Source: Lepidurus packardi
Taxonomy: Eukaryota; Arthropoda; Branchiopoda; Notostraca; Triopsidae
Assembly: GCA_023053545.1 (NCBI GenBank)
Contig: JAKZAN010000007.1
Location: forward strand, 1,550,001 to 1,614,000
Length of the DNA: 64,000 nucleotides
Direction: 5' to 3'
In this document: positions 1 to 64,000 of the stretch, in pieces
Layout: each line of letters opens with the position of its first letter
Numbering within the stretch: position 1 is the first letter of the stretch
Translations under genes and position numbers: made by a program
The notes under the pieces: generated by a model
Told to the model about the DNA's origin: nothing
What the model saw: the letters and a program-made list of their open reading frames with translations, nothing else
The model's database searches: none

Positions 1-820
1 TCCAACAGATTTAGAAGACTAGAACAATGTTTCTGGAGGGATATATTTTACAAGAAAAACAAAAAAATACGAAACAAACCTTCTCAAAACTTACAATAAT
101 ACACGACGTCGAACCCACAGGGTGCTTTGCAAATTTAGAAGACATAGCGCTAGAGCAATGTTTCTGGAAGGGGGCTAGGGCTAATGGCAACGCGACACAA
201 GGACTACTCGAAAGAAGGCCGCCGGATTGTGACACAAGCCTGACGAGTCCATAATCTCGTAAGGGATCAAATCAAATTACGAAAATGACGAGCAAATTGA
301 TCCGATCCTGGACGCTGATTTCAAATGTCTACTGCCTAACAAAAGTTGTGTCATCTACTGTTTGTCGTTTTTCCATTGTAATTCACCATTATTAGATCCT
401 TGATTATATGTGAAACTAATTCACCTTCTGGAAGCTAGACGATGGAGGATCTGCGGTTCTCTGCTGCGGACAAATTCGCATGATGGGAACGAGGCAACAC
501 CGCGATGGATCACTTGGGATTGTTGCTTAATTTCCACTTCAACTATAATAAGAAAAAAAAGACCAATTAATCAAATTGTTAAACCCATTCAAAAGAAAAC
601 TTACATTTCGATTTCCTTTCCGGTCCTGGCAAAGAACTAAACCCCGGCAGTAGATTCGCATCCCTGGCCACCAGCCAGCGAGCAATGCTGGCGTCTCTCA
701 CCTCGTTGATGTTGATACTCAGCCAATCCCTCCAGACAGGGTTCCAGGCGTTGTAGCCACAAAAATCCTCACTGATATCGCACTGATTAGGTTAACCACC
801 GCCATAATTAACGTTCGAAC
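1..820. other. Non-genic repeat-like stretch
   Basis: No open frame here resembles a protein I recognise. A short motif occurs twice, at about 10-40 and 135-173 (tttagaagac, then caatgtttctgga), suggesting a degenerate direct repeat about 125 bases apart. Nothing else could be assigned. Confidence 0.4.
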
Positions 821-1055
821 TGCCCGCCAAAGACCGCCACTGCTGTCTAAGGTTAGCCACCATCACAATGAAAACCACCCAACGATATCTTCATCATGAA
901 TTGCCCGCCAAAGACCGCCACTGCTGTCTAAGGTTAGCCACCGCCACAATGAAAACCACCCAACGATATCTTCACCATGAATTGCCAGCCAAAGACCGCC
1001 ACTGCTGTCTAAGTTTAGCCACCGCCATTGTGAAAACCTCAACGATGCTCGCCTG
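790..1055. repeat. 81-base minisatellite, about three copies
   Basis: The phrase tgcccgccaaagaccgccac starts at 821 and near-identical phrases start at 902 and 983, so the period is 81 bases. The copies differ at only a few positions. Because 81 is a multiple of three, the array leaves an open frame on the plus strand (868-1056) in which a 27-residue unit repeats. I see no start context, splice sites or homology that make this a gene, so I treat it as a tandem repeat. Confidence 0.8.
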
Positions 1056-1439
1056 AAAGAAACAATGAGTAGTAAAAACTTATAAATGTAAATTAAAGTG
1101 TTACAACCATCACTTCAAAGCTCCCCATGACCTTTAAACTGAAATCGGATTCGTTAGATGTTGACCTCTTGGCACAGGATTGATTTATTCGTCTTCACCT
1201 TCATTTCGCATTTCCGGTTCGGGACATCACCCATCACCCATCACGTCGCAACACCCAGGTGTCCTCCGTCTTTCGCGACCTTCCACCCACTTTAGTCGAT
1301 TAACGTTACCAAAGATCCTGCAACGAAACGTAAAATAGAAAAAAGTAAGTTCGAAATGTTTACAAACGAATCAAAATCTAAACGACATGGGAAAGAAAAA
1401 GATTATCTTTTACCTCGACTTCTCGAACACTCTGACTTA

Positions 1440-1740
1440 CAAAAGTTGACTTTGCCTTCGCAGGCAATCTTGGAAACACCGCTGAATGCGAAGAAAGCTC
1501 ACCAAGGGACCAACCCGAAGAACGGTCTATCGCTGCACTTTTCACTCTTGGAAACACTGGCATTTGAAGAAGGGGCATAAAGGAATCCAGAAGAATCCCG
1601 ATCAGGCAAATGCTTCCACAGAAGAAACTTCCATCTACACTTTTCGCTCTTGAAAACACCGGGATTTGAAGAAAGGGGCATGAAGAAATCCCAAGGATCA
1701 GGCAAATGGGCGAAACTTCCATCCTTGCCAGGACTGCGTT
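1440..1740. repeat. Imperfect tandem repeat of about 115-120 bases
   Basis: A phrase reading roughly ctcttggaaacactggcatt followed by tgaagaaggggcat recurs at about 1545-1580 and 1648-1682, and more weakly near 1465. Similar wording returns near 3880-3920 and 4760-4790, so this belongs to the larger degenerate repeat family of this end of the window. The open frames across it look like shadows of the repeat. Confidence 0.5.
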
Positions 1741-4700
1741 CTTCAGTAGAGGCTCCCCAAATCCGTTGACCACCCGTTAACCATAGAAAAGCTTTGTTTT
1801 ACCATTAAAGACCTAATGAATGGCAACAACCAAGACTTTTCGCCGCCCAGGAAATTAAAATTGCGGCAAAAGACCTAACAACACTTTAACTCCTGGCATA
1901 CCTGTTCCTTCTGGTTCTCCTGATCCCCACAGAAGGTAAGTAGCTACCTCCAAGTAGTAGAGTATCAGCTTAGCAGATTAAGGTTGTAAATTGTGTCGAC
2001 TGCGAATGATGATGTAAGGCAGGAATGAAGTAGAGACCACACTTAACACATTTTTTTTCCTGGCGTAGGCCTGGCCAGCCTTTTGCCAAACACCACACTT
2101 AACACTTTAAAAACTCACTTGAATTGACTCCAGGTTTTCGAAGATGCAATTGGTAATGTTTTCGAAGATAACGCTTAATCCGATTGTTAACGTTCAACAT
2201 GCTGGTAATGTTTAACTATAAACTCACTACTAGTTTTCGCAACATCGCCGGAGAAAAGCAAGTCTTCACTGACTGCTTGCTAGGGAGCAACTGTTATAGG
2301 GGTTCTTCAGGGTGCACATCCGTTCAAAGGCAACAAACGGCTTGCCAAACCGAAACTTCCGGCGAATTCTACCACGACGTGGGTCGAGGGCCAGAACCGA
2401 GACACTTCTTATGGCTTCGCTTTCTTCTAATGGACGGCATTTAACAACATAAAGGCACAATGTTATTGAGATGTTGTTAAGTAATAACGCAGGAGATTCA
2501 ATGGATAGCTTATTTGAATGAAAACAACAACACTAGTATAGAGAGAATTAAAAAAAAATTAAAATAGAGAATTAAAAAAATTAAAAGTCAAAACTTACTC
2601 TGCCTTTTCATCATCACTCCCGAATATAACGCCCCTTTCCTGCTGGTCCTCCATAGGCCCCACAATGCACCCGAACCACGCCCACCAAAACCCAGAGAAT
2701 CTCCGCTGCTACCGTTTAAGACTTAACACACTGAAAATGAACGGGCCTGCTCGCGGTATTTCCCAATACGGAATAGTTGCCAAACGGAGCTCTATCTCAA
2801 GCCTATTAGACAACGGCAAGGCATATATTAATAAAAAAGATCTAGTTCATTCAAATTAAAAATGGACCTTGCTTTATGAACATCAAAGATGAATCTGGTG
2901 AAACGGCTAACTGCGGCTCACAAGAATCCTCGTTTTCTTCTAAAGTGGACGGAGCTTAGCCTCACAAAGGCTTCAAATGAAGATAATCTTGGGTAGTAAC
3001 GCAATGAATCCGGCTGAGAAGCCTTTTTGAATTATAAATAAAACTACTAATATTCAATAAACACAAAATAAGATAAAAACTTACTCCACTTCTTCAATCC
3101 ACAGATGAACTAACCCTGCCTAACACCTACACCCCCCCCCCCCCCCCAAAAAAAAAAAAAAACACAGAGAAGCTCCGTTGCTACCATTAAAGACCTAACG
3201 AATCATGAAGCAACGGAAACTTTTCTGCCCCCCAGAAAGTTGGATTGCAGCAAATCTTTAACTGATTTACCGCAGCCAAACCTCCTAGCATACCTTAAGC
3301 CCTCTGGGTCTGCAGTTCCATCACAAGGAAGGGCGAATCCGAAATCCGAATCAAAGGCGACGTGAAGAACATCAACGGGATCAGCTATGGCGGCGCTCAA
3401 AGGCAAGGCAAGGGTTGAGGGAAGAGCTGATGATGACGATGATCTTCGGTATTGCAGCTGGAGGAATCGCCATCGATGCACGGACAATCTTCTTTATGAA
3501 TGCCTGCGCTACTAAATAGCGAATGTTAGCGCAACAGACCTCCATCTTAAGCTTACAATAGCCTATGATCAAGGGGATGTTAATTTTCGCAAATTAGTTC
3601 ATTTCATTTTAAAGTGGTTTACCTTCAATTATGAACGCCATGCACGAAACTGGTGAATTTGACAACTGTAGCTCATAAGAATCTAGAACTGTCCTCTTTA
3701 GCTTCATTTTCGCTCTGAGAATTCTAGAACAAAAGAGACAAGTATCAGTATTATGTATGTAACACAAGGCACAGTACTAACTTGTGCGCGGAGCTCAAGT
3801 TCCAGACGATTGCGACGTTGCCCAAGTTGACTTATTTACATCTTCCTTTTCCCTTCGAGATATTGGACGAGTACGTGAATCTTGGAAAACACCATGGAAT
3901 TGAAGAAAGTTCGCCAGGGACCAGATCACAGCGCTACTCTTTCCAAACCCGATTAGGGAAAATTAGCACCGAAAAGGCCATAAACTTCATATAAGACCGT
4001 CAGAGGATTAAATTCACCAAGGAGTCCCACTCGGAAGAAAAAACGAAAATAAACGAGAAAAGCATCAATAGAATTGCAACGAACACGACACGTTCTCTTC
4101 CGGGCGCTTTCTCAGAAATGGGCAAGAAATGACCCTCACTGGGATTAAAACTAACTCAAAAATGACTCAATGCGGCAAGTTTGACCAAAATAAAACACTT
4201 CTGGCCAAGAACTGTTTCATTCTTCAAACCCAAAAGCTTCGCGTGGCTAGCACTAGCGAAGCTTTCTCTGCGCAAACTCAAGAAACTACCAATATTTTTT
4301 TTTTTTTAATTTTAATTGCCCAACAAAGACGAACGCAGAGAGTAATACACAAAATGTACTTCCCTTTTTGAAAAGACTCAAATGTATCCATTTTCGCCGG
4401 CTGGGGACATAGCAAGTGTGGGAAAGACGGAGATTTTGCCCAAAGTCGACCAGGTGCAGGTTCTGCTCCCCTTTTGCTTAGCTTTCCTACGACCAATAAC
4501 CTTCCGAGACTTCACCCTCCCTTTTCTCGCGGTCTCGTGAACATCCTAGGAAGAAGAACAAGAATAAAAACTGTAAAACTGAGCTATGTTAAACACTTTC
4601 AAAGCAATCTATCTTATATGGCCATGTTAACCAACATGTTCAAACATAAAATGGAAACTTCGATTAGGGAAAGAAACGAGAAAGCCACTTTGGAAAAATT

Positions 4701-5170
4701 CAAACAAGTTCTTACCTCGACTGAGCGAACACGTGGATCCCCTCAAAAAACAGCAACAATCTTGAAAACACGGCAAAATCCCAGCCGGAGCGCTAAGGGA
4801 CCCAAACGGAATGAAAGCCTGTAAACGAGATGGAAGTTAGTTACTAACAATGTTACCCATATTTAAAATCAATATAAAAGAATGTACTCGGCCAGAAATG
4901 TCCACAGACGAAACTTTTTCCCCTGCCTGGCGGCGTCTTCGCGTTCTTCCGTCCAGGTTTCCACCAAACGCTTGACCCCTGACCCCAGAAAAGTTTTCGC
5001 TGTTTTTGCCATTTAAGACCTATTGTATGGCACAGCGAAGACTTTTCTGTCCCCCAGGAAGTTAAAATGTTGCAGCTAAAGACCTAACCGGCCACAACAC
5101 TTTTGAACTCCTGGCATACCTTGTCTTCTGGTTCTCCTGGCGGCTCCCACAGAAGATGAAATAATAGCAG
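1690..5170. repeat. Degenerate long-period repeat family
   Basis: At least three diverged copies of a block of about 150 bases can be seen at about 1800-1935, 3187-3330 and 5005-5165. Each begins with a phrase like ttaaagacctaa, continues through gacttttctgcccccagg-like text, and ends near ctcctggcatacct followed by ttctggttctcc. A partial copy lies at about 2690-2740. The flanks also recur, including AT-rich stretches with aaaacttactc near 2593 and 3080. Base identity is moderate, so this is an old, decayed array or a multiply duplicated non-coding segment. On the minus strand several copies carry GTAAGT-like donor text, so decayed exons of a duplicated gene remain possible, but I could not build a coherent protein. 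Confidence 0.5.
3126..3166. repeat. Homopolymer run: C tract then A tract
   Basis: A run of about 17 C is followed at once by about 14 A. A similar C-then-A junction occurs at 6266-6288. Such tracts are error-prone in assembly. No function is inferred. Confidence 0.85.
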
Positions 5171-7300
5171 TCTCCACGCATCCTCAGTTTAGAAGACAAA
5201 AAAGTTGCGATTCTCTTTTCTTCTCCGAAAGGATGGCAAAAGGCACGGGGATAAAGTTGGCTGAGCGGAACGGGAGGAGGGAAAGGACCACACACTTAAC
5301 ACGTTGTAACAATATAACTGTTTGTGAAATTTGTCACCACCTAATAAATATAAACGGGACAACTCGTAGTAAAACTGTTCATCTTTAAACACAACTTAAC
5401 ACGGTTTTACGCTTTGACAAGTTGAATTTGAGGCACGAAAAAAGTACGTCATCCCACCCGACTAGACAAATCAAAATGGCGGAAAAGGGCGGGCACTCGG
5501 GTTAAGCGACAGGGGACAAAAACGTTCGCTGGAGCTTTGACCGAGACCGGCAATGGCGGCCATGCGGGAATTTTTAATATTACGTTTTCAGCCGGAAAAT
5601 TGCAAAATTTGTTTGCGTTGATAATTTTTTTTAATCCAAAAATGGGATTACACTCCGGGGGTGTATCTTTGTTGGTAGTCATGAGGATTGAGGAATTAAA
5701 GGAAATTGCTCAAATCAGATTTTGAACATTTTCGTGAAAAAATAGGATAAACAAAATTTTCGCCTAACTAGAGGAAACAGAAGGCAGAATATGGTAACTT
5801 CTTACTACTTGTTTATTGAATTAATGGCAATATGTAGTCAATGGGAGCGAATAAACTTGAAAACGTTCGGATAATTGTTCGAAATCTACTGACGCTTATC
5901 CCTTGGAATAATGTCGAACATTATCAACATTGTTACTTTTAATTAACAAAATATGATTATATGCAAGCTGATGGCCTAATACTTGGGTCTGTTTGCCTTT
6001 CAGTTTGATAAAAGTCTGATGGGAGTCGAAAAATGTGAATAAAACGGGAGCAAATTAACTGACGTGGAGTCGGCTTGGCGTCTGTTCACAAAATGGCTGG
6101 CGGGATTAATTCCGTCCACTACGCAAAGTGGCGGCGAGTGCATACAGAGGGTTGTATCATTCGCCAGAGACCCTGGTAACGTTAGCAACGAGCAACGTGA
6201 TTGGGCACTGCGTTGGGTAGTTTTTTCAAATTCCGTATTCTGGCATTCTGCGTTCTAGCAATACTACCCCCCCCCCCCAAAAAAAAAAAGACCGGAAAAT
6301 GGCAATGAATAACTGTACAAATAACAAGTAACTGTTTACAACAAATGGATAGGAACGAAAATTGTGGAAAGTCCACGTCTCCTAGCCACACTTGGGGATT
6401 AAGCAAAAAAGCTTACAATTGCTTACGACGATGTATGAATGGAGAAATATAAACATTCGTTTACATGTATAAATAACTAACTAATAAGCCGAATTCATAA
6501 GAACGAGAGCTGCGAGGTAAAGAGGACGGACCTACTATATTCCTTTTATTATTACTGATCTATTGCATTAAATTAAACTGTGAAATACATTTAAAAATAT
6601 CTTTCCTTAGTCTCACACATAACTCGCCACGTGGCATGCTATGTTTTCACTAAGCTTGATTTGAATAACATGCGAAGAAATAATGATGTCTCTCCTAAAA
6701 AATTCAAATAATAATTACCAACTGGAGCAGGCAATAGGTGAAAAAGAATAACCCAGCGGCATCTTGTTTGAGCTTGTCCAGCCCAAACTTCACAAAATCG
6801 TCCGTTTTAGACGTTAAAAAGGCCTGCATGCCCAAATGTTTGAATGAAACTTCGCACTGAAAACTCGCACAAAAACCAGAAATGAAGCTGAATGAATGCT
6901 TATAAATTAACAGGAATGTTGTTTGTAACTGCAGACAGAGTAATTTACGTAAATTCAGCTAAAAACGCAACTATTCTATATATAAAGTTATGCATAAAAA
7001 TAGTTCCTATCTGAACATGTAGCTTGTTCGACTTTGCGAGCGCGACTGAGGCTGCAAGTTGGGCAAAGCGCCGGTTGGGGCCGTTCCAGTAACGCGCACT
7101 TCAAATTCGACGGAATTGTCTAAAACAAATTTTTCTTAGGTTTAATTTTGCAGCAACAGGCCTATAAAAATTAGCCAGCATAACCCAGATACTTTCATTT
7201 CCTTTCAATCGGCTCCTGTATGGTTGGCACGAGTGAGTTAAGCTTTTGTACCCCACTATTATACCTTTCTTTAACATAAACTAACGATTAACATTGACGA
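5171..7300. other. Intergenic stretch left of the transposon
   Basis: No coding exon recognised. The segment at about 6405-6545 shares wording with 3545-3720 (gcttacaat..., then ...cataagaa and agaggac), so the repeat family of the left end continues thinly. A poly-C/poly-A junction lies at 6266-6288. The rest is AT-rich and plain. Confidence 0.4.
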
Positions 7301-7334
7301 CCCAGATAAAAATTTATCATAATAAATTATGATA
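7301..7334 (+). repeat. Left terminal inverted repeat
   Basis: Starts CCCAGATAAAAATT and matches the reverse complement of 13880-13913 at 29 of 34 positions. It runs straight into the 20-base subterminal repeat. Confidence 0.85.
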
Positions 7335-7540
7335 TATCACGATAAATTATAATCTATCACGATAAATTATAATCTATCACGATAAATTATGATCTATCAC
7401 GATAGATTATGATCTATCATGATAAGATTATGATCTATCACGTTAAATTATGATCTATCATGATACATTATGTTCTATTACGATGAATTATGATCTATCA
7501 TGACAAAATTATGCTCTATCATAGTTTATCATGATTCCAC
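7335..7540. repeat. Subterminal 20-base tandem repeat, ten copies
   Basis: Units beginning TATCAC or TATCAT (one TATTAC) start at 7335, 7355, 7375, 7395, 7415, 7436, 7456, 7476, 7496 and 7517, so the spacing is 20-21 bases. The consensus is about TATCACGATAAATTATGATC. In EnSpm-type elements, subterminal repeats bind transposon proteins; that role here is an inference. The 20-21 base spacing equals about two helical turns, so all sites would face the same side of the DNA. Confidence 0.85.
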
Positions 7541-7737
7541 GTACTTTATCATGATGTATTGCGATAGTTAGATACCGCACTTATTCAGTTTCCTCCTAGA
7601 TTTCAGGTTAAATTGTGAATAAAGCAGCCGAAATTAATATTTGTTACGAGACTAAACCATTCGATGTACTTCACAAAGCAGGAATAATAAAGGAAATTGT
7701 TACACACATCTCATACATTAATAGTCATACACTATAA

Positions 7738-10700
7738 TTAATCCTTCTCAAACCTCCTGTCAAGTTTCAGGTAAAAATTGAGGTTTGCTTTCGTCACGGA
7801 CACGTATTTTCCCCGGATATGTTGAGGGAGAACGCAAGCTATCGTGGAACTCTGGACTGTGTTCTTTACGTACATAAATTCGGTCAGGTTTAACCACGCA
7901 TACGCATCTTTTAACTGCGGAGCAGGTTTCAATGCAATTTTTGTACACATTACAACAATTGCTTTGTTTTTGGTAGTGGTGAGTGCGAAACAACGCTCCG
8001 TGTTCATGGCAAACTTGCAAGAAGTGCATACAACAAGAATATCAGATATTTCAAAAGCAGTCATTACATCGTCGGTGAAAACAGTGGAATTGTCACGCAG
8101 ATTTTTGTTCGCGTAACGCTGTGTACAAAATATTTTCCCGTTTATTGCAATACGATTGTACGCAATAGAACGCCCACATTCGAAAGGTTTCCCAAAAGCC
8201 TCCTCAATTGCAAGTTCTTCAGCAACAAAGAGCTTTCTAACATCCCCTTTTCCAATACACTCAGTAGGGAGGCTGTCCTGAGTGAATGTCTGTCGTTCAT
8301 TAACCAAAGATTCGTAGAAGTCTTGAATGCGGTCATGAGAAAGTGGCAAAAAAGCGGATGCATACTTATCCAGTAGTTTTTTAGCGTTAAAGTAGGAGAA
8401 TATTTGAATCGGCACATAACGAGTGCCGCTAAACATTGATTTAAATTCCCCGATCAAATCTTCAAAAACAAAGCCAGAATACGCCCACGGAGATCCCCAG
8501 TGGGACACATAATCAACTACGTGCAAAAGTTGATGGACATTATACGACATGTGCTCCACTCCATACAAATCGCGCACTTTAGCTACAAATTCTGCGGCAA
8601 GCAATTTAGCACGCACTAAATCTTGACCATCCATGTTTTTCGACAATAAAATACGGATTACGTTGACGAACAACATCCAATGGTAGTAATAATCTACGGC
8701 CAACAAACCCCGGAGAGCCACTGGAGAGTAATAAACCGCAAAGTTCCTGTACTCACTGGCTTTGAAAAATTTTCGGTCTCTTTCAAACGATCGAGGCAAC
8801 CTCTTAACTTCTTCGGCTGGTTTAATATTAAGTACAACGTCGTCCAACTGCCGGACTTTGGAAATATAGTACGGGGTACCCGGGTTGTCAAGCCACAGGT
8901 TGATAAACTGTCGACAAATTCCCAAGATAAGCCCGTGCATGTAGTCACTGGGCATTCCCTTGACAATGTCGAAATGAGGAATCCTCATTAATTCGCTTGG
9001 CCCACGGATCCCACGAACGTGGTCTGCCCCAGTTTCCAAAGCTTCTTTTGCGCAACTGACATAAAATTCTTTTGATTTGTATTTCGGCGGAGGTGCACTG
9101 AAGGGGAATACGGTGACGCTGCCGGCTCCTTTCTCAACGCGCTCACCAGGATGGTCACATTTCTCGCATCCGTTGTACCCATTAAACTGTTTCACGTTCA
9201 TCGCCATGGCACGTGCAGGGGCATCGCATACTCCAACAAGGCAAGTAACTTTCGACGTTCGCTTGATCCCCTTCGAGTCTGTCCATTCTAGCCCGGCATT
9301 AAAGAGATCGCGCAGTTCGTCCACAAATGGTTTCAAAACCGTGTTTCCTCTTTCCGGTTTTTGTTTCCCAAACCAGAGAGTATGCAAAAGTGCCGTTGAT
9401 CTTTTGGCTTGGAATGGAACTTCATTGATGGTAATGATGATGGGCCACACAGAGAAACCGGAGGATTTAAAGATCGGAACACCGTCAAAATTGAAAGAGA
9501 TTGAAAAATTGTTCCCGCTTTTGAGCCACGCCTGCAGATCTTCTCTTTGATACTCGTTTCCTGCGTAAACAAGGCGGTTTAGGCTGAGTTACCTGCTTAT
9601 AATTACTTCATCATTTACCCGTCATAATTTCTCCGAAGGAACGACGCTTCATACCGACGTCCGACGCTTCATACCGACGCTTCGTCTCCACAATCCGGTC
9701 CCACAGGTTATCGTTTTCCAGAGCGTGTTTCAACTGCTCTTTAAGTGGTTTTACAAGGAAAAATTTTTGCTGCTTCTGAAGTAAGGCAGCATCAATTGGC
9801 GTCTCGCATCCCATGCACAGTTGTCCATCCCAAGATTTAAGATCAGTAGCATTGCATATGTATTGGCTGCAATGATGGCAATAAAAATGCTTCTCGACCG
9901 CCTTAATACCTTGGAAAAAGTACTTCTCCAGAACGTATTTTGTTGACGGTACACATCCCGGAACAATAATGTTTAGGAGTGTAAGCAAATCTTGCAGCGC
10001 AATTTTGCTGCACTGGTGCCTAAGCACAAATGCAACGACTAGTGACAGCAGCTCCCCCTTTTTACAATCCAGGCCTGTTGCTACGGGGTCATCGCCACTG
10101 AATTGGAGACAACCAAATTTGCTTGCCGGGGCATCAAGCGGTGCCTCGTCGCTATCGTTAGGGAATCCTGCCACGGAGAAGCCTTGAATTCCATAGTCAT
10201 CATCATTTAATGCGGCACCATCATTATCGTCGACTGTAGCACTACGTTCCATGCTGAATTCGAAAATTAAGATAAGTTTTTTGTTCAAGCAAAAACGAAA
10301 ACCTTAAATTTTCATGCCATTACAGTATTATCGAAATATATTTAGTCATATTTTATTACATTATTTGTATCTATTATTATTTATTATGTTGTGTTTTTGT
10401 ATTTTTCTTTTAAACAATAAGTGAAACTTTTATTTAAATAAATTATACATTTGTTACTTTTGGCATATTTTATTTTAGTATTTGGATTGATGGTATTTAC
10501 CTGAAAGGGTAGGCTTCCTCGCCTTCTTGATCAATTACAGGCCAAAGCGATTGGTCAATACTGTCATGAGAACTACCTATTGGTAATGCTGCTATCTCGT
10601 CTTGGCATATAAAGTACGAAGGATTTTCGAAAATGTCAGACGCTGCCGCTGTTGTACCTTCACTGTTTTTATCCCTGTATATTACGGTAAAACTACTTGA

Positions 10701-10980
10701 AAGACAAATATACTATATGACGCGAGGATATAACTTACAGTGAGGAATTCTCAGCCATAATGCCTTGTTTTTGAGAATCAAAATCAGACGTTGCAAAGGC
10801 AACAGGTCCCGGCTGCTTTTCCGCATCGTCACCACTTGAGCAATTACTTTCATTCACTTTCCCTTGTGTTTCACGACGACGCAGTGTTGTGCGAGGTATT
10901 ACGACTGGTAACCCTTTTGCAGCATCTTTCAAATATTGTTTATAACTTCGTTTTCGAGTAACACTTCGAACGTCCTCCAT
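7738..10980 (-). CDS. Transposase of the CMC/EnSpm element (four exons)
   Basis: Reading the minus strand, exons 10980-10739, 10674-10501, 10253-9619 and 9560-7738 join in frame with GT-AG introns of 64, 247 and 58 bases, giving 957 residues with no stop or frameshift. The start codon is the first ATG of exon 1 (MEDVRSV). A cysteine-rich CXXC-CXXC zinc-ribbon-like segment lies near residues 260-295. The core of the animal EnSpm/tnp2-like transposases follows: FDGVPIFKSSG near 375, CDAPARAM near 463, a CXXC near 482, GMPSDYMHG near 556 and WAYSGFVFEDLIGE near 709-722. Asp 463, Asp 556 and Glu 717 are candidate catalytic acidic residues; this assignment is inferred from spacing. The enzyme should cut and join the element ends in the nucleus. 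A 20-base direct duplication sits in exon 3 (9642-9679). Its divergent neighbour starts only about 320 bases away, so the two genes probably share a promoter. Confidence 0.88.
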
Positions 10981-11200
10981 ATTTGTTTACCACACATGAG
11001 ATGTGTTCCGTACTAGATACGGAAGGTGGATTTCACTATTGCAAAATTCAATGTTACCCGATTACATGTTCTCGCTAACGTGGCACTCACGTTCCGTTCT
11101 CGACAAAGGCTAGTCGATTTTCGTAACCCCTCAAAATTTCTCTGTTGTGTACACACGATTAACGAAATATAGTAGGGTTTTAAAGTGCTTTTTCTGAAAG
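10981..11200. promoter_or_regulatory. Divergent promoter region inside the transposon
   Basis: This interval separates the start codon of the transposase (minus strand) from the first splice donor of the BEN-domain gene (11201, gtaagtgtg, plus strand). Both promoters, and the untranslated first exon of the plus-strand gene, must lie here or overlap. I see no clear TATA box. Confidence 0.45.
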
Positions 11201-11304
11201 GTAAGTGTGACTTAATTTCACAGAAGTCTCGTAACATTGTATTAACTATTTTTTACAGTTAGACACTGTTTTATTTTAATTTGTATTTCTTTTTTAACAG
11301 TGAA

Positions 11305-13481
11305 ATGTATTTTGCACTGTACGATTTTGTCTCCACTGGAGAGATTGCTATTGGACATCTCGGCTGGACAGAAAAGTTCGACTTCAGCAAACTAGAAGAA
11401 TATTCAAGGTTGGACGACCGTATTGTTTTATGGTCAGACAAGAAGTCTCGGGATTTTCACAAGAAATTTGTCGTAAAAATTCTTTCAATCAGTGGTAAGT
11501 TAAGTTTTCAGTTAAGTTTTCTATTTTTTGAAAAATAAACGCTAACAATTGTACTCGGTACTTTTATGCTATAACCCAGGGGTTCTCAAACTGTGCGCCG
11601 CGGTAGGCTTGCAGGGGCGCCGCGAAAGATTCGTATAATTTCATAGATGTAGCAGTTATATATTCAGGCATGCAAGTAGTCCCACAAGCTAAGAAAGTCG
11701 GTGCTGGAAAGCCCAGAAATGACGTTACTGGACATTCTCCGAAAAGGCCGAGCGCAAGAAACTTCAGTGGTCCAAGCCAAAGCAATGACAAAGAACAACG
11801 GAGATGCCGCGGTACAAACAACCAACGCCATCAAGACCAAACACATACGTTAGGGCCAGATTATGTTCAGGCATATTTATTTGCAAGTATATAGTGAAGT
11901 TTTTACTCTTGCAAGCGCTTAGAAAGCATGCAAATCGAGGGTGTATAACACGAATGAACCATTTCACCAATTTAAGTAGTTTGTCATTTATTTAATTTCG
12001 TAGAGAACAGAGCCCAGCTTGAAGAAGTAGCAAAATTGATCGAATTAAACAAGCTGAAAGTGAAGAATCTGCCTCTCTCCATTGTGGAGCCCTCTGTCAT
12101 CTTGGCAGAGTTGGGGGAAAAGAGGCAAAGGGTCCCAAAACAGCCATATATCGGTAGCACCTCGGACGACAATCCTGATTCAGCTGGAGAGGAAGACATC
12201 GAATTGACAGAACAAGCAGCGGTCTCGGTTGGAAGGCTCAAAAAGCGACCGTTCAAAACGAAGAATTCTAAGGTAGCGGCCAAGAAGTTTGCGGCATCAC
12301 ACAGCTTGTCCATTATGAAAGACATCATTACTGTAAGTTACAATATTTTTTTACAATCACAGTAATATTACACTAATATTACAGTAATAACTTTTCGTTT
12401 GACGTGTGTTTATAGGACAATGCTGCTGACAACGAAGACTGCCGATCTCATACGTCGAACACTTTGGCTGCGACTTCTGCTGGAGTATCTAATCCCAATG
12501 AGATCCCAGCTAAAGAGCAACCGTGCTGCTGTTCTATTGTATCCGGCGAACTGTCGGAGGTGAAGAATGCTCTCGCTTCACTCGAAAGCACAGTGAAAGA
12601 ACTTCGTAAGTTGCTATGTTCCATTTGATATTTTAGTTAATTACGTAATTGTTTTTTTGCAGTTATTCCCAACATCCAGCAACTGACGGCGGGGCTAGCC
12701 GAACTCCAGAAGTCTGTGCTTTCACCACCAGCCCGCCCTCTCAAGCATACACCACCTGTAATCCACTCGTCGCGCCGTCTGCCACTTCTTCGCCAGAGGG
12801 TATCAAATGAAGGTACTCGATTAAACAGTCAAATAATGTTCATTATAAACAAGTCTTACTGTTTTTAGGAGCCATTGAAGAGGACATAACGACCCCACCT
12901 GAGGCCGACAATGAAGAGTCGCAAGCCCTGATTGTAGACGAATCTACTTTCGCGATCGAGGTATTGTGTTAAATTTCGTGAACTGTGCAGTTGATTTTGA
13001 AAGAGCACTCTTTTTTTAGATTGAAACCTGCGTGCAGCCAGCAGAGAAGCAGGTTGTGGAAAATGCGATGTCTCAGCAGCCCCTGGCGGCAGGTCCCGAA
13101 TACCCACCAAGTAGCCCGGTGTTCCAGCAACAGACATTCGAAAGGGTTGCTTCCTATGCTGTCAGTAGCAAGGTTAACAAGTTCATTGCTGAGCTGATGG
13201 AGGGAGTGTTCACACGCAGCTATCTCAAAAGTCACTGCCTTAAAGGGACGAAGAATAGTAGTTGCCCCGTAGGAGAAAGGAAGGCTGCAATGAGGCCTGA
13301 ATACTTCAGCCTCATCAAACGTAAGACTTTTTGTGATAATCATAGGTATACGGCAAAATGTACAAATATTTTCTTTGTTCCAGGACTGACACAAGAGAGA
13401 GTAAAACCTCCGCCGACAGACAAGGAGATTGCCGACGCCATCAGAATTAAATTCAATAACTCAAGGAGGTTTCGCGAGTGA
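11305..13481 (+). CDS. Transposon accessory protein with C-terminal BEN-like domain
   Basis: Coding exons 11305-11494, 12004-12332, 12416-12605, 12663-12812, 12869-12960, 13020-13320 and 13384-13481 join in frame to 449 residues without a break. An untranslated first exon probably ends at 11200, with its acceptor at 11300, four bases before the ATG. The first 60 residues (MYFALYDFVS... GHLGW) form a compact domain I cannot name. The middle is low-complexity and basic (GRLKKRPFKTKN), followed by a probable coiled coil near residues 190-235 (SEVKNALASLESTVKEL). The last 95 residues, with KFIAELMEGVFTRSYLKSHC and a closing helix rich in lysine and arginine, resemble the BEN domain, a DNA- or protein-binding fold of chromatin factors. 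I infer that it binds the element's ends or chromatin. It is not a catalytic protein. The BEN call rests on pattern only. Confidence 0.72.
11577..11960 (+). mobile_element. hAT-like element end nested in an intron
   Basis: At 11577 the text CAGGGGTTCTCAAACTGTG followed by a GC-rich stretch with ggggcgccgcgaaag is the typical start of hAT-superfamily elements. It lies in the 509-base first coding intron of the BEN-domain gene, far longer than the neighbouring introns. The right end is uncertain. A flank match tataaccc (before 11578) and tataacac (11945) is 7 of 8 bases, as expected for an 8-base hAT target duplication, but the expected inverted end is not recognisable there. Probably a short, non-autonomous or truncated copy. 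Confidence 0.5.
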
Positions 13482-13679
13482 GATTTAATATATTCTCAAT
13501 GTCACGTTCCTTATATGTCATATTCTTACTGTGTTACATAACCGTTCATTGCCAAAATTCATTGCCAAAAAAAGTGTCAAAGTGAATAACCTATGTTACA
13601 TTACCTTTCAGTGTCAATTGTTCGAAGTACAAAATGCAACTACGTTTCAATTTTTGTTTCCTCATTATCACAAAGCTAA

Positions 13680-13913
13680 ATACGGTAAATTATAATTTAT
13701 TACGATCTAGGGTAATCACGATAAATCATGATCATCTTGATCATGATAAATTATACATCATAATTAACCATGATCATGATCATCGTAATCATCATTATCA
13801 TGATTTATCATGATTTATTATGATTTATCATGATCGATCATGATTAATCATGATGTCCAATTTATCATGATCCGGCTTTTATCATGATAAATCATGATGA
13901 ATTTTTATCTGGG
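13680..13913. repeat. Right subterminal palindrome cluster and inverted repeat
   Basis: The right end of the element is packed with ATCATGAT and TGATCATGA words, many self-complementary, in less regular spacing than at the left end. It closes with ATTTTTATCTGGG at 13901-13913, the complement of the left end. A DNA-binding protein with a palindromic site is suggested. Confidence 0.75.
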
Positions 13914-14035
13914 GAGTTTACAACGTATTGTGATTTTTTCGCAAGTTTGCGGATTAAGATTCCTTACAGGGGGGGGATCCTACCCAACGGCCTTGATTGA
14001 GCGCGCTGTTTTTAATACATAATCTTATTGTGCAA

Positions 14036-14399
14036 TTAGAGGGTTATTACTACGAACACCAGACACAGAAAGTTGAGAACATCAATGAAGTCGCTATTGT
14101 ATGGGATGTCCCAATAATAACTGATAGAACAGTCACAGCAAACCGCCCAGACAGTGCTGCATGATAAGAGAGGGAGAACCTGCCTGCTAATTGACTTCAC
14201 TGTCCCTATAAATGACTCGAACATCATGTTGAAACATACAGAAAAGACATCCAAGTATAAAGACCAGGAAATCGAGATCAGCAGGATGTGGAATTGCAAG
14301 ACGAAGACTGTGCCAGTGGTAACCGGAGCTTTGGGTACAATAAAGAAACATTTTGATCAAACCCTGAATATGCTCCCTGGTCACCCGTCAGCCGGATAA
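14036..14399 (+). pseudogene. LINE reverse-transcriptase protein tail, frameshifted
   Basis: Translation of the plus strand gives YEHQTQKVENINEV and then VWDVPIITDRTVTANRPD in one frame, followed after a frame change near 14152 by GRTCLLIDFTVPINDSN, RMWNCKTKTVPVV and a final TGALGTIKKHFDQ. This order is the well-known C-terminal region of animal non-LTR retrotransposon proteins. Loss of two bases (or gain of one) breaks the frame and the upstream RT domain is missing, so it is a dead 5'-truncated copy. It sits about 120 bases right of the DNA transposon and is unrelated to it. Confidence 0.7.
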
Positions 14400-14530
14400 A
14401 TGCACGAAATATCACTTATGGGAACTTAACGCATTCTTCGAAAGGGGCTTGGGTAAAATTTTTTATCTCTTGTTGAGATCTGGTTTTACCACGTGATCAT
14501 ACGAATGTAAAAATTTATGAGAGGAAATAA

Positions 14531-14642
14531 AAGTCATAATAATAATAATAAGTCGTTTCGTTTCGCAGTCATTTCACAGTCGTTTCACATTTCGCGTTTT
14601 CGCATTTCGTCGTTTCGCTTTTCGTCGTTTCGCATTTCGGCA
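14531..14642 (+). repeat. ATA triplets followed by TTTCGCAT-type simple repeat
   Basis: A short run of ataataataata is followed by repeated words such as gtcgtttcgc, atttcgtcgttt and tttcgcattt. It is low-complexity sequence 130 bases upstream of the SKIC3 start codon. Confidence 0.7.
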
Positions 14643-14771
14643 GGAATTCATGTAGAACAGAACAAAACAAAAGTAAACTTGATACGCGTGGGTAAAAGTT
14701 AAGGTAAACACGTCACTTGTTTCTTAAACAAGTTCATACCTTACCTTATGGTGTGCTTAACTTACTAAATT

Positions 14772-17700
14772 ATGGAGGATAAGTCAGTTAAGCAGCTGCT
14801 GAAGGATGCAAGGGATGCTGTCCAACAAAACAATTATGAAACTGGTTTGAAATGTTGCAGGGTATGTTCTATATTATTATTAGTAGTGGTCCTAATTGTA
14901 ATTTTAATTTTCTCATCAAACAATTTTTGGTTTCATCAAAGGAAATCCTGCGACGTGAGAAGACCAATTATTTAGCTTTGGTCTTGTCAGCCGTTTGCTT
15001 TCAGGAAACGGAACACAATGAAAAAGCAATAACTGCGTTCAAGAAAGCTGTAGAATTACAGCCTGACCAGCCTTCTGCATGGCAAGGTTTGGTCGCATTT
15101 TTAGAAAAAAGAAAAGCTGATGGCTTGAAAACCTTGTCGACTGATGGAGAAACAATGGGCAAAGAACAAGCAGAGCTTTTAACCCAAGCGTACCACAAGC
15201 TGCAGACTTTTTATTGCAAGTATGATTCTTAATTCTGGCATTCAGCCAGTTTGCTGACATATGCTTCTTTTAGCGATTGGGCGAAATACTGCCTGGCATC
15301 CGAAAAATTAGCTCACTTGTACTTTGAGTCAGGTAGCACGTCTTCTGGTCTAAGTGTCCTGAAATCTCTTGTTCAGAAAGCAAAGGAGACCGAAGATGAA
15401 TTTCATGCCAAAGAAGCTTGGATTATTGCTACCAATTTATTACTCCGACGAGAAGATTTACCAACTCAGGAAAAACCATTGGTAAATAATAAGAAATTTG
15501 CTTTCTTCATATTCAGCCAACGTTTTCGATAGCTTATAGAAGCTTTGAAGCACTCGATTGATTCGTCTGCTTCGCCTGTCAATGAAGGACGGTGGTCCAA
15601 ACTTATTACCTTATTGGAAACAAGCAAAGCTGTAGAAGAAGCTCGCAAAATGCTTCAACGTTTTCCGCATGCTTCAGTTGCATTGCAAACACTTGCCGAT
15701 CATTACGTAACAAAATTCGCGGAAAAAGGTCAAGCAATCGCAGAGGAAATAGAAGCTGTAACGGAACGCATGCCTGTCGAGAACTCTGCAGCTATTCAAG
15801 GTGTATTAGCTGCAATAAAAAACGAGCTGATGGAGGCAAAGAAGTATTTCAGTTTGGCCGTTGCACAGGATGAGACCAACACTCGTCTTCATCAATTACT
15901 GTACGACACTTTGCAAAAAGCGTTGCTTTTCGAAGAAGCAGCCAAAGTCGCGCGTAAATGGATATCTTTAGATATATCGAGCCTTTCTCCGAAGCTGGCT
16001 TTAATTCAAGCATGTATCAGCTGCGATGGGACGTCTTTAGAAGAAGCAGAAAAGTTTGCAATGGAAATTTTGGACAAATATCCGAAGCAAGTTAACGCAA
16101 AGGTCTGTTTGGCAAGAATACATGTTAGAAGGCACGATGTGATACAAGCGCGTGCTTTGCTCGAAGAAGTAAAAAGTACATGTGCGGATGAGCGTCACGA
16201 TGTCCTACTCCTTGAAGCGGAATGCTTGGAAGGCGAAGGTTTTGTCATAGATGCCGTCAAATTCCTAGAGCAGTTTGAAGATAACTTGAACTTGCCCTCG
16301 CTTCTCTTTCTGGCACACTGTCAAGAAGTCGCCTTTAGTTGGAAAGCAAGTGCCAACACTTTGGTCAAAGTACGTTGATTTCCACTGAATACCCATGTAA
16401 CTCATGTTCAAAGTTTTGCAGATCGCTAAGCTTCACCCGTACGCTGGCGAAGTCTATAGACGGTTAGGCGTTTTGCTGTGCCAAAAAGCTGGAGATACAG
16501 AAAAAGGTTTAAGGTGTCTACAGAAAGCCTTGACTTTAACTCCTACTGACAAGAAAATTGCGAAGACGTTAAGCGACTCATACCAGGCAGTCAATGATAT
16601 TGTAATTCCCTGACAAAGATATTTTCGGATTCTGGGTTAATCTACCGCCATTTCTAGGACAGGCATGTTTCCTTGTTACGAGCCGTGACTCAGATTCATG
16701 GCCCTCCATGGGCCTGGTTGCGTTTGGGGTTGCTGCATTTGAAAATGGGAGACGTGAGCCAAAGCGTGTTTAGCTTACAAAATGCTGTTAGAACGCAACC
16801 TAACGATGGATTGTATTGGGAAGCTTTGGCTGACGCCTATGTCCAACGCGGCTCGTATACAGCTGCTTTGAAAGCGTTTCAAAAAGCCGCCGAGCTTCTG
16901 CAAACTGCCGGCAAACCTACAGCGTACGCCGATTTCCAAATCGCCTTTGCTTACCAGGTATTCACTTGAGATCCACGATCCAATTTCTCTTGAATTCTGG
17001 GATGTCTCTGATTCAGATGATCGGAGATGTTGATGAAGCTTTAAAACGCTACGAAAGTGTTCTAGCTTCAGCCAACGAGTTGACGCTTGTTCCATCCCTT
17101 AAAGGCATAGCAGAAACTTTAACACTGCAAGCGCAATTATATTTGAGAGAAGGGAGACCAGGAAGTGCTCTCGATAACTGCCAAGCAGCTGTTTTACATC
17201 TAACAAGGTAATACTTTATTTTTGCTACCTTTTTTAAAATTTAACTGACTTGTCTTTGAAGAGCCGTACAGTTAAGACCAGATATGTCCTGCTTGTGGAC
17301 TTCGATTGGTCATAGCTGCCTATTGTTACGTGGTTTGGCTAAAAAATCAGTCTCTTTGACGGTTAGCTCCTGTTTATTTACGGATAACGTTAACTTACGG
17401 GCTGCTAATCACATCGTTTTGGACAAAAAAGCTATTATGCGTCTTGCAGCCAGGTCTTCTCCGTTTATAAAGTGTAATAACGAATCGACTAATGGTTAAA
17501 TGTTCGCTAGAATGTTCTGCAAAGCTATAAAACTAAAACCATCTATGTCCGCCTTGTGGCACAACTTGGGTTTGGCGTATTACCACCAAACTAGCTTGAC
17601 CGATTCACTGGAAGATCAGTCCCATTTGCAAGCCTTGGCTGAAGCTGCAGCTAAAAAGGCATGCAATGTGTACCGTGTTGACGAGAAAACTTTCGTCTGA

Positions 17701-19606
17701 TTGGGATCTTTTTAGGCTGTAAGCTTGAGTCCCCAGGAGTCCTCGCATTGGCACGTGTTAGGACTGATATGCGCTCCAAAAAATCCTGCCTTAGCGCAGC
17801 ATTCATGGATTATGAGCTTGAAGCACGGTAATAAAGATCGTCTGCATCATAAGGACCCAGTCGCGTGGACAAATTTGGGCGCACTTTATTTACAATCCTG
17901 GAAATTACAATTACCTCGTTCTGACATGATGTTAGCGCACAGAGCTTTCCAACAAGCACAGCATGATCAGCCCGATTATGCGAATGCCTGGGTAGGACAG
18001 GTAAGAAATACATCTTTTTTTTCATAAAAGAAAGAGCTTCTTGTATTCTCTTGGAATTCGTATAGGCTATGATTGCTGAAAGTCTTGAACATGCAGAGAC
18101 AATGGATCTTTTCCGCCACACGGTATTGCTTCAGGAGTCAACTGAAGGGGCGATTGGTTACGCTTTCCATGTTCTACAAACTTTGGCCAATTTGGAGTTG
18201 AAAAACTCTCCTCATTATGTCTATAACATTGAAAAAATGAACGCCGTTCCTACCGCTATTGATGCTATGATCAGATATTTAAGTAAGTTATTTTGATTGG
18301 TGCCTATTTTGTTTCATAATAGTTTCTGATTAGGCGAACATGAGAGAAATCCTTGTGCCTACAACTTTCTGGGGTTGTTGTTCGAAAGACAAGCGCTGTA
18401 TCGCCAGGCTGAAGCGTCTTTTCGGTGCGCTTTTGCTTTGCTAACGGAGAAAGGCGTAGAGCAGGAAGAGTGGAAGGAGCAAGTGCAGACTAATCTGGCC
18501 CGGGTATTGAATGCTATGGGTAAGCACGAAGAGTCTGTGGTGACGTACTCAGCTTTGGTGAAATCCGAGTTCTATGCGGCTTGCGGTCTTGGGTTGGCCC
18601 ATTACAAAGGTATCTTGATTTTATCTTCTAAACCTTATTTCCAGTTCTATTGCTAATTTAAACTTGAACAAAACGTATTCATAGCTAACCACCCGGAGGA
18701 TGCCTGCGCCACGTATGAAGCCGCTTTGGAATGGCTGGTCCCTGACGAAGCCAACCGATCTCATTTATTAGTCGCGTTAGCAGCCTTAGCTATCCGGACC
18801 CAAAATTACGACAAAGCTCAAAACCTGTTATTCGAAAGGTAAAAAAGAAACGTTTTGGCATATTGATACATTCTTCCACTTTCCAACCTCGTAACGTTTC
18901 TGTGTTGGAACTTGCAGTTGCAGTATAGAGCCTGCTTCGATTCACGGCGTTTTTGCGTTGGCGAGTTTGGGACTACTTCAGTCCGACTCCACTTTGACGG
19001 ACGCTGCACTCAGCGAGTTAAAAGCACATTGGCAAAACTCGTCGCATTTACCTAGCATTGCTTTGCTTCTCGCCGCCAAGCAAGTTACTGCTGGCGAAAA
19101 TCGGTTAGCATTACGAGAATGGTCCAAAGCACTCCACGCACGTCCTGATTCGGCCTCGTTGTGGTACCACGTTTGTGTCCATCTCGCACAACAGAACTCT
19201 TTTAAAGAGGTATACCTCGTTTACTTTTCTTCACAGCCTTTTTCTAATGCTTGTCTGACATTTCTGGCAGGGCCAGAATGATTTGCTGTGGCGGTGTGCA
19301 AGTAAAGCCTCGCAACTGGGACTGGCTTCATCGTTACTAGATGTATCGCTCTGTCAAGTGACATGTTTATCCAGCTTAGGTCATCTACGGTCAAGCAAAC
19401 CCCTGTTGGCTTCTCGTTTAGCGCAAAAAGCGATTCATATGGCCCCGCATGAACCCCAAGGCTGGATGTGTTTGTTGGCAGCGGGTGCAGAAAGACCGCC
19501 ACTTCATACTGCGGCATTATCTCGGTTGGTATTGTATATCAAGTCACTGACGTGCTCCAAGGCTTGTTTGCACTGGCTCGGATCGTACGAAAAGTTGGTA
19601 TTGTAA
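14772..19606 (+). CDS. SKIC3: SKI complex scaffold SKIC3 (TTC37)
   Basis: Fifteen exons join in frame: 14772-14861, 14942-15219, 15274-15481, 15533-16369, 16422-16601, 16658-16957, 17017-17207, 17262-17453, 17511-17658, 17716-18000, 18066-18282, 18334-18609, 18685-18838, 18918-19209 and 19271-19606, giving about 1327 residues (human protein 1564). Tetratricopeptide repeats run through it, for example LQPDQPSAWQGL, PHASVALQTLADHY, GLRCLQKALTLTP and PDYANAWVGQ. The order of repeats and phrases such as ETMDLFRHTVLLQ and the LLF..CSI segment follow animal SKIC3. The protein scaffolds the cytoplasmic SKI helicase complex, which feeds RNA to the exosome from stalled or decaying messages. Introns are 51-79 bases. 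The intron after 17658 either uses a GC donor (AAG|gcatgc) or a weak GT donor at 17668; both keep frame. The one at 17454 has a weak donor (gtcttc). Confidence 0.92.
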
Positions 19607-20452
19607 ATCTTTCATCAATACATAAAATTTTTGCTATTATTCGTGATGGCCGGTGACGAAAGAAGGCGGTAAAGCCTTTAAACTTACGAAGAATTTTGTG
19701 TGAAAAGGTTGATCTGGTTGTACGAGTGCCAGATAAGGTTGCAGGCGGATGGCATTGTACTGCTGATGAGCAAAGGTTTGGGGGACGCCGGGGTTCCTGG
19801 CGAAGCTCCTTAATTGCCTCATTCCTTTCCCCCTTTTTTGCTCTAGCATAATGTGTTTGGATAAAAGACAGAAGAAAGGCTAGCGACAACACGGCAAAGG
19901 CTGCATTCAGGCGGTTCTGTGGTTGTGGTGGTGGACCCCCGTCCACACACTCTTTTATTCTTTCACGCACGTAAAAACGCATCTTCTGCAAACAAGCAAG
20001 AGTAGAACCCCAGAATAACGTGGTCGCTATATTGGTTTTCCTTGCGCCCTTTTCTCGCTCTCTCTTTCTTCTTTCGAGAAACCTCATCAGCCCAGAACGT
20101 ATAACGTCGGGAGGGATAGTTTTGTCCGGGAGCGGGTCGGGGGGCCGTCATTTTATGTGTTAGTCGGGTTCGCACTCTTGGCTAATGGCCAGAGAACTTT
20201 CCCGTAGTAAGTAAGCCTGTGAAGACATTCGCCTTTCTTGCGCGGCCGTTCCATGCCATAGTTCTAGTTAGTCAACACAAGTTGGATTTGGAGTTGAGGT
20301 ACAGTGCACCTACCGTATTTATACGCAGCAGTTCAATCTACATTTCTCTTTTTTTACCTCAGCACATGTGTCCCAAGCCACTAAACTCGGGATGGGACGC
20401 GAGTGGGAAAAGTGAAGTACCAGAATGTATCACGGGTTCATCTTAAAAGATT
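19607..20452. other. Intergenic spacer, SKIC3 to Dpr gene
   Basis: No coding exon, repeat or RNA gene recognised. It must hold the SKIC3 3' end and the distal promoter of the Dpr-type gene. A long minus-strand open frame (19539-20087) overlaps the last SKIC3 exon and has no domain or splice logic. Confidence 0.4.
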
Positions 20453-23400
20453 ATGAAGTTCTTGTCACGGACACAGTCAACGTTTCGTGATCTTAATTTT
20501 GCGTGGATTTATCTGCCCTTCATTACGGCTCTTGTCATGGGACTTTTGACAACAGGTAAGAGCGAAGACAAAGGGACGCTAAAAGGAAAATAACTGAAAG
20601 GAGCCGCAAAACATGCTCGATCTGGCTCATTAGGCCAAAGTATACATGTAAAAATAGGTACAGGGTCCAGCAACCCGGCAGAAAGACGTTTTGTTTCTTT
20701 TTCACCAATAAGAACTCGGCGGACAAGCATCTGTATAGATCCTTCAGGCTAGTTGATAGTAGGACGTTTATTCTGCTTTGTAACAACGCCTATTTGCAAT
20801 GAAAAAGAAGACATGGACGACAAGCTAACCGGGAACAGATCGTACGCAGTTGTAATGTAATAATTTGCCATAAAGAGGAGGCGAAATGTGAGTGCAGTCA
20901 CAAAATTTGCTCCCGCGAAAACTACTGCCCTTCCGGGTGCTTTTTTTTCTGCCTTGTGTTAGTAACGCTGCATACTCCCATCTGCCTACTCCTTAAATGC
21001 TACGGCTGTGGTTGCACTACACAGTCTGTGGATAAAACACCCTCGGATGGAGGCCTAGTGACATGTGACGCGACAAGTCGGATCAGGTATCTTACGTTGA
21101 TGCCCCTGTCTGCAGTGGTGATGGATGGGTGAAAATTCTCACCAGGCAAGGCAGGAGGTTCGTCTTGCTACACGCACTTAATGCATAACCATGTCTAGTT
21201 ACATTAAAGGATTTTGTGCGGCTGAATTTACATTTTTGAACATTGTCTTATTTGTTTCGTTGGTAAGGTCGCGTTCTTTTCCCCTTAAAAAAAAGTCGTG
21301 GGAATGTGGAGTGGTCTATAAAATCTTATCGTAATGTTACGACAACTTATCTCTTTTTTTAGTTTAGGTGGTAAAGCCTTTACTTATCAGAACATTTCAA
21401 AAGGGTTTTCATTTTGGCTTAAGGGCAATGTGAGAGCTGGCATTTTTTTGGCATGTGTGACGGAAGAGCTCCGTATAAGCCCAATCACGAGACTAATATA
21501 TGCTAGTAGTTCTGTTGCAACTGATATTCAGATATGCAAATTGGTAAGGAAAAGAAACATTCTGTCCTGTATAGCGTTCATTAGAAAAGAATTCTTTTCG
21601 CGAGGACATGGCAGACGCCTCGAGTTTTATTTTCAGCTTTTACGAATGAGAATGTGATTCCGTATGGGAAAGGTCGGACGCCAAAATGCTGCTTTTGCTC
21701 CACACGTTGTACAATTAATGTCTGGAACCCAGCACCCTTGCGCTAACACGTATTTCCGTGCCAAACTTTATGGGAACGCAGTTCGGCAGTATACCCCTAA
21801 AAGTCCTGACCATTCGTAGAATAATCAAGAACTTTCTTCGGCCTAAAAGTGGGTGTCTCCCATGTCAAATCTGCAATTTGTGGCTATTATCTAAGAAGCT
21901 TTTAAGCATAAACGGACTTTAGAGCCTGGTATTGGTTTATATGTCTTTGGTTATTGCCTCCTTAATAGATGTAGGTTCGTAAGGCACGAAGTATGTCCAA
22001 TTTCGTTGCACAAGATTGGGTACGGTATAACTCCTACTGCAGCGGACATTGCACTCGAACAAAGATGAATAGATTGGTTACATTCCTTCAATATCGATAC
22101 TATTTAATTGATGTCAGTATTACATTGTCATGTATCGTAGCCTGTTTGAGGAGAGCAGAACACGTTTTTAACATTTGAAAAAGGTGTAGCTATGTATGAA
22201 GAAACAAAATAACCTACAAACCAAAAATACTTGCAGCGCGTGATTGAGCTTCAAATATCCATGAACACCGTCTGTTTAAACGCTCTTGCATTACACGAAT
22301 TAGTCAGCTAGTCACGACATTGCTTATCAATAAGCAACAGCGTTATGTTTTAATTAAGCAGTTGTCAACAAGAAGCGCCGCAAGGCCATCAGGTGTGAAT
22401 TTAGAACAAGTTACCGAACCAGTTTAGAACCGTGGGAAGTGCAAACTTTGTAGAGCTTTCGTTGTTTTGTACAGGATATATAGACCACGCATATATACTT
22501 GGTCACCAGTGCGTGATTCTCCCGTTAATAGTAGCGAGGCGGACGTGTTCGGAGCTTCCAAAGGACGAAGATGAATTGTTCTCTTGCACTATAAGAAATT
22601 CGCCAGCTAGGGGTCGACTTTTCGTTCGCTTCTAAACTTAGCATCGTCTCGTTAAAATGTGTTTGCGTGTATAACGAACCGTTTTCAAAACAATTGGAAC
22701 TAATTGTGACGGAAGTGCCCACAGTTTAGTCCAAGCGAAAATGAGTCATTGATCTTCAGCGCAAGCTGGACTCTGGTCATTCGTTACTATCATGGAAGTA
22801 TGTGGTTGATTTATTTGTTTGTATGGTATGCAGGGCTGCACGCAGCAGCGCCTCAACTGCTCGGCCCAGCTTTGAACGTTACTTCCATGGCGGGACAAGC
22901 ATCTCTGTTAACATGCGTCGTCCGGCACCTCGGCGATAAAACCGTATGATCTGAGTGTACTTGTTTTTGTCATCCCATTCTTTATACACTATTATAACGA
23001 ATAGGTTTCTTGGATCCGACAGAGAGATTTGGCAATTTTGTCTTCGGGCTTGGCCGTATATACAAGCGATGATCGAATTAATGCTCTGCATCCCTCCAAT
23101 TCGGATTTGTGGCACTTAAGAATCGACGACGTTCGAAAATCCGATCAGGGAATCTACGAATGTCAAGTACGTGTACGCAATAATTGCAGTTTTCTAAAGA
23201 CTCTTCACTGATTAGGTAAATACGGACCCTAAATTGTATGCAGCCATAGCTTTGATAGTCTTGGGTAATTGACTATTCCTCGTAATGCCTTTAAGGTATA
23301 GTAAGGATGTTTCGTTATAGATAACGACCCTCGGGATCAAGCTAGGGATTCTCCCTATTTTGGCGTCCCGACTTTGGGAGAAAAAACAAGTACCGGAACC

Positions 23401-23805
23401 GTCAAGATACCTGGGCCACTAGAAAGAACGTTGCGTCCAGGAGAAACCGTTACCCTTATTTGCACAGCTAATGATTTTCCCAAACTACCTCAAACCTTGA
23501 CATGGAGTCATCAAGGGCGCATTGTTGGGGAGAATGCTCGAACGAAGAAAACAGTCACCTCTGGTTTATATACGTTAAGTAGTCGTTTAGATATTTTTCA
23601 GGTGGAGAGTGATGATGAAGGAGACTATGTATGCTCGGTCGCAGAAGGACCTTGGTCCAGTGTACGGCTTCATGTGAATGGTATGCACCTTACCTCTCAA
23701 ATGATTGCGCGTTCGTGCGGAACTTGTTCGTTAAACTTCTTCAACAGCAAGCTTACGTTAATTGTTGTCACTATAAGTGCCGTTTCTTGCCTAAGGTTTC
23801 CCTAG
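20453..23805 (+). CDS. Dpr-type two-Ig cell-surface protein
   Basis: Exons 20453-20555, 22834-22943, 23005-23166, 23216-23264 and 23321-23805 join in frame to about 302 residues. Exon 1 encodes a signal peptide (hydrophobic FAWIYLPFITALVMGLL). Ig domain 1 carries LLTCVVRHLGDKTVSWIR, LHPSNSDLWHLRIDDVRKSD and GIYECQVNTDPK, the hallmark wording of the insect Defective-proboscis-extension-response family. Ig domain 2 has VTLICTANDF, LTWSHQG and GDYVCSVAEG. Dpr proteins sit on neuron surfaces and bind DIP proteins to match synaptic partners. The 3' end is uncertain: reading through 23680 gives a hydrophobic tail (KLTLIVVTISAVSC) that could serve for membrane anchoring, while splicing at gtatgc (23681) would lose it. 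Intron 1 is long (2278 bases). A second in-frame ATG at 22800, just before exon 2, would supply a different signal peptide (MWLIYLFVWYAG). Confidence 0.85.
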
Positions 23806-24548
23806 GGGCTAATTTTTCTGTAAGACTGAATACCCTATGCGACTGCAAAGTCATTGTTACCTCAGTCCGATCATGGTCCCATGTTACTTTTCTGAGGAAA
23901 TGAACCCGTCATATACTTAGTATTTCCTATCTGAACAAACCCTCAGGTTAAAACCTGTAACTAAGACGATTGAATATTACGGTATTTATTTTTTGTGTTT
24001 CTCGATTTTACATAAAATGGAAACGGACCGTAAACTAAGGGAGAACTCATATTTAATTACCTTTCTGTGCCCTCTATTACATCGTGATTTGTGTCTTCTA
24101 TATTTGCCGAGCGGCCGTCACCGCAGCACGTTTGCCATACCAACCTCACTGTGATCGGTGACTGCGAAATGACTGCTCGAAGAAATTGTGAGGAAAGAAT
24201 TTTTCCGCTTGAAGAAAAGGTGATTTAAAAAAAAAATAATTACAATCTTAGGATGTTGTTTTTTTCCTTTCAGTCATCTGACTAGGTAGTCCTAAAACAG
24301 CAAAGAGTTTAAAGAATACATTACTTCAATGATTTGATCATTAAAGCTAGTATATCAAGTGGCGCCACCTGGTCCCTGACTTTGCGTCACTTGGTGGGCG
24401 TATCAACGAAGGATGACAAAATAAACAAAAACTGTTTTTGCCCTTCTGCATTGTGGTATTTTGGGCTGCTCATTGTTACTAGATAAGCCCAGAATCATTT
24501 TTACTGGATATTTGGTTTGTCGACAGTTCTATATTAAACAGTTTCAAA
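23806..24548. other. Intergenic spacer, Dpr gene to UBAP1
   Basis: No coding exon seen. The segment holds the Dpr gene 3' region and the UBAP1 promoter, including a CTCF-like motif at 24357-24372 listed separately. Confidence 0.4.
24357..24372 (-). promoter_or_regulatory. CTCF-like motif upstream of UBAP1
   Basis: The plus strand reads AAGTGGCGCCACCTGG; its complement contains AGGTGGCGCC, which matches the arthropod CTCF core AGGTGGCGC. It is 177 bases upstream of the UBAP1 start codon. Binding is inferred from motif only, and a motif this short occurs by chance. Confidence 0.35.
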
Positions 24549-26786
24549 ATGGACATAAAAGCTGGTAAGTGTTTTACGTCAAACATATTGCTTAATTCTG
24601 TGATTGACAGTTTTGGCTTTACTGACTCGTGGCTGTATGTTGTCTGTAGTTCTTTTCTTTAATCCTGTTTTTTCTAGTGAACGTCATCTTGCTATTATAG
24701 TAAGAATTCGCAGAAAATTTTAGATTAATTTTGCATATGCGTAAGATAAGGTACAAAAAGTTGCGTCACTGAAAGTCACTGAAATCCAAGTTCGGTTAGG
24801 CCAGACTAATCCAGTCTAACCTAATCTAAACCTCGTTAGCTTTTTTTCGCCGATGTAATACAATACAATTTTGAAACCCTGTGTAAAGGGACGCCTCAAT
24901 ATAATAATCCTTACGAACCGGCCTGTAGGTATCCTTTGTGAAATCAAACAAACTAGATTTTAAAAAAGACAGAAAGTAATAAAGATAGTTTCCGGAGTTG
25001 CCGAGTTAAGAAAATATTTGTATTCTAATTACTGCATATGACAGAATAAAAATGTAGTGAATTTCTTTTAAGAAATCACTGTGCAAGTTACTTTTTCTTT
25101 CTTAAATATTTGTTTCTAGGGTCTGATTAACAAAAATTCCCTATTTCCTGAGGTTCTGTTTTCTGTTAATTTAGTTTAAGCTGTTTCTGTTCCCTTTTTT
25201 ATTTGTATAACGTTATTTTGCATTATTTTGTTTTTATGTTAACTAACGAATATTGTAATGGTCGTGACCATGTTAACTAATTCGCGTCTCTCGAAAATCT
25301 ACTAGCTTGTTATCTGGAAGGTGTTGCTGTAAAAATTAGCGAGAAGTATCGGCCCCCTCCAAAGGTTTCTCTTCCTGCCAGTCTAGCTAGTGGACAACCA
25401 AATCTGCAAAATATTTTTGCTGACCAAGTAGGAATAGTCTCGTTGATCATAGCTTACATGTGGTATTTACAGTTGTCCTTCCAATTAGTACGACTTTTCG
25501 TTGGAGCTAGCGACGCTTCGGCGAATCCAGGCATGGACGACAGAGCGCGCGAAAAGTCAGCGAAGGCGCGAGGAATTGTTGACCAAAAGCCTGTTGGAAG
25601 TAGAAGTCAAAACAAGCAAAGAGCAAGATGATAAGCAAGTCGAATCTACAGAGGGTGAGCTAGGCTCAACGCAAACCATCCCTTCGACGCAAATTTTGCA
25701 ACTCGTACCTGCTGTCTTCACGAATACGACATCAGCACGTACTAGTTCTATCCTCCAGCCCACTATGGCTGCTCCCAAGGCTACCCAGGCTATTGCGCTC
25801 AAGTCTAATTTGCATCCTTTTAACCTGGCTGAGTTTGAAGGAGATAGCTGGTCTCCTTTCGAAGATTTGGAGTTAAAAACCATTAACGACAAAGCAGAGC
25901 TTGCTTTACTCTTGCAGCCGACTTTACCTAAAGTCGACCTAACTCAGCAGGCTCCTAATTCTTCTTTGCATAATCCCTTGCCAAGTAGCGAACCACAGTG
26001 GTCGTACGCAAACGCAGCTGAATGGTGGTCAATCCCGCAGTTCCAAGAACCGTTTTCAAGCTCGCATACACCTACCAACCCTGCAAATTTGAGTCTGAGG
26101 CAAGCGAAAAGTGTACCTGACCTGAGCGACTGTTCGCGTGATGATGCTCTGCAGAGTACTGCGTATAGTCTTGGCAAGCCTCGGGTAAAGTTTGACGATT
26201 ATCGAAGCACACGTACACCACCGCCCCGTTTGCATTCCACAGACGATGTAAGTCTTGGAATAGTCTTTCAAATAATGACTTTAAAAGAATAAGTAACCGT
26301 CTTCTCTTGGTTTGTCGTAGATGCAGATTACGACGAGCCGGGCCGATCTACTTTATAAGACGCAGGCAGAGCTCGAGAATCCGTACGATGTACTGGATGC
26401 CGATGGTCGAAAATTAGTTCGTCAGTTAGCGGATATGGGGTTTCCGGAAGCGCGGACATCCCGTTTAGTAAAAGCGTACAAGTTGGACGAGAAAAAAGTA
26501 AACCCAGAAATTTCTGTCTTTCATATTAGATCGAATGCTAACGTTTGTCTATTAGGTTCTCGACACCTTGTTGTTTATACAGGCCATGGAGGACAAAGGC
26601 CATAACCTTTTAAGAGTCGAGAAAATCTTGTCCTTTGTCGATGAGCCTGCTCAAGAGAATGTAGAAAAGATTTTGGCAATGACCGAGCAGTTTATGTCCC
26701 TAGGTTTTGAGGAGGACGGCGTGTTAAAGGCTATCGTGGATGCTGAAGTAGACCGAGATCGAGCTTTGGATCTGCTCTTATCATAA
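24549..26786 (+). CDS. UBAP1: UBAP1, ubiquitin-binding ESCRT-I subunit
   Basis: Exons 24549-24564, 25321-25427, 25489-26247, 26321-26497 and 26556-26786 join in frame to about 429 residues (human protein 502). The N-terminus, with KISEKYRPPPKVSLPASL and then QYDFSLELATLRRIQAW, matches the UMA segment that docks UBAP1 on ESCRT-I. The middle is a long disordered linker rich in serine, threonine and proline. The C-terminus has tandem UBA-like helices: KLVRQLADMGFPEARTSRLV near residues 323-342 and FMSLGFEEDGVLKAIVDAEV near 400-419, corresponding to the overlapping UBA (SOUBA) module that binds ubiquitin. The protein acts at endosomes, sorting ubiquitylated receptors into multivesicular bodies. 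The acceptor of exon 3 was chosen at 25488 because only that join gives the conserved YDFSLE. The last exon could instead start at 26583, also in frame. Confidence 0.82.
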
Positions 26787-28124
26787 CTTACCAAACAATA
26801 TCCGAGTGTTATTCTATTCGCTTGTTCTATTGCAAGGCACGGTGTGATTGTGTTTCCAGGCAAGTTTACCTAGACCCTGACCTTGTCAGTTGTTCCGCCT
26901 TACGTATAGTGCGTAAGGATTTGCATCCCACATGATAAGATAACTCAAAACAGTGGGAATCCAAAGATAAGAATACGCGTGTCTTCGTCTTTCGCGGTCA
27001 GCTAAATGTAATCTGTAGGTCCAGTGTATATACACGACAATGTAGTGTATATTCTGATGCCATTGCCTCTGGAATTCGCTTGAAGCGTTATGCAAACCCA
27101 CGTTCGTTGAATATATAGCGAAAGTTCAACGTGGAAGTCGCAGTCGATCACTTACGGTTGAACAAGCTATACAGTTTTCTGTTCACGAGACCTGTTGTAC
27201 CATTAGTTTATTCAGTACTTACTGTGGCTCAGTTCCTTAAAATCCTGAGTATAATTGTCTGTAACCGTTTGTGTTCTTTAAGCATTCTGGAGCCCACTTC
27301 CAGGTAACAAGGTGGTAGGAATGGTTTGCGTTACTTTGGAGTGAAAGCGGAGTGATTTAAATTTACTTTGTTACATAGACACTCTCGGTAATAATTACCC
27401 TTCTTTATTATATCCGGGTATTTCCAGCCTGCTACGTTTAGGGGGAAATCCCTTCGAAACCCCCGCAGTCAATAAATGAACAGGTTATTCGACTGAATGA
27501 CCAGTTCCTTTCACTGACTCGGTAATTTGGAAGGGATATCGTGTTGAGAACCCTACCTAAGCGTAGGACTAGGCTTCAGAGGCGTAGGCTAATGTTAGTT
27601 TTGTTTTGGACGCGTGGTTACATAAAAACGGAGATGAGCAAGAAAAGAGTTGATTTAAATATAAAAGAGAACTTGCGACTCATTGAAACTTATGCCACGT
27701 TAAATTTTAAAGATTTGCCACTTATAAATACACACATTCCCGGTGTTCGGTTAATAGAATCTCCGCTTATTGAAATCAAAATTGACCGGACAAATATGAT
27801 CACAATAAGCGGCATCTACAGCATTTCTCTATCGCCATATTCCTATTAAAGAAAAGAAAACACGTTATCGTTTCCTTATTTTTACTTTAAAAAAAAGTTC
27901 GCCTATTACTCGAGAATGTGATAATGAACGAAGGAAATTCATGCATGACCGTTGCCGTTTACATAATTCATGGTCAAGGCCACGAGAATAAACCTACAGG
28001 GAAAGTTAAGAACATGTTCGGAACTGTTAAATTTAAGTTATTTTACATTATAACGTCCATTATAACATTTAGTTTACTTTGTGTCCTTTGATTGAAATGT
28101 GAGTAGTTTGGTTTTTCTTTGTAG
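26787..28124. other. Intergenic spacer, UBAP1 to SLC46-type gene
   Basis: No convincing coding exon. A 102-codon open frame at 27541-27849 has no recognisable domain. One or more 5' exons of the following transporter gene should lie here, because its first recognised exon opens in phase 1 after an acceptor at 28124; a candidate start is ATG at about 27923 with donor near 27971, but this is weak. Confidence 0.4.
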
Positions 28125-29844
28125 ATCCCGAAGAATCTGAAGCCCGAGAGGCTTTAATCAAGCCTTCGATTGGCTTGACACCCCTTTCACAGCGTGTGTA
28201 TCCTTCACTGTATACTTGTCTTCCAATTATGACGACAGGGTTAGACAACTTTCGAAACAAGTGGGCATCAAGGACAAACATTACGGTGGAACCGGTCCTG
28301 TTTTTTTACATGCTGGCCACTTTTATGCAATACTCGTTTTTCCAAGACCTAGTGTATGAGAAAGTGTGTAGAGAAAATTTTAACAAAACCATCTGCCTAA
28401 ACTTGACTGGCCTGGAGAGTAAGGATGCACTAGATTTGGTACAAACACAGGCTTCGCACTGGATTCTCTGCTCGACCGTCGCCTTAACCGTGCCTTCCAT
28501 GATCGTCGCCAGCTATTTAGGGTCTTGGAGCGATACCTTTGGTCGGAAGCTTCCATTATACACTCCTGCAATGGGCATGGTTCTCGCCTGTATCATTTAC
28601 ATCCTTATGTCTGTCTACGACTCCATGTCTGTCTCCTATATTATCCTGGCTTCGTTCATATCAGGAATCTCGGGCGGCTTCGTCAGTTGCATCATGGGGG
28701 TTATGTATGCCTTCTTCATTAAGAGCCCTTTGAGGCACATTTAAACTCTACCCTTTTTTATAGGAGCTACATGTCAGCCATTACCAATGACAACAACCGC
28801 TCTTTGCGTGTCGCATATTTGGAGGCTATGACATTCGTTGGAGGTACCATCGGTCCGTTTATTGGAGGGGGAATTATGTCTGCCACTCAATCGCATGCCA
28901 TCGTCTTCGGCGTTATTATGGGGGCGTACATTTGCCAAATCCTATACGTGTTTTTCTTTGTATGTGAAGTGCAGGGCACTGCCCTGGACTCGACACCTTC
29001 AGACGTGTCTTTTTGCTACAAATACTTTAACGGACGCTACTTTGTTGAAGCTTTTAAGACGAATCTGAGGTCTAGAGAAGAGCATAAACGCCTACATCTT
29101 AATCTGCTCATTGCGGCGGCTTTAGTGGCTATGATTGTGGTTGCCGGAGAAGGCGACGTGGGTTACTTATACACCCGAGACGATCCATTAGATTGGGATG
29201 TTTCCACCTATTCGTATTTCTTCGGAATGAAATATGGTGTTGGCGCATTGTCACTATTTATCGCTATGCCTATAGCAAGGCATTTTAAGGCAAATATTAA
29301 AGGAATTTTGACTAATCTTAAATGAGCCTGCCTTATATTTTTTAGTTGCACGATACAATGGTGGCGCTAGTGGGGTTAATTTCTCGAGCTGCCGGTTTAG
29401 TACTCACGGGTTTAGCCAGAACTACCACAGTGATGTTTTCTGGTAATTATGGCGAATCCATATACAGTAGGACATTTATTAATTCAATAATGTGATATAG
29501 TTCCTTTCGTGGGCTTATTGGGTACGTTGTGCTTGCCAGCGATACGGTCGATGTCCTCCAAGCAAGTTGAATCTGACGAATTGGGCAAGCATTTCGCCTA
29601 CATAGCCATTATCGAAAACATTTGCACATTACTTGGATCAGCCATTTTTAACTCTCTGTACCCTGCAACACGAAGTTTCTTTGGTGGCTTTTCCTTCGAG
29701 TTTGCAGCATTTCTTTTAACGTTCCCCATGGGTATCATGCTTTTTATAAGATACGACCTTCATAAAACAGAAAGGAGAAAAATACGTGAGTCAAGACAAG
29801 TCATTGGGGAAGCTGTCAGTTGTGAAACTATTCCAGATAAATAG
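28125..29844 (+). CDS. SLC46-type major facilitator transporter
   Basis: Exons 28125-28704, 28764-29289, 29346-29442 and 29501-29844 join in frame, about 515 codons, or 480 residues if the ATG at 28229 is the start. The sequence is a twelve-helix major facilitator protein. TITVEPVLFLYM-like wording appears as NITVEPVLFFYM in the first helix; the loop between helices 2 and 3 has LGSWSDTFGRKLPL, the family's G-x-x-x-D-x-x-G-R-K signature; SLRVAYLEAMTFVGGTIGPF is the helix 5 region. This pattern is that of SLC46 (the folate/heme proton-coupled transporter group, including SLC46A3). Substrate cannot be told from sequence. Conserved cysteines and N-glycosylation sites occur in the first outer loop (FNKTICLNLTG). 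The intron after 29289 starts with GC rather than GT (AAG|gcaaat). A 5' exon is missing from my model. Confidence 0.85.
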
Positions 29845-30072
29845 ATTTTGTATTTTGTGTGTGTGTTTATATTACATGGATCTATCCGTTATTGACTTAA
29901 TTCTGCTGCAGCGTTGAATGTATTCGGATTCGAAACTTCCGCTAACAGGATGTAATCGTTTTATTTCACCGTTAGCGATACGATGCCAAACTGTTCGATT
30001 ATCAAACAAAGACTTGTTGGGCTGCGTTTGTGATTCGTTGGTTTTGATGTTACTGAAAATAAATTGTGTCAA
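29845..30072. other. Short spacer, SLC46-type gene to SMN
   Basis: This interval of 228 bases holds the transporter 3' end, with a GT run at 29861-29866, and the SMN promoter. No further feature seen. Confidence 0.4.
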
Positions 30073-30979
30073 ATGGCAGATCCCAAAGGCTATGTAGTCT
30101 TCCAAAAGACTGTACAAGTACGTAGTGTTCACATAGTTTTCATATTTCCTCCATTGCTTCTGATTTTTTTATAGGCTTCCGAGAGTGACTTCGAGCAGCC
30201 TGAGTATGACGATGAAGAGGATACCTGGGATGATTCAGCCTTAATCAAAGCGTATGACAAAGCGATATCGGCCGCTAAGAAGCAAATTGCCGTCAAAATT
30301 GGTTTAACGAAAGTCGAGACAATTGATAGCAAGGCTGGAACTAGTTTTACAACTAGTAATACAGGCTCTATTGCACCTCCAACCTGGAAAGTAAGTGTAC
30401 GCACTACTCTTTGGTATTAGAACGGTTTGTAATCGCCTCTATAACGTTTCTTCTTGGATAGGTCGGGGACCAATGTCGAGCTTCGTACAGTGTTGATGGC
30501 CTTGATTATGAAGGCACCGTAAAAAGTTTGAACCCTTTGTTGCAGACATGTGTGGTACACTTTACTGGGTACGGTAATGAAGAGGAAGTGCATCTGGATA
30601 GTTTAAAAGCTTCATATGGTGCCAAAGCTCGCCGTAAGCAAGAACAAGAAGCGGGTACCTACAATACAGACGAGTGTATGGACAATACGGTTACTACCAA
30701 TGCCAAACAACCGCGTGATCAAAGACAAAACAATTCCAAACTTCACAGTACTAGTGCCTCTTCTCCTGCGACTAATTTTCCCCTCACAACGTCGTGCATG
30801 GATCATATGCCTGGACCACCTCCAATCCCTCCACCTCCACCCATTTGGCCTGCAAACGGGTCTACAGATGAAGACTTGTACCCAATGCTTATGGCATGGT
30901 ATATGGCTGGCTACCATACGGGTAAGTCGGTTTGTCTAATTGTGAGATTTATGCCGTATCAATTGTAGCAAAATTATGA
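30073..30979 (+). CDS. SMN: Survival motor neuron protein
   Basis: Exons 30073-30117, 30175-30390 and 30462-30921 are secure and give about 240 residues. The N-terminal region has DTWDDSALIKAYDKAI, the Gemin2-binding helix. The Tudor domain, about residues 87-145, reads WKVGDQCRASYS, DYEGTVKSL and VVHFTGYGNEEEVHL, with the aromatic cage that binds symmetric dimethylarginine on Sm proteins. A proline tract (PGPPPIPPPPPIWP) and the YG box (MLMAWYMAGYHTG), which makes SMN oligomerise, follow. SMN assembles Sm rings on spliceosomal RNAs in the cytoplasm. The final exon is unresolved: exon 3 ends in phase 1 at 30921, and possible acceptors at 30968, 31038 and 31156 give tails of only a few residues; none repeats the third YxxG of other SMNs. 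The end coordinate uses the first of these. Confidence 0.92.
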
Positions 30980-30999
30980 CTAATTTTTCCCCCCCAAAA

Positions 31000-33729
31000 G
31001 TATGCCTCTTTCTTTTTTAAAGATGACTTTACTGCATAGTTTCTTCTTTTTATGAAGGCTGTTAAATTCTCGACTTTCTGATTTAGTAGTCGAGTAGTTC
31101 TTCCCATCAAATCCAAGTTTTTCAAGCTGTCACATACTCTTACTAGATTGTCTTAGGAAAGTTCCGAAAACTTTGCTGACTTATGTCTTTAATTTGTGAA
31201 CAGCTCCTTATGTTAGCCTCATCTCTTTTTTATTATTACTACCTGCAGTTTTTATGCCCGCCGTGGACTTTTTTGTTCTAGGGGGAACTTAATTTCTCAC
31301 GCCAGTATTTTTTAGTCGAAGGATATAATTGCCAGGGACGCGTCGTCATAGCCTTTTCGCTCATCTGTAATTTCTTTATTGTGTCAGCTTAGTAAAATTA
31401 ACTTATCATACTGGCATGCGGCACATGGAATGATATCCGTGATGGCCAGTAAACCTTCTTCCGTGATCTCATTCAATGCGATGATTTCCCCCTTCTGCAG
31501 GCTATTACCAGGGTCTTCACCAGCAGCGGTCTTCACCATCCCGTAAACATTGAGCTGGAATGGTGTGCGTTCTGTTCTCCGATTGTCCCCTCGTCCTTGC
31601 CCAATACAACATTTGGAGTGTGCGCCAGTTTTCTTTTTCTTTTCACTACGCTTTCTTTATCAGGATTGTGCCATGCGTCCGTCTGTTGCCTATCTCATTT
31701 TTTCCCTGTTTTCTTTATTTTTCTTTCAGTTTCAATTCACGCCGACTGCATTGTAAGTATCATCAGCCAGTGTCCATGCCAACCCTAAATTTTTCCTACG
31801 GTCTATATTCTTTTCGTTTTGCTTCTTCTTTGGCTTGGACAAATCTGTTGCCTTGTCCCGCAGACGGACTTAGAGACTCGGAGGGAGTCGGTGGGTACAA
31901 TGTGACACATGGGCTTCATAAGGCAAAGGACCGAGATTTGCTTCCGAGTTCCGCCAGCTCAAGCTCTCATCCCGTAACTCAGAGCCACAGCTGCAACCAC
32001 TAGAACTTTTAGGTTCTTTTTTTCTTTACTTTAACAGTATTACGGCGAGGGGTGGAGCTTCCTTCCTCAGTATTCGCGTTAAGACATTGTCGTAGCTCCG
32101 TGGCTTATGGGTGCTGGATTCGAATCCGTTGTACTCGACTTTGGCGAACTTTTAATTCCAATATCTGGACTAGGTTTTAGATTAAGCTCGAGGAACAGCA
32201 GCCGGAAAAGACAAGCTACTTTATTTTATTTTTTCTTCGCAGGTCAGAATGTCATTTTCTATAGTTAAAGTACCAGCTATAGATTCTTACTGGCACGGGA
32301 TGGGGACGTAACATGGAAATCGAAGAAATATATAAGGTCTTTGTCGAGATTGCATTTTTTTTTCTTTCTCTTAGGAAAGCTTGTAGGACGGGCGGAAGAG
32401 AATTTAACTTGCATCAGCGTCAGCGATTTTATATTTGCTTAGAAATTGACCCCTGATGTCTCTCACAAGGCCGTCTCGTTTGCGTTTAAGAGGGGGAATT
32501 CCGGTAATGTCATCGGACCCCGAATTCTTCCCTTGCTCAATGATTCCACTTCATAGAATTTTTTTTACTAAGTTCCAATGAAGCCAGAGAACAATCAAGG
32601 GAGCAACTTTTGGGGATCGTCTATTTTTCAACCCAGCTTCCGTATTGTACTTTTCTTAAAGCTATTGCGTGCGCTGCTGTAAACTTTGATGACTGACAAG
32701 GAGCTGTAGAAAGGATTGGGAATAATGAGCGACACATTTTACTGAGGACTTGGGCATCATCTTGGTGGAGTAAGTTCCACCTGCCCGTGGGAAAGTAAAT
32801 GCCTCGTCTCATCCTCAGTTTGATGAGTCAGGGAAGAAGGCTTTTGCCAATCAAGCAAAGTAGTGGGCTGGCATTACCAGGGACAAGCTTGACTGGAGAT
32901 GTGTTGTAGTGTACAGATGTGCTTCACTTTTTCTTCGGAAAGGGCGAGGGGAGGTAAAAAAGTGAATGGCAAGATGGTTAAGGGTAAGATGTTGTCTATG
33001 GCTTTGGCGTGATGATGAAGAAGCATCTTCCGTTACCTTCTAACGCAGCAGCACATACATTGTCTCCGATCCCTCTCTCTCTCTTTCTCTGTCTGGCGAA
33101 CAAGTATAAAAGCACTGCGTATGCCCCCTTGCTCATCTTTTCCTCTGTCACGTCAGTGCTATTGTTTCAAGGTGTTCTAAACATTCGGAGGGAAAAAATA
33201 AGCTTGAAATTGGCGCTTTTTTTTAGTTTCTTGTACCCACATTGCCCCAGAAGCAAACCAAACCACAACTATCCCTACTGTCCAGTAGGGATATTTCTTT
33301 GCCTCGTTTTTCCAATTCTTTTTGCACGTCCCCAGGATCGGTATGCATTTGAAATGCATTGCGGTGTGAAACGTACCAACGAAAGTAAGTGCCTTGTGCA
33401 GGAGGGGGGTTATTCGGTAGGAGAGAAGAGAAAAATTGATTTTTTTTTTATTTTGTGTATTTTTTCTCCGGGGTCCTACGTCTTCGCTTCAGATCAGCAG
33501 GCGTTCATAAGAAGAGAAGGATCGTCAAGTTTGTGCGCCGTCGCCGGTTTCACGTACTTGACACGGCTTATAAAGCACGAGTCAGGATGGCATCTGGCAC
33601 GACACGAACACTGATTAGCCTCGGAGCGTGAAACCGGCAACCGAAGACGAGCATCGGGAAAGGAAGGAAACGAAAAACGTTGCCCGTTTTACGGTGGCTC
33701 CGGACGTCCCCTTGGCCCAGACTCGGACA
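31000..33729. other. Intergenic region upstream of DIP gene 1
   Basis: About 2.7 kb with T-rich and CT-rich stretches (for example a ctctctctct run near 33071) and no recognisable exon. Open frames at 31560-32003 and 33009-33614 are pyrimidine-rich without domains. The region probably holds the promoter and 5' untranslated exons of the DIP gene. Confidence 0.4.
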
Positions 33730-36700
33730 ATGTATTCCCCATGGAGGTGGTGTTGGTGTATTTGCGTTTCCAGTTGGTGTTATCTGTTCTTGTTGATAAA
33801 TATCGCAACAGGTAAAAGAAAAAGAAAAAGTTTAAAATCATTAGGGATTCAGTTGAGAGAAGGGGCTGACACAAACTTCTAATGGGTCTTGGGGCTGGGT
33901 TTCACTGTGAATCCTACAACTAGGTGCCGGTGCGGATGAACAACCTGTGTTTTTGCTGCCGATTGGGAATCAGACCGTTGCTGTGGGACGTGATGCCACT
34001 TTTGTTTGCGTAATTGACCGACTAGGAGAATATAAAGTAAGCAGTGATGTCTTGGGAGTAGTTATTTCATCTTGGATGAGGAGAGTATTTGCACTGGGCG
34101 GGTTTACCAAAGGAGGAGCCCAATTCCGGGTTAGGGGGGGGGGGGGGGGAAGCTTTATAAAATGTGTTTGCCGTAATGGAAGTGAACCTTCTCTGTCATG
34201 CAATTTGGAGAAGAAGCACCTGGTATCTTGGGTTACCAAACCACAAAATGAAGGCTTCAAACACAGTAAAGAGAAGTATAGTGTAGTACGAGACAGAAAA
34301 GAGATTCGTCCGAGAGCCAGTTAAGCGGAAGGAAAAGGCAAACTTGCCCAAGTGGCTCTTTTATATATTTTCTCTTTGGGCAACGACATGTTTGACTTGT
34401 GTCGCTTATGAACTCGGAACGCCAAGTCAAACTTTCCGTTTACAATCTTTTTTATTTATTTAAGAAAAGAAGTTAGTATGCCTCCGGGTTGAATGGTATG
34501 GGCTCGTCTTTCGGCTCAGTATGCGAAAAGAAAATTGTTAGACGTAGGGAAGTAGCAAAAATGACAGGCGTGAAAAGTGAGTACGAGGTAGAGAAGATTA
34601 ATGGTTAAAAGATAGTTATCCTTTTCATTTTACGTAAAATCTTATTGGTATCGAACTGCAAGTAGAAGCTCGTTTTTTTTTACGTTTTTCTATAGGTGGC
34701 GTGGATCAAGTATGATACCAAGGCTGTGCTGAGCATGCAACGGAATTTGGTCAGTCGAGATCCTCGACTGAGTATCGCCTTCAATGATCAAAACACGTGG
34801 ACGCTGACGATTAGGCAAGTGTTGGAACACGACGCCGGTATCTACGCCTGTCAAACCAGCACTGTCCCACCTCGCAACCAGGTATGTTTCCTATTGATAA
34901 GGATATTACTTTTCTGGACACTGGCACCACTTGGTCCCAAATTGTACAAGAGACGCTGAGAAGAAAGGCAGTGTCCAACTTCAGATGTGTGTGTGGAAAA
35001 GAGGATTATAAGGCTGGGTTGGTAACCCTCGGAATCTTATGACAGCATGCTATATCCTCTTTTCCAACAACTGGAGGGTGGACAGCGAGCGTCCAACAGC
35101 GAGACAAGACTTGCCTTATTATTAGTTTGTCAGATAAACGAGTCAAGCATGGGTGTCGTATGCCTTTTGCTTTGCAATCCCTCTAAAGTCCTGTATATAT
35201 ATATTGCCTTGTTGGTCGCCTGGAAATTTAAGCTTCTCTTTTTTTTTATCTGTAAAGGCAATTTTATTTCTCTTTCTTGTTGCTCTGGAGGCAGGCAAAG
35301 GGGCTTTTGATACTACAATAGTAGTTTTGACAAGCTGGTATAAGCATGGTCAAATTTGGTGGGGTTTTTCTTTTTTTATAGTTCCAGCTGCGAGCTTTCG
35401 TTAGTATTCGTGATTCGTTGCCTTCTTCAGTTCGGAGGTTCAGTAGTCGAGTTCTATGTACTATACTATTGTGGTGTAGCAAGTCGAAAAGGAAGCCTGT
35501 GTCAAGTGGCGAGGTTTTGTGTAGCAGCGTAGGTGCATATGTTTGCCAGGGGAACAAACGTGCACCGAGTTTTAATAAGCTTTCGAGTAGTATATACGGT
35601 GCTTGAACTTGTAAAGGGGGGTTATAGGGATTGGGGATGGTGGTGGCTGTATATAGCTGTAGCTTACAGTTATACATGTGGCTGCATCTTGTAGTAATGC
35701 TTTTTATTATAGTCTGAGTTGGTACGAGTATGGATCCAGCAGGAAACTTGAGCTAAAAGCTAATAATGTTTCGTTAAGAATGGTTAAAATTCATTGTAGA
35801 CATTTTAGTTTCAACCTGACGGATTCCTCAATAGCGTTGAGATGTCGGCAGTAACAGACTAAAGCAGATGCATGTCAGGCAAAACAGTCATAGTCCTCGA
35901 GGACAGGGTTAGTACCCTTGTTGCTGAAATTGAAAACTGCTCCCTTTTACCTCTTTTCTTGCGGAAATGAAAGATGCAATCGGAGTTTCCTGCCACAGCC
36001 TCCCCCCTGTACCCCCCCCCCTCCCTTTGCTCGGCGTTGCCGTCTCGTTGCAATGGTCTAATCCTCATATCTTTATACCACCAAAACATATCAGTCTCCT
36101 GAGCGGGTGTTTTTGGCCCACGTCAATCGATAGTAGTATAGTGCGGAGTAAAAGGAGCGACTTTTAATTCTACGTTTTATTATTATAATTTTTTAAGTAA
36201 TGGCAACGGTTACGTTCATTTTTGTAATGGGCTTCAGCACCCTAGCCGTTTCTGGGGTTTGTGTATGCATGTAGGTACGTACGGTTCCCTATTGTTCTAT
36301 CAAATCTTAACGAGTAAGCTAAGAAAAGACTATAGGGTATTTTTTTGGTCCTTCTAGATGTCTGTCTGTTGGGTGACAGCGGAATGAGATGGGGTTAAAA
36401 GACTGGAAGAAGAGGGTGCCAAATGTGCTCTGGAATCAAAAGACTAATGTGTAAATCTGGCAATTTCGAGTAATGCAGGGTAGAGCTCGTAGGACAGGGA
36501 TATTCCTTTCTTTTTTCTTGCCCCTTTTATGATTTTTTGTTCCTGGTGCTCGAATAAGACTGAGACGACGAAAGAGGACAACATACCAACTTCGGTGAAG
36601 ACCAAGACAACCCCCTTCTGCCCATCCCCCGTCATTTTTTTCCCGTCACCATCTTGTGCGACACTATGGGTTCCGCTGGGCGTTGATAATAGCAGAAGAA

Positions 36701-38430
36701 GCTGTCGCTTATTGACTCTTGTAAAGCCTTTTTCCCACTTTCTGTCACACACGGGGCTGACACTTTCACGGTCCACAAATTGGGGACGACAGCGGATTGA
36801 AAATCACAGAAGACGCGTAAACAAGCTTTCTTGGTTCCATGTCACCTTCTATGACGCCTCTTTTAACGCCCCCAAAAGGTGAAGCCGTATTCGTCAGCTC
36901 TTCCCGCAGAAACGTTTCAGCTTCTTCGGGAAAGATGAGAATAGTAGAGATGGAGGAGCGAGATTTGGAAGCTGTTCCTTTAGCATTTTTTGGAGTTGGT
37001 TCCGGACTAAAATATTTTTACTTGAATTGAAGAACAATGCTAAGCAATTAGTAGCGTTTGGCATACTTTGCATAGAACGCTAGAGTGGCTGTTGCATCTG
37101 GTGCCTGCTCGCGTCGACTTTCCAATTAGTAGCAAACGAGGACAGGAGGCTTGCAATGTCTTGCATAAATTAAAGCAAAGGAAACCGAGAAACGGTGCTC
37201 CTTGTTTTCGGCATTCCACAACTGAACTCAACTACTGCGACAGGCACCCCAAACATACACTCAACTTGTTAAGTTATTGCATTAGGCTGCATTATGAAAG
37301 ATTAATTAATTGACAGAACTTGGGTCTTCTTTTTTCTTCCCTCCGGCTTGACGATCCTACCAACAGTTTGGGTACTTGGAAGTTCTGGTACCGCCGGATA
37401 TCTTGGATAATGAGACATCTACGGATCAGAAAGTACTCGAAGGGCAAAACGTCACATTGCGATGCCGTGCGAGGGGTAGGCCTACTCCAAAAGTGACGTG
37501 GAAAAGAGAAGACGGGACAGCATTAGGAGGAATTCGGACTTCAGCTGGAGCTAATATGGTGCGATGGGAAGCCGGCGATTTGGCCCTAACACGGATTCAT
37601 CGATCAGACGCTGGTGCCTTTCTTTGTGAGGCGCGTAATGGTGTACCGCCTACAGTCAGCAAACGCATTGTCGTTCAAGTTTTGTGTAAGTTAATTTTTT
37701 AAGAATGTTGTTTCCCTGAGACAATTCAAACTCTTAATTCACCTGTTGACATTCCGTAGTTGCCCCTCGCATCAAAGTTACAAATCTACTTGTGGTAGCA
37801 CCCTTGGAGAGTGCAGTTGCTTTAGAATGTGTAATTGAATCTTTTCCGCCTCCTCAAGCGTTCTGGCGACGGAGCACAGGTATACAAACAAAGTTTGAAA
37901 TTTTTTTTCCCTTGGTGGGAGGGTGAGCAAATCCAGCTGAAAGAGGATTCCTTATGTGGTTGATACCCGTGAGTGATACCCCTAATTGAATATCAGGTGA
38001 AGTGATGGGAATGGATGAAGGACATGCTGTGGATTATGTGACTGTATCGGAGCAAAGCAAAAGATTGCTATTGTATATTGATGCGCTAAGTGCCCAAGAC
38101 TTAGGAGGCTATGTTTGCGTCGCTGCCAACGAATTGGGAACTGCCGAAGGTGCTATTAGGATACATGGTAATTCTCCCTCGTTGCTACGACTCAAGAAAT
38201 AGAAATAATCTTTTTGGGGGGGAACGCTTTATTGTATAGAGTTGCTGCCGCCGTCGACGGAAGCTCTGCTGAAAATTACCCGGGGACATCCTAGCACTTC
38301 CACGACGACACAGCACAGACTGACAACCGTTTCCAAGCTCAAGCATGGCAATGCCAAGATTTATACGACTCTCGCGACAGACGAAACGCCTGATCCTACC
38401 ATCACCGTAACCAATAACTATACATTTTAA
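33730..38430 (+). CDS. DIP/lachesin-type three-Ig protein, copy 1
   Basis: Exons 33730-33811, 33924-34036, 34696-34881, 37367-37685, 37760-37879, 37997-38167 and 38240-38430 join in frame to 393 residues. Exon 1 is a signal peptide rich in tryptophan and cysteine. Ig domain 1 carries ATFVCVIDRLGEYKVAWIK and GIYACQTSTVPPRNQ; then FGYLEVLVPPDIL opens Ig domain 2 (VTLRCRARGRPTPKVTWKRE, GAFLCEARNGVPP); Ig domain 3 has ALECVIESFPPPQAFWRR and GGYVCVAANELG. The VPPDI linker and this spacing are typical of lachesin and the Dpr-interacting proteins, surface adhesion molecules of neurons and glia. N-glycosylation sites (NQT, NVT) are present. This copy ends in a threonine-rich tail without a hydrophobic anchor, unlike its neighbour; an alternative last exon may exist at 38463. 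Intron 3 is 2485 bases long, the rest are short or moderate. Confidence 0.88.
34133..34149 (+). repeat. Poly-G run
   Basis: About 16 consecutive G inside an intron of DIP copy 1. Length is likely to be unreliable in assembly. Confidence 0.8.
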
Positions 38431-39241
38431 GCAGTTCGAGATCATAAAATTTAGTTTCACAGGAATTGATTACTATAGCGACTTGGCAAGTGTCTTCTTC
38501 GAAGGCTGTAGCACTTGTCCGTGCGCAGTGGTTCTTGTGCTGGTCTGTAGTGTCACTTGGTTGCATGAAATTACTTTGGTGCTTGCGAGGTTGCTAATAA
38601 GGAGTTGTATAGAATCTCTGAGTTATGCCTGCAAGAAGAGAGAAAAAAAACAGCGGACCAGAAGGTTAATCAGACCTTAAGGTCTGTTGTTGAAAGCTCA
38701 TTTGTCATGGTATGTACTTCTTTTTGGCTTGAGTCAGAATTCTTTTTTTTTACTTTTTCTGTTGTAATCCCCCTCCCTAAAAGCCACCCCCTCCTCCGTT
38801 TCATATACGGTTTTTGGTGCCGTTTGTCATGTAAAAGAGAAGTAAGAAAAGACGCTGTTGAAGCAGCCTTGGAGTTCGGTTTAGTTGAGAATCGATGAAG
38901 ACCGTGCCATGTATTGCCATTGCATGATGAGAACTTCGCCATTGAACGATTTTCGAGAGAAGCACGTAACTGAAGGGAACGATTCTTCCAATTTCAGGGA
39001 GAGGAGGCAGAATGGAGTCAAATAGGTTGCAGGGTAAGGGCGGTGGTAGATAAGAAGTGACCTTATGTACAAAACATGGAGGGTTCTTGGGAACTTGATG
39101 CTTTCGTGGCTTCTATTCTCCCCCACCCGACGTCTTCGTTCGCTTTTTATGGACTTTCTCACACACAAGCCTTCCAATTCCATAAGCCTTCGCAATAACC
39201 CTCGGGCGAGTTACCATCTTCCTTTAATGGAATTAGCATAA
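38431..39241. other. Spacer between the tail-to-tail DIP genes
   Basis: No gene of its own is recognised. The first part (38463-38600) holds a possible alternative 3' exon for DIP copy 1; the rest holds the 3' ends of both genes. Confidence 0.45.
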
Positions 39242-42200
39242 CTAGCATCCACACTCCATACTTGTTGTCCCAAAAAGTGCTAAACCGATTAAGAGAACAC
39301 ACAACCAACATGATTCAAATTGAGGGGCGGCGTCGGAAGTCCGGGAAGTGGGTCCGGGACGTAGCCGGAATGTCGAGTCTGGTCGAGTGGCCATCAGCGC
39401 TGTAGTATCGCCAGAAGTGGCCCATATTTTTTGCGTCACTTCTTCTACCATCTCGCGAGAATCTTCGTCTTCGTCTTCGTGGTCTTTCCAAGCTGTTGAA
39501 ACTTCTCGCACAGGTATCTTGATTTCTATTCAAAACGATAAACGATTAATTAAATCTTTGTTTGCAAGCTAACCAAAGATAGCTTTGTTCGTCTCACAGG
39601 ATCCAGGACGTACCGTATACGCGTACGACGCCTTCTGCATCGCCAATTGAGTTTTTCGACGAACATCGGTACGCGCCAAAGTCGTGAGAGGACGTTAGTC
39701 GCAAGTGCAATCGCAAACGGCTTGTATAGGCGTTAATCTCTGTTTCTTCCATTCTGTATTTATCGCTGGAGATAATAATCTCGCCTATAATGGTAAGACA
39801 ATTAATTGAGTTAAAAAGTAACTAAAACTTTTTATAATCTAGTAAACCTGTGTCTCGGGACCAGTAATTGATGGGGCGTGGCGAGGCTTCCACAAAGCAT
39901 TCTAGTGTAACATTGGTACCTAAAGGTGATCCCACAAGTTGACTAGGAACTTGTATGGTTGGGTAAACTAACAAAAAGGCCAAAACATATATGAAGATTA
40001 ATGTCAGAGCCACGCTTTTATGTATAGGTTATCCTTACAGTGCACATTTACGACTACTCTTCTGCTTACAGGAGGAGGAACGCCGTTAGCAGCGATGCAT
40101 AGAAAACTGCCGATTTCCGACCTCGTTATTTTATTCAGAATGAGCGTTTCTCCCTCATAACTCGTAACTGGGAAAGGGTTTTAAATACATTAAAATTCAG
40201 TTTAATTTTCCCTGGTCTTTTTCTATCAATTATACCTCTATTTTTAGGACTACCAGTTGAACGTACTATGATATCTTGTCCGTCCTCGCGTCTCCAAATG
40301 ACTCGAGGCTGTGGTACTCCTCTTGCTCGGCAACTCAGCCTAGCTGAACCGCCTTCCGGGACCAACACTTCACCTGCGCCGTCCTCGGCTATGATATCTG
40401 GGGGAATCACTACTTCTAGGAAGCCTGTCTGAAATATTCAGCAAGGGAAGCTTTTGTTATAGTCACCTTTTTCATATTTGTATGGGGCAATGTTAGATAA
40501 AAGCTTTGGGGGATTTCAGTTTAGCCAGACTGGAATTTTCTTCGTCTGCAACTTTCATAACTCGTTTAGAAGCGAGACTAATTTAATAAGGGAAAGCGAT
40601 TGTTTGTTAGTTTTGTTGAATCCTTACTGCCAAATGCAAATTTGGATGGTAGGTCTGTTTTTCTATTTTTATTTTTTAATCTCCTTGGCTGTCGCGTGTT
40701 TCGCGTGACTTTCCACCGTTGCCTTGATTTATTTACCTGGCTTCTCATGGGATCTGTATTAATAACGCACATATAAGGACCTCTGTCGCTTCTTCGCACG
40801 TCTCGGATCTGAAGAGTCCATGTATGCAAGTCCGAATGGAGTACGGAAAGTCTGGCATTGTTCGTCAACACGCGATCGTGGACGGCCAATACACCCTTGT
40901 TGTCTGCTTTGATCCAAGCCACCTACAGAGATAAAAGAACCAAAAGAACGCGTGATTGAAGAAAGCAGAGGAAAACGGAGAGCATAAAAACAAGGACATC
41001 GTAAGAGAGACAAGGGAAGGAGTTATGATGGTAGCTAAATGGAGGGGAACAGGAGAAGATGCAATCCTTTCTTGACGATGAATCAGTAGAGACTCTCTGC
41101 TTTGTTCTTTGGTACTTAAGGAGAAGAAGAAGGCGAAGCTAATGGTAAAGAGGTTAATCATATTAGTAGCGTAAATAACTTACTCGATGTGGACCCAGGT
41201 GCCTCACTACGCATGTGAAAGAAGCATCCCGACCTTGCGCTACCGTGACGTTTTCCAAAGGTGTTACGAACTCGGGCTCGGGGTAATTTCCTGAAAACAA
41301 CCATTTTTCTTTAGATTTAGTTGAACAAAAATTACTCTCCTAATAACATTCATGCTATTAATGCTTTTGTATTGTATTTGCTTATCCCCATTCACTTATA
41401 TACCCCGTTCGGAGTATTTCCCTTTTCAGTTCACAGTATACTGCTTACCTACTAGTGTGTGTTTCTTTAAAAAAGATTAGTATTCTTGGTTTCCGTGATG
41501 GTATCCGATTTAATTTAAGTAGAAAACTCGTGTGGATCAATTGAGTTGCTAGGCTTGTTTTTAAGTATTTTAAAGAAAAATTTCACTTAAAAGCCAAGGA
41601 ACAGGAAATAGTGGGCGGGTGTGGTATACTTATCAAGTGCCACACACAGAATTTTTTTTAAAAAACAAACCTAGCTAAGTGAAATGTAATTCAGTTGGTC
41701 CCTAATGTGATCCTACTAAAGTTTAGAGTAGAAAGCTAGGCCAGGATCTTGTCAAGGATTTGGCTGTTCCTTTCTGATCCGCAAAAATGAGACTTCACGG
41801 TAGAGCGGTTTTAGTAGAAACCTGGGAAAGCCTTGGTCTTGTTGCAGGAGGAGCTTTGCCCCCAAATTACAAACCAACCTGCCTTCGCATGGGACGTGGT
41901 TGTTGCAACGTTCTCCTGCATAGAATCCGAGAGCTGGACTGCGCCTTGCTTTAGATACCTCATTTTGGATCTTTTTCACTCGGGTGCAGCTATAAGACGT
42001 TTTAAGGCTCAAGTTCGTCCAGTCAAGCGTCATGTCCACGGGATCCGCCCCCTCGACGTAGCCTCCCTCGTAGGAAAACGAGGCGAACTGCCCCGGTGTT
42101 TTCAAAAGAAAACACGAAAAGGGGAGACTATGGAATGGAGTTTGAGAAAGAAATAGCAAATAGCGCAATAAGGAAGAGATAAAACGTACTGCCTTTTATA

Positions 42201-42585
42201 CTGATCTCGCCCAGGCTCTCTTCTGTGAAAGAGCTATGAGTGTGGGACTCGGAAGAAAGAGAGCAGCTCATTACTTCCGCTCACTTGCCTCCGCAATCCC
42301 GCCTGCCCGACTTGGAACGATGGCCACTTTGCACCGGCTGGACACTAGAAACGGGAGTAAGATGACCCGAGCCGACTATTTTTTTGCGCATCCCTGACGA
42401 AGTGACTTGTAATGCAATTTTAACTCGCTCATTTGTGTGATTCATGGAAGACCGCGGGAGCTTTGATGGTTATTAACAATACAAAGATTTGGCGTGGGAA
42501 GTAAAAGCTTATAGTAATCACCTGTAGGCTGCTGTGAAACTGTCGTTGTCAGTAACAATGCCGCAGTGCACCAACGCAGGGCCAT
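39242..42585 (-). CDS. DIP/lachesin-type three-Ig protein, copy 2
   Basis: Minus-strand exons 42585-42522, 41290-41184, 40922-40737, 40428-40236, 40167-40039, 39967-39848, 39784-39614 and 39525-39242 join in frame to 417 residues. Exon 1 is a signal peptide (MALRWCTAALLLTTTVS); an in-frame ATG at 42687 would extend it. Ig domain 1 has ASFTCVVRHLGPHRVAWIKA and GPYMCVINTDPMRSQ, Ig domain 2 TGFLEVVIPPDIIAED and ARLSCRARGVPQPRVIWRRE, Ig domain 3 NVTLECFVEASPRPINYW and GAYRCSSKNSIGDAEG. The tail is acidic then hydrophobic at the very end (CWLCVLLIGLALFG), as expected for a GPI-anchor signal. The exons of 186, 120 and 171 bases are identical in length to those of copy 1, so the two are inverted duplicates. 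Here the Ig 2 exon is split by one extra intron of 68 bases (40235-40168). Confidence 0.88.
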
Positions 42586-45500
42586 GCTAGAAGCCAAATT
42601 CTGGGAAAGAAGACACAAGAAAAGGGAGAAAAACAAGACAGTTAGATTGTAGATCTGGACGCTTGGAATGTATGGTCTGTGTCCCACTATTACTGAATGT
42701 ATGGTCTGTGTCCCACTAGTCCCTTTACTTCGGTCTTTGTCTCTCCCGTCGCAGTGATAGGGAAAGATGGATTAGAGGCTCCGTTAAAAGGGGGTTAAAA
42801 GCTTGAGGGAAAAACACGAGTGCAAGTAGATTAGCTATGGGGTTATGCTCCATAACATCTACATTTAGTGACGTAGTGCTAAAAGCACATCCTTAGTGTA
42901 CACGAGTTGAAGGGGATATAAAACCTTGTCCTAATCATTAAGAATTCTCCTGTTCGCTCACCCGAAACGGCAAGCTTGGAGACATGCATCTCGGGTACAT
43001 ATAAGTACGTAATGCCTAACAGTGAAAGATCTCTGTATTGAGGAAGGAAACCTAGTCACGTGTTAACGCTTTTCCATGAAGATGTCCAAGCTTCCCTATT
43101 CTTTCGTGGCCCGTTAGTAATTCAATTTACTACTCGCTTTGCTTGCCCCCCAACCAAAACTTTCGGCTACGTCAGCCGGTTCTTAGCCAGGATCAGCGAG
43201 GGTTGTTGGAAACACTGTGGACAGTCTTTTCAGATTTTCTTGTTCCCTTTTATGTCTTTTTTATGTGAAAGAACAAAAGGCCGAAGCACCAATCTTCCGG
43301 TTGTGTGTATTTCCGAAGTTAGACGAGTACTGTAGGTTTGAACTTTTTACCTGGCCAAAATTCCAATTCCCTGTCACGTCCCAATTATGGGGTACACATT
43401 TGATTAACTCACACGAGTTTACCCTTTCAGCTCGCTAGGCTTGCTTTGTGGGACCTGGGAGGTATACACCCGCAACTTCAAAACGACAAATATTAAACCA
43501 ACACGAGGTTGCCATACTCCCCTTCACCCTTTACCCACCCCCCAGAAACGTTCGTCTTGTTGCTGTTCGCCTTCGTGCCTTCCTCTTCCTCCCAGTAATG
43601 CAAACCATAACAACGAAACGAAGTTAAAGTTTTTGTCAGAGCGAAAAGCGAGACCAAGTCAAAACACTTTCTTTAAGACTTGATAATTTTCATCCTTGAG
43701 GCTGTTGCAAAACTAAAGCTGCCAAAAAGCGTTCGGAATATTGTTAAGCTCCCTTATCTTCAGTCTTATTGCTTGAGCCAAGGCGACGTACGAGAACTGT
43801 ATGTATTCTGTGATATTTGCTTTGCTTATTTGATTTGCTTATTGGATCGACCTGTTATAAACTTTGAAGTAATAACGCGTCTGAAGCAGGAAGAATTGAT
43901 CTGGAGTGCCCCGAGAAAGGGGAGGGGGGTGCGATTAAGAACTTTCTTCGGTCTTTCTATGATTTTGACGCACTTATGGTCGTATTAGAATGCATAGTGT
44001 AGGGGTAGAGAAAAAGAAGTTTCCTTCCATTTCGGGTTCACGACAACTTGAGAAAGGGTTTATGGCCAAAAAGCGTGCGATGGGCGTTAGGTTTAGTACG
44101 CTCATTTTCTGCATGCAAGGAAGGCATGTAGTTTCAGGCAGGGACGACGAGTTGTGGCAGAATTGTCTCTGGAGAGTCCTTCGGGCCGGGACTGAGTTTC
44201 TACTCGTTGTATAAGACAAGGTTCTGTCCCTGTGCATCGCTCCCGCAGGTCTTGTCAACTCCGCACACACGAGATGACAAGAATCCAACCCTTTTAGCGA
44301 CCAAGCCTTGAATGACTCCTTCGAGACAAGTTGCTTTGCTATAACCTCCGCTCACACGTGAGTCCCAACCAAGACATAATCGTCACTTTCATGCTCATGT
44401 CGAGCAAGAACGCTTTAAAAAAGAGAAGCAATAGAACACGAACCTTTACCAGCGCCACAAGAAAAGCTTCCATTCTGGTGACAGCGTTGTCTATGACTTC
44501 CGCCAGGTGTCCAAGTTTTCAATAAACTACTATATTTTGACTTTTAGTTATGAGGAAAGGGGTCCAAGCTGCTAGGATTCAAGCCATAATTCGTGCATTA
44601 TAACAACGTTGGGGTGCGGTTTTTCCATGACGTTTATCTTTTTATTTCCACTTTTATTGTAAAGTGATGTGATGTGTGGCGGACTCGACACAAGGGTAGC
44701 CATTAGGAATGCAATAAGTGTGTCCAGGCATATCGCGTCCACTGTTTGGAAAAAGGCCAAGGCATTGTTACAAGAAAGAAAAGTTGAAAAAAGAAATGGC
44801 AGAGCAAAAGCTCGGGTTTAAGTAGAAGACCAGACCAGAAGCTGATACTTGGGCACATAAGAATGTCGGGTTAGCTCTGTTCCATTGATCCCTCTTGACT
44901 TTAGAGTCTCATCACCAGGCCCTCCCGCGATGGATGACAATGATTACCTTTGCCCCTTGCCACTACAAAGTTTTCTTTTCCCCTGACTTGTGCTCCGGGC
45001 GTCCCCATTATTTTATTTTCCACTGTCCAGCCAGCCGCCATATTCTTTTGCTCGAGTTTCTTTGAATTTCACTGTAAGCGTAACGCTATTCAATATATGA
45101 AGAGAAAAAAGGGGCTGGGGGATTATAGACCTGGGTGACAAATCAGGATGAAGTTTTGGGGTACCGAAATCTGAGCCGCCCACGTTCCTCCGGACATTCA
45201 TTTGAAAGTTTTTGGTCTTTCACGCAATGTACTACTCCTTTTACTGGGAAAAATACCGTAAAGGTCACCGTACACATCGGAAGTTTTTGGGGAAGTTCCT
45301 TCCCAGACCTTCCTTCTCGGTCTGGTCCCTAATGAAGAAGCGTGTAGGCGTTTTGTGGCTCTGAGACCCTAATCCCTTAGTCAAGGAAGAGGTTCCGGAA
45401 GCCATTTTACTTTTGAACAGAACGCGGTAAAAGTGGTAGGCGATTCTGATTGGCTGACGATTTAGAAAACTTCTTAGTAGATGGGGAAAGTCATGCTTAC

Positions 45501-48500
45501 ACATACGCAAGTCGCTGGGACGTTGCCCAGCGGACTAAAAACTTCCCACTAAAAGATAAAATAGTTTTTATCTTCGAGGAAGCTCCAGAGGGAGCATTTT
45601 TGTGCGGTCCTGACAGCGCTTTCACATTGGACTTTCAGTGAGGACCAGACCGGGAAGGAACTTGCCCACAAACTTCCCATATGTACGGAGCCTTAAGTAT
45701 TAGATCGGACTTATATGATATCATATGCAATCGTTTTTGCTCGCTAAGCGAGCTGTCTGTTTTACGACCTGGCTTTCTAATTTTTATCGACGCAAGTGTA
45801 ACGTTGAAACTTTATGGAATTGGTTTGCTTGGAAGGCAATACAACGCGATTAAGCTTTTGGGAGGACTCCTATAGAAAATGGGGGAATGCTTACACCCTT
45901 CCGCGATGGGAAGAAGGGAAAGCAAGTCAGTCGTAACGTAAAGCTGTAAGGGAATGGCTTTTAATTGAAAGAATCCAGTCAAGATGAAGAGTCACTTAAT
46001 GGGGTAAATGGCGAATGGAAGGGACGGGAAAGCTGCCGCCTTGTGCAGAGAGGAAAACGATACGAATTACCCGTACAATTCGAAGAAATAGGGCTGGAAT
46101 AATCGAATGCACCCTGAACATTATTTCAGGCTCCTGTCAAGTCATATATGATGGAAAGATGCACCTTTCCACCCCTGCCTAGCTTGTCGTATCTAGTTGC
46201 ATCCCCTTATCCATCAAAATCAAAAGAAAATCTAGGAAGCTCGCTATTTCTTTGGTTACAGGCTCACCCCTAAACTGTCTTGCCGGTAAATGTAAAGTTT
46301 CATTTTAATAAAGGAAGGTTTTGCAGCCTGCCTGCTTTGCTTTCGTCCAGATTTCTTTGACCTACTTCACAAGCGTTCTATGTTCCGGAAGATAGACGTA
46401 ACACAGCCAAAAATAAAGCTTTTGATATATTCTCCTGTGAACGTTATTTTGTCAGCTAAGACTGAAAACCATAAATCGGAGGAAATGCAGCACACAGCCT
46501 TTCCCTCCCGAACTACCGACTTTTGTTTAGCCTTCATATTTTCTCTCAAAAAGCAAAAAAAAAGAGCCCGGGAAATTAAAGCTAAAAGAGTCGGGACGGG
46601 AGGAGTTGAAGCATATATCCAGAAAAAAAATATATTTTTGCCAAGTTTCACTTTGTGGAACCATCTGACTCTGTTACTTCAAAGCACTTGCAGTGCCTGT
46701 CCCAACTATAAAAAAGTTAAAATGTGGAACCAAACCGAGGATTCGCTAATTTAAGCCACTTGTAAAGGGACAAAGTCCTTTTGTTTTATTAAAGTTTTCT
46801 CTATTTATTAGTCTGCCAGATTGGCCTTCTTCTACTCGAGGGGTTTCCACCCGCTGTGTAATAATGTCCTGCCCGCAGCAGTGACTAGTGACTCGACGAA
46901 ATTTGTCATGAGACGAGATTAAGATGGTGCTTGGTTTGGGGACTTGTTACACACCGGAATAGTACGCATTGTAGTATAGCACACAAGATGAGTACCCCCC
47001 TCCTCCACTTGGTGGGGCTTTTGTCTTTTCCTTTTTTGGTTGCCTTAGGCTAATGAGATTTTTGCTGTCTTTCTTTGCTTTCCAACTTTTTTGTGTCTCT
47101 TGTCCCAAGCCCATAACACTTGTCCACACAATTAACCACCAATAGCGTTCCCCTTCGTGTATTTCTAATTAGACCTCACTGGAATCCTTATAAGATGGTG
47201 CTCGCGGCGGGCCTTCTTGGAAAAGGGTCACCAAACCTAGCTTCACAGGAGCGCTTCTTTCGGTTCCCTCTTTTCCCCCGTCCCTTTTTCTACATGAGAC
47301 GTAGTTGCTGAAGGAGTACTTTCACTAAAGCAGCGAAGCAAAAGGCAAAAAAAAGGACGATCAAATAAGCCGAGAAGGCAAGACTTCCGACGACGAATTA
47401 GCAATGGCCTTACTTACAATATTTAGTAGTCCAGGAGCAATAAAACATGGTTGTAAAACGTGGCACAATACTTGCTCGTCCCAGCACAAAAGACCCGTGG
47501 TTGACCGTTATACTTAAGCCGTATGCGGGCGTTACGTTACGAGACCGAGCTGGTTGCTGCTGCAGCAGTTTGTGGGGCAAAAGCCCTTGCGTCTTCCTCG
47601 GAGGCTACAACCTGACTGCATTTCGGAGGCCGAGAAGCTGTGGCTTTTGGTCTGACTCTGAACTCCGTGAGATGCTGATCTCCGTGGGGAAGTATGTGTA
47701 TGGGATGAAGAGCAGAGCAACCATAGGTGACTCCGTTGGGCGGGATTGATCGCGGAAAGGTCTTCCTTATTTTTATTTCTTCTCTTCGATGTTGCTTTTG
47801 TTTTCTATTTTGGGGACTTGTTTCAGGAGGCAGGTTCGATTCTAATCAAAAACAAAGAAAGGAGCTAAAGCAGGCAGGAGAAAATCGGAAGGTCTCTCTA
47901 CAGTCAGGTTTTTTTATTCCCTTGTATTTTTTTTCTTATTATTCGACTTCTTTGTATACTGTCGTTTATGCAGTTTGGCATGATTGTGCTTCAAAAGAGC
48001 ACTGCTTTGTTGGTGTGAAACATTGGGTATGTTGGAATAGAGCTTGTTCGTTTTTAGATCCATTTTCTCAACTTCCTTCGTCTTCTTATCGTGATTTTTA
48101 GGATTTGTCTTTTGATCTGCTTGAGTTTTTTTTTTTTTTTTCAATCAAGAATCCTTTGTTGGTCGAAGAGTTTACCCACCATCGTCCACATTCAACGATT
48201 CTCGAAAACATTCTTAAACCAAAAGAAGAAGAAAGAGTCTTACCATAGCAGATGGTTATCCCCCAACGATTAAAGTTCTCCTTTTGTCGCTTTTGGATGC
48301 GCACTTATTTCCCACGTAATTTGCATATGCAAAGAATAACTTGTCATTCTCTTTAGAAGCTTTATTCCAGCGACGATACAAAAGAAGATGTACCAGCGAC
48401 TAATTTCCGCTTCTGTTCTCCTGCAAAGATGCTCTTGGTTGTGATGACTGATGTCTTGTGACGGGTGGGCATTGTTTGAGCAAGAAAAAGGACGAACACA

Positions 48501-51500
48501 GTAGCTACGGGCAAACCTCCCAACAATAGGCTTGCAGTCAGCTTGTTTTAATCGTTCGCCTTTGCATGTAGCGGGCAAAGATTCTTTCGTTGTGTACCTT
48601 ATCTCTAGAATAGAGTCCCCATAGAAGCTTTTTTCCCCCATCGGTTTAACTAATTAAGGTTATCTTCACCTTCCCAAACGTGGTGCTGAAAGGGTACTAA
48701 ATATCTTTGAAGGATTGACGTAGTCTTAGATACACTGAAATGATTTCATTGTCATTTTGTATGCCGTCTTATGGCTGCGGCTTATTCTCTTGACACCTAG
48801 AAATGAGACTTGTCATTCCTAGGTATGGACTACTTCTCTGCCCGCGTGTGTATAACTTACTCACTTCAACCGGGTTAGCAGATAGTAATAAATATACGCT
48901 TGTATTCCTAGTGTCGATCATTTCGTAGAGCAGAATAATTGTTGAAGGCGAGGTAGAATAAGAAAGCACGCGAGGAAAGTATTTAACATAATGTATGTTA
49001 TGCCCGTACATTATAATTTCAGGTAATGGTCCTGACTGTAGTATTGAAAGAATGAATGGAAATTTTAGGAGCTAAACGTCGCCTTGAAGTGGGTATTGCA
49101 ACGTTCATTAAGCGAGTGAAACTGACGACCGAGACAAATTAACGTGCGGTGGTGCTTTAAACGAAGAGGCTGAGAGCTAAATTGCGGGAGCCTTCATTAA
49201 GGGCAAGAGTCCCTAGGGAAGAACGGTGTTGTGTGTATCTGCGTGTACGAAAGCTTGCCTAGACAGAGGAGTCGAGGAGTGTGCCGACTGTCGAGTGTCA
49301 AGAGAAGAGCTAGCGACCGAAAACTGTTACCGTAGACTATCATCGCACAGCATGAGCAGCGAGGGATATTAGGTGGGTTGCCGGTGTCATTACTTTTCGT
49401 CGGACATATCCACTTCCTTTACTGGAGCCTTTCAAGGCTTCTCTTTCAACGCAATCGAACTATTACTATACCAAGCGATATCTTTCTATTGCTTCATAAG
49501 GCGTACGGTTTGGTGTGTGTGTGTGTGTGTGGATCTGTCCATCGAGGTTAGGTAAACCAAGCGAACGCAGGGGGTTCTTTTAGGGTGGTCTTAGACATAA
49601 TGTAATTCCAAAGGATAAAGAGAAACGTATGGAGTGCCCTGTAACACAAAGTTTGCCGTTTGGAAGCTAGGGGATTACATTTTGATAATGCTCCCCTTGC
49701 CTTGTGGTTGTTGATGTAAGGCCACGTGACTGATAGCATCCCATTACGAAGACACACAACAGATAAGTGAGTAAACAAGCGCTGGACACTTGTGGACATG
49801 GAAAGGACACATTCCAAAACTTCTCTTTACCTCCTGAGTATATGGCATGTATGGGAACGGGAATATCAGCTTCTTTGCTCTTCTCTATCGTTATATGTTT
49901 TCGCTTTTTTCCCCCCTTTTTCCTTTTTAGTTGCTCATTCCTCAACGAGAATTTCATATCGACCCTGTCAGTGCTGTCATGCTTGGACCGTTTACCTCCC
50001 CAGTCGTCATCCATCATCTTCAACACCAACTCAGGACCTAAACGACTAAAACAAGTGTATTAAGCTAGAAGAAAACGCCTCGTAGCCCAGAATAAGATTT
50101 TTTTCTCTTGCCAGTAATTATGCAGATGATAGTACTATCATTTACGCATGTGAATTCCGTCCCATTCCTGTTCTTCATCGACAAGGGGACAAGTTACCCA
50201 CATGTCACCGTGCAGTAATACCGCACAAGCCGTATAACTGTCCTCATTACTTTTTGTCATGGCTTTGAGACTATCGTGCGGCACGTTAGTTTCCGTAATG
50301 AATGAACGTGATCAATCTTGAAAGTGTTCCATAGACGTACCCTAATATACTTGCCTATTGGGATATACATTCCTTGAATGTATCTTATTATTTTTCTCTC
50401 GGAGCGTAACACACTCTGCGACTGGTATATTAAGGTAATTTAATGATGGCCTTTGGCACGGGCTACATGGCAAAAAGGAACGAGAAAATTGGACTGATTG
50501 AGTATGCGAGTGTAAGTTGAAGTCACCACAAGTGCTGAGTCTTGTTCGAGTCTTAAAAGTCCCAGTCCTAAACATGGGCACCTCCCCAACTCTACAGCTA
50601 AATATCTCACAGTGTAAGCCCCCACATTGCCGAACTACGGTATCCCACGTATGCAATGCAGTAAGCTTGTAATCTTATCCACGAGAAGTTGGCTGGCGAC
50701 GAAAAAGAGAGCATACAACGGCGAATTTATGGTGGTATATAAGAGATCCCAAAAGCGAATCGTTCTAACTATTCATGGTGCGCTAAGTTCTGCATCTTGG
50801 TCGAACATCGAAACACTTTTGGCTCCGCAGCCCGTTTCCATGCAAAAGTGCCGCCCTCAAGTCAGAAAGCTTCGTGGCAACGCTCAAGCTAGAGCGGCAA
50901 AACTATGCTGTATCTTATAAATCCGAGCTAGGCAATAAAAACGTATACGTAAGTTATCTGTGACTAGGACAGTGTGCAAAGTATGTGTGGAAAGGAAGGA
51001 AGAAAACAAAATAAAGGGGGAAGAAAGCAAAGAAAAATGCATTGCAAGAGAGTAGGTTAATTAATTATGAAGGACTGTCATGAGCTCCGGCATATCCAAC
51101 CTTCGCATAGGGAACTAGACGCGTACAATATTTAGGTGTTGATGGTCAATTCTAGCCAGATACCTTTCAGAACTCATTCAATTTGCAAGAAGCCCTTCCA
51201 TGGTTGGCAGGTTCGGGAAAACAGACAGGTTTTTCCTAGCTGTGCAGGAGGATACGGGAGTACCGCGACATCCTCGGAGGATTTTTAGATTTCACCTTCA
51301 CGTCGATATCTTTAGAAACAGTTAGCTGTGGATGCTTGGGAACGAAGTCAGACGCTAAGAGAGAGCTTCTTTAACTATTCATATTTGAGGGTGTAAAGGT
51401 CGAACTTTAGATTTTTTTTTTATCTCCAGTACGCCTAGTTTTTTTTTTGGTTATTTTGTACTTTCAGTTCCGATACCAGCTTATTACTTGATACAGGTTA

Positions 51501-54326
51501 ACGCTTTTTCTCTGTCTCGTAAACCAAAGTCTTTTTTGACTGTAAATTGCTGTGATTCCTTGCGTCTCCCTCTCTCGTTAATTCTTTTTGTCTGCCTACA
51601 CGTGGTCTATTTTCTCTCTGGGAAAGAGGCTTTCGAATGGAAAAGCGGCACGAGAGAACCGTCATGCAACTAGAGAGCAAATCTACCCTCGTCTTCGTCG
51701 TTCTCGCGATCTAGCAAGAGTTGGTCGGCGAAGTAAAAGTCTCTATATACTGAGGTGGAACTCGGGGAGTTTGACGGGACGTGATTCGTGATCTTGCAGT
51801 GAATTCCACGCTTGGATAGAAAACGCCCTAACTTGATTCCGGACAGCTTGGGACCTCCATACCAAATCACAGTAGTGGAATCTTCAGTACAGTTCCGCAG
51901 AAACACAGAAATCGGTGCAACGTCAACCGCATCCACAGCAAGTTAAAAGTTTCAATCTTCACGTAGTTGCTTTAACTTTTCCGTAGATTTATTGAACATC
52001 TTAGCCTCTACCACCACACCCCGAAGACAGATTTTTTAGCTCTCCTGATCCCCGTCTCCTTTCTTCGCCTTGATCTACTAGTTAGTGCTACCTAAATCGC
52101 TTTCTGCTTTAGTCAGCAAAAGATTGTCAGAGATCGGATCACAGTATACGAGAAACCGCTACACTGCAGACTTATATGGGGATAATGAAGACTAAGTCAT
52201 AGATCTTGTTATAAGCCCCCTAGTCGCAAAAGGTATAGCCTTGGTTTATTTATGCTTCTAATTCATTCTGTTCCTCAATTTTGCTTTTTTTTCTTAGCTT
52301 GCTTCCGTAGCCCCTTGAAGGTATAAGTTGCACTCTCTTACTTGACAACTCGTTACTTCTCAAGAGATGCTTGTAAAAGCACGCAAAGTCTGCTTGCAGA
52401 TAGAGTGCAGAAAGGGGGCTTGATGTGTATTCAAATTTTCAAGCTTGATGAAATTATCGAACAGTCTGGCAAGTCGTGGTATGCCTTTTTCCATCTCCCT
52501 TTTCAGTGCCTATATTTTCAATTTTTCCTTTTTACGTTATGTTTACTGGGTCCAAACCTAAGAATTTTTTTTTTTTTTAAGTAAAAATGAAGAATTGAGC
52601 TCAGGTCGATCCTGTGGTGAACCGCAATTGAGTTACCGCTTGTTGTGGCTTGGGAGCTAATTGACACGTCGGAGCTTAACTTCATCAGCATTTGCAGAAC
52701 AGTTCTCACTAAACTTTTTTCTCCCTGGTAAAGTAACTGGTGTATGTTAAACCCAAAATGTTAGGTCTTTGGCTTGGGTTTGTTTTTACAAATTTGTGAT
52801 TTTCTAGTCGGTTAGCTCTCGTGGGTAAGAAGCTTGTTCATCGTCTTTTCAGCAATTTAACAAATTATCTGGCAACGAAACGGACGGTGAAATTGGAGAT
52901 AACAGAAACTTGAATTGGGAGGGATAAATTAATAGTTAACTTAAGATGGTGTAATGGTGCTGACTGTTCGTAAGGTGGTGCGCTGAAGGACTCATAAATA
53001 TTACGGAGAAGTCTGCATTTGTCAGCCATGCTAATTGGGTCGTGATCGAAGGATCCGGCTGGCGCTATTACGCCGCAAAAGATCCAAGGCCGCGGGAAAA
53101 ACTGGGAAAACTTGAACGAGACAGACGGAAATGAGAGAAGAAAACTTGTCAGAAGTGGTTTTTATTTGCAGAAAATTGGTGTTGGTTTGTCTAGTGTTAT
53201 ACTCACCTTGCCCACGCAGAACAATAGAGCAGGTTAACACGGAATTTGATAGAAAAGGAGGTAACAGAGATAGCTTTCTAGGACTCCGTATTATTGAAGA
53301 ACACGAAGCTAGACAAGACGTTTTTTTTTCTCCGAGATTTGTTTTATGTCCTTGGTCTGGAGATGAGAAAGAGGGACGAAACGCCCAGTTTGTTCGTGGA
53401 ATTGACCCTTTGCTTTTATTTTCCCCAAAAATGAGACGCTTTACCAAACTCGGGGAAGAATAACCGAGCGACACTAGCGATTTTCCTCCTTTTGCAGTGC
53501 GCGCTTGCAGTCGACGATAGACGGCAATTCATTTAGCAGTTGACGAGCGGTAATGAAAGGGAAACTGGGATTCAGTGGGCCATTGTAGCAAAAAGAAGCA
53601 ATTAAGATGTTGAAAACAATGTCGCTAAGCGGAGACAAAATATACGGTTTGTGGGGAACTATAAAAGCTATAAACAGTCGCGCAAAAAATAATACGTTTT
53701 GTTTCCGCAATTTGCCTCGAAAACTGCAAGGTATGTCTTGCTTCACTACTTCTTAGCCATCCTTCCTCACGAGTCTTTTAGGGGGAAAAACGCCTACCTC
53801 TACCTCGGAATGTAAGTAGAATTTCTGAATTTATTAGCTTGAGTTTTTATGTTCAAATTAGTATACACCAGGTGGCACCAGTGTATAGGGGTCGATCCCG
53901 CCAACGGTTCCAGTTTTTCAAATTGAAGTAAAGCCAACGTTCAAAAGTATAAAGCAAAACAAAAGGTCTGTGTTAGTTGTTCCCGCTAAAACCTAGTTTT
54001 TCTCCTATTAAGACGTGTGCTAAAAAGTTGCTAAAGTTGTGTATTTTCTAAGAACAAGGTAGATTGGTACGTGTAAGCTGGCAAAAACTCCAGCTAACTA
54101 ATTGACAACTGAAAGCGGATAATCCTGTCCTGTGGGCAACCAAAATAACGACAATGACCACATCTTTAGAACAAAGAACTGGTATAACATTTATTTAAAC
54201 ATTCAACGGCAGAAAAAACTAATTGTATCTTATTAGTTTGCATATTCTTCTGATCATTAAACATGATTGATCTCCATTCTTATTGACAGTTCATTTTAGT
54301 TTTGGCTACGGGCAAAGTTACCAGAG
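42586..54326. other. About 11.7 kb without a recognisable gene
   Basis: I found no exon with domain-like wording on either strand. Open frames are short, overlap on both strands and lack splice-linked partners. Visible small features are a direct duplication of about 25 bases at 42669-42719 (tgaatgtatggtctgtgtcc), GT microsatellite at 49514-49530 and several T runs (for example 48124-48142). The region lies upstream of DIP copy 2 and downstream of the TULIP gene, so it may contain regulatory DNA or untranslated 5' exons of the DIP gene. Fast-evolving or lineage-specific genes cannot be excluded. Confidence 0.45.
53868..53881 (+). promoter_or_regulatory. CTCF-like motif at the edge of the gene-poor region
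   Basis: The text CCAGGTGGCACCAG contains AGGTGGC followed by AC, close to the arthropod CTCF core. It lies 450 bases from the 3' end of the TULIP-like gene. Motif match only. Confidence 0.3.
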
Positions 54327-56057
54327 TTAAAGCCTCTCCGTTTGACTTAGAGGAAGGTTTGCCAGCTGCTCGTTTATAAGAGCTTCCATATCCAATTCAT
54401 TTAATTGTCTCTGGATAAGATCCTTCAGTACAGGTTCCATGGCTTTCAGGATAAGATGACGCATTCCGTTGACTCCAAAGTTGACCCCAAACTCTATGAT
54501 GTAGTCCAGTGTTCCGGCTCCTTGGGACAAGATCTGTACGCATAAAAAGGCAATCCCAATTGGAAGCTGCTTATTGTATAGAAGCATTCCTCTTACCTGG
54601 ATGTTGCCCAAATCAAGCTGGAGTGTTTTCAGTTGAGGTTTCTCTCGCGTATCCAATGATTGACTTAAAGCTAACGTAATATCCAAAGATTCAATACTTA
54701 ATTTTAATATTCCTTTTCTGGCTAGCCAACTGAAGGAACCCAACTCAATGGCCCAGTCGTACTTGGCCTTTAGTTGTTGTGTTGCGACTTGCACGTGGAC
54801 GTGAAGCGTTTTATCTTCCAAGGAAGCGTTGATATTTCCACTCCTGTGGAAATAACAAAGACAATCAGTTCACGTTAGGCGATTATGCGCTTGTTAGTTT
54901 ACAAGAGAGTTTACCTGTACAAGGTAGACAAGCCGCGTAGTTCGCCGTTCTGTAGCTTCACGTTGAGATTGAAACCTTCAGACCAATCCTGTTTTTCCGG
55001 TAGCATGAACGGATCCAGGCCTTCTTGAATGATTTTCCCTCTGAGTTGCGCTATCATGTAATCAATCGGGGCCAACGAATTGGCAAAGGTTTGTCCCAGA
55101 CTTCGCATCTGCGTATTCATTGTCTCCTGCAGCTTCTCGTTAACTTGAGCGAAAATCATAGGCTTAATAGAATCGAAGATAAACGTTCCCACCGAATTAA
55201 TAATGCCCTGACAGGAAAATTCCATTACTGTCGTTAATGCGTCCAATTCTCAACTCGCGTTTTAAGCCTGTTCAGTGCTAAAGCGCTCTTACTCCGAACT
55301 TACTTGGAACAAGCTGCCGAAAAAGCCCAAATTATCAAATTTCAAAGAAATGTCCGCGAACTTGACGTCTAACGCAATATCCGAAGCTTGCAAGTTCCCA
55401 TTCGGGTCTATAACCAAAGCAGCCGTTCCCTCCGCTTGAACTTTGACCAAAGTCACATTAAAGCTGCCAGATGACCGACTAAACCAAGACCCCATCTTGT
55501 AGCGTCCTAAAACCTATCAAAACAGTCATAAATCCACTTTTTATGACTCTGGTACGAGGCTCGTAAATTTGCCTACGCAGGAAGTGTTTCAAATCTGAGT
55601 ACATTTACCTGCAGAGTATCAAAGGAAAGCGCGACGGAAGCTGTTAAATGCTTCCCATCCAACCGGACATAGTCGAGCTTAAACTTGGACAATCCGTGCA
55701 AAAGAGCTTCGCTAAATTGCAGTTTAGTGCCGGAAAAATCGCCAGCAAAGTCCGGAATGGGCATAGGGTCAGGAATTGGAGCTCCTGGCAAGCCTCGTGG
55801 CTCTTCTTGTTTAAAATGGTCCAGGACCTGTTGCACTCTTTCGTATATCGGCAGCGAATCGTTGGCAGTTGGCAAAGTGTCTGAATTGGATAATTGCGGA
55901 GCGTCGGGCAATTCATCCTCGGGATCGCCGGGCAACACAGGTTGCCCTAGTAAACCTGTAATAAAATATGCATACAGAGATATAGCTTAAGAAAAAACCC
56001 GCTAGTTTTACCCGAAATGCTTAAAAGCAGGCACAAAACTGGGAGGATGTTGACCAT
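54327..56057 (-). CDS. Secreted TULIP / group-7 allergen-like lipid-binding protein
   Basis: Minus-strand exons 56057-56012, 55955-55609, 55513-55304, 55207-54915, 54843-54597 and 54533-54327 join in frame to 449 residues. A signal peptide (MVNILPVLCLLLSISG) is followed by an acidic, proline-rich segment and then by a domain with KMGSWFSRSSGSFNVTLVKV, DVKFADISLKFDNLGFFG, GIINSVGTFIFDSIKPMIFA and LNELDMEALINEQLANLPL. The alternating amphipathic strands, the D-I-S-x-x-F-x-N-L-G phrase and the long C-terminal helix fit the group-7 mite-allergen / juvenile-hormone-binding-like branch of the TULIP fold, which holds lipids in a hydrophobic tube. Ligand and tissue are unknown. The acceptor of exon 4 was set at 55208 because only that join stays open. 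The 63-base intron 54596-54534 is a multiple of three and has no stop, so a longer 470-residue form is possible. The gene is head-to-head with IQGAP. Confidence 0.7.
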
Positions 56058-56279
56058 CTTACAGGAAACACTACACTGGGGGGATGGTTCTGGGTTTCCA
56101 CTGACATGACCTTTGGTCTTTGCTCGACTTGCTTGGGTAGCAGAATTCTAGTGGTGTTGATATGCATGCATTTATGTTGGTTTTCATTAGCTGTGCAACG
56201 TCGAGAAGTCCTGTAGTTCCTCGTATATACGCCAAGATTATCTCTCTTTTCTCTCTTTCTTTGCGTTTTAGAGCGGGAT
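56058..56279. promoter_or_regulatory. Shared divergent promoter, TULIP gene and IQGAP
   Basis: Only 222 bases separate the two start codons, which face away from each other, so the promoters must overlap unless IQGAP has a further upstream exon. An acceptor-like tttgcgttttag at 56261-56272 hints at such an exon. Confidence 0.45.
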
Positions 56280-59200
56280 ATGCGTCTTACAGCAGAGGAA
56301 ATGGACGAACGACGTCATGAACACACAGCCTACGAGTACCTTTGTCATTTGCAGGAAACGAAAGTGTATGTTTTTCTGATATTTCTGATATTTTTTCTTG
56401 TATTTAATTCCTGCATATTCATAAAATTTCTACTGTTATGAAACTTGAGCTTTTGTTTTGCAGATGGATGGAGTCTTGTTTGAATGATGAGTTGCCACCC
56501 AGCACGGAACTGGAAGAAGCCTTACGTAACGGCGTTTACTTGGCGAAACTGGGACACCGATACACTCCGGCTGTCGTGCCTTTAAAAAAGATCTACGATG
56601 CGGATCAAAAGCGGTACAAAGCTGTCGGGTTAACCTTTCGCCACACGGATAACATCAATTACTGGATTGCTTCCATGAAAGAACTCGGTTTACCTCCAGT
56701 AAGTCATTTAACTGAATGATTTCGCTGCATTTCAGCATCGTTTGGTCATTGTCTGTAGTAGTAATGGAACATCCTTTCCCCCTAGATTTTTTACCCCGAG
56801 ACCACGGACTTGTACGATAAAAAGAACTGCCCTCGTGTAGTGTACTGTCTTCACGCTCTGAGTCTGTATTTGTTCCGTTTGGGAACTGCACCTCAGATGC
56901 AAGACTTGTATGGCAAAGCGACGTTTACAAGTATGGCTTCTGGAGTCGCTGAGTGTTGTCTTAACACTTTCTTTTCTTCCATGTGTACTCGAAGGCGAGG
57001 AAATTAGTGCCATGAGTGAAGAACTGCGTAAATACGGCCTACCTATGCCCCAGTTTCGAAAAATAGGTGGCCTCTTAGCTGGCGAACTACCCGTGGATGA
57101 AGCCGCGTTGCATGCCGCTATCCTCGCTATTAATGATGTCATTTCATCCCAGTCCAAAGATTCGCTTACAGCTCTGCAAAACCCCCAAGCCCATTTGCAG
57201 CATATTGACCCCACTGCCATCAAATTATACCAAGAGGTTTTGTTCCAAGCATTGGAAGAGAAACGCGAAAGTGCCCAAAACCGGAGCTTGAGCGATTCAT
57301 ACGTGCCCGATATCTACGATGAACTGCTTACCCAAGCTGAAATCCAGGGACACCTTAAAGCCTGTAACGTATACAGCATCCTCCAACATATCACCTTGGC
57401 CGTCAAGCACAGCGACGCTGAACGATTGATAGAATTGCTTCGAAAGCCCACCTTGAACCTCAAAGAAGTTGATCCGAATTATCAAGAGGAGTACTGTGCT
57501 TTCTTTAATCGCGAGTTGCCCGCGTTGATAGAGCACAAGTTAGATCGCTCTTCATTGCAGCAGCTAATCAACGAATCTAACGCGAAAGGGAAATGCAAGC
57601 AAGAACGACATGAACTCCTGAGCCAGCTTAACCAAGCTTTAAAAGTAGGATCGGCCAATGATACTGTGCGGATCTTAAGTCATTTCCCAACCCAAGATGT
57701 GGGACCAATTATGGATTTGGCAGCCTCACTGTACCACGAAGTAATGAAAGAACTCCAGCGCGAAACGCAGCAAGATTTCACCTTTGAAGAAGTTTGTGGC
57801 GGCGTCAGGGTTATGACTCAAGTGGCAGAGGTCAACCTTGCTGTGGATCAGAACGACGATGCTCAGCTATGGAAAACTCTGAGTTGCCCAAGTCTGCATA
57901 TCCAGGGATTAGAATACGAACATCTCGCGCATTATCTCAACCACCTGAAACAAGAACGCCGGAGCAAAGTTAGCATGGGCGCTATGTGTCCTCTACTGAC
58001 CCACGGGGACTTGCAAGAGGCCGTTGACGTGGTCAATCATCAGATCGAGGTTGATGAAGAGCGCCTAGCCGTTCTGCACGCGATAAATGAAGCCGTTATT
58101 CATAGTCGGGCTCAAGAGTTGTTACAACTTTTGAGCCAGCCTGTGCTAGCGCTGCAAAATTTGGATTCAACGCTGGCGCCTTTGTATTTACGACTCTTGG
58201 TTATTTTGAAGAAAGCCAAGATGAGGATGATGGGCGAAGAAGTTGATTTGTGGTTAGAAGACGTAAAAGAGATGATGGTGGCTGCAGATAAACACTTCCA
58301 AGAAGCATTACAAGGTACGAATTTTCTCTTGAGTACTGCTAGCTTGCGAAAGGAAAACTCTAGACGTATTTTTTTGGATGATTTCTCGTAAAGCTTGCGA
58401 GACGTTGGCTGCAGTACATAACTCAGCATTAAGGAACGACCCCAAGGCTCTAGCCGAAGCTCTCCACGCTCCTTGTCTACGCTTACCGAGACTACCGGCA
58501 GCATTGGCAGCCCAAGCCCAGGAGCGAATTGCAGCTGATATACCACGTACTACGAATAGAGATGTATGGGTCGGGCATCGTTTGTTGCAAGGTTTACCGG
58601 TTTTTCTTAACATAACCGAGCAAAAAATCGCTTGGCAGCAACCAGAAAAGTACCACAAAAAAACCCTTGATCGTCAAGATTTGGAAGTAAGAATTCTATT
58701 CCAATGAAACAACTTTGAACTTTAAACTCATGTTGTCTTGATTAAGGATATTCTTCTGGAATTGATGTCAGAAGCGGACCCAAGTCAACAGCTCTCTCGT
58801 TTGGAGCCAATGCTTGTCAAGCTGCAAGCCCTTTGTAGAGGGTTTTTGTGTAGGGATCGTGTGACGGCTAAAATGGAACATTGGCAAAGTTGCGAAAAGC
58901 AGATAATTGCTATACAAGTAGACTTGTTCTTTGTGTGTTCCGTAAACACGATATTTATTTTTAGGCTTGGTGGAAGGGAATGTTACAACGGCGCGCATAT
59001 CTGTTGGAGTTGAAAAAAGCTCGTGAGACAATTGTGATTGAAACACGTGTTACGGAGGTTCAGAAGTCTCACACAGTTCCGTTGTTGGACTATTTTCAGC
59101 AATACGTAAGGTTCAGCTTCTATTTCTTTTTTTATGAAGGGATTTTTTTCCCCACGTTTGATCGGATTTCGTTTGCTGATAGGTTCACGAAGTTGTAGTG

Positions 59201-62200
59201 TTACAACGCGCTTGGCGACGTTGGAAAGCTCGACAGCAGTTGAAGAGTCTGCATGATCCAAATCATCCGTCCGTAAAAGTGATTCGAAAATTTCTTCATC
59301 TTTTGGACTTGGATGCTGAAGACTTGGAGGAAGAAATCCGAGTTCAGGATTTACGTGGCACCGTGGTCCAGACCATCCGACGAAACCAAGAGCTGGAAAA
59401 GGACTTGAATGCTATGGACATCAAGATTGGCTTACTTGTGCGCAATCAGATCACTTTGAAGGTATAATGTAACTGGACGTGTTACCTCCTGATTAAGCTA
59501 AAACAAAGATGGTTAATTAGGACGTCGTGGCCCATGGACATAAACTTAAACGCCAAGCTGGTATGAAAGAAGATCGCGGGAGCACTTTAAACCGTGCCAA
59601 GAACGAAAAGGAACCTGGTCGTCTTTCAATCGGCTTGTTGGCTATGACCAAAGCTGGAAGAGAGAAATTGGAATCATATCAACATTTATTTTACCTTTTA
59701 CAAGTAAGTGGATTGGTGTTTTTGCATATCACGATCTTGAAAGTGATTTTCGTTTTCAGACAAAGCCGATGTATTTAGCCAAACTGGTGTTCTGTTTGCC
59801 AGCCAGTAAAACGACCAAGTTCCTGGAACGAGCTGTGCTCACGTTGTATAATTATGGGTCCAATTTGCGTGAAGAGTATCTACTGCTCAAATTGTTTCGT
59901 ACAGCGCTGAGCGAGGAGATACGGTAAAAAAAAGAAAAAAATTTAGCACAGTTCGTGTGCTTAAAAAAAGATATCGATATTTTAGGATGCGTGTAAATTC
60001 CTTGAGTGATTTGGCAAGTGGAAATCCTCTTGTTATCAAGCTTATCGTAAACTACAACCGTAATGGCCACGGTTTGGCCTTACTAAGGAATATGTTAGGG
60101 CCTCTGGTGAAGCGTGTCATCGAAGAAAGGGATTTGTATATAAATACTAATCCTGTTGAGGTCTACAAAGCTTGGATCAATCAAATGGAGTCCGAAACAG
60201 GCAAACCAAGGTAAACTGAAACATGCTGTTTAAGTCATGTAACAAACTTTCTTCTCTTATATATTGTATTTAGTGGAATGCCTTATGAGGTTACCATGAG
60301 CGAAGCCTTGGAACAACCAGAAGTTAAAAGACGTTTAGCACATTCCATCTTGGTGTTACAAAAGCTCACTCGAACTTTCTTGGAATCGATTACATCGTCT
60401 ATCCATCAACTACCTTATGGAATGCTTTATATGGCCCGTGTTTTGGCAGAAGCTTTGCGTGAAAAGTTTTCTCCCTGTCCGGAAAAGGATGTCTTGAAAA
60501 CTGTCGGGCATTTGCTTTATTACCGTTTCATAAATTCCGCTATCGTAGCACCGGATGCTTTTGATATTGTGCAGATGGAAGCAGATAGGGGATTAACGGA
60601 TGACCAACGTAGAAATTTGGGGAATATTGCTAAGATGCTCCAGTTTGCTGCGTCCAAAAAAGGGGTAAGTACCTTCGACATTCAGCATAAGCACACAGTC
60701 TACTCCTGAAAATGATTATCCTGTATAGTTTGGCGACGAATCACCGCATTTAATGTGTTTGAACTCTTTTATTATCGAATGTCACGAAGTTTTCAAAGGC
60801 TTTTTCCGCGCTTGCACAGAAGTTGCGGAGCCGGAACAAGAATTCGGCATGGATGAATACACGGAAGCCACTTTAATTACAAAACCGAGTATCTACATAT
60901 CTATTCAAGTAGTCTCGTATTGCAAACTGTACAAAAATGGAAGAATTTAATCGTGGTATTTTGACAGGAACTCTGCGACACACATCAGTTGCTAGTGGAC
61001 TTTGAAGAAAGCGTTGCACCGGACCCACATGATCCTTTGCGATCCATTCTCGAAGATTTGGGCGGAAGGCCAACGTTGGGAGATTTACTAGGGGAAGATG
61101 TGTCTGAAATTGAATTACAGGACTTGGCCCAAACTGAAATTGTGTTATCGCTGACGAACAAATTTCAACTTTCCTCGGAAGATTTGCAAGCCAAAGCAAG
61201 TCTACTTTTCGCAACGTAACCTCGATATTAATTGCCAACATAATCAGATTCGTATAACTTTATAAAAACTCTTAGGACGAAGCAACTTTTGATTCGTTTA
61301 ATTACCTGTTCAAGTGCCAATACTGTTGCGGGCATCTTGAGTGAGCCCGTGACTGCCCAGCAACAGAAAGAGTACGGAACTTTAGTGAGCCGCTTGGCCG
61401 AGCATGATAGGACGGTTCTAGAGAATCCCACTTTTCTATCCAGGCAGCCGTCTTTCTTGCGAGATTATAAGTAAAAATCTTACGAAGCATATGGAAGCTT
61501 AATTGTTTGTGAGGTACTAGGATGCCCTTGGAAGAGCTGAAGCGAAAAGTATGGAAGAATCTATGCCAGCTGGAGGATGAGGGTCGAGTTACCCGTCACA
61601 ACGATTACTTGGCTCTGCTGCAGCATATTGCCACGGACATCCTACATTGGCGCAAGCACAGGCAAATAAGAGCGCAAGTAAAGATGAGTCAATTTCTCTC
61701 GCTTATTGAGGCTAAGTGTCAATACTTTTAACAGGAATTGCACCGCTTGTTGCTGACAAATCAATCTCTCAATGAGAAAACGGAGTTTTTCCAGGCACAA
61801 GTAGAATCATATCACGTGTATTTACAAGCTTGCTTGAATAATTTGGGAGCTGCATCTTCCCGAAAGTACACTTGAGTTCTAATTCTACTGCAATTCTGTT
61901 TACATAATTGTGAATTTTAGGCGAAGTTTTGGAACACTGCCTGGCGGACCTGGTGGAAAACGTGCGGTACCAACTTTAGCTCGTCCCAAGGGAGTCTTGC
62001 GTTACGGGGCGATCAAATTGCAAGCCAAAGGAGTGTTGCTTGAGATTGAAGGCATGGATCAATCACGGTACAAATCAGTTCTGTTCGAGATATCGCCCGC
62101 GCAAGAAAACGGCAGGTTTAATGTTACTGTACAGCTTATGGGTCTCAGCTTAACAACGGTGGAAATCGACATCCAGGTAAAATTGGCGCTCTTACAGGAT

Positions 62201-62357
62201 ATATCAGATCGTAATTATTGATTCATTTCTGGTATCGCAGAATTTGCTTCAACTGCAATATGAAGGTGTAGCGGTTTTTAACTTGTGTGGAAGAGCCAAA
62301 GTGAATGTGAACCTCTTACTTTACCTTTTACAAACCAAATTTTACACTAAAAAGTAA
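56280..62357 (+). CDS. IQGAP: IQGAP, Rac/Cdc42 effector and cytoskeletal scaffold
   Basis: Nineteen exons join in frame to about 1638 residues (human IQGAP1 1657): 56280-56365, 56464-56698, 56786-56930, 56995-58314, 58394-58686, 58747-58917, 58965-59105, 59183-59461, 59521-59703, 59760-59923, 59986-60210, 60274-60664, 60729-60908, 60968-61215, 61276-61470, 61521-61677, 61735-61865, 61921-62176, 62241-62357. Domains in order: calponin homology about 28-140 (ELEEALRNGVYLAKLGH), coiled-coil repeats to 640, a degenerate WW near 652-684 (RDVWVGHRLL, IAWQQPE), three IQ motifs near 716, 747 and 802 (LVKLQALCRGFL), the GAP-related domain about 930-1300 (LLYYRFINSAIVAPDAFDI), and the RasGAP C-terminal domain to the end. 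As in the family, the GAP domain lacks a catalytic arginine finger, so it binds Rac/Cdc42-GTP without hydrolysing it. Start was set at MRLTAEEMDERR; an upstream exon is possible. Confidence 0.97.
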
Positions 62358-62725
62358 TATAATTGCTGAAAGTTTTCCATGGTTCAGGGTTCCATATTTA
62401 ATTCAATCAGTTAAGTTATCATTATGCCGCTCGTCATGTATTGTAACAATAATATAGCCACATTTTTCTCAGCTATTTGTCAATCGTTACCCATAAAAAA
62501 TGAAATTATAGGCTTGAACGGTTTTACACATTTTTGTTTTCTACTTCCTATTTCGCGCCGACTGCAATAAACTGCGAACTGCAGTTTGAACCTGTTCCCT
62601 ACTTCAATGTTTCAAATATGTCAGTTCTGGGGTTCGCGATTCAGATTATATCCAGAAACAAACCTAAAAAACGTAAACAGTATACGAGAGTGACAAAAAA
62701 TAAGCGACAATACTAAAATAGAGGA

Positions 62726-63239
<514 letters not shown>

Positions 63240-63415
63240 TACGTATTTGTCCCAATGATAAGTTGTGGCTTCATACAATGTGTATTTGCGTTCCTTTTGG
63301 GAAATTATAATGCGTTTTTCTCCCAGTTGCGACATTGTAGCTCACAATTTCTAAATCTTGGTGTAACTATACATGACTGAAAAACGACACCGAAAAACGA
63401 CACATCCGTGGCATG

Positions 63416-63996
63416 TTAGAAAAGTGAATAGAAACTTATGCTTCGGCTATCCTTTGAACTACTGAAGCTTTTCGAAGACTTTTCTTTGGTGGAGGATTTA
63501 GATCCTTTACCTTTACCGGAAAATGCTAAGTGATACAAAAAGTTAGATTGGTCTACGTACTAGTACAAAATATACCTTTCCATTTTTCAGTACTAACTTC
63601 CTCTTCATCATCGTCACTCTTTGGTGGGGGTGGCGTTTGCTGTAGATAAGGGGCAAAATAGGAAGCCCAGAACGAAGGTGGAGGGAATACAGCCACGTAA
63701 GAAGGCTTATCAAGAGTATTGCTGCCATCTACCACCTGGGTGGCCGCTGTTACTACTGCTTCGGCTTTCACGTCTTCGTCTTTCTCCACACTTCTCGATG
63801 CGATTTGATTAGCAGGTGGAATAGGTACAGTAGCTGCTGTTTGTGCAGCTAGCTTTGCTTGAAGGGCCGTAATTCGGTTTTCAAGCGCACTTTCAATCTT
63901 CGTACCTACTGGACCTTCCAAGTTTTCCGAAACCCAGGATTTCATTCCACCCAAAAGTGCGGCAAACTCATCAGGAGCAAGACGCTTCTCGGCTAC
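63416..63996 (-). CDS. Unidentified protein, C-terminal part
   Basis: The window holds the last two exons, 63996-63576 and 63525-63416 on the minus strand, joined in phase 1; the gene continues beyond the right edge. A splice acceptor (ATAG) lies at 64000-63997. The readable protein includes DEFAALLGGMKSWVSENLEG, then IESALENRITALQAKLAAQ (likely a coiled coil), an alanine-rich linker, VFPPPSFWASYFAPYLQQ and TPPPPKSDDDEEEVSTEKWK. The last exon gives a serine/lysine-rich tail in the frame set by the splice (SGKGKGSKSSTKEKSSKSF). I do not recognise the family. The last exon is open in a second frame as well, so the terminus is uncertain. It is tail-to-tail with the SREK1IP1-like gene, 176 bases apart. 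Confidence 0.6.
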
Positions 63997-64000
63997 CTAT

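Follow-up and report, generated by a model that had tools for sequence, protein, structure and literature searches.

What does a transposon gain from a second gene whose product ends in a BEN-like domain? The question is raised by a locus of Lepidurus packardi that lies within a 64-kb stretch of DNA (C6:1550001-1614000, here called the window). A sequence-only reading of this stretch had described an apparently intact EnSpm/CMC transposon with a transposase gene and a partner gene, and had proposed that the partner is a BEN-type DNA-binding protein. We analyzed the borders, copies, genes and ends of the element; its features are listed in Table 1.

Table 1. Features of the transposon, in window positions
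Feature	Position	Strand	Remarks
Whole transposon	7301..13913		6613 bp; the 100% alignment with copy B ends exactly at these positions
Left TSD copy, GA	7299..7300		read at the flank and by copy comparison
Right TSD copy, GA	13914..13915		read at the flank and by copy comparison
Left TIR, starts CCCAG	7301..7334	+	34-nt arm of the inverted pair
Right TIR, ends CTGGG	13880..13913	-	34-nt arm of the inverted pair
Left subterminal array	7316..7555		17 8-mers of ATCATGAT type, 4 exact
Right subterminal array	13689..13898		15 8-mers of ATCATGAT type, 11 exact
Transposase gene, 957 aa	7738..10980	-	4 exons: 10980-10739, 10674-10501, 10253-9619, 9560-7738
Transposase_21 domain, aa 367-489	9145..9513	-	includes D376, D463, C482, C485
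Second gene, 449 aa	11305..13481	+	7 exons; present in 4/4 full copies
Second-gene exons	11305-11494, 12004-12332, 12416-12605, 12663-12812, 12869-12960, 13020-13320, 13384-13481	+
Coiled-coil-like stretch, aa 221-255	12557..12718	+	intron-interrupted; sub-cut-off GIT_CC match
BEN-like domain part 1, aa 365-417	13161..13320	+	phmmer to BEND6 7yul
BEN-like domain part 2, to aa 444	13384..13463	+	phmmer to BEND6 7yul

The element has the ends and the transposase of the animal TRC branch

Comparison of independent insertions confirmed the inverted CCCAG...CTGGG borders that had been proposed for the element. The two 34-nt arms of the terminal inverted repeats (TIRs) are 85% complementary and match exactly over their outermost 14 nt, as read from the sequence. 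Among the copies found in the genome (344 contigs, 108.6 Mb), CCCAG is present at all four left ends and CTGGG at all five right ends. These ends are common to different sites, and the possibility that they are an artefact of tandem repeats was rejected. All four full copies are flanked by 2-bp target site duplications (TSDs), namely GA, TT, TA and AA, the first of these being the pair already noticed at both flanks of the window element. Copy B is inserted into a host array with a 20-bp period. Removing one TT from this site restores the period best, at 80/100 positions compared with 59-72/100 for eight other deletion offsets, which supports the 2-bp duplication at copy B. AATTCATGAATT palindromes built around a CATG core also occur in the array flanking copy B (contig C343); these possibly reflect a target preference and were seen at one of the four sites.

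Exon models built from open frames and splice signals gave three GT-AG introns and 958 codons including the stop for the transposase, and six GT-AG introns and 450 codons including the stop for the second gene, in agreement with the earlier counts and in-frame splice joins. The two genes are transcribed divergently. The transposase matches Transposase_21 (PF02992) in Pfam with 40.7 bits (cut-off 28.6; E=1.9e-10). Alignment with seven other transposases of the genome (eight sequences in all) showed no variation at D376, D463, C482-x2-C485, H693-x3-H697 or E717. The motifs C(2)C and H(3)H hence lie between the second D and the last E, and the accessible part of PMC12730594 gives the order in EnSpm/CMC transposases as D...D...C(2)C...H(3-4)H...E. 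These motifs, by which the catalytic roles were assigned, lend good support to cutting by a CMC-type DDE enzyme. Six peptide patterns for the main transposase exon detected no confirmed relatives in viral or prokaryotic contigs.

Plant CACTA elements have a CACTA terminal core and a 3-bp duplication, whereas the window element ends in CCCAG and has a 2-bp duplication; it can therefore be filed only under the animal TRC branch. In schistosomes and insects, TRC elements are characterized by CCC termini, 2-bp duplications and Transposase_21, according to the accessible sections of their description (PMC1636069). The elements of Schistosoma, Aedes and Tribolium described there have the CCC core and a size range like that of the window element, and the Aedes terminus CCCAGTCAAC begins with CCCAG, as does the window element. 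The same sections report that TRC and CACTA proteins are detectably similar only in the Transposase_21 part. By its terminal CCC, 2-bp TSD, Transposase_21 domain and D-D-C(2)C-H(3)H-E motifs, the element belongs to the animal TRC branch within CACTA/EnSpm. Its ends, domain, motifs and two genes bear out the original description as a two-gene EnSpm/CMC element, and it is apparently a complete cut-and-paste transposon that transposed recently.

Several other features were observed in the window. An open stretch just right of the element (14121-14399) has no Pfam match and, judging by its sequence, may be a retroelement remnant. Host-like coding sequence at 28103-29325 and 15533-16378 gave Pfam matches to an MFS transporter, above the cut-off in the second stretch and below it in the first, and to TPR repeats. 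At 817-1038, an 81-bp unit is repeated in tandem 2.7 times with 93% matches. Rfam and tRNA scans of the window found nothing.

An identical copy at an unrelated site indicates recent movement

The search for further copies that the sequence-only reading had recommended identified four full copies (A, in the window, and B, C and D), all with the same ends and with both genes, including the plus-strand gene, and one partial copy (E) that consists only of the right part of the element. Copy B on contig C343 is identical to the window element at 6613/6613 bases. As the alignment stops exactly at the element borders and the flanking DNA is unrelated to that of the window, a haplotig or assembly duplicate was rejected as the source of the 100% copy. 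The presence of an identical copy at another site indicates that the element moved very recently, which supports the earlier impression of a young copy.

Copies C and D (contigs C2 and C1) are 11.7-kb composites with the same ends and a nested non-LTR retroelement of 5.08 kb with endonuclease and reverse transcriptase domains (Pfam), which is bordered by a repeat of ATTGCGATAGT, as read from the copy sequences. The insert lies in the left subterminal region, at L069:1248-6340 in C2 and also in L071/L072 in C1. The shared insert, the 99.7% likeness of C and D and their different host flanks suggest that the element apparently moved again carrying its retroelement cargo, as an 11.7-kb composite. 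The main aligned block is about 2% different between the A/B group and the C/D/E group (identities of 98.2, 98.4 and 97.9%).

Both genes are open in A and B. Copy D has an open transposase reading frame, individual splice sites aside, but its second gene lacks the start codon and, as read from the sequence, the GT of intron 1. Copy C has frameshifts in both genes and a stop in the transposase. In the comparison of A/B with C/D, the second gene differed at 1 synonymous codon and at 11 nonsynonymous codons for D and 13 for C, and the transposase at 3 synonymous and 8 nonsynonymous codons each time. Hence, there was no signal of purifying selection on either gene between the subfamilies, the numbers being small and the broken copies drifting freely. 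The absence of this signal counts against a strong functional claim for the genes.

Such a pattern would be expected if the second gene were a captured host BEN gene that is carried as a passenger but not needed, and the distant relationship of its BEN-like domain to the other BEN domains of the genome would also agree with this. On the other hand, the gene is retained in every full copy found, in A and B with its open frame and all six introns, and BEN genes recur beside other transposases of the superfamily. No host parent gene was found either, in a search that scores the best candidates only: all 29 matches to the second gene lay on the five copies, with none outside the element. We regard a passenger gene as unlikely. 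A fresh capture of a host gene was rejected, as this search of the assembly showed no other relative of the second protein among its best candidates. Six peptide patterns for the second protein gave no confirmed relatives in viral contigs.

The second protein has a divergent BEN-like C-terminus

A phmmer search of PDB with all 449 residues of the second protein returned BEND6 (7yul) as the sole match at E<=10 (E 0.00097). The 106-aa domain alone matched BEND6 at E 0.0001 with 80 collinear residues, the next matches being two leucine-rich-repeat chains (E 0.044 and 1.3), and the reversed domain had no match among PDB sequences. The Pfam BEN profile (PF10523; cut-off 23.2) remained below its cut-off for the whole protein (residues 371-426, 12.5 bits, E 0.18) and for the domain alone (16.1 bits, E 0.013). 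Pfam also assigned the reversed domain weakly to another family (E 0.063, compared with 0.013 for the real domain), so that Pfam alone is insufficient for a BEN claim. A profile of the other genomic BENs gave 1.5 bits with the second protein, and the best of 5000 shuffles reached 10.2 bits. The proposed BEN-like C-terminus thus stands in its similarity to BEND6 in phmmer but not as a match to the Pfam BEN profile. We call it a divergent BEN-like domain, on the strength of a distant likeness to BEND6-type BENs that is below the Pfam cut-off.

Among the Pfam matches of the full-length second protein, GIT_CC had the lowest E-value (0.00079; 19.5 bits, below the cut-off of 28.7), and this coiled-coil-like stretch is a possible dimer interface. 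A structure model from the single sequence of the unspliced exon pair had a pLDDT of 41, too low to be of use. The last intron (13321-13383) is 63 bp long and open in frame; hence, an isoform that retains it would have 21 additional residues within the BEN-like domain. DUF4806, a related class of DNA-binding domain, is described as a BEN subtype in the accessible part of PMC11075544, which cites Pan et al. 2023. The second protein has no Pfam match to DUF4806, and none of three genomic DUF4806 places (C1:4213102, C4:5221851 and C1:3208011) is near any transposase listed.

Both ends carry phased arrays of palindrome-like units

The left 280 bp of the element contain 17 and the right 243 bp contain 15 8-mers of the ATCATGAT type, whereas the 6,090-bp middle contains none; 6 more occur elsewhere in the 64-kb window. 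This motif set was picked after viewing the ends; the informative observation is how the ends contrast with the middle. Spacings are exactly 10 bp, about one turn of DNA, in 11/16 cases on the left and 7/14 on the right (18/30 in all), and the number of units varies among copies in steps of 10 or 20 bp (unpolarised). The right end has a clear excess of perfect 8-bp palindromes (17, compared with at most 8 in 1000 shuffles), and the 7 at the left end are within the range of the shuffles (up to 9 in 1000).

The accessible parts of PMC7764960 and PMC11472053 name CATG palindromes as the sites selected by the human NAC1 BEN domain and the palindrome CCAATTGG as the target of Insv and Bsg25A. The array units of the window element are likewise palindrome-like. 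NAC1 is reported there to bind as a monomer or at about 1:1 and NAC2 to have a non-palindromic target, and a dimer on a palindrome is therefore not implied. We infer that the second protein may bind the ATCATGAT-type arrays.

How might such binding serve the element? In maize Spm, repeated binding sites lie near both ends, and TnpA helps to bring the ends together for the transposase or regulates its access. By analogy, the second protein probably has a TnpA-like role, in which it would bind the end arrays and assemble or regulate the transposition complex. The transposase would cut the CCCAG ends, and the BEN-like protein, perhaps as a dimer via the coiled-coil-like region, would coat the phased units at both ends, with ATCATGAT-type units bound along one face of the DNA. 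The bound protein could then help to pair the ends, or control access and expression of the transposase.

Alternatively, the BEN-like protein could be a regulator outside the cutting complex, its binding to the ends serving to repress, insulate or de-silence transcription. VANC proteins act in this manner for plant VANDAL elements, and Insv/ELBA act at insulators. A regulator would suit the divergent genes, with the arrays at the gene ends, and would also be in keeping with the BEN proteins described to date, which act as chromatin and transcription factors (PMC11472053 and PMC7764960, in the parts accessible). Arrays at both extreme ends beside the TIRs suit end recognition instead, but are not decisive. 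We regard a purely regulatory protein as somewhat unlikely and favor a TnpA-like role. The ranking of a TnpA-like role before a regulator, and of a regulator before a passenger, is unchanged by the palindrome count at the left end, the reversed-domain control in Pfam or the reports of monomer binding.

BEN genes accompany other transposases of the genome

Among the other BEN domains of the genome, 11 of the 15 matches listed are above the Pfam cut-off. A profile of four of these BENs and the window domain matched BEND6 (5e-12), 4ix7 (1e-10) and Bsg25A (4e-7) in PDB; as it includes the window domain, it is not an independent test of that domain. The entry 4ix7 is listed as RE55538p, which we take to be Insv.

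We compared 22 BEN places outside the window family with 22 transposase places of a second group, 31-39% identical to the window transposase (group 2), both sets being compiled by hand. Overlapping BEN stretches were merged, the partial stretches C2:1573013 and C1:4040087 were kept and two sub-cut-off rows (C6:7474216 and C6:9646537) were left out. For the transposases, short fragments were retained and overlaps merged, and two sets were excluded: copies belonging to the window family and a distant group (about 25-34% identical to the search query). A group-2 transposase or a fragment of one was located no more than 10 kb away from 14 of the 22 BEN stretches (0.10 expected), although these are not 14 independent events, as the copies are related, and two of the links (C1:4040529 and C1:4040087) depend solely on similarity to residues 1-46 of the query. 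Six of the 14 have the BEN upstream on the opposite strand, as in the window; in the others it is downstream, on the same strand (4) or the opposite strand (2), or upstream on the same strand (2). The other 8 BEN stretches have no group-2 transposase within 10 kb. One of them, C5:10357014, is 5.9 kb from a transposase of the distant group, and another, C6:1548408-1548748, is a decayed BEN, 81% like a group-2 BEN, about 8.6 kb left of the window element and shortly beyond the edge of the window.

In the window family the BEN gene is enclosed by the borders of the element; for group 2 the pairing is one of proximity. No simple terminal repeat was seen in three stretches examined for the ends of group-2 elements. 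Two group-2 transposases have an inverted BEN on both sides (C6:3431741, C6:3438775, C1:4589336 and C1:4581881), and the flanking BENs look as if they lay in long inverted ends or had been duplicated. The window BEN is only distantly related to the group-2 BENs, which is compatible with a common ancestor as well as with separate recruitment.

Discussion

To our knowledge, TnpA has no BEN domain. The window element ends in CCCAG and En/Spm, covered in part by PMC1636069, in CACTA, and both have a transposase and a second, here putative, DNA-binding protein. TnpA and TnpD of En/Spm come from one transcription unit by splicing, whereas the window element has two divergent genes. The TRC description in the same source names no BEN domain in the sections accessible, in contrast to the divergent, BEN-like second gene described here. 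BEND6, the best PDB match of the second protein, Insv, Bsg25A/Elba1 and NAC1 have BEN domains as host chromatin or transcription factors, whereas the window BEN belongs to a transposon gene.

TRC/EnSpm elements and BEN proteins are already known, each separately. Among the titles listed by full-text searches, none paired BEN with EnSpm/CACTA, nor is the pairing in the accessible parts of PMC5704228, PMC11075544 and PMC12730594; an earlier notice of the pairing is possible.

Within this one genome, transposons of one superfamily repeatedly accompany BEN genes. The intact ends, two open genes, identical copy and candidate array make the role of the second protein directly testable. Other transposon DNA-binding domains have been domesticated. 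It is conceivable, but in our view unlikely, that BEN is an old and standard end-recognition partner of animal EnSpm/TRC elements, and that some BEN factors descended from there or were exchanged with it. If true, this would provide a testable transposon origin for BEN chromatin and insulator factors.
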